Shown: positions 1 to 64,000 of the stretch, piece by piece
Layout of the letters: every line of letters begins with the position of its first letter
Numbering within the stretch: the first letter of the stretch is position 1
Assembly (NCBI GenBank): GCA_947467345.1
Contig: CANIHD010000006.1
Coordinates: 1 to 64,000 of the forward strand
Direction of reading: 5' to 3'
Source: Alphaproteobacteria bacterium
Lineage (GTDB): Bacteria > Pseudomonadota > Alphaproteobacteria > Micropepsales > Micropepsaceae
Length of the DNA: 64,000 nucleotides
Notes under the pieces: generated by a model
The model's database searches: none
Seen by the model: the letters and a program-made list of their open reading frames with translations, nothing else
Told to the model about the DNA's origin: nothing
Made by a program: the position numbers and the translations under genes

Positions 1-56
1 AACATCCTTCCAGCCCCTCCATGCCCTTCAAGACATAAAGACGGCCTAGCAGGACC

Positions 57-117
57 GGTACACTTTGCCGCCGCCTTCCAGCAGCCAAATCAAAGCCGGT
101 TCAGTGGTACACTTTGC
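57..117. repeat. 12-bp direct repeat pair near left edge
   Basis: The 12-mer GGTACACTTTGC occurs at 57-68 and again at 106-117. Read on the minus strand it becomes GCAAAGTGTACC. Closely spaced copies of such a motif resemble the multiple transposase-binding repeats at the ends of IS21-family elements, but no transposase gene is inside the window, so this is only a suggestion that an element lies beyond the left edge. Confidence 0.4.
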
Positions 118-159
118 TCCCGCGATTTATAGTTTTTCAAAAAACGGATCAAGCCAGCG

Positions 160-181
160 CGTTACCCAGGCGTTACCCAGG
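160..181. repeat. 11-bp tandem duplication next to tRNA-Pro
   Basis: CGTTACCCAGG is present twice in direct tandem (160-170 and 171-181), 35 bp beyond the 3' end of the minus-strand tRNA-Pro. It could be a target-site or slippage duplication. No function is visible. Confidence 0.5.
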
Positions 182-216
182 AACAAACTTTCGTTGTTGA
201 ATTTCAAGCTAAGTAT

Positions 217-294
217 TGGTCGGAGCGGCGGGATTTGAACCCACGACCCCCAGTCCCCCAGACTGGTGCGCTAACCAGGCTGCGCCACGCTCCG
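217..294 (-). tRNA. tRNA-Pro (anticodon GGG)
   Basis: Read on the minus strand, a complete cloverleaf is present. The 7-bp acceptor stem is CGGAGCG/CGCTCCG. The D-arm contains AGCCTGGTTAGCGC. The anticodon stem CCAGT/ACTGG encloses the loop CTGGGGG, giving anticodon GGG, and the T-arm has GTGGG-TTCAAAT-CCCGC. The discriminator A and an encoded CCA (positions 219-217) follow. It reads proline codon CCC (and CCU by wobble). The 3' end points to the left edge, where short repeats are seen, so it could be an integration site. Confidence 0.95.
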
Positions 295-435
295 TGCCAA
301 TGATCCGCGCTGCGGCCTGAAGGCCTCGCGGGAGGTTCTTATAGTCATGGGCGCCTGCCCGTGGCAACGCAAAGGCACCTTCATGGGCTTCCGTAACAGG
401 GATTTCTAGCCGATCTGCTCGCGGGCTTCGCTGAG

Positions 436-963
436 CTACGCCTTCATCTCCATCAATTCGTCCAGGAGCTCCGTGAAACGCGCCCGCTGGCTGCCCGTGA
501 GTTGAATGGTGGTGGCGTCAGGCTCGGCGCCATTGCTCTCCACGCGCGTCGCGGCCTCGCGGGGGAAGCGGCGCACATTGGACGCAAGCTCCGGGGACGC
601 TAGCTCTGGTTTGGCCGCAGGTTCAGGCGACGGATTGGCCGCCAGATTCGCTGCGCGCACGGATTCCATCAGCCCCGAAGCGCTGCGTCCCAATTCGATG
701 ACATAACGCGGCCCCTGCTCGCGCAGAATTTTCTGCACGCCTTTAATGGTCAGCCCGTCGCTGTAGAGTAGCGAGCGTATGCCGCGCAAAAGATCGATAT
801 CATCGGGGCGGTAATAGCGCCGTCCGCCGCCGCGCTTCAGCGGCTTCACCGGCGAGAATTTGGTTTCCCAGAAGCGCAGCACATGCTGCGGCACATCAAG
901 CCCGTCGGCGACTTCGCTGATGGTGCGAAACGCATCCGGCGATTTTTGTGCCGTACCGAGCAT
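436..963 (-). CDS. MerR-family transcriptional regulator
   Basis: This 175-aa protein has an N-terminal MerR winged-helix domain (about residues 14-82). It shows the typical sequence [20 protein letters not shown] followed by the [12 protein letters not shown] wing and a [11 protein letters not shown] helix. The C-terminal half is low-complexity (Ala/Pro/Glu-rich) and has no cysteine-rich effector site, so metal sensing is unlikely. It follows ihfA by 22 bp on the same strand. A stand-alone MerR protein after ihfA is a common alphaproteobacterial arrangement at the end of the plsX-fabH-ihfA operon. Its target genes are unknown. Confidence 0.85.
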
Positions 964-985
964 GCTAGGTCCTTAAATGGGAGGC

Positions 986-1306
986 TCAGTCTTCGGCGTG
1001 GCCGTTGACGAAGACTCCGCCGTTGATCTGCGCCTTCAACACATGCGAGGGGCGAAACACCAGAACCCGGCGCGGCGCAATCGGCACCTCATCACCGGTT
1101 TTCGGATTACGGCCCACACGCTCCGATTTCTGGCGCACCTGGAAGGTCCCGAATGACGAGAGCTTCACGGTTTCACCGCGCGAGAGCGCCCCGCACAATT
1201 CCTCCAAAATATCCTCGACCATCTGCGCCGATTCATTGCGCGACAGTCCCACAGCGTTGAACACGGCCTCCGTTAGATCGGCCCGCGTCAGCGTTCTCGC
1301 ACTCAT
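986..1306 (-). CDS. ihfA: Integration host factor subunit alpha
   Basis: This 106-aa protein is a full-length HU/IHF-fold subunit. It has the dimerisation helices ([18 protein letters not shown]) and the DNA-binding beta-arm with the diagnostic [12 protein letters not shown] stretch around residues 65-76. IHF alpha pairs with IhfB to bend DNA about 160-180 degrees at recombination, replication and promoter sites. It is distinguished from HU by the [17 protein letters not shown] signature and by its usual place downstream of fabH. ATG start at 1306. Probably cotranscribed with fabH (126-bp gap) and the merR-like gene. Confidence 0.92.
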
Positions 1307-1431
1307 TCCCCACCCCCGGCAAAACGATTCCGACGACCCCGGGAGGACCCTAGGCGGGAACGGGTTTTGTCGTCAATTGCAAAGGGTTGGACGGTGATCT
1401 TATGAGGGTGGATCACAGGCCGGTTTGAGGC

Positions 1432-2406
1432 TCAGTAGCGCAGAAGCGCCGCACCCCAGGTGAAACCGCCGCCCATGGCCTCGAGAAGCAGAAGATCGCC
1501 GCGCTGAATGCGGCCGTCTTTCACGGCGGTGTCGAAGGCCAGCGGCACCGAAGCGGCCGACGTGTTGCCATGTTCGGCGATGGTGGAAACCACGCGCTCG
1601 CGTGCAATGCCGAGCTTCTTCGCGGTGCCGTCGAGGATGCGCTGATTGGCCTGATGCGGCACGAACCAGGCGACATCGGCAACTGAAATACCCGCCTCCG
1701 CCATCGAAGCTTCCATGGCAGCGGAAATATTGGTGACCGCGTGTTTGAAGACCTCCCGCCCCTGCATGCGCAGATGGCCGGCACCGCGGGTGGAGGACAC
1801 GCCACCATCCGTATACAGAAGATCGTGCAAGCGGCCGTCAGAGAAAATCTTGGTGTTCAGAATGCCACGGTCGTCGGACGTGCCGGCGCCTTCGCCGGTG
1901 CCCAGCACCATAGCGCCGGCGCCATCGCCGAACAGCACGCAGGTGGTGCGGTCGCTCCAGTCGAGGATGCGCGACATGGTCTCGGCGCCGATCAGAAGCA
2001 CGGTGCGCGCCTGCCCGGTGCGGATGAAGGCATCCGCTACCGACAGCCCATAGACGAAGCCAGAGCACACGGCCTGCACGTCAAAGGCGGCGCCGCGTGT
2101 CATGCCGAGGCGGGCCTGCACGCGGGTGGCGGTGGAGGGAAAGGTTTCATCCGGCGTGGTGGTCGCGACAATCACAAGGTCAAGGTCGGCGGCGGTGAGC
2201 CCGGCTGAGGCGAGCGCGCGGCGCGCGGCTTCGAGAGCAAGATCGGACGTGGTCACGCCATCCGGCGCGATGTGGCGGTTTTTGATTCCGGTGCGCTCGA
2301 CGATCCATTTGTCGCTGGTATCGACGCGGGTAGCCAGCTCAGCGTTGCTGACGGCTGGTTCAGGCAAATAGGATCCGCATCCCAGAACAATCGAACGAAC
2401 AGTCAC
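1432..2406 (-). CDS. fabH: Beta-ketoacyl-ACP synthase III
   Basis: FabH starts type II fatty acid synthesis by condensing acetyl-CoA with malonyl-ACP in the cytoplasm. The 324-aa protein carries the complete catalytic triad: Cys114 in QAVCSG, His251 in VPHQANQRI and Asn281 in EHGNTSAAS. The open frame runs far upstream inside plsX, but the real start is the GTG at 2406. That GTG overlaps the plsX TGA stop (GTGA) and gives the standard N-terminus [15 protein letters not shown]. The overlap implies translational coupling with plsX, matching the shared job of phospholipid precursor supply. Confidence 0.95.
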
Positions 2407-3479
2407 GAAGCGGCCGCCTGTATCTTTGGCGCTGTGTGCGCAGCGTCGGGCTCGCCATGGCCGGCTGCGCCCAGCTTTATCCCTGAGCGGTCGGCGGTGA
2501 TGCGGGCAATCATATCGGATTCGGCCATCTCGACGGCGAGATCGACCGCGCTGGCGAAGCCATGCGCATCGGTGCCGCCGTGGCATTTCACGACAAGGCC
2601 ATTCAATCCCAAAAACACGCCGCCGGAACGCGGATCGAGTTTGCGCGCCAATGCGCGCAGCGCGCCGCGCGCGAACAGAGCGCCGATACGGCCGAAGAAG
2701 GAACGCGTCAGTGACTGGCGCAAATAATGGACGACAAGACGCGCGGTGCCTTCGGCGGTTTTCAGCGCGATGTTGCCGGTGAACCCATCGGTGACCACAA
2801 CGTCGACAACGCCGGCGCCGATATCGTTGCCTTCCACGAAGCCATGAAATTCCATCGGCAGTTCGGAGTCGCGCAAAATCTGCGCGGCGCGTTTCACCGT
2901 TTCGACGCCTTTGATTTCTTCTTCGCCGATATTGAGGATACCGACCGTTGGGCGCTCGATGCCGAATATGGTGCGCGCGAAGGCTTCGCCCATCACCGCG
3001 AAATCGACCAATTGTTCCGCGTCGCAGCCGGCATTGGCGCCGACATCGAGAACCACGCTCTGGCCGCGAATGGTCGGCCACAACACGGCGATAGCGGGGC
3101 GCGAGATTCCTTCGGCAGCGCCGATGCAATAGCGCGAAACGGCCATCAGCGCGCCGGTGTTGCCGGCGGACACCGCGACATCGGCATTGCCTTGCGCGAC
3201 CGTATCGATCGTATGCCAGAGACTGGAATTGCGGCCGCGGCGAATGACCTGGCTGGGCTTCTCCGTCATGCGCACGACATCGGCGGCATGGCGGATTTCA
3301 GCATGCGCGGCGAGCGCGCGATGTTTCGCGAGAAGCGGCTTCAATACCGCCTCGTCACCGAAGATAAGAAAATGCACTTTGGGATGGCGCCGGCGAGCAA
3401 TCGCGGCACCGCGTATGATCGCCTCGGGGCCGGCATCGCCGCCCATCGCGTCGATCGCAAGGGTTAGTTCTCGGACCAC
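2403..3479 (-). CDS. plsX: Phosphate acyltransferase PlsX
   Basis: PlsX converts acyl-ACP to acyl-phosphate, the donor for PlsY in phosphatidic acid synthesis. It is a peripheral membrane enzyme. The 358-aa sequence shows the family signatures [18 protein letters not shown] at the N-terminus, a central SAGNTGALM motif and [17 protein letters not shown] start at 3479 gives the expected N-terminus. It overlaps fabH by 3-4 nt downstream and lies 118 bp after rpmF, the classic rpmF-plsX-fabH order. Confidence 0.95.
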
Positions 3480-3499
3480 GTACCTTTACGCCCCCGGGA

Positions 3500-3568
3500 A
3501 AGAAGGCCTGCCATCCTTCAGAACGAAGCCATTTTTCGGAAAGAAAACTGGCAGGCAGGACCGAATGC
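3500..3568 (-). terminator. Hairpin after rpmF
   Basis: Between rpmF and plsX the minus strand contains inverted arms (GCCTGCCAG ... ATGGCAGGC) enclosing about 35 nt, followed by TTCTTTCCC. This could be a weak terminator or attenuator separating rpmF from plsX-fabH-ihfA. The U-tract is poor, so the call is tentative. Confidence 0.3.
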
Positions 3569-3597
3569 GAACGTCCGCGCGCTGGCGGGCGTGCGCC

Positions 3598-3777
3598 TCA
3601 CTCCTCGGCCTTCGTCACCTCGCGGCCATCATAATGCCCGCAGGACGAGCATATATGGTGCGGCCGTTTCAGCTCGCCGCAATTCGCGCATTCAGCATGC
3701 GCAAGCGGCGTGAGCGCATGATGCGAGCGTCGCATATTGCGCTTAGAAGGCGAAGTCTTTCTCTTAGGTACCGCCAT
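3598..3777 (-). CDS. rpmF: 50S ribosomal protein L32
   Basis: This short gene encodes 59 aa starting [20 protein letters not shown], the invariant L32 N-terminus. Two cysteine pairs (CANC at residues 30-33 and CSSC at 43-46) make it the zinc-binding C+ form. Binding to 23S rRNA in the large subunit is the known role. ATG start at 3777, TGA stop at 3598-3600. It sits in its usual place upstream of plsX. Confidence 0.97.
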
Positions 3778-3824
3778 GGCGGATTCTCCAAATGAGCTGG
3801 GCGCTTAACCGACGGTACCTTGTG

Positions 3825-3842
3825 GCCCGGGGCTTTCCGGGC
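3825..3842. terminator. GC-rich hairpin upstream of rpmF
   Basis: GCCCGG-GGCTTT-CCGGGC forms a 6-bp perfect stem with a 6-nt loop in the 160-bp gap between the yceD-like gene and rpmF, both on the minus strand. It may end the upstream transcript or be a leader hairpin of rpmF. No clear T-run follows on the minus side. Confidence 0.3.
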
Positions 3843-3937
3843 AACCGGAACAGGGCGCGGAAGTAACCGGAAAAAAGGTCACTATGCAAGCCGGTGGTAG
3901 GCATTTCGTCGCCGGAACCCGTATTATGCGTTCATCA

Positions 3938-4519
3938 TCATTTCTTTCGTGCCGCCCGGGGCTTACCGGCCACAGGTTCCGGCGCCGCTTTTAGCTGGCC
4001 GAGTACAGCAAAGGGCGACTCACGCGGCGCCGGCTCAACGATTTCGTCCAGGCCCGGCGGCGCCTCGAATACGGCCCCAGGCGCTCGCGGGTACGGGTCT
4101 ATGGCCAGGGCCAGCTCTTCCAGAATCGGGGCTGCCAGGTCGATAACCGGACTGTCCAGCGTCTCTGCCTCGTCGAGGTCCTCTTTGCTCAGCTCCATCA
4201 TGGCGGGGCGCGAGTGGCGGCGGGGAACCACGACATAGGTGCGCTCGAAATCGCGGGAAATGCTTTCCCGGACCGGCTCCATCGTCACCACGCAATTTTG
4301 GTCGAGCTCGGCCGTGAGCTGGCCGCTATAGCGGAACGTGCTCTCACCGGCCCTCAGAACGCGCACCTTTGCCTCCAGGCTGTGGACAGCGGCCACTCCC
4401 GCCCATTCCGCAATGGCGGCGAGCGCGGCTGCGGGTGGCTTCAGGCTTTTCTCGTTCCCGCCCTCAGAGAGGGTGAAAAGATCGAAATTCTGAACATAAG
4501 GCGGCGGTGGAAGGGTCAT
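3938..4519 (-). CDS. YceD/DUF177 family protein
   Basis: This 193-aa acidic protein has the DUF177 features: a strand-rich N-terminal half, then the conserved QLTAELDQNCVVTMEPV motif containing the single family cysteine (about residue 81). A low-complexity C-terminus ends in basic residues (AARKK). The family lies next to rpmF in most bacteria; in plants and E. coli it has been linked to 23S rRNA accumulation. I prefer the ATG at 4519 to the upstream TTG at 4531. The upstream chaperone gene ends at 4528, so the genes are nearly abutting and probably one operon. Confidence 0.85.
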   Translation of the reverse strand: MTLPPPPYVQNFDLFTLSEGGNEKSLKPPAAALAAIAEWAGVAAVHSLEAKVRVLRAGESTFRYSGQLTAELDQNCVVTMEPVRESISRDFERTYVVVPRRHSRPAMMELSKEDLDEAETLDSPVIDLAAPILEELALAIDPYPRAPGAVFEAPPGLDEIVEPAPRESPFAVLGQLKAAPEPVAGKPRAARKK

Positions 4520-4527
4520 GGCTCGGC

Positions 4528-5067
4528 TCAAAGCTGCGGTAACGGGCCGAACACCGCTCGGCCTGAGAGCAATGTGGAGGCCCCTGGCCCAGATGCCAAG
4601 TCCCGAGAGGCCTCCCGGCTGGCGACCACATAGGCAGCCACGGCCCCCGCTTCAGCCCGGCAGGTCTCGTCGCCGCGGTAGAGGTTGCGGACCAGCGTGG
4701 TCGTCAGGGTGGGAATATCCGCTCCCGACTCTTCATAGGCGGCCAGGCGGCCATAAAAGGCATCGGCCATGGCCCTGATTCGGCGGGACATGCCCATGTC
4801 GCCGACGCCAAGATCGCGCAGCGCGTCCTCGAACCCCGCGAATATCGTGTTCACGAGCTTGGTTCCGACCTCTTTGCCGGGTTTGCCGGCAGGGTTCAGT
4901 GCCGCCAGAACGAGATAGGCGTGCAGAACCAGCAGGTCGAAACGGCCGTCGATGCTGTCGGGAACCCGCAACGGCCCGTAAAACACCGGCGCCCTCGCCT
5001 GCCCGACCAGCGCCGCGTAGAGAGACGCGGCGGCGTCGGCGGCTTGATTGCCACGGCTTCCAAACAT
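4528..5067 (-). CDS. Ubiquinol-cytochrome c chaperone (CBP3-like)
   Basis: This 179-aa protein matches the ubiquinol-cytochrome c chaperone/UPF0174 domain. A central helical stretch has RFDLLVLHAYLVLAAL and KEVGTKLVNTIFAGFEDALRDLGVGDMG; the basic segment MSRRIRAMADAFYGRL follows. In mitochondria the relative CBP3 assists assembly of cytochrome b in complex III. In alphaproteobacteria the gene typically precedes yceD-rpmF, as here. It faces bamE divergently, with a 157-bp promoter region between (5068-5224). Confidence 0.85.
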   Translation of the reverse strand: MFGSRGNQAADAAASLYAALVGQARAPVFYGPLRVPDSIDGRFDLLVLHAYLVLAALNPAGKPGKEVGTKLVNTIFAGFEDALRDLGVGDMGMSRRIRAMADAFYGRLAAYEESGADIPTLTTTLVRNLYRGDETCRAEAGAVAAYVVASREASRDLASGPGASTLLSGRAVFGPLPQL

Positions 5068-5224
5068 GAATGGTCCTTCGAGTGGCCCGCACCGGACCGG
5101 ATTTCCTCGGCCCTTCTATACGTAGCGGAGCGCCGCGTCAGCGCGGGGCTTGCAAAAAGCCTCCCGCAAAATTACCAGGGGTGGGCGGGGCGACTAACTA
5201 TCGGTCCTGAAGGAGTTTTTTCGC

Positions 5225-5707
5225 ATGCGGTTCAGTTCAGTCTTCTTCGCGAGCGTCGCCACAATCTGCTTGGCGTCGTGTACCGCGGTGGAAAACGATC
5301 GCGGCTATGTTCCCGACGCACAGGTTCTCGATACGCTCAAGGTCGGCGAAGATACCAAGGCCACCGTGGCGCAGAAGCTCGGCAACCCGACTGTCGCCGG
5401 CACCTTCAACAACGACACCTGGTACTACATCTCCAGCCACGACGTTCAGACGGCGTTCTTCGCGATGCATGCGACCGCGCGCAAAATCGTGGCGGTAGAG
5501 TTCGGCAATACCGGACAGATCGCCAGCGTGAAGCGTTACGGGCTCGAAGACGGCCGCATCATCGATTATGTCGACCGCGAAACGCCTACGCGCGGACGCG
5601 AGCTTTCTCTGCTGCAGCAGATCTTCAACGCCGTGCCCGGCAATGTCGGACAGGCGCCGCAGAACCAGGAAGTCAATCCCGGTGGCGGCGGCATTCCGCC
5701 TCCGTAA
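5225..5707 (+). CDS. bamE: Outer membrane assembly lipoprotein BamE (SmpA/OmlA)
   Basis: BamE is a lipoprotein of the BAM complex that inserts beta-barrel proteins in the outer membrane. The 160-aa precursor has a lipoprotein signal peptide ending in the lipobox LASC (Cys at residue 19), so the mature form is lipid-anchored. The SmpA/OmlA domain follows with VLDTLKVGEDTKATVAQKLGNP and the NDTWYYISS strand. It has a Gly/Pro-rich tail. The upstream AAGGAGT (5209-5215) is a strong ribosome binding site 9-10 nt before the ATG. Confidence 0.93.
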   Translation: MRFSSVFFASVATICLASCTAVENDRGYVPDAQVLDTLKVGEDTKATVAQKLGNPTVAGTFNNDTWYYISSHDVQTAFFAMHATARKIVAVEFGNTGQIASVKRYGLEDGRIIDYVDRETPTRGRELSLLQQIFNAVPGNVGQAPQNQEVNPGGGGIPPP

Positions 5708-5740
5708 TAGCGCCAACTCGATTTCAGCAACGCCGAAAAC

Positions 5741-5780
5741 GCAAAAGGCGGAGGGGCTTTACCCCGCCCGCCTTTTTCTT
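5741..5780. terminator. Bidirectional terminator between bamE and hppA
   Basis: AAAAGGCGG-A-GGGG-CTTTA-CCCC-G-CCCGCCTTTTT forms a strong GC stem with A-tracts on the 5' side and a T-tract on the 3' side. It therefore works for transcripts coming from bamE (+) and from hppA (-). It lies exactly between their converging 3' ends. Confidence 0.85.
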
Positions 5781-5794
5781 ATTGACGTCTGTAC

Positions 5795-7930
5795 TTACGA
5801 GTTCCCCAGCACCGCGAGCAGCAACAGCGCCACGATATTGGTGATCTTGATCATCGGATTCACGGCCGGACCAGCCGTGTCCTTGTACGGGTCACCCACG
5901 GTGTCGCCGGTCACGGCCGCTTTATGCGCGTCCGAACCCTTACCGCCGTAATGGCCGTCTTCGATGTATTTCTTGGCATTGTCCCAAGCGCCGCCGCCCG
6001 ATGTCATCGAGATGGCGACGAAAAGGCCGGTCACGATCACGCCGAGAAGCATCGCACCCAACGCCGAGAACGCTGAGGTGGGACCCGCGATCCAGCCAAC
6101 GATCACGAACAGAACGATGGGTGAAAGCACCGGCAACAGCGACGGAAGGATCATTTCGCGGATAGCGGCGCGGGTGAGCATGTCCACCGCACGGCCGTAA
6201 TCCGGCTTCTGCGTGCGCGTCATGATGCCCGGCATTTCCTTGAACTGACGGCGAACCTCTTCCACCACAGCCTGCGCCGCGCGCCCCACAGCGGTCATGG
6301 TCATGCCGCCGAAGAGATAAGGCAGCAAGCCGCCGATGAAGAGACCGACAACCACCCAGGGATCGGTGAGTGCGAAGGTCGGCACTGCGATGCCTTGGAA
6401 GTAGGGGTACACATCGCCATTGGCGATGAAGTACTTGAGATCTTCCGTATACGCCGCAAACAACACCAGCGCGCCGAGGCCGGCCGAACCGATGGCGTAG
6501 CCTTTGGTCACCGCTTTGGTGGTGTTGCCGACCGCGTCGAGCGCGTCGGTGGTCTTGCGCACTTCGCCTTCCAGACCCGCCATTTCAGCGATGCCGCCGG
6601 CGTTGTCGGTCACGGGACCGAACGCATCCAGCGCCACAATCATGCCGGCGAGCGCCAACATGGTGGTAACTGCAATCGCGATACCGAAGAGGCCCGCGAG
6701 CATATTGGTCGAGATGATGCCGACGCAGATCACCAGGGCCGGAAGCGCCGTCGATTCCATCGACACCGCGAGACCCTGAATGACGTTCGTGCCATGGCCG
6801 GTCACCGAAGAGCGCGCCACCGACTGCACCGGGCGGAAATTCGTGCCTGTGTAGTATTCGGTGATCCACACGATGAAGCCCGTAACGGCAAGGCCCACCA
6901 CACCGCACAGGAACAGATCCATGCCGGTGAATGTCGTGCCGCCATCCAGAACCGTGTAGCTGGTATTCAAGCCGACCATGTAATCGGTCAGCGGCCACAA
7001 CACCGCCAGCGACAACACCCCGGTGGCGATCAAGCCTTTGTACAAAGCGCCCATGATGGAGCCTTTGCCGAGGCGCACGAACCATGTGCCGATGATCGAC
7101 GTGATGATGCAGACGCCCGCGATGGTCAGCGGATAGAGCATCAGCGCATGCTTGGCATCGCCGACAAAGAAGATGGAAGCGAGCACCATAGTAGCAACCG
7201 TGGTCACCGCGTAGGTTTCGAACAGGTCAGCGGCCATACCGGCGCAGTCGCCGACATTGTCGCCGACGTTGTCGGCGATCGTGGCCGGGTTGCGCGGATC
7301 ATCTTCCGGAATTCCGGCTTCCACCTTGCCGACCATGTCGCCGCCGACGTCAGCACCCTTTGTGAAAATACCGCCGCCAAGGCGCGCGAAGATCGAGATC
7401 AGCGAAGCGCCGAAGCCAAGTGCAACCAGCGAGTTCACAATGACGCGGGCCTGCGCTTCGTCATCGATGGAAAGATTGAGTCCGACTGTGAGGAAGGCAA
7501 AGTAGCCGGCAACACCAAGGAGTCCGAGACCAACAACGAGAAGTCCCGTCACCGCGCCGGCGCTGAATGCCACCGAAAGGCCTTCTGCCAGGCTTTTGCG
7601 TGACGCTTCCGCCGTGCGCACATTGGCGCGCACCGAGACGTTCATGCCGACATAGCCCGCAAGACCAGAGAGCGTGGCGCCGATCAGGAAGCCCACAGCA
7701 ACCTGCCAGCCCATGAATATGATGGCCAGAACGAAGATGATGGCGCCAACAATCGCGATGGTCGTGTATTGCCGATTCAAATAGGCGCGCGCGCCTTCCT
7801 GAATGGCAGCCGCGATTTCCTGCATCTCCTTCGTGCCGGGGCTACGGCTGAGCAGATTGGTTGTCAGCCAGCCTCCATAGGCGATGGCGAGCACGCCGCA
7901 GGCGAGTACGAGGGAAAGCTCCACGCTCAT
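5795..7930 (-). CDS. hppA: Membrane-bound proton-translocating pyrophosphatase
   Basis: This 711-aa protein with about 16 transmembrane helices couples hydrolysis of inorganic pyrophosphate to proton pumping across the inner membrane. The PPi-binding motif [16 protein letters not shown] with [20 protein letters not shown] (about residues 190-235) is intact, as is the second acidic site [42 protein letters not shown] near the C-terminus. The [10 protein letters not shown] motif has Lys where potassium-dependent enzymes have Ala, which marks the K+-independent class. It faces bamE convergently; its 5' side has a 156-bp leader region. Confidence 0.96.
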
Positions 7931-8086
7931 TGGTCCGTATCCTCATAGTGGAAAGGTGGCGAGCCAACACCACGGCGCCCGCCGCTTCGAAAGGGGGGCG
8001 AACATGCCAAAAGAGTGTTGGAGAGGCAACCACGGCTTGAGCGTGGAATTGACGCGGCGATTCTTAAGATTCGGCCTTAAGACTCT
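7931..8086. promoter_or_regulatory. hppA upstream region with small palindromes
   Basis: This 156-bp non-coding stretch precedes hppA (minus). It contains CCACG-GCTTGAG-CGTGG (8030-8046) and two copies of the hexamer palindrome CTTAAG separated by 7 nt (about 8063-8081). A promoter for hppA and the end of the upstream transcript must be here. No specific regulator site is recognised. Confidence 0.35.
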
Positions 8087-8548
8087 TTATTGCGGAACCA
8101 AGTGCGCGATCACGATCGGCTGGAACGCTAGATCCTTAACCGTGCCTGCCGGAAGAACCGCTTTCGCCCGCTCGGTCAGCCGCGCGTTAACAGCCGCCTC
8201 GTCCACCGCTTTGGGGTCATCGACCTTCAGAATCGAGCCTCTGTTCAGCTCCCGCAAGAAAGCATCCTGCAGAAAACGGCATTTTTCCCGGATCAGCAAT
8301 ATGCCGTCCCGCGCAACCGGATGGATGGCTACCGTTATATAGGCATAGCCGGAGAGGCGACCCGAGACGTTCATCGGGGCGATAATGGGCGGCAGCACAA
8401 CTTCGGCCGGACCTTCCGGGACCACGGCCCCTGGCTCTGGCGCGTGAGCAGCCGGCGCCTGGCCGTGGGCAGCAGCAGCCGCCATGGCCGGAGCGGCCCC
8501 GGCGAGCATGGCGAATAGCAGCAAAATTCCGGCCCAGAGGATGCGCAT
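8087..8548 (-). CDS. Exported hypothetical protein, FliL-like organisation
   Basis: This 153-aa protein starts with a clear Sec signal peptide (MRILWAGILLLFAMLAGAAPAMAAAAA). A Pro/Ala-rich linker follows, and then a conserved block: LPPIIAPMNVSGRLSGYAYI, IREKCRFLQDAFLRELNRG and a C-terminal strand. The layout is like the periplasmic domain of FliL-type proteins, but without the membrane anchor. Homologues near thiL and hppA are common in alphaproteobacteria as uncharacterised proteins. It is 58 bp downstream of thiL on the minus strand. Function unknown. Confidence 0.7.
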   Translation of the reverse strand: MRILWAGILLLFAMLAGAAPAMAAAAAHGQAPAAHAPEPGAVVPEGPAEVVLPPIIAPMNVSGRLSGYAYITVAIHPVARDGILLIREKCRFLQDAFLRELNRGSILKVDDPKAVDEAAVNARLTERAKAVLPAGTVKDLAFQPIVIAHLVPQ

Positions 8549-8606
8549 GGCGTCATGGTGAGGCCTTCACCGCTAACGCGCCGTTACCGGGCTCGCGGTG
8601 AGCGGC

Positions 8607-9596
8607 CTAAAAATGCGTGAAGCCGAGGCGATCCGGGGCAAAAAACCGGCCCTCGTCGTCCAGAAAGGTCACGCCAGCGCCCTCCTCCACCCGCCCGATC
8701 TCGCGGATGGACAATTCGTGTGTCTGAGAAAGCTCGGCAAGCGCACGACGCGAGGAGGCCGGCGCGGTGAAGGCGATCTCGTAGTCGTCACCGGCGGATG
8801 CCGCCTTGGCGATGGCGGCCACCTTACTTCCCCAAAAAGCGCGTCCGGGAATAGAGAGCGGTACGCGTTCGGCCTCAACCACAAGCCGAACGCCCGACAC
8901 ATCCGCGATATGCGCGAGGTCGGCGAGGAGACCGTCCGATACATCGAGCGCGGCCGTCGCATGGCCAATCAACAAAGGACCGAGAGCGACTCGCGGTTCG
9001 GGAAGGCGATAACGCGCGATCAGCCTCTCGCGTTTTTCCTTTCTCAATCCAATACCTTCGCCACGCAGCACTGCGAGACCGGCGCCTGCATCGCCGATGG
9101 TTCCGGTCACGAACACGATATCGCCTGCCCGCGCCCCACCGCGTCGAAGAACGCGGCCGCTCGGCACGATGCCATGCGCAGTTATCGCAATCATCAGCGG
9201 CCCTGGCGTTCGCGTAGTATCGCCGCCAATCAGCGATATCCCGAAATTTTCCTGATCGGCTTCAAGTCCGGAGACAAAGCCTTGCAACCAAGAATCGTCC
9301 ACCCAATCCGGCAACGCCAGCATCAGCAAATATGAGTGGGGCGTCGCACCCTTGGCAGCGAGATCTGAGAGATTGACGCGTAAGGCCTTCTTCGCAATCG
9401 CATACGGCGGATCGTCACGCAAGAAGTGGACACCCTCGACGAGGGCATCAGCGGTAACAACGAGATCATGCGTCGCCGGAATGTTCAGAACGGCAGCATC
9501 GTCTTTCAACCCATAGGCGCCCGGCATCTTCGCAGCCAAAGGCGCGAAAAGTTTTTCAATGAGGTCGAATTCACCAAGGCAGGATTGGGACTTCAT
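8607..9596 (-). CDS. thiL: Thiamine-monophosphate kinase
   Basis: ThiL phosphorylates thiamine monophosphate to the active cofactor thiamine diphosphate with ATP. The 329-aa protein has the PurM/AIRS-like fold signatures: GEFDLIEKLFAPLA at the start, the metal-binding DDAAVL, VTADALVEGVHF, LSDLAAKGATP and the GGDTTRTPGPL motif. A C-terminal SAGDDYEIAFT follows. It lies 8 bp after the DUF2339 gene at the end of the nrdR-rib-nusB run. ThiL next to nusB/rib genes is a conserved arrangement. Confidence 0.95.
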   Translation of the reverse strand: MKSQSCLGEFDLIEKLFAPLAAKMPGAYGLKDDAAVLNIPATHDLVVTADALVEGVHFLRDDPPYAIAKKALRVNLSDLAAKGATPHSYLLMLALPDWVDDSWLQGFVSGLEADQENFGISLIGGDTTRTPGPLMIAITAHGIVPSGRVLRRGGARAGDIVFVTGTIGDAGAGLAVLRGEGIGLRKEKRERLIARYRLPEPRVALGPLLIGHATAALDVSDGLLADLAHIADVSGVRLVVEAERVPLSIPGRAFWGSKVAAIAKAASAGDDYEIAFTAPASSRRALAELSQTHELSIREIGRVEEGAGVTFLDDEGRFFAPDRLGFTHF

Positions 9597-9604
9597 GCGT
9601 CACC

Positions 9605-12334
9605 TTAGGCCGGACGCGGCGTCGGGCGAAAAACAAAGCGCTGATACAGATAACCGATGCCGACCAGCGAAAGGCCGAGGCCGAGGAATGACCCCACCCG
9701 ATAGAGGCCGGCAAGGCCCGACATATCGAGCAGGAATACTTTCACGACCGTGAGCAGGAGCACCGCGAGCGAGACATAGCGCAACAAGGTCATGCGCGTG
9801 AAAATGCCGAGGCCCAACAGCGTCAATGAATAGACGAGCCACGCTATCGAGATGGCGTAAAGCTCGTCCTGGCTGACGGCATCGGAGAGAATTGGACTTT
9901 CAAAGGCGCGTTTCACTTCAAGCGTGATGTAAATGAAGATGAGAATGAAGCCGGCGATGGAGGCAGCGGCAGCACCGCGCGGGCTCGTGTTGCGCACATC
10001 ATACGCGAAGCGGAATGCGAACGCCGCCGGCACCAGATAGGCGAGCAGCAGCAAGTTCACTATCGGATAGGCGCCGACAAAATCATGCGTCGCCGTTGGA
10101 AGCGACAGGAACGCATGGAAGAACGCGACCTGCACGGCGGACATACCGAGAAGAATCCGCGCGCTCCAATAGCTGACGCTGTGGCCGGTTCGCGCATAAT
10201 GAGCGGCGAGCGCAGTGCCGACTGCCATCCAGGAAATTGCCTGCAGACTTTGCTCAAGCAACAGATAATAAGGAAAATCGATGCGCGCTGTGATGAAGAG
10301 TCGGATCTCGAGCGAGACGAGCAACACGGCGAACAAGAGGCATCCCGCCTGAAGCAGAGTGACGAGGAGATCGTCCTTTCCCCGACGGAAGAGGTGCGCG
10401 GCAGCAAAAAACGCGACAGCCGGGATTCCGTAGCCGTAAAGCACCCAGCTGAGCGCCGGATATCCGCCGAGCGGATAGTCGAAAATGTTGTAGTTCGCGA
10501 CCAAGCGCACGAGCACGGCAGTGGCAATTGCGCTCGCCAGAATGCGCAGTGAGATCACGGGCACGCGCAAATATACGGCGGCAAGAAGCGGAAGCTGCAT
10601 CGAGAGCGCGACCGTCAACCAGGCTTCGCGCAAACTCATCGTTGCGGCCAAAGCGAGCAGCGAGACGACAGAAGTCGCATAGAAGCTCAACGACACGTCG
10701 AGCCCTTTGGCGTTGCGGTAGCGCTCCACGCGTTCGGCCGCGAAAAGCATCAATGCGCCAAGCGCAAGCGCAAGCAACGACCAGCGCCCGTCGATGTTGA
10801 AATCCGCGATGCGGCCATACGCGATGATCAACATTAGAACCGGAGTCGCGGCTGAAAGCGCAGCCCACATCGCCGGCCGCTTGGCACCCCATAACGCCAC
10901 AAATCCGGCAATGCCGAAAAGCGCGCCGAAGGCGACGCTTGTTGCGACGAACGGAAACAGCGCCGGTGCTATAAACGGTGCGCCGGGAAGCGCAGGCGCG
11001 CTAACGACAGTCGCAGGCAACGGCATGATGCCGACGATCACAAGCGATGCGACGCCTGCGGCCATCGGCACCGTGTCGAACACCGCTTCGCGCCTTCCCA
11101 TGAACAGAAAGAGACAGGACAACCCGCCAAACGCGACGAGAACCGCGGTGCTGTGATCGGCTTTATCGACCAAGAAGACCGAGAGCGCCGCCAGGATCGC
11201 GGAAGCCGCCAGAACCACGATTTCCGGTATCTCGATGCGGATGATCTCGGCCAGCCAATCCTCCGGCCCGTCGGCGCGCGCTCTTCCATATCGCATCCCG
11301 AAAAAAGCGAGCGATGTAAGAAAGAGATAAAGCCCGATCGGAATTTCATCTCCCAATGCCCAGGACCCGAACTGAATCCAAAGCACCGGCCACACAACTG
11401 TGCCGGCAAGCGTGGGAATAGAAAACCACCACCAGGCACGATGGCGCGCGAGCGCGAGACACGCCGCTTCGACCAAAAGGAGGTATGAGAACAGACCCCA
11501 TGCCGACGGCGTATTTGTTGCGATCAAAGCTGGTGTAGCGAAGGCGCTAAAGAGTCCGAGCAGCGCGACGAACGGCCCTTGCAGAAGGCTGAGCCCAACG
11601 GCTGCAAGCGCGACCAAAGCCAACCCGGCGAAGGCGACGAACGGCGGAATCAATCCGTACAGAGCATAGGCGGCATAAATGCTGCCAAAGGCGATGAACA
11701 GGCCGGATGACGTCAATGCCGGTGGCACGTAGTTTGGGCGCACAGCGGCGATGGCGCGCTGAAGCGGCCGCTGGCGTAGCCATTCGCCGCCCGCCGCAAG
11801 AACGACGCCGAGAACAAAGCCCAGCGTGACCCGCGCGGCTGGTCCAAGCAGGCCTTCATCGATGGCGTATTTGACGAGGAATGTTCCGGCCAACGCGATG
11901 GTGAGCGCGCCAAGCCACACCAGCCAGCGCGAGGTAAGCGCCTCTTCCAGCCCCTTCATGTCATGCGAAGGCTTCGGCTTAGGTGGCGGCGGCGCAGCCG
12001 GAGGCGGCGTTGCAAAAATATAGTCTTCCGGCGGCGCGGCCTGCTCAGGCGGCGGAGGCGCGAAGACATAACCCTCTCCGGTCATCTCAGCGCCTGCTTG
12101 CTTGCTCTGCGCCTCTTCCACCGGCGCAGATGCGGCAGGCGCCGCGCCGCGCGTCGCGCGCAACGCCGTAATCTCATCGCTTAAAAGAACGAGTTGGCGG
12201 CTGAGATGCTGAACGCGAAGATCGGTAAGTTTGAGGTGCGCTTCATTGCTGCGCGATTTCACGAAGCCGGCAATGGCCATGCCTGGAATGCCGAAAATCA
12301 CGGCAAGTCCAAGAACGATCCAAAAGCCTTCCAT
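9605..12334 (-). CDS. DUF2339 large polytopic membrane protein
   Basis: This 909-aa protein begins with an N-terminal TM helix (MEGFWIVLGLAVIFGIPGMAIAGF) and a short coiled segment (LTDLRVQHLSRQLVLLSDEI). A Pro/Ala-rich cytoplasmic linker follows (to about residue 125). The DUF2339 signature SRWLVWLGALTIALAGTFLV comes next and then more than twenty hydrophobic helices. No catalytic motif is evident and the function of the family is unknown. Inserted between nusB and thiL on the same strand, probably cotranscribed. ATG at 12334 preferred over a TTG 6 nt earlier. Confidence 0.85.
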   Translation of the reverse strand: MEGFWIVLGLAVIFGIPGMAIAGFVKSRSNEAHLKLTDLRVQHLSRQLVLLSDEITALRATRGAAPAASAPVEEAQSKQAGAEMTGEGYVFAPPPPEQAAPPEDYIFATPPPAAPPPPKPKPSHDMKGLEEALTSRWLVWLGALTIALAGTFLVKYAIDEGLLGPAARVTLGFVLGVVLAAGGEWLRQRPLQRAIAAVRPNYVPPALTSSGLFIAFGSIYAAYALYGLIPPFVAFAGLALVALAAVGLSLLQGPFVALLGLFSAFATPALIATNTPSAWGLFSYLLLVEAACLALARHRAWWWFSIPTLAGTVVWPVLWIQFGSWALGDEIPIGLYLFLTSLAFFGMRYGRARADGPEDWLAEIIRIEIPEIVVLAASAILAALSVFLVDKADHSTAVLVAFGGLSCLFLFMGRREAVFDTVPMAAGVASLVIVGIMPLPATVVSAPALPGAPFIAPALFPFVATSVAFGALFGIAGFVALWGAKRPAMWAALSAATPVLMLIIAYGRIADFNIDGRWSLLALALGALMLFAAERVERYRNAKGLDVSLSFYATSVVSLLALAATMSLREAWLTVALSMQLPLLAAVYLRVPVISLRILASAIATAVLVRLVANYNIFDYPLGGYPALSWVLYGYGIPAVAFFAAAHLFRRGKDDLLVTLLQAGCLLFAVLLVSLEIRLFITARIDFPYYLLLEQSLQAISWMAVGTALAAHYARTGHSVSYWSARILLGMSAVQVAFFHAFLSLPTATHDFVGAYPIVNLLLLAYLVPAAFAFRFAYDVRNTSPRGAAAASIAGFILIFIYITLEVKRAFESPILSDAVSQDELYAISIAWLVYSLTLLGLGIFTRMTLLRYVSLAVLLLTVVKVFLLDMSGLAGLYRVGSFLGLGLSLVGIGYLYQRFVFRPTPRPA

Positions 12335-12386
12335 CGTCAATTACCGCGCTCGGACTGACACGCGCCCTGTTGCGGGGCGACCCACG

Positions 12387-12890
12387 CTAGAATTCCAACG
12401 TACCGCTTGGCGCTGGCAAACCGAACTCAGCGGCGCGCTTTTCGCGCGCCATGCGGTCCAGCACGGCATTCACAAAAGAAGGCTCCTCGCCGTCGAAGAA
12501 ATCGCGCGACAATTCCACATATTCGTCAAGGACGACTTTCGCCGGCACGTCTTTTCGCGCCACCAATTCATATGTCGCCGCACGCATCAAAGCGCGCAGG
12601 ATCGAGTCGATCCGCGCCAGCGTCCAGCCGGTGGCCAAGGCCCTAGCGATGGACCGGTCGATTTCCGTTTGATGCTTCAAAACGCCGTGCACAATATCAG
12701 CGAAAAATTCCTGATCTTGCTCCAGCGCGCCGCCGGTTTCGCCGATATCGCGTCCGAAGCGGTGATCGATAAATTCCTTGATCACGTCTTCCGGCGTGTT
12801 GCCGGTGATCTCCAATTGATAGAGCGCCTGCAACGCGCCCAACCGCGCGGCGCTGCGGCCTTCATGCCGTGAAGTGGCTTCGCTGGTCAT
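12387..12890 (-). CDS. nusB: Transcription antitermination factor NusB
   Basis: NusB binds boxA RNA with NusE (S10) to prevent Rho termination in rRNA operons. The protein is 167 aa, all-helical, with the typical GRSAARLGALQALYQLEITG start and ATYELVARKDVPAKVVLDEYVELSRDFFDGEEPSFVNAVLDRMA end. I chose the ATG at 12890, which lies one base after the ribH TGA (TGA-T-ATG). An upstream TTG at 12905 would overlap ribH by 14 nt. The position after ribH is a widely conserved arrangement. Confidence 0.93.
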   Translation of the reverse strand: MTSEATSRHEGRSAARLGALQALYQLEITGNTPEDVIKEFIDHRFGRDIGETGGALEQDQEFFADIVHGVLKHQTEIDRSIARALATGWTLARIDSILRALMRAATYELVARKDVPAKVVLDEYVELSRDFFDGEEPSFVNAVLDRMAREKRAAEFGLPAPSGTLEF

Positions 12891-12891
12891 A

Positions 12892-13311
12892 TCACGCGGG
12901 CCCAAGCCGAGCTCTGATCTTCAGCATAGCCAGGCAGGCGCGGGCTGCATCGCCGCCTTTGTCCAATAGCGCGCGGTCTGCGCGGCGAAGCGCCTGCTCT
13001 TCGTTCTCGACCGTTAAAATGCCGTTGCCAATGCAGAGACCGGCGTTCACCGACAATGCCATCAGACCACGCGCCGATTCATTGGCGACGATTTCAAAAT
13101 GATAGGTCTCGCCCCTTATGACGCAGCCAAGCGCGACAAACCCGTCAAATTTTCCGGCGGTCATGCCGATGGCAGCAGGAATCTCAAGAGCGCCAGGCAC
13201 TTCAAGTGCCTCGTAGATAGCGCCCGCAGCATCCAGAACCTGCGTCGCCCCCTCATAGAGCATGTCCGAAATATTCGGATAGAAACGCGCTTCGACAAGC
13301 AGGATGCGCAT
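12892..13311 (-). CDS. ribH: 6,7-dimethyl-8-ribityllumazine synthase
   Basis: Lumazine synthase condenses 5-amino-6-ribitylamino-uracil with the butanone phosphate made by RibB. The 139-aa protein has the family sites [12 protein letters not shown], the GALEIPAAI substrate loop, [13 protein letters not shown] (catalytic His) and [13 protein letters not shown] use the ATG at 13311, one base after the ribB stop. An ORF extension to 13350 would overlap ribB. Cotranscribed with ribB upstream and nusB downstream. Confidence 0.94.
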
Positions 13312-13312
13312 T

Positions 13313-14437
13313 TCACAAAGCTCCAGAACCAATGGGCCGCGTTTCCACAATGGTCAGCCCATACCCTTCGAGAGCCACAACGCGCCGGCCAGGCGTATTC
13401 GTCAAGAGCACCATTTTTTCGACGCCGAGATCAATCAAGATTTGCGCACCCACACCATATTCCTTCAGCCGCGATTGTTCGAGATCCGGTGTCGGACCTT
13501 TCGAAATTTGCAAAACTTCAGAGACGGGCGCGATGCGGTTGCGCCGGATCAGCACGATAACACCGCGGCCTTCAGCGCCGACGATGCGCATCGATTCACC
13601 CAACGTATCGCCCTGCCCCCATTTCGCGGCCAGCACATCGTCGAACAGATTGAACGCATGCATGCGCACGAGGGGCGGAACGGGACCGGAGACGTCACCT
13701 TTCACCAGCGCGACATGCTCCTGGTCTTCGATGGTGTTGAGATAGGTGATCAGCTTGAACTGACCGCCATTGCGGCTTTCGAAATCGACCTCATGCGTGC
13801 GACGAACGAAATGATCGTGCCTGCGGCGATAGGCAATGAGATCGGCGATGGTTGCGACCTTCAGCCCGTGCAATTGCGCGAATTTTATCAAATCTGGCAG
13901 CCGCGCCATGGTGCCGTCTTCATTCATGATCTCGCAGATCACGCCCGACGGATTGAGGCCTGCGAGGCGGGCGATATCGACAGCCGCTTCGGTGTGCCCG
14001 GCACGGATCAGAACACCGCCGTGGCGGGCCACGAGCGGGAAAATGTGGCCCGGCATGACAATGTCGGATTGGCCTTTGGTCGGATCGATGGCAACCCCGA
14101 TAGTACGGGCGCGGTCGGGCGCGGAAATTCCCGTCGAAATTCCGTCCTTGGCTTCGATGGACACCGTGAAGGCTGTTTGATTGCGCGTGCGGTTCTGCGC
14201 CGCCATCATCGGCAGATTCAATTGATCAGTGCGCTCCTGCGTCAGCGCCAGGCAGATCAGACCGCGTCCGTACTTGGCCATGAAATTGACCGCCTGCGGC
14301 GTGCACATCTGCGCCGGGATGACGAGGTCGCCCTCGTTCTCACGGTCCTCAGCGTCGACCAGAATGAACATGCGGCCGTTGCGCGCGTCTTCGATGACGT
14401 CCGGAATGGACGCAATGTAATCGTGAAAGACGTTCAT
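13313..14437 (-). CDS. ribB: 3,4-dihydroxy-2-butanone-4-phosphate synthase with degenerate GTP cyclohydrolase II domain
   Basis: The N-terminal half (residues 1-205) is a complete DHBP synthase with the acidic [11 protein letters not shown] motif, the [13 protein letters not shown] loop and [11 protein letters not shown]. It makes the four-carbon unit of riboflavin from ribulose 5-phosphate. The C-terminal half has the GTP cyclohydrolase II fold, but the zinc ligands of the usual ECLTGD...RCDCG region are absent; the sequence there is [18 protein letters not shown] with no cysteines. The QEGRGIGL-type motif is also missing ([10 protein letters not shown]). So only DHBP synthase activity is expected, and a separate ribA must be elsewhere. 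The start overlaps the ribE stop (ATGA). Confidence 0.92.
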
Positions 14438-15027
14438 GCCTTCACCAGCCGCCCGACATAGCGCGCCAGAAGATCGACTTCGAAATTCACTTTGCTACCC
14501 GCTTTCGCATGTCCGAATGTCGTCGCCTTCAGCGTGTGCGGAATGATGTTCACGCCAAAGCGCCCACCCTCCGCCTCGTTCACCGTCAGGGATACGCCAT
14601 CCAGCGCCACCGAGCCTTTGGCCGCGATGAAGCTTCTATGGGCCGTGGGCACTTCAAGCACCAGTCTCAAAGACTCGCCTTCGGGCACGACCGAGACGAT
14701 GTCGGCAACGCCGTCGACATGGCCGGTGACGATATGGCCGCCCAATTCATCGCCGAGGCGTAGAGGCCGTTCTAAATTTACTTTATCGCCGATCTTCCAA
14801 TTGCCCAGCGTGGTCTTTGAGAGCGTCTCGGCCGAGGCCGTGACCGCAAACCAACGGTCCGCGGCAGTGCCTTTATCGACGACGGTCAGGCAACAGCCCG
14901 AACACGCAATCGATGCGCCGATATCGATGGCGGACACGTCAAAGCCGGTGCCGATCACCAAATGCGTGTCGCCGCGCAGCTCGACGTGACGTACCTGCCC
15001 GATATCTGTGACGATGCCTGTGAACAT
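14434..15027 (-). CDS. ribE: Riboflavin synthase (alpha subunit)
   Basis: Riboflavin synthase dismutates two lumazine molecules into riboflavin. The 197-aa protein shows the two tandem lumazine-binding barrels, each with a FTG/VTG-type start: MFTGIVTDIGQV at residue 1 and GGHIVTGHVDGVADI at about 96. The first repeat has the SIACSGCCLTVVD motif and the second SVALDGVSLTVNE. It sits 9 bp after ribD and overlaps the ribB start by 4 nt, in a rib operon. Confidence 0.95.
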   Translation of the reverse strand: MFTGIVTDIGQVRHVELRGDTHLVIGTGFDVSAIDIGASIACSGCCLTVVDKGTAADRWFAVTASAETLSKTTLGNWKIGDKVNLERPLRLGDELGGHIVTGHVDGVADIVSVVPEGESLRLVLEVPTAHRSFIAAKGSVALDGVSLTVNEAEGGRFGVNIIPHTLKATTFGHAKAGSKVNFEVDLLARYVGRLVKA

Positions 15028-15036
15028 GGGGTCCTT

Positions 15037-16110
15037 TTAGCCTCGAAGGGCGAAGCTTTCCAGCAAGTCCGGTCCGAATGTTTGGCGTGAGAGCAATTGC
15101 ATGCGCGGGGCCGCTTCAAGGCTCCCGCTCCCAAATCCGGCCGTAGCGGATTTCGCGCCCTGCCCCAGCAATAACGGCGCCCGATAGATATGGATTTGGT
15201 CGACCTCGCCGCGCATCAGGAGCGAGGCATGGAGGCTGGGGCCGCCTTCCACCAGAACACGCGTCTGGCCCCGCCGCGCGAGTTCGCCCATGACGGCACC
15301 GATGTCGGGGCGCCCTTTATCGTAGGCACCCACGCGGATGATTTCCACGCCCATATCGGTCAATTGGGATGCGCTCTGATCGCTGGCGGTGAAGAGATGC
15401 ACGGGAATTTCCCGTGCCGTGCGGGCAAGCTGCGACTGCGGCGGCAGGCGAAGGCGCGAATCCAGCACCACGCGCAGCGGCGACGCGCCTTCCAGCCCCG
15501 GTATCCTGCACGTCAAAAGCGGATCGTCTTGCAGCACCGTTCCGATACCGACCACAATGGCGTCGAACCGCGCCCGCATAAGATGCCCATGACGGCGCGC
15601 CTCTTCCGACGTTATCCACCGGCTATTGCCGTAAGCATCCGCGATATAGCCGTCAGCACTTTGCGCGATTTTCAGCGCCACCAGCGGACGGCCATAATCG
15701 ATGCGTTTGAAGAAGCCGGCGTTCAGCGCGCGTGCTTCACCCGCGCACACGCCCTGCGTGACCGCGACGCCGCCGGCTTCCAGAATTTTCATTCCTTGCC
15801 CGCGCACGCGCGGATCGGGATCGACGATCGCCGCCACCACACGCGCTACGCCGCTCGCCACCAATGCATTGGCGCAAGGCGGTGTCTTGCCGTGATGCGC
15901 GCAAGGTTCGAGCGTGACATAGGCAGTGCCGCCGCGTGCATTTTCACCGGCTTGGCGCAGCGCCTCGGTTTCCGCGTGCGGCCGTCCACCGGCTTGCGTA
16001 AATCCGCGCCCCACGATGTCGCCATCGCGCGAGACAATGACGCAACCGACAGATGGATTAGGCGCCACACGGCCAAGCCCCCGCGCGGCCAGCCGAAGCG
16101 CATGGCGCAT
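15037..16110 (-). CDS. ribD: Bifunctional riboflavin deaminase/reductase RibD
   Basis: RibD deaminates and then reduces the pyrimidine intermediate of riboflavin synthesis. The N-terminal zinc deaminase domain (1-145) has His45/Glu47 in GRPHAETEAL and Cys70/Cys79 in LEPCAHHGKTPPC. The C-terminal reductase domain (about 148-355) has GYIADAYGNSRWITS and VEGGPSLHASLL. The ATG at 16110 is the only standard start, but the frame stays open upstream to the nrdR stop (encoding ATQAKPDDIAY), matching the usual family N-terminus. Initiation at a rare codon near 16140 is possible. Confidence 0.93.
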   Translation of the reverse strand: MRHALRLAARGLGRVAPNPSVGCVIVSRDGDIVGRGFTQAGGRPHAETEALRQAGENARGGTAYVTLEPCAHHGKTPPCANALVASGVARVVAAIVDPDPRVRGQGMKILEAGGVAVTQGVCAGEARALNAGFFKRIDYGRPLVALKIAQSADGYIADAYGNSRWITSEEARRHGHLMRARFDAIVVGIGTVLQDDPLLTCRIPGLEGASPLRVVLDSRLRLPPQSQLARTAREIPVHLFTASDQSASQLTDMGVEIIRVGAYDKGRPDIGAVMGELARRGQTRVLVEGGPSLHASLLMRGEVDQIHIYRAPLLLGQGAKSATAGFGSGSLEAAPRMQLLSRQTFGPDLLESFALRG

Positions 16111-16144
16111 ATAGGCGATGTCATCCGGCTTCGCTTGCGTGGCG

Positions 16145-16606
16145 CTAATCCCGATCCACCGCTGCGAGTTCGCCTGCGAACGTCTCGAAATCCCGCGCTT
16201 CGCGGAAATTCTTATAGACCGAGGCGAAGCGAATATAGGCGACCTTATCGAGCGAGGCCAAAGCCTGCATCACGAGTTCGCCGATGGTGTCGGACTTGAT
16301 CTCGTTCTCGCCCATGCTTTCGAGACGCCGCACCACGCCGGTGACCATGCGTTCGATGCGTTCGGGTTCGACGGGGCGCTTGCGCAAGGCATGATGGATC
16401 GCGCGCTCCAATTTCTCCCGGTCGAAGGGCTCACGCCGTCCCGATTTCTTCAGCACGGTGAGCTCACGCAGCTGCACGCGCTCGAATGTCGTGAACCTGC
16501 CCCCACAGGCCGGACATAGGCGTCTGCGCCGAATGGCGGCGTTGTCGTCAGACGGACGGCTGTCTTTGACTTGGGTATCGTCGTGACCGCAAAACGGACA
16601 ACGCAT
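16145..16606 (-). CDS. nrdR: Transcriptional repressor NrdR
   Basis: NrdR is the ATP/dATP-sensing repressor of ribonucleotide reductase genes. The 153-aa protein has the zinc ribbon (Cys3, Cys6, Cys31, Cys34) and an ATP-cone domain from about residue 49 ([20 protein letters not shown]). The ATG at 16606 follows an in-frame TTG at 16609 and is preferred. It sits between glyA and ribD, its standard place. A candidate target, the nrdAB promoter with two NrdR-box-like sites, lies at 62.27-62.32 kb of this window. Confidence 0.96.
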
Positions 16607-16619
16607 CAATAAGCCCCTC

Positions 16620-17924
16620 TCAGTGATAAACGGGAAAGCGACGGCAGAGATCGAGAGCGCGTTGTCTCACGCCCTCTTCAACGACCGCATTGGGTTGGTC
16701 GCCATGCACGGCGACACTTTCGACGACATCGATGATCATACGCCCGACCTCGCGGAACTCCGCAGTGCCGAAGCCGCGTGTCGTTCCGGCCGGCGAACCG
16801 AGGCGAACGCCCGAGGTTATCGCCGGCTTTTCGGTGTCGAACGGAATGGCGTTTTTGTTGCAGGTGATGTTGGCGCGGTCCAACGCCTTCTCGGTCGCGC
16901 GGCCGGTGGCGTTTTTTGGCCGGAGATCGACCAGCATCAAATGCGTGTCGGTACCACCGGAAACGATATCGAGACCACCGGAGTGAAGAACTTCGGCGAG
17001 CGCCTTCGCGTTCTCGACGACGTTGCGCGCATAGATTTTGAAATCCGGCTTTAGGGCTTCGCCGAGCGCCACAGCCTTGGCGGCAATGACATGCATCAGC
17101 GGCCCGCCTTGCAGACCAGGGAATACCGCCGAATTGATTTTCTTTCCGAGATCGGCGTCCTGCGAAAGGATCATGCCGCCGCGCGGACCGCGCAAAGTCT
17201 TATGCGTGGTGGTTGTAACGACATGCGCGTGATCGATTGGGCTCGGATAGACGCCGCCAGCAACGAGACCGGCGAAATGCGCCATGTCGACCATCAAATA
17301 GGCGCCGACGGAATCCGCAATCTTGCGGAAGCGCGCGAAGTCGATGATGCGCGGATAGGCTGAGCCACCGGCAAGGATGAGTTTGGGTTTATGCTCCTTC
17401 GCGAGCGCTTCGACCTCGTCCATGTCGATGAGATGATCTTGGCGGCGAACGCTGTAGGGAACCGGCTTGAACCATTTGCCGGAATAATTGACCGGCGAAC
17501 CGTGGGTGAGATGTCCACCAGCGGCGAGGTTGAGACCCATGAACGTGTCGCCCGGCTGCAGCAGCGCGAAGAAGACCGCCTGATTGGCTTGCGCGCCGGA
17601 ATGCGGCTGCACATTGGCGAAGCTGCAATTGAACAGGCGGCAGGCGCGTTCGATCGCGAGCGTCTCAGCGATGTCGACATATTCGCAGCCACCGTAATAG
17701 CGCCGGCCCGGATAGCCTTCCGCATATTTGTTGGTGAGGACCGAACCTTGCGCTTCCAGCACCGCCTTGGAGACGATGTTCTCGGACGCGATCAGTTCGA
17801 TTTTTTCCTGCTGGCGGCCGAGCTCAAGGGCAATCGCCGAGGCGATTTCCGGATCGGCCGCGGCGAGACCACGGACGAAGAAATCAGCGCCATCGCTGAG
17901 GATTTTTTCGTTTACTGCCGACAT
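16620..17924 (-). CDS. glyA: Serine hydroxymethyltransferase
   Basis: GlyA is a PLP enzyme that converts serine and tetrahydrofolate to glycine and 5,10-methylene-THF, supplying one-carbon units and glycine (also the substrate of ALA synthase encoded nearby). The 434-aa protein has the PLP lysine at Lys242 in [15 protein letters not shown], the IASENIVS motif and [11 protein letters not shown]. It starts a minus-strand run with nrdR 13 bp downstream. The 414-bp upstream region is shared with a divergent mucR-like gene. Confidence 0.96.
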
Positions 17925-18338
17925 TCGCCACTTCTCCTATGCCACGTCCGCGCAGTTTGTGGGCGCGGGGCGGCAGCTTTACCAAATCTAGGGCTGAGAA
18001 ACGACACTCTACGATGAAAACCAAGCCCGGGGAGTGGTGGATAATTACACCCGCGACAATATTTCGAGGCTGGTACCTTTAGAAGGTAACCCGCCCGCCG
18101 GGGGAGGAGAACAAGGTTCTCTCATCCACCCTTAAGTATACCAAAATTGTATCATTTGATGTTATCAGACATCAGCAAACAAAAGACTCAATTCCAGACC
18201 GCATGATTTCACCATTAGGCCGCGAATATTGCTCTGCGCCGTCCGCCGAGGCTTCCAGACTGCACAGCCGGTATTGTTGCCAGGAGAATAAGGGCCTATG
18301 TAGGTACTGGCGAAAAATAAAACCCGAGTCGTTCAAGG
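17925..18338. promoter_or_regulatory. glyA / mucR-like divergent intergenic region
   Basis: This 414-bp region has no ORF or RNA gene that I can support. It contains a GC-rich part near glyA, then an AT-rich core (about 18130-18195, AAGTATACCAAAATTGTATC and TGATGTTATCAGACATCA). Ros/MucR proteins are known to bind AT-rich sites and to autoregulate, so this core is a plausible operator for the adjacent mucR-like gene. The sequence TGATGT-TATCAG-ACATCA (18158-18175) is a palindrome with 6-bp arms. Confidence 0.45.
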
Positions 18339-18797
18339 ATGCCCAAAGTACTTCCCTTGGCCAATGAGCATCAGGTTTTGCGTGGCGACGAGATTTTGAA
18401 GCTCGCGAGCGAGATTGTTGCCGCCTATGTCAGCAACAACCCGATTCCGGTCTCCGAAGTGCCTGCCATGATAAAGAGCGTCCATTCGACGCTGGGCGGC
18501 CTTTCCGGCGGCGTTCAAACCGAAATCCCGACCGCGCAAAAGCCGGTCGTGCCGGTGAAGCGGTCTGTCACACCCGATTACATCGTGTGCCTGGAAGACG
18601 GAAAAAAACTGAAAATGCTGAAGCGCTATCTGCGCTCCAACTACAATATGACGCCGGAAGAATATCGCTCGAAATGGGGCCTGCCGGCGGACTACCCGAT
18701 GGTGGCGCCCAATTATGCCGCGCAGCGTTCCGAGTTCGCGAAAAAGATCGGGCTGGGCCGTTCAGCGTCGTCAACCGGACGCCGCCGCAAAGGCTGA
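18339..18797 (+). CDS. MucR/Ros-family transcriptional regulator lacking zinc-ligand histidines
   Basis: The 152-aa protein has the whole MucR architecture: an N-terminal oligomerisation region (ILKLASEIVAAYVSNNPIPVSEVPAMIKSVHSTL) and a C-terminal DNA-binding domain ending in MTPEEYRSKWGLPADYPMVAPNYAAQRSEFAKKIGLG. In Ros/MucR the finger reads C-x2-C/D ... RHL-x2-H. Here it reads CLEDGKKLKMLKRYLRSNYNM: the first ligands (Cys, Asp) are kept, but the histidines are Tyr and Asn. The fold may be stabilised without zinc. Divergent from glyA. Confidence 0.88.
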   Translation: MPKVLPLANEHQVLRGDEILKLASEIVAAYVSNNPIPVSEVPAMIKSVHSTLGGLSGGVQTEIPTAQKPVVPVKRSVTPDYIVCLEDGKKLKMLKRYLRSNYNMTPEEYRSKWGLPADYPMVAPNYAAQRSEFAKKIGLGRSASSTGRRRKG

Positions 18798-18804
18798 CAC
18801 AAGT

Positions 18805-19017
18805 TCAGCGTTTGGGGTTTTTCTCGGCCGCTTTTTTCGCCAGCACATAGTCCAGCTTCCGCAAGCCCGCCGCGCGCAGGATTGAATCATCCGATTGGGC
18901 AGGAGCCGAAAGCGAAATTTCCACGCCGGTAGTGGGGTCTATCGCAGTGACCTTGGCGAACGCGCCGATCCGGACGATCTCGAACAGAACTTCGCGTCCG
19001 GCCGGGGCCGAGGGCAT
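18805..19017 (-). CDS. Small conserved hypothetical protein downstream of ALA synthase
   Basis: This 70-aa protein ([20 protein letters not shown]...) looks like a small beta-rich domain with a basic C-terminal tail (KKAAEKNPKR). Small proteins of this type (DUF6898-like) follow hemA in other alphaproteobacteria. The ATG at 19017 overlaps the hemA stop codon by one base (TAATG), which implies coupling and argues against the longer start at 19050. Function unknown. Confidence 0.65.
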   Translation of the reverse strand: MPSAPAGREVLFEIVRIGAFAKVTAIDPTTGVEISLSAPAQSDDSILRAAGLRKLDYVLAKKAAEKNPKR

Positions 19018-20234
19018 TAGGCGGCGCGGCGTATACGCAGCGCGGTCCACACGCGATCCAGCGCTACGATCAACTCGTCCATCATCGCGTCGGTGTGAAG
19101 CGGTGTCGGCGTCACGCGAAGGCGCTCAGTGCCGCGCGGGACGGTCGGAAAATTGATCGGCTGCACATAGACGCCGTCACGGAAGAGAAGCTCATCCGAA
19201 ACAGCTTTGCAGAGAGCCGCATCGCCCACGATGATCGGAACGATATGGCTCGGCGAATTCATGATTGGCAGCCCGGCTTCTTTGGCCAGACGCTTCAGCC
19301 GCGCGGCGCGAACCTGCAAACCCTGACGCTCGACATTGCTCGCCTTGAGATGACGCACGCTGGCAAGCGCGCCTGCTGCAACTGCCGGCGGCAATGACGT
19401 CGAGAAGATAAAGCCCGGCGCGTAAGAACGAATGCAATCGATAAGGGCTGCATCGCCGGTGATGTAACCACCCATCACGCCGAAAGCTTTGGCGAGCGTG
19501 CCTTCGATGATGTCGACTCGGTGCATGACGCCGTCGCGCTCAGCGACGCCGCCGCCGCGCGGGCCGTAAAGGCCGACGCCGTGGACTTCATCCAAATAGG
19601 TGAGCGCGTTGTATTTTTCCGCGAGATCGCACATCTCGCCGATCTTTCCGAAATCGCCTTCCATTGAGAAGACGGATTCGAAAGCGATGATCTTGGGCGC
19701 CTGCGGATCGGCGGCACGCAGCAATTCTTCGAGGTGCGCCATATCGCTGTGGCGGAAGACGCGCTTTTCAGCACCCGAGCGGCGCATCCCTTCAATCATC
19801 GACGCGTGATTCATTTCGTCGGAGAAGAAAATGCAGCCCGGCAGCAATTTTGCCAGTGTGGACAGCGTGGCGTCGTTGGAGACGAAACCGGAGGTGAAGG
19901 TAAGGCCCGCTTCCTTGCCGTGGAGATCGGCAAGCTCGGCCTCAAGCTGCACGTGGTAGTGAGTCGTGCCTGAAATATTGCGCGTGCCGCCCGAACCGGC
20001 GCCGGTTGATTCCAAGGCTTCATGCATGGCCGCGAGCACCGCCGGGTGCTGCCCCATGCACAAATAATCGTTGCTGCACCAGACCGTTATCGGCCGAGTA
20101 CCGGATGCCTGATGATGATCGGCGTTGGGATAGCTGCCGCGACGACGGACAAGATCCGCAAATACGCGATAACGGCCTTCACGCTTTAATTTTGCCAGAG
20201 CGTCTTTGAAGGTCTGGCCGTACGCAAACGGCAT
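19017..20234 (-). CDS. hemA: 5-aminolevulinate synthase
   Basis: ALA synthase condenses glycine with succinyl-CoA in the first step of haem synthesis by the C4 (Shemin) pathway, a hallmark of alphaproteobacteria. The 405-aa PLP enzyme of the alpha-oxoamine synthase family has the start [17 protein letters not shown], the glycine-rich [11 protein letters not shown], the [15 protein letters not shown] motif and the PLP lysine Lys249 in [13 protein letters not shown]. With hemB 2 kb away it makes porphobilinogen. Confidence 0.96.
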
Positions 20235-20441
20235 AGGTTCGGCTCTTCCCGGTTAGTCCGCCCAGTCGGCGATTCAAAGACCCAGTGTAACCCTAGGTTC
20301 CTCGACCGTTCGACGCGAATTTGTCACAAGCGCCTCAGCATTCTATCCGCAAAAGCCAGCGGAATCTAGGCTCACGACCCGGGTTGGCTGTAAGGCAACG
20401 CGCTTAACCGGATGCAGTTGCGAACGCCTCTCAATAACGTG

Positions 20442-20951
20442 TCAGAGGCGGTAGCGAACCTGATCGAGCCAGAACCGCTCCAGACGGCGCAAACTGACGT
20501 TCAGGACCTCAAAATCGGTCGAAGAGACATTACCAACCGCTTCGACCGAGTCCAAATGCCGCTCGAACAGCTTGGCAACGGCGGAGCGGATTTCGGCGCC
20601 CTTGTCTGTCAAACTGACGTGAACCGAGCGGCGGTCGGTATCGGAGCGCTGGTGGTGAATATAACCGGCCTCGACCAATTTTTTCAGATTATAGGAAACG
20701 TTCGAGCCCAAATAGTGACCGCGCGTGCGCAGCTCGCCCGCGGTCAGTTCCTGGTCGCCGATATTGAACAGGAGCAGAGCCTGGACGCTGTTGACGACAC
20801 GTTCACCGCGGCGATCGAGCTCGTCTTTGATGACGTCGAGAAGCTGCCGGTGAAGACGCTCCACCAAATTGAGGCATTCGAGATAGCGCGGACGTAAGTC
20901 GGAAGCTCCATCCATACGCTCGGCAATTTGTGCTTTCGCAAGTGCGGTCAT
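20442..20951 (-). CDS. MarR-family winged-helix regulator
   Basis: This 169-aa protein has a MarR fold: ELTAGELRTRGHYLGSNVSYNLKKLVEAGYIHHQRSDTDRRSVHVSLTDKG is the recognition helix and wing. The C-terminal helices would dimerise. I chose ATG 20951 because GGGGAG precedes it by 6 nt; the open frame extends to 21008 without a better ribosome site. It is like the LdtR-type MarR proteins of alphaproteobacteria. It is not clearly in an operon with hemA, since a 207-bp gap separates them. Confidence 0.85.
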   Translation of the reverse strand: MTALAKAQIAERMDGASDLRPRYLECLNLVERLHRQLLDVIKDELDRRGERVVNSVQALLLFNIGDQELTAGELRTRGHYLGSNVSYNLKKLVEAGYIHHQRSDTDRRSVHVSLTDKGAEIRSAVAKLFERHLDSVEAVGNVSSTDFEVLNVSLRRLERFWLDQVRYRL

Positions 20952-20988
20952 GCAGCTCCCCTCAAATGAATTATCATCACCAAACCCC

Positions 20989-21004
20989 TTATTTGTTTGG
21001 ATAA
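20989..21004. promoter_or_regulatory. Candidate operator upstream of marR-like gene
   Basis: TTAT-TTGTTTGG-ATAA forms a short inverted repeat 38 bp upstream of the chosen start, in an AT-rich patch that probably holds the promoter. Autoregulation through such a site is typical for MarR proteins, but this assignment is inference only. Confidence 0.25.
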
Positions 21005-21112
21005 ACATATCAACCGCACCTTAATGGCGGCTTAGCGCGCAGCGTTGCCGGACGTGCCAAATTGGGGCACCGGCGCGCGTAAACCCGCATATTCCGTGCA
21101 ATTGCGAAAAAC

Positions 21113-23233
<2,121 letters not shown>

Positions 23234-23239
23234 ACCCGC

Positions 23240-23641
23240 TTGAGCGAGGTCTCATGCGATGGCTGCAGTGCGTGCTGCCGCCATCATGTCGTTTTGCTGA
23301 CCGAGCAGGACGAACCGAATTTCCACGCTTACAATTACCGTCATGTCGGCGATTTGCGCGTCCTGAACAACAAGCCCAATGGCGAATGTGCCCATCTCGC
23401 AGACAATTTCTGCACGATCTACAAAAAACGTCCGCAGGTCTGCCGAACCTATGATTGCCGGAAGCACTGGAAGATATTACCCGAAAGCGAACAGCATCGA
23501 TTCCGCAAAAGCGATATGGGCCGAGCGGCCTTTGCGAGTCTGAGCACGCTCGATGCCGACGATATCGCCGACCTGCCCGCGTACCGACAGCGGGCGACGC
23601 CCGCTATCGATGCAAAAACCGGCCTACCGAAAGCTAAATAA
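23240..23641 (+). CDS. YkgJ-family cysteine-cluster protein
   Basis: This 133-aa protein has the YkgJ zinc/iron chelation pattern: CDGCSACCRHHVVL at residues 6-19, then CAHLADNFCTIYKKRPQVCRTYDCRK. Eight clustered cysteines could bind a metal or an Fe-S cluster. The start is a TTG 6 bp after the hemB stop; the first cysteines are so close to it that a later start would remove them. Probably cotranscribed with hemB. Its exact role is unknown. Confidence 0.82.
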   Translation: MSEVSCDGCSACCRHHVVLLTEQDEPNFHAYNYRHVGDLRVLNNKPNGECAHLADNFCTIYKKRPQVCRTYDCRKHWKILPESEQHRFRKSDMGRAAFASLSTLDADDIADLPAYRQRATPAIDAKTGLPKAK

Positions 23642-23644
23642 GCT

Positions 23645-24226
23645 TCAGTGCAACGGCTGCGAGAACAGGCTGCGCAGAAGAATTTCGGCGCGGCTGGGCA
23701 GCACATCCATCCCCGCCTGTACCTGACCGAGATCGAGTATGTTTTCGATACTGAGGATGGCCAGCCCGTGAACCGTCGCCCATGCGGCGAGCCCGATCAC
23801 CGGATCGCCAAGCGCCCGGCCGATTTCGGCGCCGATAGAATCGGTCGCCTGCTTCAGCGCTGGAAACTCCGCGCGATTCGGAAGCTCGCTACCGAACATC
23901 AACCGCAACAATCCGCCATTGCGGGCGGCAAAACCTGCATAGGCCGCGCCGATATGCGCGATGCGGTCAGCCGGAAGTCCCGGTGCGGCAGCAGCTTTCA
24001 CAATCTCGTTGCGTAAATCGGCGAAGCCCTCGATGGCAAGATCCACCAACAGTGCCTCGCGGCTGGCAAAATGGCGGTAGGGCGCCGCATGGCTGACGCC
24101 GGCGCGCTTCGCAACCGAGCGCAATGAGAGGGCACTAAGCCCCTCTTCTTTCAGAATTTCACGCGCCGCCATACGCAAAGACGGGGCAAGATCGCCGTGA
24201 TGATAAGGCTTTTCAGATTTCGCCAT
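23645..24226 (-). CDS. TetR-family transcriptional regulator
   Basis: The 193-aa protein has an N-terminal TetR helix-turn-helix (residues 10-56, LSLRSVAKRAGVSHAAPYRHFASREALLVDLA). It also has a C-terminal ligand-binding domain of the WHG/TetR_C_33 type. It is transcribed divergently from the penicillin acylase locus with 107 bp between, so it may control that locus and itself. The effector is unknown. Confidence 0.9.
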   Translation of the reverse strand: MAKSEKPYHHGDLAPSLRMAAREILKEEGLSALSLRSVAKRAGVSHAAPYRHFASREALLVDLAIEGFADLRNEIVKAAAAPGLPADRIAHIGAAYAGFAARNGGLLRLMFGSELPNRAEFPALKQATDSIGAEIGRALGDPVIGLAAWATVHGLAILSIENILDLGQVQAGMDVLPSRAEILLRSLFSQPLH

Positions 24227-24241
24227 CTCGAACCTCTAGAA

Positions 24242-24261
24242 TCACGCTGCTTATAACGTGA
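24242..24261. promoter_or_regulatory. Inverted repeat between tetR-like gene and pac locus
   Basis: TCACG-CTGCTTATAA-CGTGA has 5-bp perfect arms with a 10-nt centre, in the divergent promoter region of the TetR gene and the acylase locus. Both the size and place fit a TetR operator, but no homologous site is known to me. Confidence 0.35.
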
Positions 24262-24306
24262 AGCGGCGGTTCCGAAACCCCTTCCCCCAAAGCCTCTTAC
24301 CTTTGT

Positions 24307-24332
24307 AAGGCGGAGGAATGAAACTCCGCCTT
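24307..24332 (+). promoter_or_regulatory. Perfect hairpin containing the ribosome binding site of the pac locus
   Basis: AAGGCGGAG-GAATGAAA-CTCCGCCTT is a 9-bp perfect stem whose 5' arm is the Shine-Dalgarno sequence (AAGGCGGAGG). The stem ends 1 nt before the ATG at 24334. In mRNA it would hide the ribosome binding site, so it could control translation or simply be a coincidence in a decaying locus. Confidence 0.45.
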
Positions 24333-24333
24333 G

Positions 24334-26736
24334 ATGAAACGCTGGTTCCGCCGCATCACCATCGGCCTAGGCATCGTCGTGGGAGCGTTGATCCTCGGCG
24401 TTACCGGACTCATTTTTTCGTTCTGGTAGTCGGTTCCGTCTTATGACACCAGCGAAAATGTTGCCGGACTCGGTGCGCCGGCAACCATTCGCCGCGACCG
24501 CAATGCCATTCCGCATATTCTCGCGCGCAGCCATGACGACGCAGCCTTCGGCTTGGGTTACGCGCATGCGCAAGACCGTTTGTTCCAAATGGAGATGTCA
24601 CGCCGTTAAATTAAGGGACGGTTGTCGGAATTATTCGGCGAGACCACCCTGTCGGCCGACCGCGACATGCGCACGCTTGGACTCTACACGGCTGCGGAAC
24701 TCGCATTGCCGCATCTGGCGCCGGAAACGCGCCGTGTGTTGGAGAGTTACGCCGCCGGTGTGAATGCGTTCCTCGCCGCACATCGCGGCGATCTTCCGAT
24801 CGAATTCACACTGGCAGGCGATCGCAACCCCGAACCGTGGCGGCCAGCCGATAGTATTGCGGTGCTGAAAGGCATGGCCACGATGCTGTCCGGCAACGCC
24901 AACGCCGAGGCCGCGCGCGGGCGCCTCCTGCCGATTCTGGGGCGTATTGGTGTGCAAGATTTTATTGCGCCGTTCGGCGAGGTGGCGTTGCCATCTTATC
25001 TCGATGGACTCTTCGCCGCCACGCAGGTCGGCGCCGCCTTCGGCATTCCCGACATTACCGCCTCGAACAATTGGGTTGTCGGCGGCGCACATGCGGAAAA
25101 GGGCAAACCGCTTCTCGCCAACGATCCACATCTGGGATTCACGGTTCCTTCGACCTGGTATCTCGCGCATATGGCGCTGCCGGATGAAGACATTGTGGGC
25201 GGAACGCTGCCCGGAATTCCGGGCATCGTTGCGGGCCGCAATCGCCACGTCGCCTGGGGCCTGACCAATACCGGGCCCGACACCGAAGATCTCTATCTCG
25301 AAAAACTGCACCCGGATTCCGATCGCCAATATCAAACACCGACGGGTTGGGCTGAATTCGAATCCCATGTGGAAACCATCAAGGTGCGCTTCGGCGCATC
25401 CGTAAACGTCACCGTACGCCTTACGCGTCATGGCCCTGTGATGGAAGACACCGGAGCTTATGAAGGCGTTGCGCCGCCCGGCTATGTTCTTGCCCTCGCA
25501 TGGACGGCGTTGGCACCCGACGACACCACCATGGATGCGCTTGTTGGCATCAACCGCGCGCAAAACGTTCAAGAGTTTCATGCCGCGACGGAATTGTTCG
25601 TCGCGCCCATGCAGAACGTCGTCTATGCCGATGATGCAGGCGCATCAGGAAATATCGGCCTCGTACTTCCAGGCCGCGTGCCGATCCGCACCGCGCTCAA
25701 TGATTCACACGGGCTCGTTCCGGCGCCGGGATGGGATGCCGCCTATGATTGGCAGGGATTCATTCCGGTGTCCGAAGAAGCGGAAATCGTGAACCCCGCT
25801 TCGGATCGCATTTCCACCGCCAACAATAAAACCGTGCCGGAAGGCTACGCGCATATTCTGGCGCTGGACTGGGAAGCGCCGTATCGGCGTGACCGCATCG
25901 ATGCGTTGCTCGCAGGCGGCGCTGCGCCGGAAACATCGCGCCAATCGATTGCGAGTTTCCGCGCCATCCAGCTCGACACGGTAGACACCTACGCGCTCGC
26001 GTTGAAAAAACGATTGCTAGCGGTTGGACCATTTCAGGGCGCGCGCGGCGCGGAAGCCGCCACTGCGCTGACCGCATGGGACGGCGGCATGCTGCGTGCG
26101 AAGCGCGAACCTTTATTGTTCTCGGCCTGGGCGCGCGCACTGGCACGCCGCCTTTATGCCGATGAATCGGGCCCAAGCTTCGCCGGCTATTGGGGCTATC
26201 GCGCTGAATTCACGTTGCGCGTGCTCGATAATATCGACGGCCAATCGCGATGGTGCGACGACAAGGCGACACGCGAAACCGAAGATTGCGCCTCACGCAT
26301 TCGTTTGGCTTTGGATGATGCGCTCGCCGAAATCGGGCCCGCGCAGACATGGGGTGACGTGCATCGCTCGTTTCATGCCGGACGACCCTTCGGCGTCTTT
26401 CCGGTGATCGGCGGCTTCTTCAACCGTGAAGCGATCATGGATGGCGGAGCGTTCACGGTGCTCAGGGCCGACCATCGCATGGGTGCGGCAGAGCCCTACC
26501 GCGCGATACATGGCGCCGGCTATCGCGGTATCTACGATCTCGCCGATGCCGAAAACTCGCTTTACATGATTTCCACCGGCCAATCGGGGAATGTGTTCTC
26601 GCGCTATTACGACGATCTCTTGCCGGGTTGGGCGAACGGCGAATACGTAACCATTCCGATTGCGCCGAACTCCATCGAACGCACGGCAACGTTCCGGACC
26701 GAGCTTCAGCCGGTCGGTGACGCCAGCGCGCGGTAA
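24334..26736 (+). pseudogene. Penicillin acylase family protein, broken by two in-frame stop codons
   Basis: The frame starting at ATG 24334 encodes a membrane/signal segment (MKRWFRRITIGLGIVVGALI...) and runs in the same frame to 26736, but it is interrupted by TAG at 24427-24429 and TAA at 24607-24609. On both sides the translation is normal acylase sequence (YAHAQDRLFQMEMSRR-stop-IKGRLSELFGE). Both stops are one C-to-T change from a Gln codon. The autocatalytic Ntn serine (Ser codon 25063-25065 in ITASNNWVVGG) and the rest of the beta subunit are intact. The family hydrolyses amide bonds of penicillins or acyl-homoserine lactones in the periplasm. An unbroken 704-aa part begins at a TTG at 24622 but lacks the signal. 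Confidence 0.88.
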
Positions 26737-27221
26737 CGGCCGCGATAATAGAGCAGCGGGCCATGTGCATTTCTTTGAGCCTCAGCGCAGCTTTTGAATC
26801 TGCGCACGAGGCCGAGCATCACAACATGATCCCCGCCGTCATAGCGGGCCTGCATGTCGCACTCGAACACCGCCAAAGCCCCTGGGAACGTCGGCGGACC
26901 CATTTCGGTCGGTACCGATTCCTGATCGCCTACCGTGTGGCCGTCCTTCATGGCGAAGCGGCTCGCCACGGCGGTAGCGCCCGCATCCAGCACGGTGATG
27001 ACGAAAATTTTGCACGAACTGAAAACGCCATAGGTGGTCGAACGGCGGTCGAGGCACCACAGAAGCAGCGGCGGGTCCAACGACACGGAGGTAAACGAAT
27101 TTGCCGTAATACCGACGGGCGTCCCGTTCTCGCTTAGCGTGGTTACAACCGTGATTCCGGTGGCAAAACACCCAAAAGCGTCGCGTAGCGCCCGTGTATC
27201 GACAATGGTTTCGGCGTCCAT
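26706..27221 (-). CDS. Flavin reductase family protein
   Basis: This 171-aa protein has the flavin reductase-like (split barrel FMN-binding) domain: LRDAFGCFATGITVVTT, GITANSFTSVSLDPPLLLWCLDRRS, and a C-terminal GGDHVVMLGLVRRF. Members use NAD(P)H to reduce FMN/FAD for a partner monooxygenase; no monooxygenase is adjacent. Its 3' end overlaps that of the acylase locus by 31 nt in a tail-to-tail arrangement. Confidence 0.88.
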   Translation of the reverse strand: MDAETIVDTRALRDAFGCFATGITVVTTLSENGTPVGITANSFTSVSLDPPLLLWCLDRRSTTYGVFSSCKIFVITVLDAGATAVASRFAMKDGHTVGDQESVPTEMGPPTFPGALAVFECDMQARYDGGDHVVMLGLVRRFKSCAEAQRNAHGPLLYYRGRYRALASPTG

Positions 27222-27358
27222 TCCCTCAACGCATCCTTAACGAGCCCCGGCCCATTCTGAAGACCACAGCACTGGTGGGCCGGTAAAGCCATATCCGCTG
27301 CACGGACGGCACGGGACGCAGCCCCTGTTTGCAGCGGCATGTGCCCGGTGGGGAGAGA

Positions 27359-28294
27359 ATGGCAGGCGACGGTTCAATCGTCATCAAGAAGATCAAGAAG
27401 GGCGGCCATGGCGGACACCATGGCGGCGCCTGGAAAGTGGCCTATGCCGACTTTGTGACGGCCATGATGGCGTTCTTTTTGCTGATGTGGCTGATCAACA
27501 CCACGACGCCAGAACAAAAACGCGGCATCGCCGATTATTTCGCGGCTCAGAACATCTCGCGCACCCAAAGCGGCGCTGGTGGCGTGCTTGCCGGCACGGT
27601 ATTCGGCGCTGGGGGCGCCCGCGCCGGCGGAACTGTTTCGGTCGTGAATGCGCAGACGCCGCCGCGGCCCCAAGAAGAAACGCGCGCCAAAACGGAAGGC
27701 GAACTAGCGGGCGGGGCCGACGAAGTCCAAGGCAATTCGTCGCAAAGCCAGGTAAAAAGCGACGAGCAGATGGAGCGGCAGCTCCCCTCACTCGACGACC
27801 ACAATTTCGAGCAGGCGGAAATTTCCATTCGCCAGGCCATGCAGCAAATGCCCGATCTGGCCGAACTCTCACGCAACGTCATCATGGACAAGACGCCGGA
27901 AGGGCTGAATATCCAGCTCGTCGATCAAGAAGGCCAGCCCATGTTTCAGGCCGGCACCTCCAATCTCCTGCCGAAGGCGCGGATGCTCATGCAGCAGGTC
28001 GCCAATATCGTGGACCGCCTGCCCAACCGCATTTCGATTACGGGCTATACTGACGCGGCCAGGTTCGAAGGCCCCGGCGGAATAACCAATTGGGAGCTTT
28101 CGGCCGCGCGCGCCAATGCCGCCCGTGCCGCCCTGGCGACCTACGGTTTGGACTCGGACCGGGTCTTCAACGTGGCGGGAAAGGCAGGGACCGATCCCCT
28201 CTATCCAGACAACCCGCTGGCCTCGGCCAACCGCCGAATTAGCATCCTTCTGATGCGGGAGGCCCCCGTGCTGCCTCCCGGCCATCAACTTTAG
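27359..28294 (+). CDS. motB: Flagellar motor protein MotB
   Basis: MotB is the peptidoglycan-anchored part of the flagellar stator. The 311-aa protein begins with the conserved HHGGAWKVAYADFVTAMMAFFLLMWLI: the TM helix carries the proton-accepting Asp (YADFVTAMMAFF). After a variable linker, an OmpA-like peptidoglycan-binding domain (about residues 190-300) has ITGYTDAARFEGPGGITNWELSAARANAARAAL and RVFNVAGKAGTDPL...NRRISILL. The ATG at 27359 has GGGGAG before it; motA is not adjacent. Confidence 0.93.
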   Translation: MAGDGSIVIKKIKKGGHGGHHGGAWKVAYADFVTAMMAFFLLMWLINTTTPEQKRGIADYFAAQNISRTQSGAGGVLAGTVFGAGGARAGGTVSVVNAQTPPRPQEETRAKTEGELAGGADEVQGNSSQSQVKSDEQMERQLPSLDDHNFEQAEISIRQAMQQMPDLAELSRNVIMDKTPEGLNIQLVDQEGQPMFQAGTSNLLPKARMLMQQVANIVDRLPNRISITGYTDAARFEGPGGITNWELSAARANAARAALATYGLDSDRVFNVAGKAGTDPLYPDNPLASANRRISILLMREAPVLPPGHQL

Positions 28295-28438
28295 AGCATC
28301 ATCTCGTGCCAATCTTTACGCAAACCACCGATACCCCTTGGCGTATTAAGCGCTTATTGGCCATAATTCGGACGCTTCGGTGATGCGCAGGGGGCTTGTC
28401 CCGTCCGTGGTCAAATCGAAGACTGGGATTTTGGGCGC

Positions 28439-29170
28439 GTGACCGAGCATTATCTTTCCCGGCTGCCGCAGTTCTTCCTGACGCCCTGCGGCGTATGTCC
28501 GTATCTACCGGGGCGCGTTGAACGCAAAGTATTCGCGCGCCTCATGGGCCCGCATGCGGGCTCCCTCAACGACGCCCTCACCCATTCGGGATTTCGCCGC
28601 AGCCAGATGATTGCCTATCGCCCCGCGTGCGATGGCTGTTCCGCCTGCGTATCGGTGCGCGTCGTGGCGCAAGAGTTCCAACCCAATCGCACCAAGCGCC
28701 GAATCGAACGGCGCAACGCCGATTTGATTCGCGAAGTTCTGCCTGCGGAAGCCACGCGCGAGCAATTCTCGTTGCTGCAAGCCTATCTCACCGATCGTCA
28801 TGCAGGCGGCGGCATGTCCGACATGGGCCTGTTCGACTATGTCGCGATGGTAGAAGAAACGCCGGTGGACACAACGCTGATCGAATACCGGCTTCCCGGT
28901 ATTGACGGCTCGCCTGGACCGCTCGCCGCCTGCGCATTGACCGACGTTCTGCAGGACGGGCTGTCGATGGTGTACAGCTTCTTCGATCCCGCGCTCACAG
29001 ACCGCAGCCTCGGCACCTATATGATCCTCGATCATGTGCGCGCGGCGAAGGCGAAAGGCGTTCCTTACGTCTATCTCGGCTATTGGGTCGGCGGCAGCGC
29101 AAAGATGGATTACAAAGCGCGCTTCCGCCCGCTTGAGGCGCTTGGCTCAGCCGGCTGGGCTCGCGTTTAG
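28439..29170 (+). CDS. bpt: Aspartate/glutamate leucyltransferase (arginyl-tRNA-protein transferase family)
   Basis: Bpt adds Leu from leucyl-tRNA to proteins with N-terminal Asp or Glu, marking them for ClpS-ClpAP (N-degron pathway). The 243-aa protein has the N-terminal ATE domain with CGVCPYLPGR and CDGCSACVSVRV and the C-terminal domain with the GLSMVYSFFDP, RSLGTYMILDHVR and YLGYWVGGSAKMDYKARFRPLE motifs. GTG start at 28439; no upstream ATG is in frame. Length is normal for the bacterial family. Confidence 0.9.
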   Translation: MTEHYLSRLPQFFLTPCGVCPYLPGRVERKVFARLMGPHAGSLNDALTHSGFRRSQMIAYRPACDGCSACVSVRVVAQEFQPNRTKRRIERRNADLIREVLPAEATREQFSLLQAYLTDRHAGGGMSDMGLFDYVAMVEETPVDTTLIEYRLPGIDGSPGPLAACALTDVLQDGLSMVYSFFDPALTDRSLGTYMILDHVRAAKAKGVPYVYLGYWVGGSAKMDYKARFRPLEALGSAGWARV

Positions 29171-29190
29171 TTTAAGCGGGCGCGCGCAAT

Positions 29191-30933
29191 TTATTCCGTA
29201 CCGCCAAAACGCGTCTGCCATTCCGCGATCTGCTCATCCGCAATCTTTGCGAACAGAACATCCGCCGGTTGAATCGGTGCGCCGGGTATGAGCTCGGAAA
29301 GAAATGCGCCCATCTTCGCGTGCGGCCACGGAACGATCGCAGGCGTTTCGCTGACGGTCGCGAGAATCTTCACGGCCGATGACGGAATGATCGGCCACGC
29401 CAAATGGCCGAACAGGCGCACCAAATTGAGCCCCATGCGAACGGAGGCGGCAGCGCGGGCGCGGTCGGTCTTGAGCTCGGTCCACGGCGCGGCACGCGTC
29501 AAATATTCGTTGCCTACCACCCATATGGCGCGGAGTTCCGCGACCGCTTTGCGGAACTCCAGCGCTTCGAGATAATCCGTGTACTGCTTAACCCGTACAT
29601 CGAGATCGCTGGCGAGTTTTACTTCCTCATCGCCGTAACGGCCATCGTCCGGCACTTTTCCATCAAAGCGCGCAGCGCAAAATTTCGTCACGCGGTTGAC
29701 GAAATTGCCCAGCACGTCGGCGAGATCTTTATTCACCGTTCCGGCGAAATGTTCCCATGTAAATGACGAGTCCGCGCTCTCGGGCGCATTGGCGAGCAAA
29801 TAATAACGCCAATAATCCGCCGGCAAGAGCTCAAGCGCCGTATCCATAAAGACGCCGCGCTTCTGACTGGTCGAGAACTTGCCGCCATAATAGGTCAGCC
29901 AGTTAAAGCCCTTAAGATGGTCGACGACTTTCCATGCCGGCTGTTCTGTCTCGTTGGCGCCGAACAGCGTGCAAGGAAAACCCACCGTGTGAAACGGCAC
30001 GTTGTCCTTCGCCATGAACTCGACGTAGCGAACGCTCAACGGATCATTCGCTTTGCCTTCGGTCCACCACGAGCGCCAGGCCTCGCCTTTGCCATTCGCA
30101 TCCGCCCACTCTTTGGTCGCCGCGATATAGGCGATGGGCGCATCGAACCAGACATAGAAGACTTTGCCCTTGAGCTTGCCATCGGCGATATCGTCCGGCA
30201 CCGGCACGCCCCAGCTGAGGTCGCGCGTGATGCCGCGGTCCTGCAGCCCCTCGTCCAGCCATTTATAAGCGATGGAGGTCACCAGATTCGGCCACTCGTT
30301 TTTGTGGCTGTCGATCCATTCGCGTAGGCGCCCGGCAAACGCCGATTGCTTCAAGAAGAGATGCGCGCTGTCGCGAATCTCGATGTCGGCGGCGCCCGAC
30401 AATGCCGAGCGCGGGTTGATGAGATCGGTCGGATCGAGAACGCGCGTGCAATTCTCGCACTGGTCACCGCGCGCCCGGTCATAGCCGCAATGCGGACAGG
30501 TGCCGATCACATAACGGTCGGGCAAGAAGCGGCCGTCCGTCCCCGAATAGACCTGCCGGGTGGTGCGGACCTCGAGATGCCCGTTATGCCAAAGCACCCG
30601 CGCGAAATGCTGGGTAAGTTCCTTGTTCTGCCGGCTGGAGGAACGTCCAAAATGATCCCAGGAAAGCCCGAAGCGGTCGCAGAGGTCTTTCTGGACGCCA
30701 TGCCACTCGGTGCAATAGGCCTCGACCGACTGGCCAGCCTCAAGCGCCGCCAGCTCGGCCGGCGTGCCGTGTTCGTCGGTGGCGCAGATCAGGAGCGTGT
30801 CGCGCCCCAAAGCGCGGCAAAAGCGCCCGTAAACATCGGCCGGCAGTTGAGAGCCGATCAGATTGCCGAGGTGCTTGACGCCGTTGATATAAGGAAGCGC
30901 GCTCGTAATCAGAACGCGTTGTGCTGTAGACAT
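29191..30933 (-). CDS. metG: Methionyl-tRNA synthetase (short form)
   Basis: MetRS charges tRNA-Met. The 580-aa protein has the class I HIGH motif in [15 protein letters not shown], a zinc knuckle [17 protein letters not shown] and the KMSKS-type loop as KFSTSQKRG, followed by the alpha-helical anticodon-binding domain ([19 protein letters not shown]). There is no C-terminal dimerisation domain, as in other short forms. ATG at 30933. It converges with bpt. Confidence 0.95.
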
Positions 30934-31055
30934 GGACCGACCGATAATTTTTCTAAAAGCTGACGAAGCACAACACTAACGCACCGGACCTGAATAATGC
31001 ACGCCTGCAATCGGCACCCCCACAATTTCATTCCCGAGCCCACTGGGAGCCGGGC

Positions 31056-31721
31056 ATGAGCGCACGCAAACCCTTCCCCGTAAGCATGCGGCAGGCCTTC
31101 ATCGCCGGCGTCCTAACCATCATCCCGGTCATCGTGGTCTGGCTGGTGATGGATTTCGTGTTCTCCTTTCTGTTTACGGTCGGCTCGCCGCTCGGGCAGG
31201 CTTTGGTGGGCGTCGTCGCCGAGTACGCGCCGGAAATGGCGCCGCTTCTCACCTCGACGGTGTTCGAATGGTTTATTGCCGTGGTTCTCGCCATGCTTCT
31301 GATTTGCGGCATCGGTCTGGCGGCCAGCCGTGTGATCGGCATGCGTCTGATTGGACTTGGCGAAGTCGTCATAGCGCGCATTCCGTTCGTCCAGACGATC
31401 TATTCCGCCTCGAAAAAACTTGTCGGCGCCCTGAAGCAGCAGCCGGGCTCGGGCGCGCGCGCCGTACTGGTCGAATTTCCCGCACCGGGCATGAAAGCCA
31501 TCGGCTTTGTGATGCGCGTCTTCACCGATTCCGGCACGGGGGAAGAGACCGCGATGGTCTATGTGCCCACCGCTTTCAATCCTACCGCCGGCTTCCTGCA
31601 ATTCGTGCCGGTGGCAAAGATTACAACCACCGATCTCAGCACCGATCAGGCCATGGCGCTTGTGGTGTCGGGCGGCGCCATCTCGCCTGAAACGCTGACG
31701 ACGAAGCCGCCGGTGCCGTGA
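31056..31721 (+). CDS. DUF502 membrane protein
   Basis: This 221-aa protein has two N-terminal transmembrane helices (QAFIAGVLTIIPVIVVWLVMDFVFSF and FEWFIAVVLAMLLICGIGLAA). The conserved DUF502 cytosolic domain follows: GEVVIARIPFVQTIYSASKKL, then VLVEFPAPGMKAIGFVM and MVYVPTAFNPTAGFLQFVP. Family function is unknown. The stop codon overlaps the GTG of the next gene (GTGA), so the two were probably cotranslated. Confidence 0.88.
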   Translation: MSARKPFPVSMRQAFIAGVLTIIPVIVVWLVMDFVFSFLFTVGSPLGQALVGVVAEYAPEMAPLLTSTVFEWFIAVVLAMLLICGIGLAASRVIGMRLIGLGEVVIARIPFVQTIYSASKKLVGALKQQPGSGARAVLVEFPAPGMKAIGFVMRVFTDSGTGEETAMVYVPTAFNPTAGFLQFVPVAKITTTDLSTDQAMALVVSGGAISPETLTTKPPVP

Positions 31722-34178
31722 GCAACGCAGCCGTCCTTCAGACCGACGGCAAGCACTCTCATACTCTGATGGTTTTGCTGTTGCTGTTCGCGGGCACCGG
31801 CTGCTCGGCGCTGATTTATGAAATCGTCTGGTATCAGACGTTGGAACTTGCCATCGGGTCCAGCGCCGTGTCACTCGGCGTGCTTCTCGCGACGTTTATG
31901 GGCGGCCTCTGTCTCGGCAGTCTCTTACTGCCGAAAATTCTGCCGTTGCTGCCGCGACATTGGCAACACCCGTTGCGCACCTATGCGGCGATTGAAATCC
32001 TGATTGGCATTCTTGGCATCATAGAGCTGGCGGCCATACCGCTGATTGGTGGTGCCTATGTAGCGGGCGCGCAAAGCGGGCTACCGAGCGTTCTCTTGCG
32101 CAGTCTTGTCACTATCGTGACGTTATTACCGCCGACCATGCTGATGGGCGCATCCCTGCCCGCCATCGTGCGCCTGTTCGACGCCGACAAAAACGGCGCT
32201 GCGCGTTGGGGATTGTTCTATGGCGGCAATACAGCGGGCGCTGTGTTCGGCTGTCTGTTTGCCGCCTTTGTGTTGCTGCGCAATTTCGATGTCACCACCG
32301 CCACCTTCGTTGCGGCTTCCATCAATTTCGCTGCTGCTATAATTGCATTGACCCTCGCGCCACGCGTGTTGTTCACAACCGTTATGAATGCGCGTGCAGA
32401 CGCTTTGACGCACGAAGGCACCGGACCGGCCTGGACGGTCTATCTCGTCATCGGAATTTCAGGCGCCTGCGCACTCGGCGCTGAAGTGGTGTGGACTCGT
32501 TTGATGGGCCTGATGCTGGGCGGCACGGTCTACGCCTTCGCCATCATCCTGGCCGCCTTCCTTGTGGGGCTGGTGATCGGCACCGCCGCTGCGACACAAC
32601 TGGTCGGACGCGTGAACGCGCGTGTGGCGCTCGGCATCTGCCAATTTCTTGCCGCTTTCGCCATCGCCTGGTCGGCCTATATGATTGCCGAAGCTTTACC
32701 CTATTGGCCAATCAACCCGACTTTATCACGAAGCGCGGGCGTAACGTTCCAGCTCGATTTCGTGCGCACCTTCATCGCCATTTTCCGCCGGCTTTGTTTT
32801 GGGGCGCGAGTTTTCCTTTTGCCTTCGCTGCGGCTTCTACTGCGCATCTCGATCCCGGCCGCATTGTCGGGCGTATCTATGCCAGCAATACACTTGGCGC
32901 CATCGCGGGCGCGCTCGGCGCATCGCTGATCCTCATCCCCACCATCGGCACACAACAGACGCAGCGTCTGATGCTGTTTCTCCCGGTTCTATCTGCGCTT
33001 CTGATGCTTGCCCCCTACATACGCAAAACAAAATCCGCCGATGCCTTTGCCTATGCGCTTGCGGCATGATCACGAGCGGTCTCTTGATCTGGGGCGTTGC
33101 AAAAGTGCCCGGCGAATTGATCGGCTATGGGCGGCGCATGGCCATGAATCTCGGCCAATCGGAAATGCTCTACACCGCCGAAGGGCGCAACACGTCGATC
33201 GCGGTTTCGCGCTGGCATGACGGCTCCATTCAATTCCATGTCGCAGGAAAGGTGGAAGCGTCGACCATTGGTTACGATATGAGGCTGCAGCGCATGTTGG
33301 GCAATCTCGGCGGGTTAATTCACGAGAACCCGCGCAGCGTTCTGGTGGTGGGCTTCGGCGCCGGTGTGACCGCAGGTTCCTTCGTGCCCTACCGCGGCGT
33401 GCAACGCATTCTGATCTGCGAATTGGAGCCCTTGATTCCGCCGACATCGACGCGATTTTTCGAAGCGCAGAATTACGACGTGATGAATGATTCTCGCACC
33501 GCGATTGTCTACGACGATGCGCGCCATTTCATTCTAACAACGCGCGAAAAATTCGACGTCATAACCTCAGACCCCATCCATCCCTTCGTGAAGGGCAGCG
33601 CGACGCTCTATTCCAAAGAATATTTCGAGATGCTGAAAGCCCATCTCAATCCGGGCGGTGTCGTCACGCAGTGGATTCCGCTTTACGAAAGCGACGCTGC
33701 CACAGTGAAGAGCGAGATCGCGACGTTCTTCGCGGTGTTTCCGCATTCCACCATGTGGGCCAACACGGTTGCCGGAAAGGGCTATGATCTGGTGCTGGTA
33801 GGGCATCTCACCACGCCGCGCATAGACATCGACGCCGTGCAGGCGCGCCTCGACCGCGAGGACTACGCGCTGGTCAAAGCGTCGCTGGGAGATGTCGGCA
33901 TTGCGCGCGCCGTGGATGTCTTCGGCACCTATCTCGGCGACGCGGAAGATCTGAAGCCCTGGCTGGCCGACGCCGAGATCAATTACGACCGCGACCTGAA
34001 GCTGCAATATCTCGCCGGCCTCGCCCTTAACAATAATCTGGAAGACGTAATTTACCGCGCCATTATGAGGCACCGCCGCCCGCCGGGCGCGCTCTTCGTG
34101 GGTTCCGAAGGCCCCATGAATGTCCTGAATGAGAACATATTGCGTGCCTATCTCAACGCCAGCGATCTGGACGAATAG
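31718..34178 (+). pseudogene. Fused membrane transporter-like/spermidine synthase-like protein, split by two frameshifts
   Basis: The protein should be about 820 aa: a polytopic N-terminal part (GCSALIYEIVWYQTLELAIGSS..., multiple TM helices) and a C-terminal spermidine synthase-type methyltransferase domain (SVLVVGFGAGVTAGSF, LICELEPLIPP, YDDARHFI, DPIHP). Translation starts at GTG 31718 and then changes frame at about 32780-32785: ATTTTCC appears to lack one T, and PPALFWGASFPFAF continues one frame lower. A second change occurs at 33066-33069, where an ATG overlaps the stop codon (ATGA) inside a predicted TM helix. Frames are shifted by -1 each time. It may be a pseudogene, a sequencing artefact, or (second site) a coupled split gene with an intact 370-aa synthase part at 33066-34178. 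Confidence 0.75.
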
Positions 34179-34260
34179 GCCGGGTCCATTCCCAGCAATC
34201 CCCGATTGCGGGACGGCGCGAAGCATCGTATTTGACGCGCCCAGGCCGGGAGGCCTTGAG

Positions 34261-34336
34261 GCCGGCTTAGCTCAGTTGGTAGAGCACGTGATTTGTAATC
34301 ACGGGGTCGCGGGTTCGATCCCTGCAGCCGGCACCA
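34261..34336 (+). tRNA. tRNA-Thr (anticodon TGT)
   Basis: The 76-nt cloverleaf has acceptor arms GCCGGCT/AGCCGGC, a D-arm TAGCTCAGTTGGTAGAGCA, an anticodon arm CGTGA-TTTGTAA-TCACG giving anticodon TGT, a T-arm GCGGGTTCGATCCCTGC and an encoded ACCA end. It reads threonine codons ACA (and ACG). Confidence 0.96.
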
Positions 34337-34360
34337 TCGCGCCAAACACTTCAAAAGAAG

Positions 34361-34392
34361 AAACCCGCGCCGGCCGGAGCCACGCGCGGGCG
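34361..34392 (-). terminator. Terminator after the minus-strand membrane protein gene
   Basis: The stem CCCGCGC/GCGCGGG encloses 13 nt. On the minus strand it is followed by TTTCTTCTTTT, so it would terminate the gene ending at 34412. It separates that gene from the tRNA-Thr transcribed toward it. Confidence 0.65.
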
Positions 34393-34411
34393 CTACTTCT
34401 ATAGTTGCGGC

Positions 34412-34960
34412 TTAGGCGTCTTTATTGAATCCGACGATTTTGCTGACGTCCTGCAAAATTGCATAGGCCATGGTGCTATCCACGCCACCCGCGAGCACGT
34501 GCGACTTGCCTGCGCTCTCCAGCGTAATGCCGTAGGCGTTCTGCGCGATCTTAGCGCGCTGCGCCAAACCCGCCGCCTGCGCGCCGGTGACTTCCATGGT
34601 CACGCCCGTATCCAATTCCTTATCGGTGATACCGTTGCGGATTTTGAGGCGATGAATGTCTTCGATCTTGAAGGTGCGTCCATTGGATTCAATGGCAGCG
34701 GGCGTCACGCGAAATGTGGCCGGCGTCTTGTAAGGCTTCGGACGCTGGTCGCGGCTCCATCCATACCAGAGGCAGAAGCCACCCATGGCAGCAAATCAAA
34801 TGGCAAAGCCCGGCGACGAGCCCAGACTGGCAAGACCGCCCAAAAGCAGCGGCGCGCCGATAATGATGAGCAACCAGAATTTCACTGGAGGCGCCGGCGT
34901 GACCTCAAACACGGTTGCATTGCCTTCTTGCCGTTTCTTGTATTCAGATTCTTTCGCCAT
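34412..34960 (-). pseudogene. Hypothetical membrane protein with an in-frame TGA
   Basis: From ATG 34960 the frame encodes a cytoplasmic start (MAKESEYKKRQEGNATVFEV) and a hydrophobic segment (FWLLIIIGAPLLLGGLASLG). It then hits TGA at 34796-34798, and without frame change reads FAAMGGFCLWYGW (second TM) and a soluble domain with GVTMEVTGAQAAGLAQRAKIAQNAYGITLES. The second helix is cut by the stop; a Trp (TGG) or Arg (CGA) codon would restore it. The 124-aa remainder could be translated from ATG 34786. Family not recognised. Confidence 0.65.
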
Positions 34961-35342
34961 GAACTCCCCCATTCAAAATGATGCCCGACGGGCAAAACTA
35001 TGCGGCGGCGCGTGCTGCACCCATCCGAATATTGCTCCGTCTAGAACTCAGTCCCCCAGCACACATTCAACTCCGGGAACAAAAACCGCGCACCCCTTAT
35101 TATCGTTGGCGCAAAATTTTTGGTTACCGTTCGGAAAGCCTACTTGGCTCGCCGAGATCGGTCAATTCGCCAACGCAGAAATGCGGATATGTAGGACATG
35201 GCCACTACGCGCGTTTTGCATCGCGAGACTTGAAGGCGCAGATACGCTAATATTGGCGCGTCAAATTCGCTGCCGCGTGCGCATACATCAAATGCACTAT
35301 AGATGTGCAGTGAGGCGCTTACGGCGCGGCGAGGCGGTTCGC
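34961..35342. other. Intergenic region without recognisable genes
   Basis: This 382-bp region between divergent genes has no plausible ORF with ribosome binding site and no tRNA-like fold. It is somewhat richer in A+T than the flanks and must hold promoters for both genes. I see no known regulatory element. Confidence 0.4.
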
Positions 35343-35996
35343 ATGTACCGCCATTTTCCAATGACATTCGCGCTCTTCGTCATTGTGTTGGCTGGCTTTT
35401 TTGCCCCCACAGAGGCGACCGCCGCTGCCGCGCCGGTGGTCGAGGACCGCGCCGCCTATATGGTTCGCTGCAAGCGTGAAACCATGGCGGCCTACCCGAC
35501 ACCTCCCGCGCAAGCTGACTCCATTTGTTCCTCGCGCTGGGATGAGATTGTCGCCGCCAGGCCGATGGCAGCCGCACTCTTCGCGGTCGCGCCCGCGCCC
35601 GGAACCGCATTCAATGCAGACGCCGCAAAAAGACAGATTGGAACCTTGCGCGACATCGAAGTGATGGTGACGGGCGCGCCCAAAGCCGGTGTGTCGTTCT
35701 CCTGGTTTAAGAACGGCGACGTCATTCCCTTCAATCTTGAAGAGTCCTTGCGGGTGCGGGGCGCGCTAGTCGCTATGATTGCGTGCCAGCAATTTGGTGT
35801 CAGCGAAGGCACGCATATCTACCGCGCCGCCCTGCCCGGCAAGGCGCCGTTCGCGCTGACGGTGTCGTTTCGCAATGCCGCGGTGGCGAGCCATTCATCG
35901 GATTACAATGTCAGTGCCGACTTCAGCGGGTTGATACCGACCTTAGCCGGCCTCAACCGCAACGGCGAAGAATATACGGCGACCTGCCCGCAATAG
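35343..35996 (+). CDS. Secreted hypothetical protein
   Basis: The 217-aa protein begins with a signal peptide (MTFALFVIVLAGFFAPTEATAAAA, ATG at 35361; an in-frame ATG at 35343 adds MYRHFP). Two pairs of cysteines (C in VRCKRE, ICSSRW, IACQQF, TATCPQ) could make disulfides in the periplasm. The sequence ends in a beta-rich domain. The open frame extends upstream to 34785, but the segment before the signal peptide looks non-coding. I do not recognise a family. Confidence 0.6.
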   Translation: MYRHFPMTFALFVIVLAGFFAPTEATAAAAPVVEDRAAYMVRCKRETMAAYPTPPAQADSICSSRWDEIVAARPMAAALFAVAPAPGTAFNADAAKRQIGTLRDIEVMVTGAPKAGVSFSWFKNGDVIPFNLEESLRVRGALVAMIACQQFGVSEGTHIYRAALPGKAPFALTVSFRNAAVASHSSDYNVSADFSGLIPTLAGLNRNGEEYTATCPQ

Positions 35997-36098
35997 CGGG
36001 CCTAGCCTTTCCCATATGGAGAGATTTGCCGCGCCGTGCCACTCTCGCTGGCAAAGGCGGGTCTCATCGAGACACCGCTAATCCCCGGGGAGATCATC

Positions 36099-37937
36099 AT
36101 GCGCAGTGGATTCAAGAATTCGCTTGTTGCCGGAGCCGCCCTTCTCACCTGGGGTGCCGCCGTTCCGCTAAACGCGCAAGGCCAAGGCGCGTTGGTGATT
36201 CAGGGCGGTACGCTGATCGATGGCCTTGGCGGCGCACCGCTCCCGAATTCCGTCATCGTCATCCAGGGCAATCGCATCACGGCAGTTGGTAGCGCAGCAC
36301 AAGTTCAGATTCCCGCCGACGCGCGCGTCGTCAACGCGGCGGGCAAATGGATCATCCCCGGCCTGATCGACGGCAAGTCGAATTATTATTGGGAATATGG
36401 CGAGGCCAATCTTGTCTGGGGCGTCACCTCGTCGATGGTCTCGGGCGCGCGCAACGATGTGGGTATTGCCGAACGCGACGCGATTTTGCATGGGGCTTTC
36501 ACCGGCCCGCGTCTCTATCAGACGATGATTTCGGTGGCGGGTCCCGGCGCCGACGGAAAAGCCGACAATGATTTCCAGCCCGGCATGGGCACGCAGATTT
36601 TCCGCAATGCTGAAGAGGTTAAACAGGCTGTCGCGAAATATGTCGCCGCCGGCGCTGACTTCATCACCTTCAACGACGGCAATGCGCCGCAGGAGTATTA
36701 TGCGCTCGGCGCAGCTGAAGCGCATCGTCTGGGAAAACACGTTGCATTTCGCGCTGTCGGTCCCATCACTCGTGCGCGCGGTGCAGCAGCGATCGGCGCC
36801 GATGTTCTGATCCATGACGGCGATATCGAAATCGAATTGGCCAAAGACGGCCGCGCGCCGGGCGGCGATGCTTGGGCCGACATGGACCCGGCGAAAGTGC
36901 CGGAGATGATTAAACATCTCCTCGATCATGGCACAGCACTGCATCCGGAATTGATCGCGGGCGGCGGGCGTTTTGCTAAAAGCGCTGCGCAGATCCGCGA
37001 AGAGGTACTGCACATGTTCGACGATCCCGCCGTGCGCGCTTACATGCCGGATTTTCGCGTCACGACATTGATGGGCAAGGTAGCGCTCCCCGAAGCGACC
37101 ATGACTCCGGCGCAACGCGCGAACGCGACGCAAGGCTTCCGCAATCACGCGGCGTTCCTCGCGCAGTTCGTGAAGGCCGGTGGCAAAATGGTTGTGGCGA
37201 CCGATTGCCCACAAGGCGCGCCCGGCCTCGGCGTGCATCAGGAAATGCTGATGTTCCGCGAAGATGTGGGCCTCCCCGCCATGCAAGTCATCCAAGCGGC
37301 GACGAAATGGACCGCCGATGCCTTCGGCATCAAGGACATCGGCAGCATTGAAGTCGGCAAGCTTGCCGATATCGACATTCTCGACGCGGATCCGCTGGCG
37401 GACATCAACAATACCAAGAAGATCAATGCGGTTGTTTTTGACGGCAAAATGATCGACCACGCCTATCACGCCTGGTATCGCAGCCCGTTCGGCAAATCCG
37501 CCGGCAATGGCGGCAACCCCGTCATTCCGGAAATCGCATGGGCGCGTGCGCTGAAGCAAGCAACCGCTGGCGGCGGCGGACGTGGCGGCGCAGGGATTCA
37601 AAACCCGGTTCAGGCGCCGACGCCGGGCGTGGAATCTCTGTTTCCGTATGAGGCGATTCAAGGAAGCCCTGATACGAAGGTCACCATCAAAGGCTTCAAC
37701 TACGTGCAACGCTCGCAGGTTTTCGTCGACAATATCCCTGTACCAACGCGTGTCGTCAGCCGCACCGAAATCGAAGCGACGGTCCCTGCAAATATTCTGG
37801 CGCGCGCCGGACGTTTCGAAGTGATGGTGAAGAACCCTGCCCCGCTAGCGACGCCGGAATGGGGCGGCAGCTCCAATGCGGCAAATCTTTTGGTGCCGTT
37901 CAGTTTCACCACGCAATATTCCAAGAACACGCTGTAA
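36099..37937 (+). CDS. Amidohydrolase-fold exported protein with C-terminal IPT/TIG domain, HxH motif missing
   Basis: This 612-aa protein has a signal peptide (residues 1-27, cleavage near LNAQGQ), a composite amidohydrolase domain (GGTLIDGLGGAPLPNSVIVI ... IIPGLID ... QAATKWTADAFGIKDIGSIEVGKLADIDILDADPL) and a C-terminal beta-sandwich of the IPT/TIG type (about residues 525-600). In active amidohydrolases PGLID is followed by HxH; here it is GKSNYYW. The later metal-binding His is also replaced (KHVAFRAVG), while VATDCP keeps the Asp. It may be inactive or use a different metal site. GGGGAG precedes ATG 36099 by 7 nt. Confidence 0.8.
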   Translation: MRSGFKNSLVAGAALLTWGAAVPLNAQGQGALVIQGGTLIDGLGGAPLPNSVIVIQGNRITAVGSAAQVQIPADARVVNAAGKWIIPGLIDGKSNYYWEYGEANLVWGVTSSMVSGARNDVGIAERDAILHGAFTGPRLYQTMISVAGPGADGKADNDFQPGMGTQIFRNAEEVKQAVAKYVAAGADFITFNDGNAPQEYYALGAAEAHRLGKHVAFRAVGPITRARGAAAIGADVLIHDGDIEIELAKDGRAPGGDAWADMDPAKVPEMIKHLLDHGTALHPELIAGGGRFAKSAAQIREEVLHMFDDPAVRAYMPDFRVTTLMGKVALPEATMTPAQRANATQGFRNHAAFLAQFVKAGGKMVVATDCPQGAPGLGVHQEMLMFREDVGLPAMQVIQAATKWTADAFGIKDIGSIEVGKLADIDILDADPLADINNTKKINAVVFDGKMIDHAYHAWYRSPFGKSAGNGGNPVIPEIAWARALKQATAGGGGRGGAGIQNPVQAPTPGVESLFPYEAIQGSPDTKVTIKGFNYVQRSQVFVDNIPVPTRVVSRTEIEATVPANILARAGRFEVMVKNPAPLATPEWGGSSNAANLLVPFSFTTQYSKNTL

Positions 37938-37947
37938 CGCCGCAGCG

Positions 37948-38433
37948 TTAAAGCACTCCGGGAATCCAACGCTTCACGCGCGCCTTGTAATCCACATAGG
38001 CGGCGCCGAAGCGCGTCTCTAGATGCGCCTCATCGCGGCGCACGCGCCCGTCGAACCAGACGAAGTGGAAGGCGAGAAGAAGAAGCGCCGGCACCGAATA
38101 AAAAGTCACAGCCAGGCCCAGCATGAAAATGAGATGGCCGAGATACATCGGGTTGCGGACATAGGCGTATGGTCCGTAATCCACGATGCGGTCCGGCGGT
38201 ACATCCATGCCCGGCCCGCCGCCACCGCGCACGATTCGGAACGCGCCCACGAAGCGGTACTGGGCGTAGCCCCAGATGAGGAGCGGCACGCCGAAGGGCT
38301 GGAAGGCCAGATGCCCGCGACGCCATAAAAGCTCCAGCAGCACCACTGCCACCGGGTAGACTATAAAGGTCCGGTTCGAGGTGCTCTTCAGCCAGCGCAA
38401 GGCCCTTTTTCCTAGGCTTTTTGGCGCTTCCAT
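37948..38433 (-). CDS. Isoprenylcysteine carboxyl methyltransferase-like membrane protein
   Basis: The 161-aa protein has three or four TM helices and the conserved SAM-binding region of the PEMT/ICMT superfamily: IVDYGPYAYVRNPMYLGHLIFMLGLAV, followed by EAHLETRFGAAYVDYKARVKRWIPGVL. Such enzymes methylate lipids or small thiols at the membrane; the substrate cannot be told. It converges with the amidohydrolase-like gene (10 bp between stops). Confidence 0.85.
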   Translation of the reverse strand: MEAPKSLGKRALRWLKSTSNRTFIVYPVAVVLLELLWRRGHLAFQPFGVPLLIWGYAQYRFVGAFRIVRGGGGPGMDVPPDRIVDYGPYAYVRNPMYLGHLIFMLGLAVTFYSVPALLLLAFHFVWFDGRVRRDEAHLETRFGAAYVDYKARVKRWIPGVL

Positions 38434-38566
38434 CCCCTAGTATCCCCCTCGTTTTTTACGCCCCACGCCGATGCTGCTCCTGTGAACGCGATTGACAATC
38501 ACTCGCAAGTTCGGTAGGCAGGACGTTAGAAGGGACGTCGGTTCTGAGCCCCCGCAAATTCTCTCC

Positions 38567-38758
38567 ATGATCGTCTGCGTGTGCAATAGACTGAATGAGT
38601 CCAAGGTTCGCGCCGCTCTTCTGTCAGGCGTGGAGCAGCCGGACGATGTCTATGCCTGTCACGGCGTAACGAGAAAGTGCGGTTCATGCCTGGTAACGAT
38701 AAAAGCAATGATGGCGGACATCCAGCAGGAAGTCCGAAGTCTGGAAGCGGCCGAGTAA
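38567..38758 (+). CDS. bfd: Bacterioferritin-associated ferredoxin
   Basis: Bfd is a [2Fe-2S] protein that binds bacterioferritin and gives electrons to release stored iron. The 63-aa protein has the four ligand cysteines in CVCN (residues 4-6) and KCGSC (about 38-41) with the usual spacing. ATG at 38567; the frame is open 75 nt upstream without a better start. The bfr gene follows and overlaps in an other frame. Confidence 0.9.
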   Translation: MIVCVCNRLNESKVRAALLSGVEQPDDVYACHGVTRKCGSCLVTIKAMMADIQQEVRSLEAAE

Positions 38759-39264
38759 GAGGCCGGCGCGGCGACGCGAAGACCATCGAATTCCTCAATC
38801 TCGCTCTGAAGAACGAGCTCACCTCCATCAATCAATATTTCCTGCATTCGCGCATGCTCGCGGATTGGGGCATCTCTGAACTCGCCAAGGTCGAATACGA
38901 AGAATCGATCGACGAGATGAAGCACGCCGACCAGCTGATTCAGCGCATTCTCTTTCTCGGCGGCCTGCCAAATTTGCAGGATCTCGGGCGCTTGATGATC
39001 GGCGAGAATGTCGGTGAAATCATCGCCAGCGATCTCGCGATGGAAGATAAGGCCTATGGCGATCTACAGAACGCGATAGCCCATGCAGAATCGGTGCGCG
39101 ATTTCGGTACGCGCGAGCTCTACACGAAAATCCTCGAGAGCGAGGAGGAGCACATCGACTACCTCACGACGCAGCAAAAGCTGATCGCGACCATCGGTCT
39201 GGCCGATTACATCCAGATTCAGACGGAATCGAACAAGGCAAGCGCTCTCAACGCGCCGGGTTAG
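38686..39264 (+). CDS. bfr: Bacterioferritin
   Basis: Bacterioferritin is a 24-mer haem-containing iron storage cage. The ferritin body begins GDAKTIEFLNLALKNELTSINQYF and keeps ferroxidase residues (NELTSINQYF, EYEESIDEMKHADQL with the haem ligand Met, LESEEEHIDYL). The usual start M-K/R-GDAK is missing: the codon before RGDAK is CGG. The first in-frame start codons are ATG at 38677 and 38686, inside bfd, giving a roughly 28-31 aa polar extension (MPGNDKSNDGGHPAGSPKS...). The start is thus uncertain; the body is clear. Confidence 0.88.
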   Translation: MPGNDKSNDGGHPAGSPKSGSGRVRGRRGDAKTIEFLNLALKNELTSINQYFLHSRMLADWGISELAKVEYEESIDEMKHADQLIQRILFLGGLPNLQDLGRLMIGENVGEIIASDLAMEDKAYGDLQNAIAHAESVRDFGTRELYTKILESEEEHIDYLTTQQKLIATIGLADYIQIQTESNKASALNAPG

Positions 39265-39319
39265 CTTTAGCTATCTCTCGCCCGCTGGTGATTCCAAGTG
39301 CTGGCTTCGCGCCGGTTCT

Positions 39320-39475
39320 CTTGTCATGGCCCGCCCGGCGCGCCTTGCGCGCCAATTCTTCAATTTGCGTGCGAAGCACGCTGGCGTGGCCCTCCAGGTG
39401 ACGCGTACTCTATTGCTCACGCAGACGCGTAAGTGCTGGATGGCCCGATCAAGTCGGGCCATGACATTTGTGGTA
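39320..39475. repeat. Palindromic repeat element (REP-like)
   Basis: The 283-bp gap between converging bfr and lpdA contains ATGGCCCGATC-AAG-TCGGGCCATG (39439-39463 region), a strong palindrome, and at 39326 a related CATGGCCCG motif in opposite register. Translations of this kind of repeat start with MARLDRAIQ in one frame, a string I have often seen in alphaproteobacterial hypothetical proteins that are really repeats. It may terminate both transcripts. Confidence 0.55.
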
Positions 39476-39547
39476 CTGACGAAATTCAGATTGAAAGGTC
39501 AGGACATCTGACGTCAATCGACCTTAGTCCTGCATCGCCGATCAGAC

Positions 39548-40945
39548 TTAGATGTGCAGTACCTTGCCGTCCGCGGCGAGCACGGCTTCGTGCATCATTT
39601 CCGAAAGCGTCGGGTGCGGGAAAATGGTGGCGGCAAATTCCGCCTCCGTCGCTTCCAGTGTGCGCCCGATCGTGTAGCCCTGAATCAGTTCGGTGACTTC
39701 GGCGCCGATCATATGCGCGCCCAATAGCTCGCCCGTTTCAGCGTCGAAAACGGTTTTCACGAAGCCATCGACTTCGCCGAGTGCGATGGCCTTGCCGTTG
39801 CCGATGAAGGGGAATTTTCCGACCTTGATCTTGCGGCCAGTCTCCTTGGCTTTTGCTTCGGTCATGCCGACGCTGGCCACTTGCGGCCAGCAATAGGTGC
39901 AGCCCGGCACTTTGGACGTATCGAGCGGATGCACGCCTTTTACGCCGGCAATGCGCTCCGCAACAATCACGCCTTCATGCATCGCCTTGTGCGCGAGCCA
40001 CGGCGCACCGACGAGATCGCCGATGGCGTAAACGCCCGCGACACCTGTCTCGCACCATTGGTTTACCACCACATGGGAGCGGTCGATTTTAATACCGGCC
40101 GCTTCCAGCCCAAGATTTTCGACATTGCCGACAATGCCGACAGCAATAATGACGCGATCAACGGTGAGCTGTTCGGTTTTCCCGTCTTTAGTTTTCAATG
40201 TCGCGGTAACGGAGTTCGCACCCTTTTCAAGCTTTTCGACATTCGTACCGATGCGCAGCTTCATGCCCTGCTTGGTGAACTGCTTGGCGGCGAAGGCGGA
40301 GATTTCTTCGTCCTCAACCGGCAACACGCGGTCAAGAACTTCAACCACGGTCACATCGGAGCCGAGCGTGCGATAGAAGCTGGCGAACTCGATGCCGATG
40401 GCACCCGAGCCAATGACCAGCAGCGATTTCGGAAATTCCTTCGGCACCATGGCGTCGCGATAGGTCCACACCAAATTGCCGTCGGGCTGAAGATTGGGGA
40501 AAGTGCGTGCGCGCGCGCCGGTTGCGAGAACGATGTTCTTGCCGGCGTACTCGATCGTCGCGCCGTTTTTCGCGACAGAGATGGTGCCTTTGCCTGAAAG
40601 CTTCGCCTCACCGTCAATGACGGTAATCTTGTGTTTCTTCATCAGGCCTTTGACGCCGCTCGAGAGCTGGCCCGCCACTTTGCGCGAGCGCTCCACGATT
40701 TTCGCGATGTCGAAGCTCAAGTCCTTCGCGGACATTCCGAATTCTTCCAGCCGGTGCATCAGATGCCAGATTTCGGATGAGCGCAGCAGCGCCTTGGTGG
40801 GAATGCAGCCCCAGTTGAGGCAGATGCCGCCCAAATTCTCGCGCTCGACAACAGCGGTCTTCATCCCAAGCTGCGCGCAGCGGATGGCGCAGACATAGCC
40901 GCCCGGCCCACCGCCGATGACAATGACGTCGAAAGATTCAGCCAT
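39548..40945 (-). CDS. lpdA: Dihydrolipoyl dehydrogenase (pyruvate dehydrogenase E3)
   Basis: LpdA reoxidises the lipoyl groups of E2 with FAD and NAD+. The 465-aa flavoprotein shows the FAD motif VIGGGPGGYVCAIRCAQLG, the redox disulfide in GGICLNWGCIPTKALL (Cys pair), an NAD motif LVIGSGAIGIEFASFY and the C-terminal active-site HPTLSEMMHEAV. It is the last gene of the pdhA-pdhB-(unknown)-pdhC-lpdA run. Confidence 0.95.
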   Translation of the reverse strand: MAESFDVIVIGGGPGGYVCAIRCAQLGMKTAVVERENLGGICLNWGCIPTKALLRSSEIWHLMHRLEEFGMSAKDLSFDIAKIVERSRKVAGQLSSGVKGLMKKHKITVIDGEAKLSGKGTISVAKNGATIEYAGKNIVLATGARARTFPNLQPDGNLVWTYRDAMVPKEFPKSLLVIGSGAIGIEFASFYRTLGSDVTVVEVLDRVLPVEDEEISAFAAKQFTKQGMKLRIGTNVEKLEKGANSVTATLKTKDGKTEQLTVDRVIIAVGIVGNVENLGLEAAGIKIDRSHVVVNQWCETGVAGVYAIGDLVGAPWLAHKAMHEGVIVAERIAGVKGVHPLDTSKVPGCTYCWPQVASVGMTEAKAKETGRKIKVGKFPFIGNGKAIALGEVDGFVKTVFDAETGELLGAHMIGAEVTELIQGYTIGRTLEATEAEFAATIFPHPTLSEMMHEAVLAADGKVLHI

Positions 40946-40975
40946 GATGTAATGCCTCGCCCGGAATCGGCAGCG

Positions 40976-42370
40976 TCAAAGCAGCATCGACGCCGGCTCT
41001 TCGACGAAGTCCTTGAAGGTTTGCAGGAAGCGGGCGCCGGTGGCGCCGTCGATAACGCGGTGATCGCACGACAACGTCACGGTCATCACATTGGCGACCA
41101 CGATCTTGCCGTCACGAACCACAGCGCGGTCTTCACCCACGCCCACCGCCATGATGGCGGATTGCGGAGGATTGATAACCGCGGTGAAATTCTTGATGCC
41201 GAACATTCCGAGATTGGAGATCGATAAACTGCCGCCTTCATATTCCTGCGGCTTCAGCTTCTTGGTTTTGGCGCGTTCGGCAAGCGAGCGCACCTCATTG
41301 GAAATCTCGATCAGGCCTTTTTCCTCGGCGCGGAAAACGATCGGCGTGATGAGCCCGCCCTCGATGGCAACCGCGACGCCAATATCGGCGTGGGCATGAC
41401 GAAGGATCGCGGTTTCGGTCCAGCTCGCGTTCACATCGGGATTGCGAACCAACGCCATTCCCGCCGCCTTGAGCAGGAAGTCGTTGACCGAAAGCTTGTA
41501 GGAACCCGGTCCCTTGGGCGAGCGCGCATTAAGCTTCGCGCGCGCATCCATCAACGCGTTCATGTCGCAATCGATGGTGAGGTAATAATGCGGGATCAGC
41601 GTCTTCGCTGAAGTCAGGCGGCGCGCAATCGCTTTCCGCATGGAATCATTGGGGACTTCTTCGTATTCGCCCTGCTTGTAGAAAAGCCGCGCATCCGGAA
41701 GTGGCGTAACGCCCATTCCACTCGCGTTTGGCTGTGCGCCCGGTGCCGGCGCAGCTGATTTCGCGGCGGCCGGCGCAGCGGCCTTCATCGGCCCGCCTCT
41801 GGCTGCGGCTTCGATGTCAGCTTTGACGATGCGGCCGCGCGGGCCCGAGCCGTTTACATTCGCGATATCGACGCCGCTCTGCTGCGCAATGCGCTTGGCC
41901 AGCGGCGATGCGAAGAGACGTCCGCCAGAACCATTCGTAGTCGCATGCGGCGCCGGAGCGGCGGCAGGCGCTGCTTTCGGTGCTGCGGGTGGAGGCGCCG
42001 GTGCAGGTGCTTCCGGCGTAACACCGATAGCATCACGCAATTGCTGCATGGCGGCGTTGATTTCGGCCGGCTTAGTGGGCGGCGCATTCGTAGAAGTATT
42101 TGAGGACGGCGCGGCGCCAGCAGTTTCGCCTTCTTCAAGCAGGATGGCGATAGGCGCATTCACCTTCACGCCCTCGGCGCCCTCCGGCACCAGGATCTTT
42201 CCGATGCGGCCTTCATCGATGGCTTCGAATTCCATCGTCGCCTTGTCGGTTTCAATCTCGGCGAGGATCTGCCCCGACTTCACGGCGTCGCCTTCTTTGA
42301 CGTGCCATTTGGCGAGCTTGCCCTCTTCCATGGTGGGCGACAAAGCAGGCATCAGAATTTGTGTCGACAT
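40976..42370 (-). CDS. pdhC: Pyruvate dehydrogenase E2, dihydrolipoamide acetyltransferase
   Basis: The 464-aa protein has one N-terminal lipoyl domain (lipoyl Lys in [13 protein letters not shown], about residue 43), an Ala/Pro linker and a peripheral subunit-binding domain (RLFASPLAKRIAQQSGVDIANVNGSGPRGRIVKADI). The catalytic domain ends in DHRVIDGATGARFLQTFKD with the active His. It transfers acetyl groups to CoA. ATG 42370 overlaps the stop of the preceding unknown gene by one base (TGATG); a TTG at 42373 is a weaker alternative. Confidence 0.95.
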   Translation of the reverse strand: MSTQILMPALSPTMEEGKLAKWHVKEGDAVKSGQILAEIETDKATMEFEAIDEGRIGKILVPEGAEGVKVNAPIAILLEEGETAGAAPSSNTSTNAPPTKPAEINAAMQQLRDAIGVTPEAPAPAPPPAAPKAAPAAAPAPHATTNGSGGRLFASPLAKRIAQQSGVDIANVNGSGPRGRIVKADIEAAARGGPMKAAAPAAAKSAAPAPGAQPNASGMGVTPLPDARLFYKQGEYEEVPNDSMRKAIARRLTSAKTLIPHYYLTIDCDMNALMDARAKLNARSPKGPGSYKLSVNDFLLKAAGMALVRNPDVNASWTETAILRHAHADIGVAVAIEGGLITPIVFRAEEKGLIEISNEVRSLAERAKTKKLKPQEYEGGSLSISNLGMFGIKNFTAVINPPQSAIMAVGVGEDRAVVRDGKIVVANVMTVTLSCDHRVIDGATGARFLQTFKDFVEEPASMLL

Positions 42371-43059
42371 CAAGCACCTATGCCGTGCGGCAATTTCAAG
42401 ACATCTTCCGGCGAAGGCAAAGGTATTCCCTCGCGCTCAGCTCTATTCCGGAAGACTATTCGCATTATGTCCTTGAGTTCGTCCAACGCAGGCTTCGCAT
42501 TCTTAGCCATTAATCCGGGATTCAATGAAAGCTCACCAAAAAAAGCGAATAACGTGTCGGTATCCGTTCCATCTTTGGTCACTTCATGTGCGAATTTATT
42601 CAGTTTCTTGAACAGAAGATTTTTCTTTTTTGTTTCAAGTGAACTGGACTCAATTATCTGCCGAATAAATTCGAGCTTTCCAGCTATTGTGGTCTTCTCT
42701 TCAGAAGTGAGGACTGCGATAGCCACATCCTCGCCACTTTTCTTCGCGAAGATCTGTTCGAGCTTGGCATCGACTTCATTTTCCAGACGTCTAGCTCGAT
42801 ATAAATCGTAGATCGCCAAGACCTCTGTCATCACCCGCGTGTAAGCCCGGGACATATCAGTAAGATCAATCGGGCTAGGGGTTATTCCACAACGCTTTGC
42901 ATATTGATGGATAACTTTTGTTGCTAAGTGCAACTCGTCGTCACTTAAATATCCATCCGCTTCTCTAGTCGCTTCTGCACGATTCAGAATTTCCTTTAGG
43001 GCCGGTGCTACATCATCTGGCAGATCCGCGGTTAGTAATTTATCCAGTGTCAAAGACAT
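42370..43059 (-). CDS. Unknown protein encoded inside the pdh operon
   Basis: The 229-aa, mostly helical, charged protein (MSLTLDKLLTADLPDDVAPALKEILNRA...) has no signal peptide or TM helix. It contains Asp/Glu/Lys-rich helices such as IYDLYRARRLENEVDAKLEQIFAKKSGED. I do not recognise a family. Its DNA is visibly poorer in G+C than pdhB and pdhC. ATG 43059 is 5 bp after the pdhB stop and its stop overlaps the pdhC ATG (TGATG), so it is translated as part of the operon. Probably acquired; function unknown. Confidence 0.7.
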   Translation of the reverse strand: MSLTLDKLLTADLPDDVAPALKEILNRAEATREADGYLSDDELHLATKVIHQYAKRCGITPSPIDLTDMSRAYTRVMTEVLAIYDLYRARRLENEVDAKLEQIFAKKSGEDVAIAVLTSEEKTTIAGKLEFIRQIIESSSLETKKKNLLFKKLNKFAHEVTKDGTDTDTLFAFFGELSLNPGLMAKNAKPALDELKDIMRIVFRNRAEREGIPLPSPEDVLKLPHGIGA

Positions 43060-43064
43060 GCGGC

Positions 43065-44429
43065 TTAGGCCCGGTAGCAAACGGATTTGGCCGCGGCGAC
43101 AATTTCATCGACCGTTGGCAACGCCAGTTTTTCCAGATTGGCAGCATAAGGCATCGGCACGTCTTTGCCGGTGACCTTTAGTGGCGGCGCATCGAGATAG
43201 TCGAATGCCTTCTCCACCACTTGCGAGGCGATCTCGCTGCCGATGGAACAGATCGGCCAGCCCTGCTCCACCGTCACCACGCGATTGGTCCGCTTCACGG
43301 ATTCAATTACGGTTGCGGTGTCGAGCGGACGGAGCGAACGCAAATCGATGAGCTCGGCTTCGATGCCGTCGCGCGCCAGAATCTCCGCCGCTTCCATAAT
43401 CAAGCCGACGCCAATTGAGTGCGATACCAACGTCACATGCGTACCCGCGCGGATGATGCGCGATTTGCCGATGGGCAGCACGTAATCGTCAAGTTTCGGT
43501 ACCGGGAACGAGCGGCCGTAGACGATTTCGTTTTCCAGGAAGATGACCGGATTGGGATCGCGGATTGCCGCTTTCAAAAGCCCTTTGGCGTCTGCGGCGA
43601 AATAGGGCGACACCACTTTCAATCCCGGCACCTGCGCATACCAGGACGAGAAATCCTGGCTGTGCTGCGCGGCGACGCGCGCGGCAGGGCCGTTGGGGCC
43701 GCGGAACACGATGGGGCAACCCATTTGCCCGCCCGACATATAGAGCGTCTTGGCGGCGGAATTGATGATCTGATCCAGCGCCTGCATGGCGAAGTTGAAG
43801 GTCATGAATTCGACGATGGGCTTCAGCCCGCCAAACGCGGCGCCCACGCCAAGTCCTGCGAAACCTTGCTCGGTGATCGGCGTATCGATGACACGGCGCT
43901 CGCCGAATTCTTCCAGCAGGCCTTGGCTGATTTTGTACGCGCCTTGGTATTGCGCGACCTCTTCGCCCATCAGGAAGACGTCGGGGTCGCGGCGCATCTC
44001 TTCGGCCATGGCGTCGCGCAAAGCGTCGCGCACCGTCGTGTTCACAAACTCCGTGCCGGCGGGCAGATCAGGATCGGCGAGATTTGCCGCGGCCGGTGCT
44101 TGAACCGGCGCCGGTGCGGCGCCATTGGCTTTCGCCGGTGCTGGCGCAGCTTCAGGCGCAGCACGAGCGGCAGCGGGTTTCGCCTCCTCGCCTTCCTGCG
44201 TCAGCTCGGCGATAGGCACGTTCACCTTCACGCCTTCGGTGCCTTCGGCGACCAAAATGCGCGCGATGCGCCCTTCATCGATGGATTCGAATTCCATCGT
44301 CGCCTTGTCGGTTTCGATTTCCGCCAAAATCTGGCCCGCCTTAACGGCGTCGCCTTCTTTGACGTGCCACTTGGCAAGCTTGCCCTCTTCCATGGTTGGC
44401 GAGAGCGCCGGCATGAGAATCTGAGTCAT
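43065..44429 (-). CDS. pdhB: Pyruvate dehydrogenase E1 beta subunit with lipoyl domain
   Basis: The 454-aa protein combines an N-terminal lipoyl domain (residues 1-78, lipoyl Lys in [13 protein letters not shown]), an Ala/Pro linker and the transketolase-type E1 beta domain (about 130-450: [52 protein letters not shown]). An E1 beta that carries its own lipoyl domain is typical of alphaproteobacteria. ATG 44429 follows the pdhA stop by 2 bp; an upstream start at 44453 would overlap pdhA. Confidence 0.95.
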
Positions 44430-44431
44430 GT

Positions 44432-45448
44432 CTATTTCAGAATGTCCGTGCACAGCTCTTCCGGCGCGGGCTCGGGGCTGTCGGTTGCAAATTCCGACGC
44501 GCGATTGACGATGGCTCGCACATCCTTGTCGATGGTCTTCACGTCCTCATCGCGCATGATGCCGTTCTGGATGAGGCGCTGGCCGAACGTGTCGATCGGA
44601 TCGCGCTTCTCGCGGATTTCCTGCACCTCTTCGCGCGTCCGGTATTTCGCCGGATCGGACATTGAGTGGCCGCGAAAGCGATAGGTTTTCATTTCCAGAA
44701 TGAACGGCCCTTTGCCGGCGCGCGCCCATGCCACGGCATCGCGCCCGGCTTTGTAGACCGCTTCGACATCCATGCCGTCGACCGCAGCGCCGGGGATATT
44801 GAAACCGACGCCACGCTTGTGGAATTCCGTTTCAGCGCTGGAGCGCTTCACGCTAGTGCCCATCGCGTATTGGTTGTTCTCCACGATGTAGATCACCGGC
44901 AGCTTCCAGAGCTCGGCCATGTTGTAGGATTCGTAGACCTGGCCCTGGTTGGCGGCGCCGTCGCCGAAATAGGTCAGGCACACAGCGTCGGTCTTACGAT
45001 AGACATTCGCGAAGGCGAGGCCTGTCCCGATCGGCACGTTGGCGCCGACGATGCCGTGGCCGCCGTAGAAATTCTTCTCGCGGCTGAACATATGCATGGA
45101 GCCGCCTTTGCCGTGCGAATAGCCGGTGTAGCGTCCCGTCAGCTCCGCCATCACGCCGCCTGGGTCCATGCCGCAGGCGAGCATATGGCCGTGGTCGCGA
45201 TAGGTCGTGATGACCTGATCGTCGGGCCGCAAGGCTGCCTGCATACCGACGACGACTGCTTCCTGCCCGATATAGAGATGGCAGAAGCCGCCGATCAGTC
45301 CCATGCCGTAAAGCTGGCCCGCCTTCTCTTCGAAGCGCCGGATCAGCAACATGTCACGGTAAAATTTCTTTAAGAGCTCGGGAGACCGGCTCGCGTCCGC
45401 TCCCGGTGCCTGCCTGTCACTGGCGGCCGCTAGTGCCTCGCGCGCCAT
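44432..45448 (-). CDS. pdhA: Pyruvate dehydrogenase E1 alpha subunit
   Basis: E1 alpha binds thiamine diphosphate and decarboxylates pyruvate. The 338-aa protein has [31 protein letters not shown], the ThDP motif [31 protein letters not shown] and the phosphoryl-loop region [22 protein letters not shown]. It begins the pdh gene run; the 171-bp upstream region likely has the promoter. Confidence 0.96.
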
Positions 45449-45577
45449 TTCCTATCCCTGTTCCCCGGTACGAACCCCGTTTGCCACATAAACCCTAACG
45501 GCTTCTATGGAATTCGAGCGCCCGGAAGTGCCGGCCATGCAATTGTGGCCTTGGTCTCTTATCGCAAGGCCGGAACA

Positions 45578-45596
45578 TTCTTGGCAAGGCCAAGAA
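45578..45596. terminator. Hairpin downstream of ftsB
   Basis: TTCTTGGC-AAG-GCCAAGAA is a perfect 8-bp stem with a 3-nt loop, in the 171-bp gap between ftsB and pdhA (both minus). It fits a terminator or pause hairpin at the end of ftsB, but the T-run is weak. Confidence 0.4.
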
Positions 45597-45619
45597 CGCC
45601 GTCAAAATAACTTGATATT

Positions 45620-45937
45620 TCAGCGAGTTCCCCGGGGGACGGCGACTTCGCCCGCACGGCCCTGGGAGAGGACGCTCCGCGCCACTTCCTCAAGCATATC
45701 CGGATCGAGGGCTTTATCGTCGAGAAGCGAGATCCGGTGCTGAAGAGCGAGCCGTTCCCCGCGCACAACCGTCAGGTCGCGCTTGGCGACGGCGAGGTTA
45801 GCTTCCGCGTCGCTCCACGCCAAAATTCCGCGAGGACCCGCAACCGCGCTATATCCGAAATAAAGCGACACGGCACAGCAGATTACGGGAACTATCAAGA
45901 GTCCCATATTGGACGATGTTTTCCGACGCACCCGCAT
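45620..45937 (-). CDS. ftsB: Septum formation initiator FtsB/DivIC-like
   Basis: The 105-aa protein has a short cytoplasmic start (MRVRRKTSSN), one TM helix (MGLLIVPVICCAVSLYFGYSAVAG) and a periplasmic coiled coil (ANLAVAKRDLTVVRGERLALQHRISLLDD) ending in the DPDMLEEVARSVL motif of FtsB. It links FtsQ and FtsL in the divisome. An in-frame ATG at 45991 is possible; the family N-terminus fits 45937 better. Gene order eno-ftsB-pdhA is conserved in alphaproteobacteria. Confidence 0.85.
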   Translation of the reverse strand: MRVRRKTSSNMGLLIVPVICCAVSLYFGYSAVAGPRGILAWSDAEANLAVAKRDLTVVRGERLALQHRISLLDDKALDPDMLEEVARSVLSQGRAGEVAVPRGTR

Positions 45938-46016
45938 AAATGTGACGGAATCATAATGCGATTCATCGGGCAAGCGAATTCGACCCAACATCGCTGCGTG
46001 CGCGGAATAATTTAAA

Positions 46017-47096
46017 TTAAGGACGCAAGGTAAGCTTCTGCACGCGCCAATTCAGCACTTCCGCGATGTAGAGCGTATTCGCGTCGGGACACGCGATCTC
46101 GTGAATCCAACCGAATTGTTTCATCTGTTTTCCCGCTTCGCCGAGCACGCCGAGAACTTTGCCATCGAGGCTGAGTTTGTAGATGCGCCCCGGAAACGCA
46201 TCGGAGGTGTACATCACCTGATTGGGACCAGGCGTGATGCACATGGTCCACGGCGAGCCAGGCGATTGTTGCGGGGTTGCGTTCCAAGTTCCGTTCGCCG
46301 CCCGCTGTGGTGTGTTGCCGATGGGCGCCTGGGCGCCATCGGGCACCGGCACATCAATTTTGATCTGCCGTAGAAACCGCCCACCATTGTCGAACACCTG
46401 GATACGGCCATTGTTTCTATCGGCAACATAGACGTTGTCTTGGTTGTCCACCGCGATGGCGTGCGGCGTGTTGAATTGGCCGGGGCCTGTGCCGTGCGAA
46501 CCCCAGGACAGAAGCCACTTGCCGTTGCGGTCCACCTTGGCGATGCGGGCATTGATATAGCCGTCGCTGATAAAGGTGTTGCCTTGGCTGTCCCACGCGA
46601 CGTCGGTGACCTGACGGAAATAGCCGTCAATGTGAGGGAGCGGCGGCTCGGCATGCTCAAGCGCACCGGTGGCACGCTCGGAAGCTTCCTGCTTACGGCC
46701 GAACACCATCGTGACCCGGCCCGCCGGATTGAACTTCACCACCATGTCCGAGCCCTTGTCGGTGGCCCAGATATTGTCGTCGCGGTCGATCTTCACCGTG
46801 TGGGCGTAGGACCACGCGTAGAGATTGTGCCCGATCTCGCGGAGGAATTTTCCGTTCTGGTCGAATTCCAGAACCTGCGCAGCGCGCGCCGCATAGGCAG
46901 GCCCCGTGGAGTCACCGCGCGAAAAGACAAAGATATGCCCGCGCGAATTGACCGACACGCCGGATGCCTCGCCCAAATGACGATCGGCTGGCAGACGCAA
47001 GGGATCTGTCGCGTCGAAGGTAATCACTGGTACAGGCGCCTGCGCGAGCGCCGTTGAAGCCGCGAGACAGAATAAACCGATCAATCCGTATTTCAT
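46017..47096 (-). CDS. Exported NHL-repeat beta-propeller protein
   Basis: The 359-aa protein has a signal peptide (MKYGLIGLFCLAASTALAQ) and a six-bladed NHL propeller with repeats such as VTDVAWDSQGNTFISDGYINARIAKVDRNGKWL, FNTPHAIAVDNQDNVYVADRNNGRIQVFD and WIHEIACPDANTLYIAEVLNWRVQKL. It resembles peptidyl-alpha-hydroxyglycine amidating lyase-like proteins of soil bacteria. The open frame extends to 47288 into the repeat region but the signal peptide sets the start at 47096. Substrate unknown. It interrupts the eno-ftsB order. Confidence 0.82.
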   Translation of the reverse strand: MKYGLIGLFCLAASTALAQAPVPVITFDATDPLRLPADRHLGEASGVSVNSRGHIFVFSRGDSTGPAYAARAAQVLEFDQNGKFLREIGHNLYAWSYAHTVKIDRDDNIWATDKGSDMVVKFNPAGRVTMVFGRKQEASERATGALEHAEPPLPHIDGYFRQVTDVAWDSQGNTFISDGYINARIAKVDRNGKWLLSWGSHGTGPGQFNTPHAIAVDNQDNVYVADRNNGRIQVFDNGGRFLRQIKIDVPVPDGAQAPIGNTPQRAANGTWNATPQQSPGSPWTMCITPGPNQVMYTSDAFPGRIYKLSLDGKVLGVLGEAGKQMKQFGWIHEIACPDANTLYIAEVLNWRVQKLTLRP

Positions 47097-47210
47097 CGAC
47101 ACACACCCGTTTGCCGCGACGCGCCATCGTAGCGGACAGAAAAGCTTCGACCTAGGGCATGATGGGGTCTGCGGTGATGACCGCAGCCGTGCTCCGCAAT
47201 GATTTCTTTT

Positions 47211-47361
47211 CTCCCCCGCGAAGCGGGGGAGGTGCCGAGCCGAGCAATGCCCGCGAGGTGGAGGGGGCGATACACAAAAGACGCTCACTCAGCGGAACCG
47301 ATGAGGGATACCCCCCCCACCGTCCGCCTTCGGCGGACACCTCCCCCGTAAACGGGGGAGG
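47211..47361. repeat. Palindromic intergenic repeat element
   Basis: The 340-bp gap at 47097-47436 holds three hairpins: CTCCCCCGC-GAA-GCGGGGGAG (47211-47231), GTCCGCC-TTC-GGCGGAC (47322-47338) and CTCCCCCGT-AAACGGGGGAG (47341-47360). The outer two are related and face each other across the element, with GAGGTG/CACCTC flanks. This looks like a mobile intergenic repeat family common in alphaproteobacteria. No gene is supported in the gap. Confidence 0.65.
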
Positions 47362-47436
47362 AAAGGCGGCTCATACTTAGCCCGATACAGCGCGCCTGTC
47401 AGCCGAAGTGCCAGATGCGAAAGCGGATAGCGGCAC

Positions 47437-49235
<1,799 letters not shown>

Positions 49236-49273
49236 TCAGCAAGAAGGTGCTTCAGCAAGAAGGCCGCGGAAGG

Positions 49274-50113
49274 TCACTTGCGGCGCTTGGCGATGCGGTC
49301 GATCTCGACCAGTTCCGCGATCAGATCGGGCACATCCACCAGCTTAAGCATATTGGGACCGTCGGAGGGCGCATGATCCGGGTCCTGGTGGGTTTCCATG
49401 AAGACGGCGGCAACGCCTACCGCTACGGCGGCACGGGCGATATACGGCGCCATGGTCCGGTCGCCGCCTGACGATGCGCCCTGCCCGCCGGGCTGCTGCA
49501 CGGCATGGGTGGCGTCCATCACCACCGGCGCGCCGAACCCCGCCATGATCGGGAGCGCGCGCATATCGACAACCAGCGTGTTGTAGCCAAAGGACGCGCC
49601 GCGCTCGGTCACGAGCACATTCGGATTTCCGGCGCCTGTGACCTTCGCGATCACATTCTTCATGTCCCACGGCGCCAGGAACTGGCCCTTCTTGACGTTG
49701 ACCACGCGGCCCGTTTCGGCAGCGGCCACAAGAAGATCGGTCTGCCGGCTGAGGAAGGCGGGAATCTGCAGCACATCCACGGCTTCGGCCACGATCGCGC
49801 AATGCTCGCGCTCATGAACGTCGGTGAGCACCGGCAGGCCGAGGCTTTCACGAATCTCGGCGAACACGGCCAACGATTTCTCGAGACCCATGCCGCGTTG
49901 ACCCGCCGCGCTGGTGCGGTTCGCTTTGTCGTAGCTCGTTTTATAGATGAGGCCGACACCCGCCTTGGCCGCAATTTCTTTCAGCGCCGACGCCATTTCG
50001 AGCGCGTGGCTGCGCGATTCCATTTGACAGGGCCCAGCAATGATCACGAGCGGCTTGGCATTGCCGATCTCGATATTGCCGATTTTCACGACGGAATTGG
50101 GCGCGGCGCTCAT
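49274..50113 (-). CDS. kdsA: 3-deoxy-8-phosphooctulonate synthase
   Basis: KdsA joins PEP and arabinose 5-phosphate to make KDO-8-phosphate for lipopolysaccharide. The 279-aa TIM barrel has KTSYDKANRTS and the Cys29 in IIAGPCQMES, which marks the metal-dependent class. ATG 50113 overlaps the stop of the RraA-like gene (ATGA). The long N-terminal extension of the frame to 50308 is inside that gene and not real. Confidence 0.94.
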   Translation of the reverse strand: MSAAPNSVVKIGNIEIGNAKPLVIIAGPCQMESRSHALEMASALKEIAAKAGVGLIYKTSYDKANRTSAAGQRGMGLEKSLAVFAEIRESLGLPVLTDVHEREHCAIVAEAVDVLQIPAFLSRQTDLLVAAAETGRVVNVKKGQFLAPWDMKNVIAKVTGAGNPNVLVTERGASFGYNTLVVDMRALPIMAGFGAPVVMDATHAVQQPGGQGASSGGDRTMAPYIARAAVAVGVAAVFMETHQDPDHAPSDGPNMLKLVDVPDLIAELVEIDRIAKRRK

Positions 50114-50751
50114 TTGTAAAGCTCGGTCAATGTTTTTCCTGCTCTGACGCCGGCAAGATAATTCTCGTCTTCCTGCTCCAGGGCGGCGCCGAGTTTTGCG
50201 ACTTCCTCTGCCAGTTTCGCAGGAACAACAATCGCACCTTCCGCATCGGCGACAATAATATCGCCCGGGAACACCGCGACACCGCCACAGGAAATCGGTT
50301 CCTGCCATCCGGCGAGGTTGTGCCCAGCAATCGGCGGGGACGGCGCCAGACCATTGCTCCAGATCGGCAGGCCCGTCGCAAGCAAGCCCGCGCTGTCGCG
50401 CACGGCGCCATCGGTGACGATCCCGGCTAACCCACGCATCGCCATGCGGGTCACCACGATATCACCGAACGTACCGACATCCGTCAGACCGCGTGCGTCG
50501 GCCACGATCATCGCGCCTGCTGGCATTTCTTCCACTGCGTCACGCGTGGTCCTGCCGGAAATATCGGCCCGCGAAGGAATGAACCGCAATGTGAAGGCCG
50601 GCCCGACCGCGCGGCGAATGTTCCCGCCAAGCGGTCGCGGCCCGCGCATCCAAACATTACGGATGTTCTTTTTCAGAAGGACGGTCGCCAGGGAATTGGT
50701 CGAGACATTTTCCAACGCCGCGATCAATGCCAAGTCGAGGTCGGCGGTCAT
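50110..50751 (-). CDS. RraA-like/4-hydroxy-4-methyl-2-oxoglutarate aldolase family protein
   Basis: The 213-aa protein has the RraA/HMG aldolase fold with the metal and substrate motif GDIVVTRMAMRGLAGIVTDGAVRDSAGLL and GDIIVADAEGAIVVPAKLAEEV. Family members are oxo-acid aldolases or inhibitors of RNase E; which one applies cannot be told. The ATG overlaps the pyrG TGA by one base (TGATG) and the stop overlaps kdsA (ATGA), so it is locked into the operon. Confidence 0.8.
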   Translation of the reverse strand: MTADLDLALIAALENVSTNSLATVLLKKNIRNVWMRGPRPLGGNIRRAVGPAFTLRFIPSRADISGRTTRDAVEEMPAGAMIVADARGLTDVGTFGDIVVTRMAMRGLAGIVTDGAVRDSAGLLATGLPIWSNGLAPSPPIAGHNLAGWQEPISCGGVAVFPGDIIVADAEGAIVVPAKLAEEVAKLGAALEQEDENYLAGVRAGKTLTELYK

Positions 50752-52394
50752 CACACCAGCCGCGATTGCTGAACCGCCGCGCTTACGAATGACGCGAATA
50801 ACGGATGCGGATCCAGCGGCTTCGATTTCAATTCGGGATGAAACTGCACGCCGATGAACCAAGGGTGGTCGGGAATCTCGACGATCTCCGGCAGCAGGCC
50901 ATCGGGCGATAGGCCCGAGAACACCAAGCCTTTTTGCTCGAGCTGCTCGCGGTAATTGATGTTCACTTCGTAGCGATGGCGATGGCGTTCGCTGATCGTA
51001 TTGGAGCCATATATTTCCGCAACGCGGCTGCCCGGCGTCAGGATGGCGTCATAGGCGCCGAGGCGCATAGTGCCGCCCATGTCGACATCCGATGCGCGCT
51101 TTTCAACTTGATTGCCGCGCACCCATTCCGTCATCAACGCGATGACCGGGTGGCGCGGAACTTCTGATTTGTTTTTCGCGAACTCAGTGGAACCAGCGCC
51201 CTGGAGGTGGGCCAAATTGCGCGCCGCCTCGATCACCGCCATTTGCATACCGAAGCAGATACCGAAAAACGGCACCTGTTTGGTACGCGCGAATGTAACC
51301 GCGCTGATTTTTCCTTCCGTGCCGCGCTCGCCAAATCCGCCCGGAACGAGAATACCATTCATCTCTTCGAGATAGACGGCAGCGTCGTTTTTCTCGAAGA
51401 CCTCGCTTTCCATCCATTGGATGTTGACGCGCACATTATTGGCCAGCCCGCCGTGATGGAGCGCTTCGATGAGGGATTTGTAGGAATCCTTCACCTGCAT
51501 ATATTTGCCGACGATGGCGATCTTCACCTCGCCTTCGGGCTTGGTGAAGCGGGCGACGACATCGCGCCAGCGTGTGAGATCAGGCGGCGGCGCGTCCTTG
51601 ATACCGAATACATTCAGTACCTGCGTGTCGAACCCCTCGGCGTGGTAACGCGCGGGCGCGTCATAGATAGTATCGAGATGAAGCGCCTGGATAACGCGTT
51701 CCGTTTTTACATTGCAGAACAGAGCGATCTTGCGCCGGTCGTCGACGGGGATTTCCTTGTCGGAGCGGCACAGCAATATATCGGGCTGAATACCGATGCC
51801 GCGCAATTCCTTCACCGAATGCTGTGTCGGCTTGGTCTTCAATTCGCCGGCGCTCGTTATGTACGGCACCAAGGTGAGATGCACGTAGGCGGCGCGCTCG
51901 GGGCCAAGCTCGTTGCCGAGTTGGCGAATGGCTTCAAAGAACGGCAGGCCTTCAATATCGCCGACCGTGCCGCCGATCTCGCACAGCAGGAAATCCACGT
52001 CGCCGTGGCCCGCCATCACGAATTCTTTGATCGCGTCGGTGACGTGCGGAATGACCTGGATGGTTGAACCCAGATAGCCGCCCCTGCGCTCTTTGGCGAT
52101 GATTTCCTGATAGATGCGCCCCGCGGTCACGTTGTCCGATTTGGACGACGCCACGCCGGTGAAGCGCTCATAATGCCCGAGATCGAGGTCCGTCTCCGCG
52201 CCATCGTCGGTGACGTAAACCTCGCCGTGCTGATAGGGGCTCATGGTCCCCGGATCCACATTCAGATAGGGATCGAGCTTCCGCAAACGCACTGTGTAAC
52301 CGCGCGCTTGAAGGAGCGCACCCAGAGCCGCTGAAGCCAAACCCTTTCCGAGGGAAGAGACCACGCCGCCGGTTATGAAGATCAACCGCGCCAT
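50751..52394 (-). CDS. pyrG: CTP synthase
   Basis: CTP synthase aminates UTP with glutamine and ATP. The 547-aa protein has the synthetase P-loop [21 protein letters not shown] at the start, the [12 protein letters not shown] motif and a C-terminal glutamine amidotransferase domain with the nucleophile in [19 protein letters not shown] and [11 protein letters not shown]. The order secG-pyrG-kdsA-eno is conserved in alphaproteobacteria. Confidence 0.97.
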
Positions 52395-52570
52395 GGAATT
52401 GCACCATGTCGTAAGCGGGCTGCCTGCTCAAGCGCTTTCATTCCGTGCATCGACTTATCCAGATGTGGCGGCGCAAAAATATTTACCGCGAAGAGGCGAT
52501 TTTTTCGGAAATCGCAAATGCGTCGCACCGCGCTCGATACAGCGCGCGAAATTCCGAATCACAAATCGTA

Positions 52571-52960
52571 CTATTGGGCCGGCGGCACGCTCGGAAGGGT
52601 CGGCGGCGCGGCAGCAGGCGGTGCAGCCGCAGGTGCGGGAGCCGACGGTAAAACCGGTGGACCGGCGGGAGCGCCGGGCGCCGTCGGGGCGCCAGGTGTC
52701 GCAGGCGCCAAAATGGACGACGGTTGCCGCGCGCCCAACGTCATAAAGGTGAGCGTCAGGCTGGTGACGAAAAACAATATGCCGAGAATCGCCGTGGTGC
52801 GCGTCAATGCGCTGGCAGAGCCGCGCGGACCAAATAGACCGCCAATGCCCGAACCGCTGCCGCCAATGCCCAGCGCGCCGCCTTCGGAGCGTTGCAGCAA
52901 GATGACCACGATCAGCGCCATGGCGATGAACAGGTGAATGACGATAACGAGCGTGTGCAT
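52571..52960 (-). CDS. secG: Preprotein translocase subunit SecG
   Basis: SecG is the small stimulating subunit of the SecYEG translocon. The 129-aa protein has two TM helices (LVIVIHLFIAMALIVVILLQ and TAILGILFFVTSLTLTFMTLG) with the typical RSEGGALGIGGSGSG loop between them. After residue 85 comes a long Pro/Ala tail, longer than in E. coli (110 aa in total). The ATG 52960 gives the canonical N-terminus. tpiA and pyrG flank it in the usual order. Confidence 0.9.
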   Translation of the reverse strand: MHTLVIVIHLFIAMALIVVILLQRSEGGALGIGGSGSGIGGLFGPRGSASALTRTTAILGILFFVTSLTLTFMTLGARQPSSILAPATPGAPTAPGAPAGPPVLPSAPAPAAAPPAAAPPTLPSVPPAQ

Positions 52961-53092
52961 ACAGCGACTCAAATGAGAAATAGGCGATTCCTAAGAACCG
53001 GCAGGCGGCTTCAAGCCCCCTGAAGCGGCGTTGCATAGACGAAAGTCCGGCCGGAAGGAAGTGCCCTCCCGATAACCCGGCCGCGCCTGAGC

Positions 53093-54067
53093 CTAGCTCG
53101 CGATCGCGATCAGGCGATCCATCCGCGCAACGACCGCGTCTAGCTCATTAAGCTGGCTGGAAAGACTGATGTTTGGCGAAAAGTTACGGCTGAGGCTCAG
53201 CGCCGCGTCACCTAGGAGGAGCAGAGGCGGACCAATATCGGCGATCCCGTGACCATGAGACTTCCCGAACATGGTCATGGTTCTGATGGTGTCTAGCGCG
53301 GATTCGATGGCTTGGCAGTGGCCGTGCAGCGCGGTTTCTTGGGATTCCCACGCGCGCCGGGAGATGTCGATATTCAGTGACTCTATGCGATTGAGCATTT
53401 CAGCGAATTCGCGCTTACCCGGCATACGTGTTTCGAGCAACCGCCATTGAACGCAGAGGTGATAGGCAGCTCTTCGCATCTTCTCCTGATTTAAGGTGGT
53501 CCGCCCTACCCGCACGGTACGCGCCACTTTGTGCTCCGCTTCTTCTGCGGTCAGTGTCGGGTCAGTCCTGATCTGAAGCGAATTGGGCGCTTCGAAGGAC
53601 TCGAAATCGGTGCGGCCAGGCTCGCGCCGCCGGTCCGGTCCCACATATTCGGCGGTCACAACGAAATTTTTGCGCCGCTCGATCTGGTGTTTGATTCGCT
53701 CGGCAAGAACGCCCGTGGAAAACGGCCGCGCTATGAGGTCATCAGCACCCGCGTTGAGAACCTGCGTAACAATCTCGCCATCACGCCGCCATGTGGTGCC
53801 AATGATGACCTTGAAGGGATTCTCTCCAATCGCGCCTTGACGAATGGATTGAATGAACTGGCAGACGTTACCCTCAGACCCCATCGCTTCAAGGAGCAAC
53901 AGATCCGGCGACACTTGCTCCGTCATTTTCGAAAGCGAGTCGAACGATGACGCGAGATGAACGTTACGGAAGCCAAGACTGTGCAGCGACGCAACAGTGG
54001 CATTCCGATTAGCCGTCACGGAATCGTAGACGACAATTTCCGCAAATTGATACGACCTCAACTTCAT
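53093..54067 (-). CDS. Receiver-domain-like protein with degenerate phosphorylation site
   Basis: The 324-aa protein begins with a response-regulator receiver fold (residues 8-130: [57 protein letters not shown]). The phospho-acceptor Asp is Glu (LLLLEAMG) and the switch Lys is Arg (IARPFS), so a phosphate-independent role is likely. The rest is a helical domain with no DNA-binding or output motif that I recognise. ATG 54067 fits the domain start better than 54109. It lies between secG and tpiA and breaks their usual neighbourhood. Confidence 0.75.
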   Translation of the reverse strand: MKLRSYQFAEIVVYDSVTANRNATVASLHSLGFRNVHLASSFDSLSKMTEQVSPDLLLLEAMGSEGNVCQFIQSIRQGAIGENPFKVIIGTTWRRDGEIVTQVLNAGADDLIARPFSTGVLAERIKHQIERRKNFVVTAEYVGPDRRREPGRTDFESFEAPNSLQIRTDPTLTAEEAEHKVARTVRVGRTTLNQEKMRRAAYHLCVQWRLLETRMPGKREFAEMLNRIESLNIDISRRAWESQETALHGHCQAIESALDTIRTMTMFGKSHGHGIADIGPPLLLLGDAALSLSRNFSPNISLSSQLNELDAVVARMDRLIAIAS

Positions 54068-54207
54068 GGTCGTTAGGCCCCCCAGTGCACCCGCCCAGGT
54101 AACACGCAAGGAACTAACCCAAGATCGAAATTGGCGATCAAACTTATCGTGTTATTACCAAAACTTATGGCGGCTTACGGAACGCAAACTTAACCACACG
54201 CTTATTC

Positions 54208-54966
54208 TCAGCTACGCCCCTGCAATGGCGCCGCCAATGCAATGGCCAGAAAGTCGGCGGCCTTCAGACTGGCGGCGCCGATTAGGGCACCACCTACATC
54301 CCGCACGGCCAATATTTCCGCTGCATTTGCCGGCTTTACCGATCCGCCATAGAGAATGCGGATCGCCTTACCTTCTTGTCCGAACCGGTCGACCAAAACG
54401 CCGCGGATGGAAGCGTGCACCTCCGCGATCTGTGCCACGGTGGGGGTTCGTCCCGTACCGATCGCCCAAACCGGTTCATAAGCGACAATTAAATCATGTG
54501 CGCGCGTGGTTTCCGGAATACTTCCGCCTAGCTGCGCAGCCACCACTGCGAGCGCCCGGCCGGCGCCCCGGTCGGTCTCCGTCTCTCCGACGCAAAGGAT
54601 CGCACTGAGGCCGGCGCGCTGCGCCGCCTTCACCTTGGCCGCCACCGCGGCATCGGTTTCGCCATGGTACTGGCGCCGTTCGGAGTGCCCCACGATCACA
54701 TGACTGGCACCGGCATCCTTCAGCATCTCGGCGGAAATATCACCGGTGAACGCGCCCGAGGCTTCGGCATGGCAGTCTTGGCCGCCGACCACGATGGGGC
54801 TATCGCCCGCTTCCTTCGCCACGGCGCTGATTAAAGTCGCCGGGGGGCACACCAGGATTTCAGCCGCCACGCCGTTTTCCGCGAGGCCGCGCTCCAGCGT
54901 CCGAATTTCCGCCAGGGCGGCACGCAGGCCATTCATTTTCCAGTTTCCGGCCAACAGGCAGCGCAT
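54208..54966 (-). CDS. tpiA: Triosephosphate isomerase
   Basis: TpiA interconverts dihydroxyacetone phosphate and glyceraldehyde 3-phosphate. The 252-aa TIM barrel has the catalytic set: Lys in GNWKMNG, His in [12 protein letters not shown] and Glu in [14 protein letters not shown] 54966 has GGAG 6 nt upstream; ATG 54972 abuts that site and is less likely. Divergent from the ppiD-like gene, with a 137-bp promoter region. Confidence 0.95.
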
Positions 54967-55103
54967 GAACATCTCCGATAATCGAAAAAAATGGCCGTCA
55001 AAAGGTGGCAAAGTACGGCAAACGGGGCTTGTCCCCTGTGCTTGCTGTCGTCTAAGCCCCTCCCTATCATTCGAAACGTCCCCAATCCAAGCCGGATATC
55101 CCT

Positions 55104-56990
55104 ATGCTCAGTGTCCTTCGCCGCTCGGCCAAGACCCAAGTGGCCAAAGTCATCATCGGAGCCCTGGCGCTTGCCTTCGCTCTTTGGGGCGTGAACGACA
55201 TCTTCCGCGGCGCCATCAACAATGTCGTTGCCCGCGTCGGCGGCACCGAGATCACGCTTCCCGCGTATGACGGCGAGCTGCGGCAGGAAATGCGCCGCAT
55301 GAGCCTGCAGACGCAGGGAGACATCACCCTGGAGCAATTGCGCACCATGGGTATGGATCGCATCATTCTCGACCGCATGATCGCGCGCATCGCGCTTGAT
55401 CAGATGGCGACCCGTCTGGGCCTGACTGTGTCAGCGGAAGTGGCCAGCGCCGAAATTCGAAAACAGGCAGCATTTTTCGGTGCCGACGGAACGTTCAATT
55501 ACCCGCAATTCCTGCAGCAGATTCAACAGGCGGGTTTCACCGAAGCCGCCTATGTCCAACGCACGCGTGAGGATTTGGCGCGCGAACAATTGACGGGTTC
55601 GACCAGCGGGGGCTTGGTACCGCCGCCCGGCATGTCACGCATGGTCTATGATCTGATCAATGAAACGCGAACTGCCGAATATGTTGTGCTGACCGACGCG
55701 GATGCGGGGAATGTGGCCGCACCGACCGACGCACAACTTGCCGAGTATCATAAAGCTCACCCCGACCAATTCAGCCATCCGGAGTTTCGCAGCTTCGACC
55801 ATGTCGAAATCTCGCCGGCGTCTGTCACCGACAAGGTGGAGGTCACCGAAGACGATTTGCAGGAAGCCTATCGGACCCAGCGCGCGACGTTTGAAACGCC
55901 GGAACAGCGTGAGATTGAACAGATCACATTTCCGGATCAAGCTGCGGCGGACGCTGCCGCCGCGCGCCTGAAGTCCGGCACCGCTTTCACCACTGTCGCC
56001 CAAGAGCGCGGGCTGAGCGCCGACGACATCAAAATCGGCAATCAGACGGCCGCCAACATGGACGCGCGGCTTGCGCGCGTCGCCTTCTCAACGCCGGAAG
56101 GTGCGGCCTCAGTGCCGGTCCAGGGCCCGTTCGGCTGGGTGATCTTGCGCGTTGCCAAAGTCACGCCTGCCACGACCAAGACATTTGAAGAGATGCGCGA
56201 ACCCTTGCGCGCCACACTCACACGCGCGCGCGCCGTCGGACACATGCAGGAATTGTCGAGCATGTTTGAAGACGAACGGGCCGGCGGCGGAACACTTGCC
56301 GATGCGGCCAAGAAACTCGGCTTGCAAGTAAAAACCGTCGCCAGCGTCGATCAGATGGGCATGACCCCGCAAGGCGCCAAAGCCGAGTCTCCGGCTTCGT
56401 CCGATTTTCTCGAGCATGTGTTCATCATGGAAGACGGCGACGAGAGTGATCCCTTCCAAACGATGGATCAGAATTATTATGTCGTGAAGCTAAATGAAGT
56501 TACCCCGGCAGCTCTGAAGCCGCTGGGCGAAGTTCGCGACGCCGTCACCCAAGGTTATATCGCGCAGGCGCGCGCCGAAGCCTTGCGCAAGCGCGCCGAT
56601 GAATTGGCCACACAGGCGAAAACATCTGGCCTGGCACAGGCTACATCTGCTTTGGGTCGCACGCCGGTTAGAACCATGCCGCTGAAGCGTGACGCAAATA
56701 GCGACGTGCTCAGCCCCATCGTGTTGCAGCAAATATTCGCGGTACCGGTCGGCGACGCCGTGGCGGGACCGGGCGTGCAGCCGCTCACCTATATTGTCGC
56801 GCGCGTTGCGGACGCACAGCACGCCGCGCCAGATCTTACGAGCGGAGAATTTATCGGCTTGCGTCGCGCGGTGGGCGAACAGATGGGCGCCGATATGAAT
56901 CAGACTCTTGCAGCCGCCGCCCGTGAACAAGCCGGCGTCACCATTTACCCCGAAGTGATTCAGCAGCTCTTCGCCGAACCGGTTCAGTAG
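55104..56990 (+). CDS. Peptidyl-prolyl cis-trans isomerase, PpiD/SurA type
   Basis: This 628-aa protein is anchored by one N-terminal TM helix (AKVIIGALALAFALWGVNDIF) and has a SurA-N chaperone domain (VVARVGGTEITLPAYDGELRQEMRRM...). A parvulin-like PPIase domain (about 270-370, FPDQAAADAAAARLKSGTAFTTVAQERG) and a second C-terminal domain follow. PpiD helps proteins leaving the Sec translocon to fold in the periplasm. The trpE ATG is 4 bp after its stop, so they share a transcript; ppiD-trpE is a known alphaproteobacterial pair. Confidence 0.88.
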   Translation: MLSVLRRSAKTQVAKVIIGALALAFALWGVNDIFRGAINNVVARVGGTEITLPAYDGELRQEMRRMSLQTQGDITLEQLRTMGMDRIILDRMIARIALDQMATRLGLTVSAEVASAEIRKQAAFFGADGTFNYPQFLQQIQQAGFTEAAYVQRTREDLAREQLTGSTSGGLVPPPGMSRMVYDLINETRTAEYVVLTDADAGNVAAPTDAQLAEYHKAHPDQFSHPEFRSFDHVEISPASVTDKVEVTEDDLQEAYRTQRATFETPEQREIEQITFPDQAAADAAAARLKSGTAFTTVAQERGLSADDIKIGNQTAANMDARLARVAFSTPEGAASVPVQGPFGWVILRVAKVTPATTKTFEEMREPLRATLTRARAVGHMQELSSMFEDERAGGGTLADAAKKLGLQVKTVASVDQMGMTPQGAKAESPASSDFLEHVFIMEDGDESDPFQTMDQNYYVVKLNEVTPAALKPLGEVRDAVTQGYIAQARAEALRKRADELATQAKTSGLAQATSALGRTPVRTMPLKRDANSDVLSPIVLQQIFAVPVGDAVAGPGVQPLTYIVARVADAQHAAPDLTSGEFIGLRRAVGEQMGADMNQTLAAAAREQAGVTIYPEVIQQLFAEPVQ

Positions 56991-56994
56991 GCGA

Positions 56995-58506
56995 ATGAGT
57001 CTCGCTCCAAGTTTCACGGTCTTTGCCGCTGCATACGACAAAGGCAAGCCGCAGGCGCTGTACACGCGTCTAGTCGCCGATCTGGAAACACCGGTTTCGG
57101 CGTTCATGAAACTCTGCGGTTCACGCGCCAACACGTTTCTTCTGGAAAGCGTGCAGGGCGGCGAGAGCAGAGGCCGCTATTCCGTGGTGGGTTTGAAGCC
57201 GGATCTGATCTGGCGCTGCCGCGACGGTGTGGCCGAAATCAACCGTAATGCAGCGCAAGATTCCGAACGCTTTGTGCCCGACGAGCCGGCGGGCAAGCCT
57301 CTGGAATCGCTGCGGCGGCTTGTGGCCGAGGTGCATATGGAATTGCCGGATGGCCTGCCACCGATGGCGGTCGGGCTCTTCGGCTATCTCGGCTACGATC
57401 TGGTGCGGCAGATGGAGCGTCTTCCATCGCCGCCGCCCGATGTGTTGGGCCTGCCCGACGCGACAATGTTGCGGCCCACCATAACCGCCATCTTCGACAA
57501 TATTCGCGACGAGATCACTCTGGTGACGCCGGTATGGCCCGATTCCAAGGTGAGCGCGCGCGACGCCTATGACCGCGCTGCCGCGCGCCTGAAGGAAACG
57601 GAAGACGATCTGGCCAAGCCTGTGCCGGCAGCGTCGGCCCAGACCGCTGCGCCGATGGTCGGAGAGGCGCAATCCAACACCACGCACGCCGAATATCTCG
57701 CGACGGTCGAGAAGGCGAAGTCCTATATCCGCGCCGGCGATATTTTTCAGGTCGTGCCCAGTCAGCGTTTCCGGCGCACCTTTACGCTGCCGCCGCTCTC
57801 GCTTTATCGCGCGCTGCGCCGGACGAACCCGTCGCCATTTCTCTATTTCCTGAACATGCCGGGCTTCGCCATTGTCGGCTCAAGTCCGGAAATTCTGGTG
57901 CGCCTGCGCGACGGCGTGGTGACGATCCGCCCGATTGCCGGCACGCGTCCGCGCGGCAAGACGCCGGAGGAAGATCAGCGACACGCCGACGACCTCCAAG
58001 CTGATCCGAAGGAACTTTCCGAGCATTTGATGCTGCTCGATCTTGGCCGCAACGATGTGGGCCGGGTGGCCGAAATCGGCAGCGTGCATGTGACCGATCA
58101 ATTCTTCATCGAGCGCTACAGTCACGTCATGCATTTGGTGTCGAATGTCGAAGGCCGCGCACGGCCGGGCCTCGATGCCGTGGATGCGCTGATCGCGGGA
58201 TTCCCCGCCGGCACGCTTTCCGGCGCGCCCAAAGTTCGCGCGATGGAAATCATCGACGAATTCGAAAAGGAAAAACGCGGCGTCTATGCCGGCGCGGTCG
58301 GCTATTTTGCTGCCAACGGCTCCATGGACACCTGCATCGTGCTGCGCACGGCCGTGGTCAAAGACGGCGTGATGTATGTTCAGGCCGGCGGCGGTGTGGT
58401 TGCCGACAGCGACCCCGAAGCCGAATATCAGGAAACGGTCAACAAGGCGAAGGCCTTAATGGCCGCCGCTGACGAAGCTTTGCGTTTCGCGGCGACGTCT
58501 CGCTAA
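56995..58506 (+). CDS. trpE: Anthranilate synthase component I
   Basis: TrpE makes anthranilate from chorismate, with TrpG supplying ammonia, as the first tryptophan-specific step. The 503-aa protein has the tryptophan feedback motif LLESVQGGE (residues 49-57) and the catalytic chorismate domain (GSSPEILVRLRDGVVTIRPIAGTRPRG, DLGRNDVGRVAEIGSV, GFPAGTLSGAPKVRAM). The partner trpG begins 5.1 kb further on, beyond nrdAB and an insertion sequence. Confidence 0.97.
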   Translation: MSLAPSFTVFAAAYDKGKPQALYTRLVADLETPVSAFMKLCGSRANTFLLESVQGGESRGRYSVVGLKPDLIWRCRDGVAEINRNAAQDSERFVPDEPAGKPLESLRRLVAEVHMELPDGLPPMAVGLFGYLGYDLVRQMERLPSPPPDVLGLPDATMLRPTITAIFDNIRDEITLVTPVWPDSKVSARDAYDRAAARLKETEDDLAKPVPAASAQTAAPMVGEAQSNTTHAEYLATVEKAKSYIRAGDIFQVVPSQRFRRTFTLPPLSLYRALRRTNPSPFLYFLNMPGFAIVGSSPEILVRLRDGVVTIRPIAGTRPRGKTPEEDQRHADDLQADPKELSEHLMLLDLGRNDVGRVAEIGSVHVTDQFFIERYSHVMHLVSNVEGRARPGLDAVDALIAGFPAGTLSGAPKVRAMEIIDEFEKEKRGVYAGAVGYFAANGSMDTCIVLRTAVVKDGVMYVQAGGGVVADSDPEAEYQETVNKAKALMAAADEALRFAATSR

Positions 58507-58546
58507 GGCTGACGGCACAGCCGACGAAAACTCGACGGAGGCAGGC

Positions 58547-58963
58547 ATGCTACGCGACGACGGCGAACACGGTGGAGAGGGCGGCCGCGGTCCACGCCCG
58601 TCGCGTAATGTCTTCGGCGAGAAATTGGAATCGTGCTCGACCAAGCCGATGACGGGATTTTTCCGCAACGGATGCTGCGACACCAGCGCCGAAGATTTCG
58701 GCAGCCATACGGTTTGCGTCGTACTGACCGTTGAGTTCTTGGCGTTCTCGAAATCAGCCGGCAACGATCTCTCGACGCCAATGCCCTCTTACGGATTTCC
58801 CGGACTGAAACCCGGCGAGCGTTGGTGCCTATGCGCGCCGCGCTGGCAAGAAGCGTTCGTTGGCGGAGCCGCGCCGCGCGTCGTGTTGCGCGCAACGCAT
58901 GAGGGCGCACTCGACTATTGCACCCTCGCCGACCTTAAGCGTTTCGCCATCGACCTCGCCTGA
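58547..58963 (+). CDS. DUF2237 family protein
   Basis: The 138-aa protein carries the DUF2237 pattern: NVFGEKLESCSTKPMTGFFRNGCCDTSAEDFGSHTVCVVLT, FSKSAGNDLSTPMPSYGFPGLKPGERWCLCAPRWQEA. Many conserved Cys and Asp residues suggest a metal site, but the role is unknown. It follows trpE by 40 bp and ends 1 bp from the stop of nrdB on the other strand. Confidence 0.87.
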   Translation: MLRDDGEHGGEGGRGPRPSRNVFGEKLESCSTKPMTGFFRNGCCDTSAEDFGSHTVCVVLTVEFLAFSKSAGNDLSTPMPSYGFPGLKPGERWCLCAPRWQEAFVGGAAPRVVLRATHEGALDYCTLADLKRFAIDLA

Positions 58964-58964
58964 T

Positions 58965-60047
58965 CTACACGGCTTCCCGCGCGCGGCGGCGCTCGAAAGA
59001 TGCCCAAACCCCGCCGTCGCCGTCCCAGCTGCCCTTCGTCGCGCCTTTGGAGTACTCGGTTGAACGCTGCTCGAAGAAATTGGCGTGCTCGACGCCATTC
59101 AGGATTTCGATCAACCAGGGTAGCGGATGGGGCCGCACTTGACGATAGCCACTTTCTTCGGACGCGAAATATCCGAACATCGGCGTGAGTTTCAGCTGCG
59201 TCAGGCGCCAATCGGCGACATAGCGGACATAGGATTTGATCTCTTCCGCCTTCATGCCTTCGATGTTGCCGAGGCCAAAAGCGAGATCGACAAAGCCTTC
59301 TTCGAGCCCAACCATGGTTTTCGCGACATCGGCGATGTCATCACGCACGGCTTTGGTCACCGCGCCGGTCTCATGATCCCATTCGTGAAAGAGCCGAATG
59401 ATGCCTTCGCAATGCAGGCTTTCGTCGCGCACCGACCAGGAGACGATCTGCCCCATGCCGTTCATTTTGTTGTGGCGCGGGAAGTTTAGCAGCATGGCGA
59501 AGCTGGCGAAGAGCGACATGCCTTCCGTGAAGGCGCCGAACATCGCCAGCGTGCGGGCGACGTCCGCAACCGTGCCGACGCCGAAACTATGCATATAGTC
59601 CGCCTTGTCGCGCATCTCACGATAGTCGCGGAAGGCTTCGAATTCCGCCTTCGGCATGCCAAGCGTTTTCAGCAGCAGCGCATAGGCGTCGATATGCACC
59701 GTCTCCATATTGGAGAAGGCGGCCATCATCATCTGAATTTCCAGCGGCTGAAAAATCGGCACGTAGCGTTTCAAATAATTGTCGCCCACTTCAACGTCGG
59801 ACTGCGTGAAGAAGCGAAAGATCTGCGTCAGCAAATGCCGCTCTTCCGGGCTTATGCGATCGGATGCCCAATCCTTGATGTCGCTGCCGAGCGGGACTTC
59901 TTCGCCGAGCCAATGGGTCTGCTGCTGGCGCTTCCAGAAATCATAGGCCCATGGATAGCGGCTGATATCGTAGGTGCCGGTCTGGTTCAGCAGACCCACC
60001 TGCCCTTTGCCGATCAATGTGCGCGGATCGACGCTGCCCAAAATCAT
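58965..60047 (-). CDS. nrdB: Class Ia ribonucleotide reductase beta subunit
   Basis: NrdB supplies the tyrosyl radical for NrdA. The 360-aa protein has the di-iron ligands and radical Tyr in METVHIDAYALL, the second carboxylate helix FTEGMSLFASFAML and the ligand pair RDESLHCEGI. ATG 60047 overlaps the nrdA TGA (ATGA); other in-frame starts at 60053 (ATG) and 60062 (GTG) are possible. It is oxygen-dependent and B12-independent. Confidence 0.93.
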   Translation of the reverse strand: MILGSVDPRTLIGKGQVGLLNQTGTYDISRYPWAYDFWKRQQQTHWLGEEVPLGSDIKDWASDRISPEERHLLTQIFRFFTQSDVEVGDNYLKRYVPIFQPLEIQMMMAAFSNMETVHIDAYALLLKTLGMPKAEFEAFRDYREMRDKADYMHSFGVGTVADVARTLAMFGAFTEGMSLFASFAMLLNFPRHNKMNGMGQIVSWSVRDESLHCEGIIRLFHEWDHETGAVTKAVRDDIADVAKTMVGLEEGFVDLAFGLGNIEGMKAEEIKSYVRYVADWRLTQLKLTPMFGYFASEESGYRQVRPHPLPWLIEILNGVEHANFFEQRSTEYSKGATKGSWDGDGGVWASFERRRAREAV

Positions 60048-61969
60048 TGGCATGCGAGGCACTCCTCGTAATCGGTACGGGTGGATTGTGCGACGGCGGC
60101 GGCGCGTTCTTTGAGATCACCGGCAAAGGCTGCGCGGCTGATCGATTTCGAGCGGCAATAATAGAGGCTCTTAATACCGCGCTCCCACGCCGTCCAATGC
60201 AGCATGTGCAAATCCCATTTATCGATATCGGCCGGCAAATAGAGATTGATGGACTGGCTCTGGCAGATGAACGGCGTGCGATCGCCCGCAAGCTCAACCA
60301 CCCAACGCTGATCGATTTCAAAGGCGGTGCGATACACGGCTTTTTCATGCTCGTTCAATATGTCCAGATGCTGCACCGAGCCTTCATGGGCAAGAATGGA
60401 CTGCCAGGTCTCCAGCGTGTCGGCGCCTTTCTCTTCCAAAAGCTGCGCGAGGTAGCGATTGCGAACCACGAAAGAACCGGACAGCGTCTTGTGATTGTAG
60501 ATATTCGCCGGAATCGGCTCGATGCAGGCGCTGGTGCCGCCGCAAATGATGCTGATCGACGCCGTCGGCGCGATGGCGATCTTGTGGCTGAAGCGCGCTT
60601 TCATGCCGCGTTCTAAAGCATCCGGGCACGGTCCGCGCTCATCCGCGAGTGTGACGGACGCCGCATCCGCCTCGCGGCGAATCTTCCGAAAGATTTTCAA
60701 ATTCCACGATTTCGCCATGGCGCTTTCGAACGGCACGCCCCGCGCTTGCAAGAAAGAATGAAACCCCATCACGCCGAGACCGACTGAGCGCTCGCGCAAT
60801 GCCGAATAGCGCGCGCGCTTCATGCTGGGTGGCGCGGTTTCGATAAAGCTCGTGAGCACATTGTCGAGCATGCGCAAAATGTCTTCGACGAGATCCGGCT
60901 CTTCCGCCCATTCGTCCCAGGTCTCGATGTTCAGCGATGACAAGCAGCAGACGGCGGTGCGGTCTTCGTCGCGATGATCCTTACCGGTGGGAAGCGTGAT
61001 CTCGCTGCAGAGATTCGAGGTCGAAACCTTCAAGCCCAATTCACGCTGATGCTTGGGCAGCGCGCGATTCACCGCGTCGATATAGAGAAGGTAGGGCTCG
61101 CCCGTTTGCAGGCGGTTTTCAAGAATACGCTGCCAGAGCTGGCGCGCATCCACTTCCCGCATGGTTTCGCCGCTCTTGGGGCTCACAAGCGCGAATTTCG
61201 TTCCGTCGCGCACCGCCTCCATAAAGGCATCGGTGATGTTGATGCCATGATGGAGATTGAGGCCCTTGCGATTGAAATCGCCGGCCGCTTTGCGGATTTC
61301 GAGGAACTCTTCGATTTCCGGATGATGCACATCCAAATACACCGCCGCCGAGCCGCGTCGCAGCGAGCCCTGGCTGATGGCCAGCGTCAGACCATCCATG
61401 ACATGGATGAAAGGAATGACGCCCGAGGTTTCGCCGCCTTTCACCGCTTCGCCGATGGAGCGCACTTTACCCCAATAGGTGCCGATGCCGCCGCCATTGG
61501 ACGCAAGCCACACATTCTCATTCCAGGTCGCGACGATACCCTCGAGCGAATCCGGAACGGTGTTCAGGAAGCAGGAAATCGGCAGGCCGCGCGTCGTGCC
61601 GCCATTCGAAAGAATGGGCGTCGCCGGCATGAACCAAAGGCGCGACATCGCATCGTAGAGCCGCTGCGCATGCGCCACATCGTCGGCGTAAGCGCACGCC
61701 ACGCGCGCGAACATGTCCTGGAAACTCTCGCCGGCGAGAAGATAGCGATCCTGCAACGTCGCTTTGCCGAAATTGGTGAGAAGCGCATCACGCGAGCGGT
61801 CGAGTGTCAGATCCTGCGGGCGCGGCGCGGGCGCGAGAGGCGTAGGAAGGGGCGCCGGCGTTTTGACCGGCGGCGGTGCGATGGCGATTTTTCGGATTGG
61901 CGGCGGGGCCTTCTCCGCCACCTGAACCAAATTGCCGTTGCGATCGAAATCAAATGCCAGCGCTGTCAT
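60044..61969 (-). CDS. nrdA: Class Ia ribonucleotide reductase alpha subunit
   Basis: NrdA reduces ribonucleoside diphosphates to deoxy forms. The 641-aa protein has the first active-site Cys in LPISCFLNTVPDSL, the second in SNLCSEITLPTGKD, and the C-terminal redox pair in YEECLACQ. There is no obvious N-terminal ATP cone: a low-complexity Pro/Ala segment (about 18-50) precedes the catalytic body. The ATG at 61969 has GGAGATGGGG just upstream. Expression should be controlled by the cobalamin riboswitch and candidate NrdR boxes in the leader. Confidence 0.95.
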   Translation of the reverse strand: MTALAFDFDRNGNLVQVAEKAPPPIRKIAIAPPPVKTPAPLPTPLAPAPRPQDLTLDRSRDALLTNFGKATLQDRYLLAGESFQDMFARVACAYADDVAHAQRLYDAMSRLWFMPATPILSNGGTTRGLPISCFLNTVPDSLEGIVATWNENVWLASNGGGIGTYWGKVRSIGEAVKGGETSGVIPFIHVMDGLTLAISQGSLRRGSAAVYLDVHHPEIEEFLEIRKAAGDFNRKGLNLHHGINITDAFMEAVRDGTKFALVSPKSGETMREVDARQLWQRILENRLQTGEPYLLYIDAVNRALPKHQRELGLKVSTSNLCSEITLPTGKDHRDEDRTAVCCLSSLNIETWDEWAEEPDLVEDILRMLDNVLTSFIETAPPSMKRARYSALRERSVGLGVMGFHSFLQARGVPFESAMAKSWNLKIFRKIRREADAASVTLADERGPCPDALERGMKARFSHKIAIAPTASISIICGGTSACIEPIPANIYNHKTLSGSFVVRNRYLAQLLEEKGADTLETWQSILAHEGSVQHLDILNEHEKAVYRTAFEIDQRWVVELAGDRTPFICQSQSINLYLPADIDKWDLHMLHWTAWERGIKSLYYCRSKSISRAAFAGDLKERAAAVAQSTRTDYEECLACQ

Positions 61970-62079
61970 GCCCCATCTCCCCACTGATGGACGGGACACA
62001 GATGGAACGCATGCCCGGAGGGCGACGAGGAATTGTCAGACCAGGACGCGGCCACCGGGACACCCCGCCCGACGATTTA

Positions 62080-62268
62080 CAAACCTGTTCACGGCAGGTC
62101 TCCTGGCTTCGCGGGTCGGTGCCGTCATCCCGTCTCCCCAGCAACGCGCCAGTGACCGATGGACGAAGACTCGCCACGTACAGTTGCGGGGGCAGCCCCG
62201 GCTCAGCGGGCCTAGCCACCTTCCAGGTTCCCTCTTAGCCCCGGATGTTGCGTTTCCGGAGACCGTGA
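62080..62268 (-). promoter_or_regulatory. Cobalamin (B12) riboswitch upstream of nrdAB
   Basis: On the minus strand the leader of nrdA carries the ordered consensus pieces of the cobalamin aptamer: AGAGGGAA, GCTGAGCCGGGGCTGCCCCCGCAACTGTA and GGTCACTGG; the GACGG..CGAAGCCAGGAGACCTGCC B12 box at 62093-62107 follows. Folding with the T-loop kissing region is plausible. Adenosylcobalamin binding would fold this RNA and shut off nrdAB, leaving DNA precursor supply to a B12-dependent reductase elsewhere. The nrdA start is 111 bp further on, which is the expression platform region. Confidence 0.93.
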
Positions 62269-62315
62269 ACACCGTATATAGTAGAGATTGTCAGAAATCC
62301 GTCAAGATATCTTCG
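62269..62315. promoter_or_regulatory. Candidate pair of NrdR boxes at the nrdAB promoter
   Basis: ACACCGTATATAGTAG (62269-62284; CTACTATATACGGTGT on the minus strand) matches the NrdR consensus acaCwAtATaTwGtgt at 12 of 16 positions. A weaker site CGTCAAGATATCTTCG begins at 62300, 31 bp away, the usual spacing of paired NrdR boxes. They lie just upstream of the riboswitch, where the promoter is expected. The match is my own inspection and not a scored search. Confidence 0.55.
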
Positions 62316-62419
62316 AGAAAATATTTTAGAAGCACGCGAAGGAATCGTTGTCCAGAAGCTGAGCGCGAAATCACGCAAAAGCCTAGGGCAAACTAAAAGT
62401 TTCGCCCATCAGACCGCTC

Positions 62420-63258
62420 GGTGTTGAGAGATCAGCTCGGAATTGTCAGGTTAACTGGCTCGGCCGCACAAAATTCCTAATCTAAAAAAGTCACGCATTT
62501 GCAGCGGACGCGGCGGCCCACCCGTCCATGGCGGTTGCCCGGAAGGTGCGGAGTGTGCATCGGGAGATCAGGTGACGCTGGACGTTGAAGAGATTGTAGA
62601 TGGAACCGTGGATGGATGCGAAGCGCTGTGCCTGGCCTTGCGATTTGAAGCGCTGCATCTTTCGTTCTCGTCGCCGCACAGCGAGATGAGAGTTTTCTGC
62701 ACGGTTGTTGTCGCGCAGTCGCCCGGGTCGGTGACGCCGGCGACATCCCAATGTTTCGAGTGCGGCTCCGTAAGAGAGCAGGCCATCGGTCACGAAGTGA
62801 TCCGGAACGTAGCCCTGTTTCTTGAGTAATTTCCGTAGCAATCGCAGTGCTGCATGCTTGTTGCGGCGCTTCTGAACGAGAACGTCCAGCACTTCGCCTT
62901 CGTCATCGACTGCACGCCACATGAACATGCGTTTGCCATGAATCCTCACGACCATTTCGTCGAGGTGCCAAACAGAACCTGGTCGAGGGCGGGAGCGCCG
63001 TATGTTGGATGCGATCGCCCGCCCAAACTTCTCAGCCCAACACCGCACCGTTTCATACGAAACATCCATCCCGCGCTCGGCGAGAAGATCCTCCACGTCC
63101 CTCAAACTGAGAGTGAATCGGTAATATAGCCAAACGGCCCGGCGGATGACATAGGGTGGAAACCGGTGCCGTTTGAACGAAATCCCAGCCATTCGCCCCT
63201 CCGTTTCCCCTCACCATCGAGGAATCCAGAGACAAGTTAGCGTTAGACTGACAGCACC
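62420..63258 (-). mobile_element. IS6-family insertion sequence (complete or nearly so)
   Basis: One transposase gene of 233 aa is flanked by possible terminal inverted repeats: GGTGTTGAGAGATCAGCTCGGAATTGTC-like sequence at 62420-62447 and, on the other strand from 63258, GGTGCTGTCAGTCTAACGC..CTTGTC (17 of 28 matches). This gives a length of about 0.84 kb, right for the family. I do not see an 8-bp target duplication, so the ends are tentative or the element has moved by recombination. Confidence 0.6.
62491..63192 (-). CDS. IS6-family transposase
   Basis: The 233-aa DDE transposase is typical of IS6/IS26: MAGISFKRHRFPPYVIRRAVWLYYRF, a helix-turn-helix region (SLRDVEDLLAERGMDVSYETVRCW), and the catalytic residues in HLDEMVVRI, HFVTDGLLSYGAAL and NNRAENSHLAVRRRE. 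The frame is intact, so it may be active. It lies upstream of the nrdAB leader and the trpG start. Confidence 0.95.
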   Translation of the reverse strand: MAGISFKRHRFPPYVIRRAVWLYYRFTLSLRDVEDLLAERGMDVSYETVRCWAEKFGRAIASNIRRSRPRPGSVWHLDEMVVRIHGKRMFMWRAVDDEGEVLDVLVQKRRNKHAALRLLRKLLKKQGYVPDHFVTDGLLSYGAALETLGCRRRHRPGRLRDNNRAENSHLAVRRRERKMQRFKSQGQAQRFASIHGSIYNLFNVQRHLISRCTLRTFRATAMDGWAAASAANA

Positions 63259-63605
63259 CGGACTGGCCCTTCATGAAGCCCCCTGCTCCGGATCGGTTCA
63301 TCTTGCTTCGTCCTGTTTTCAAGTTCGCCTAATATATACACCAAATCGCGTGTATTTAATAGCCAGCAAGGTCGAGCCTAAAAATCAGGCCCATTCGTGT
63401 GGCTGACCTATCTCAATATCGACCCCACCCCGTCGAAGGCGAGGGGGGGGGCGGGGGGTGACATGTTTAGCCCCTGCCTTTTAGGCCGGTTGTGTTCTAG
63501 CTTGGGGAAACCAGCCGCTTACATTCTAAAAAGCGGGTATAAAAGCGGGTATAGATTACCTGTGCCGTTTTTATATAGTAATTATATCAAAGGGTTAGTT
63601 ACCAA
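63259..63605. other. Intergenic region upstream of trpG
   Basis: This 347-bp stretch has no supported gene. It contains a dyad ATACAC-CAAATCGC-GTGTAT (63336-63355), a G-rich tract GAGGGGGGGGGCGGGGGGTG (63441-63460) and two tandem copies of AAAAGCGGGTAT (about 63529-63554). An AT-rich segment TTTTTATATAGTAATTATATC just before trpG is the likely promoter. I see no tryptophan-rich leader peptide. Confidence 0.45.
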
Positions 63606-64000
63606 GTGCTTCTGCTAATCGATAATTACGACAGCTTCACCTACAACCTCTTCCATTACCTCAGCGAACTGGGGGAAGCCGTTGAAGTTGTGCGGAATGA
63701 TGAGATCTCCACCGCGCAAGCGCTGAGCATGCGCCCGGCCAATATCGTCATTTCGCCGGGGCCGTGCGATCCGGACCGCGCCGGCATTTGCCTCGACCTC
63801 ATCCGTACCGCGAATGGCAGCGTCCCCATTCTCGGCGTCTGTCTCGGACACCAAGCCATCGGCCAGGCCTATGGCGGAAACGTGGTGCGCGCGCCGCAGC
63901 CGATGCACGGCAAGCTCTCGCGCATTCACCACGGCGGCGAAAGCGTATTTCGCGGGCTAGAAGATGGCTTTCAGGCGACCCGTTACCATTCACTGGTGGT
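63606..64000 (+). CDS. trpG: Anthranilate synthase component II (glutamine amidotransferase), partial
   Basis: The first 131 codons are in the window and the gene runs off the right edge. The GTG at 63606 gives the typical start MLLLIDNYDSFTYNLFHYLSE. The nucleophile Cys79 (GVCLGHQAIG) and HGKLSRIHH are seen. It provides ammonia to TrpE. TrpD and TrpC usually follow but are beyond the window. The separation from trpE by 5.1 kb is caused by nrdAB, DUF2237 and the IS element. Confidence 0.95.
   Translation, partial: MLLLIDNYDSFTYNLFHYLSELGEAVEVVRNDEISTAQALSMRPANIVISPGPCDPDRAGICLDLIRTANGSVPILGVCLGHQAIGQAYGGNVVRAPQPMHGKLSRIHHGGESVFRGLEDGFQATRYHSLV

Follow-up and report, generated by a model that had tools for sequence, protein, structure and literature searches.

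Layout of the fused gene

The window analyzed here comprises the first 64,000 nucleotides of a 136,447-base contig (C6), which belongs to a Micropepsaceae genome of 2.49 Mb in 25 contigs that is 96% complete. Positions 31718 to 34178 encode one fused protein, an MFS-like membrane domain followed by an aminopropyltransferase-fold domain, spread across three frames, as established from the translations and from an alignment with homologues. The path leads from the frame of GTG 31718 into the frame that ends with TGA 33067-33069, and then into the frame that ends at 34178. In the translations, both moves are in the -1 direction, in agreement with the initial annotation, which had proposed from the letters alone that two such changes split a single protein. 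The three resulting pieces, hereafter A, B, and C, are listed with their surroundings in Table 1. All of them resemble a single homologous protein much more closely than chance would allow: in a tblastn search with the protein of locus L033, pieces A, B, and C were hit with E values of 2.89e-105, 5.23e-20, and 2.32e-162, respectively. Besides the two shifts, no extra stops were found in the translations of the three pieces.

Table 1. Features of the fused gene and its immediate surroundings (positions in the window)
Feature	Position	Strand	Description and basis
Upstream ORF	31056-31721		stop overlapped by GTG 31718; ORF list
Piece A	31718-32784	+	N-terminus plus the bulk of the MFS-like membrane domain; ORF list and homologue alignment
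Piece A ORF, continuation	32785-32929	+	out of register after 32784, open to the stop at 32927-32929
T4 run at join 1	32781-32784	+	one base short relative to the family
Piece B	32785-33069	+	end of the membrane domain, stop TGA 33067-33069; translation and homologue alignment
ATGA overlap at join 2	33066-33069	+	lost base at the ATGA or somewhat before it
Piece C	33066-34178	+	end of the last helix and aminopropyltransferase-fold domain (PF01564); Pfam 72.3 bits, cut-off 22.9
Nucleotide-binding motif VVGFGAGVTAG	33345-33377	+	Ala at the Asp/Glu place of spermidine synthase; 1uir alignment
D-x-x-D-P loop VITSDPIHPFVKGSATLYS	33558-33614	+	second Asp replaced by His; 1uir alignment
tRNA-Thr	34261-34336		3' of the fused gene

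The two joins were characterized in an alignment of the three pieces with 27 homologues. At the A/B join, one residue is left and only two bases are available to encode it, and the B/C join (AYALAA followed by MITSGLLIW) is gap-free; each join therefore represents a shortfall of one base. The T-run previously remarked upon at the first shift is the T4 run of join 1. At join 2, the ATGA merely marks where frame B meets its stop, and the second lost base has no exact position. The joins are about 285 bp apart, and the search for repeats around them returned nothing telling. When mapped by eye from the alignment onto a structural model of the L033 protein, join 1 falls near residue 358 (helix 341-375) and join 2 near residue 452 (helix 442-461), bearing out the earlier observation that the ATGA interrupts a predicted transmembrane helix.

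The fused family and its distribution

The two domains of the window gene occur in the same order in NCBIfam family NF037959, "fused MFS/spermidine synthase" (MFS_SpdSyn), where a membrane domain precedes a spermidine-synthase-like domain in a single frame rather than in three. Against a family cut-off of 40 bits, piece B scores 45.5, piece C 40.9, and piece A 15.5 bits, so that only the first two exceed it; the intact L033 protein reaches 88.4 bits. All 23 aligned homologues match the profile at an E value of 0.001. The window gene is an ordinary member of this known fused family in broken form, whether the break is biological or technical. The literature searched contained no description of the bacterial fusion, which may still be in print.

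The model of L033, a homologue and not the window copy itself, was built from a 23-sequence alignment and has a mean pLDDT of 81.4 and a pTM of 0.81. Its membrane part superimposes on SLC37A4 (9w1r) with a Z score of 29.3 and an rmsd of 3.4 over 368 aligned residues at 11% identity, and its C-terminal part matches the aminopropyltransferase 1uir with a Foldseek E value of 8.9e-12. On this predicted structure of the homologue, the membrane part adopts an MFS fold. By sequence, Pfam MFS_1 was detected in 1 of the 23 homologues.

Scanning genome contigs with piece C recovered 32 loci, mostly from assemblies named after Acidobacteria groups, together with one from Micropepsaceae and one from Opitutus. 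A full ORF of 803-988 aa was present at 24 of them, three were open and ended by a contig edge (L040, L057, and L062), and five were broken (L034, L054, L059, L060, and L063). The breaks of L034, L060, and L063 are at runs of N, whereas L059 and L054 have no N there and carry local deletions. The runs of N, some of which span only two bases, disrupt the frame of the gene in these three public assemblies and would look like frameshifts in an annotation.

For the comparison with full-length fused homologues that had been proposed as a check on the break, we scored a locus as unbroken when two motifs flanking the pair of window joins were both found in one ORF. This was the case for 33 of 34 distinct loci, namely 31 of the 32 scanned loci plus those of genomes G002 and G018; L004, which is the L033 contig read from the opposite strand, was left uncounted. 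The exception, L054, is broken between the two join sites, at about residues 409-429 of L033, the window joins being at about 358 and 452.

Close orthologues (E < 1e-100) were present in 4 of 61 genomes (G000, G002, G006, and G018), and the fused gene is patchy even within its genus. So few close orthologues suggest that the gene is dispensable. In a FastTree tree, the window copy lies beside those of G002 and G006 with a support of 0.998. Across the wider set, the gene occurs mainly in Acidobacteria assemblies and in few genomes of Micropepsaceae; either transfer between phyla or mis-binning of contigs could account for this scatter. A conserved neighborhood was rejected after comparing the contig with the ORFs of G002 and G018 (19.9 kb of each), a 9.5-kb contig of G006, and six named loci of the 32; at an E value of 1e-15, only the fused gene matched, except for an L061 ORF at 106489-107088. 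No blastn match was found among plasmid records.

Origin of the two frame changes

The full protein would be produced if ribosomes passed one or both joins by programmed -1 frameshifting. Both changes are indeed in the -1 direction, and a Phe tRNA bound to UUC within ATTTTCC could conceivably re-pair with UUU. However, the signal for programmed -1 frameshifting is an in-frame X_XXY_YYZ slippery heptamer, and none is present in frame A (31718-32929) or in frame B (32491-33069). The 71 nucleotides that follow each join, folded as pseudoknot-free structures, do no better than shuffled sequences (z scores of 0.37 and 1.51), providing no sign of a stimulating RNA structure, and the feature is not conserved, since the relatives read across both joins in one frame. 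The frameshifting that a reporter assay had been suggested to detect is thus very improbable. Apart from the caution it offers against calling frameshifting from one genome, the break itself matters little.

A second explanation takes join 1 as an error and join 2 as a genuine split, in which a membrane half and an enzyme half would be translationally coupled at the ATGA. Frame C opens with ATG 33066 precisely where frame B terminates, join 2 is located in the helix that follows the 12-helix MFS-like core in the L033 model, and a two-gene layout is possible in this genome, where a membrane ORF and a spermidine-synthase-like ORF lie close together on contig C7 as separate ORFs. Against such a split, the relatives are unbroken at join 2, a membrane helix would be cut, and piece B can be reached only through join 1. 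The overlap itself also carries little weight. Among the 1,114 +1-frame stops in 82 long ORFs of the contig, 191 form ATGA and 582 overlap an ATG, GTG, or TTG in the same manner; when weighted by possible loss sites, ATGA comes next after 12% of one-base losses and any start/stop overlap after 49%. An ATGA is thus expected about once in eight one-base losses by chance, and we rejected it as a sign of a designed split. The coupled split that had been raised as an option for the second join is accordingly weak, and we consider it improbable.

The remaining explanations both start from an intact gene. In the one that we favor, with a probability of roughly 0.58, two single-base losses at separate sites have turned a once-intact fused gene into a young pseudogene. 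A single gene for the fused MFS-like/aminopropyltransferase-fold membrane protein would have been disrupted twice; ribosomes starting at GTG 31718 would be out of the family frame beyond 32784 and terminate at 32927-32929, cutting the membrane domain short, and synthesis of the enzyme domain would require a start inside frame C. We infer that the losses are present in the organism's own DNA, not introduced by assembly, and that the gene is nonfunctional.

In the other explanation, the organism carries an intact gene and the consensus lacks two of its bases, one of them in the T-run. T-runs are a usual place for base-calling errors and join 1 lies at such a homopolymer, all pieces look constrained with stops arising only from the two shifts, and 5 of the 32 public loci are also broken, three of them at runs of N, indicating that local assembly trouble does occur in this gene. 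However, a T4 run is short, and the window contains 101 T4, 38 T5, and 13 T6 runs, on a contig where the search turned up no further break. It would also be a coincidence for two independent errors to fall within 285 bp unless coverage was poor there. An assembly or sequencing error is less likely in our view than real inactivation.

The search for other breaks relied on a hidden Markov model with a four-base context, applied to the 136-kb contig and restricted to same-strand changes in which the upstream frame stays open for more than 34 bases beyond the change. Two such frame changes were returned, join 1 of the fused gene and contig position 119355. The latter was rejected as a second frameshift, being a scan artefact at a pair of genes that, from their translation, we take to be nuoJ/nuoK-like. 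As join 2 was itself taken as an ordinary junction and about half of -1 losses would be missed, the scan has limited sensitivity; within it, no other break of the same kind was found in the contig. Genome-wide, none of the 39 PF00005 and 14 PF00106 matches contained internal stops, these domains spanning only part of each gene. With the contig scan clean at its limited sensitivity and these matches uninterrupted, genome-wide indel noise was discarded as the cause; such noise is not obvious, even though the fused gene carries two breaks. Two breaks in one patchy gene on an otherwise clean contig favor real inactivation over random assembly error.

The evolutionary record of the window copy bears on the age of such an inactivation. 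The third codon position changes most in pieces A, B, and C, as expected under coding constraint, and dN/dS against the G002 orthologue is about 0.23, 0.37, and 0.27 for the three pieces, with dS saturated. Because coding constraint is visible in all pieces, the inactivation, if real, must be recent. The window copy departs from the family in 6 of 141 invariant columns, including, in the enzyme domain, a His-to-Asn change and the loss of two Pro residues; the other members show 0 to 17 departures in leave-one-out counts, so that the 6 of the window are not unusual. Its faster rate depends on the outgroup (105 versus 48 with L033, 82 versus 76 with L041), and a similar bias is seen in two control genes with G006 (45 versus 31 and 57 versus 39). 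Neither the invariant-column departures nor the branch length of the window copy clearly stand apart.

The spermidine synthase label

The conserved fused family, whose active-site residues speak against its assigned function, is a more useful by-product of this analysis than the frame break, and it can be assayed directly. With the speE profile TIGR00417, the fused gene scores 68.5 bits, far below the cut-off of 249.55. It shares with SpeE (TIGR00417; PF01564) the PF01564 domain and, in the L033 model, an aminopropyltransferase-like C-terminal part, and differs from it at two active-site positions. The second Asp of the D-x-x-D-P loop, which we take to be catalytic, is a His in the window copy and in 23 of 27 homologues, and an Asp in the other four (L049, L053, L056, and G018). 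The acid of the GxG(D/E)G motif is missing from the family: the window copy reads GFGAG, and the aligned homologues have Ala (25/27) or Gly (2/27) at that place. In PMC10349129, this acid is described as required to bind decarboxylated SAM. Since it is replaced by Ala or Gly in all 27 homologues and in the window, the label "spermidine synthase" appears doubtful for the whole fused subfamily. Of the initial description as a fused transporter-like/spermidine-synthase-like protein, the family match thus stands, while "spermidine synthase" is an annotation that finds no support in the active-site motif.

A fungal protein offers a parallel. NHMT, as presented in PMC10349129, is a membrane histidine methyltransferase annotated as a spermidine synthase; set beside the fused family by description, it likewise combines a membrane domain with a spermidine-synthase-like domain that lacks the GxG(D/E)G acid. 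The membrane domain of NHMT has 7 TM segments and the protein is reported there as confined to filamentous fungi, whereas the membrane part of the bacterial family is MFS-like. By analogy with what is argued for NHMT in that source, the fused family may use SAM itself. We tentatively suggest, as a possibility rather than the probable outcome, that members of the subfamily are not spermidine synthases but SAM-dependent transferases borne in the membrane, perhaps methyltransferases, and carry the wrong name in Micropepsaceae and Acidobacteria; the MFS-like half would then deliver substrate to the enzyme half.

The genome also carries separate proteins of this fold. A 297-aa protein (L083, G000:C20:39974-40513) has GGGDL and RPDP motifs and scores 158.4 bits with PF01564, compared with 74.9 bits for the fused gene; judging by these sequence features, it is the strongest candidate in this genome for a genuine spermidine synthase. 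Finally, L085 (G000:C7, about 23109-23495) encodes a 330-aa spermidine-synthase-like protein with the motif GQGGG, accompanied by a 264-aa membrane ORF in the same 3.4-kb locus, an arrangement that resembles the fused layout divided over two genes.
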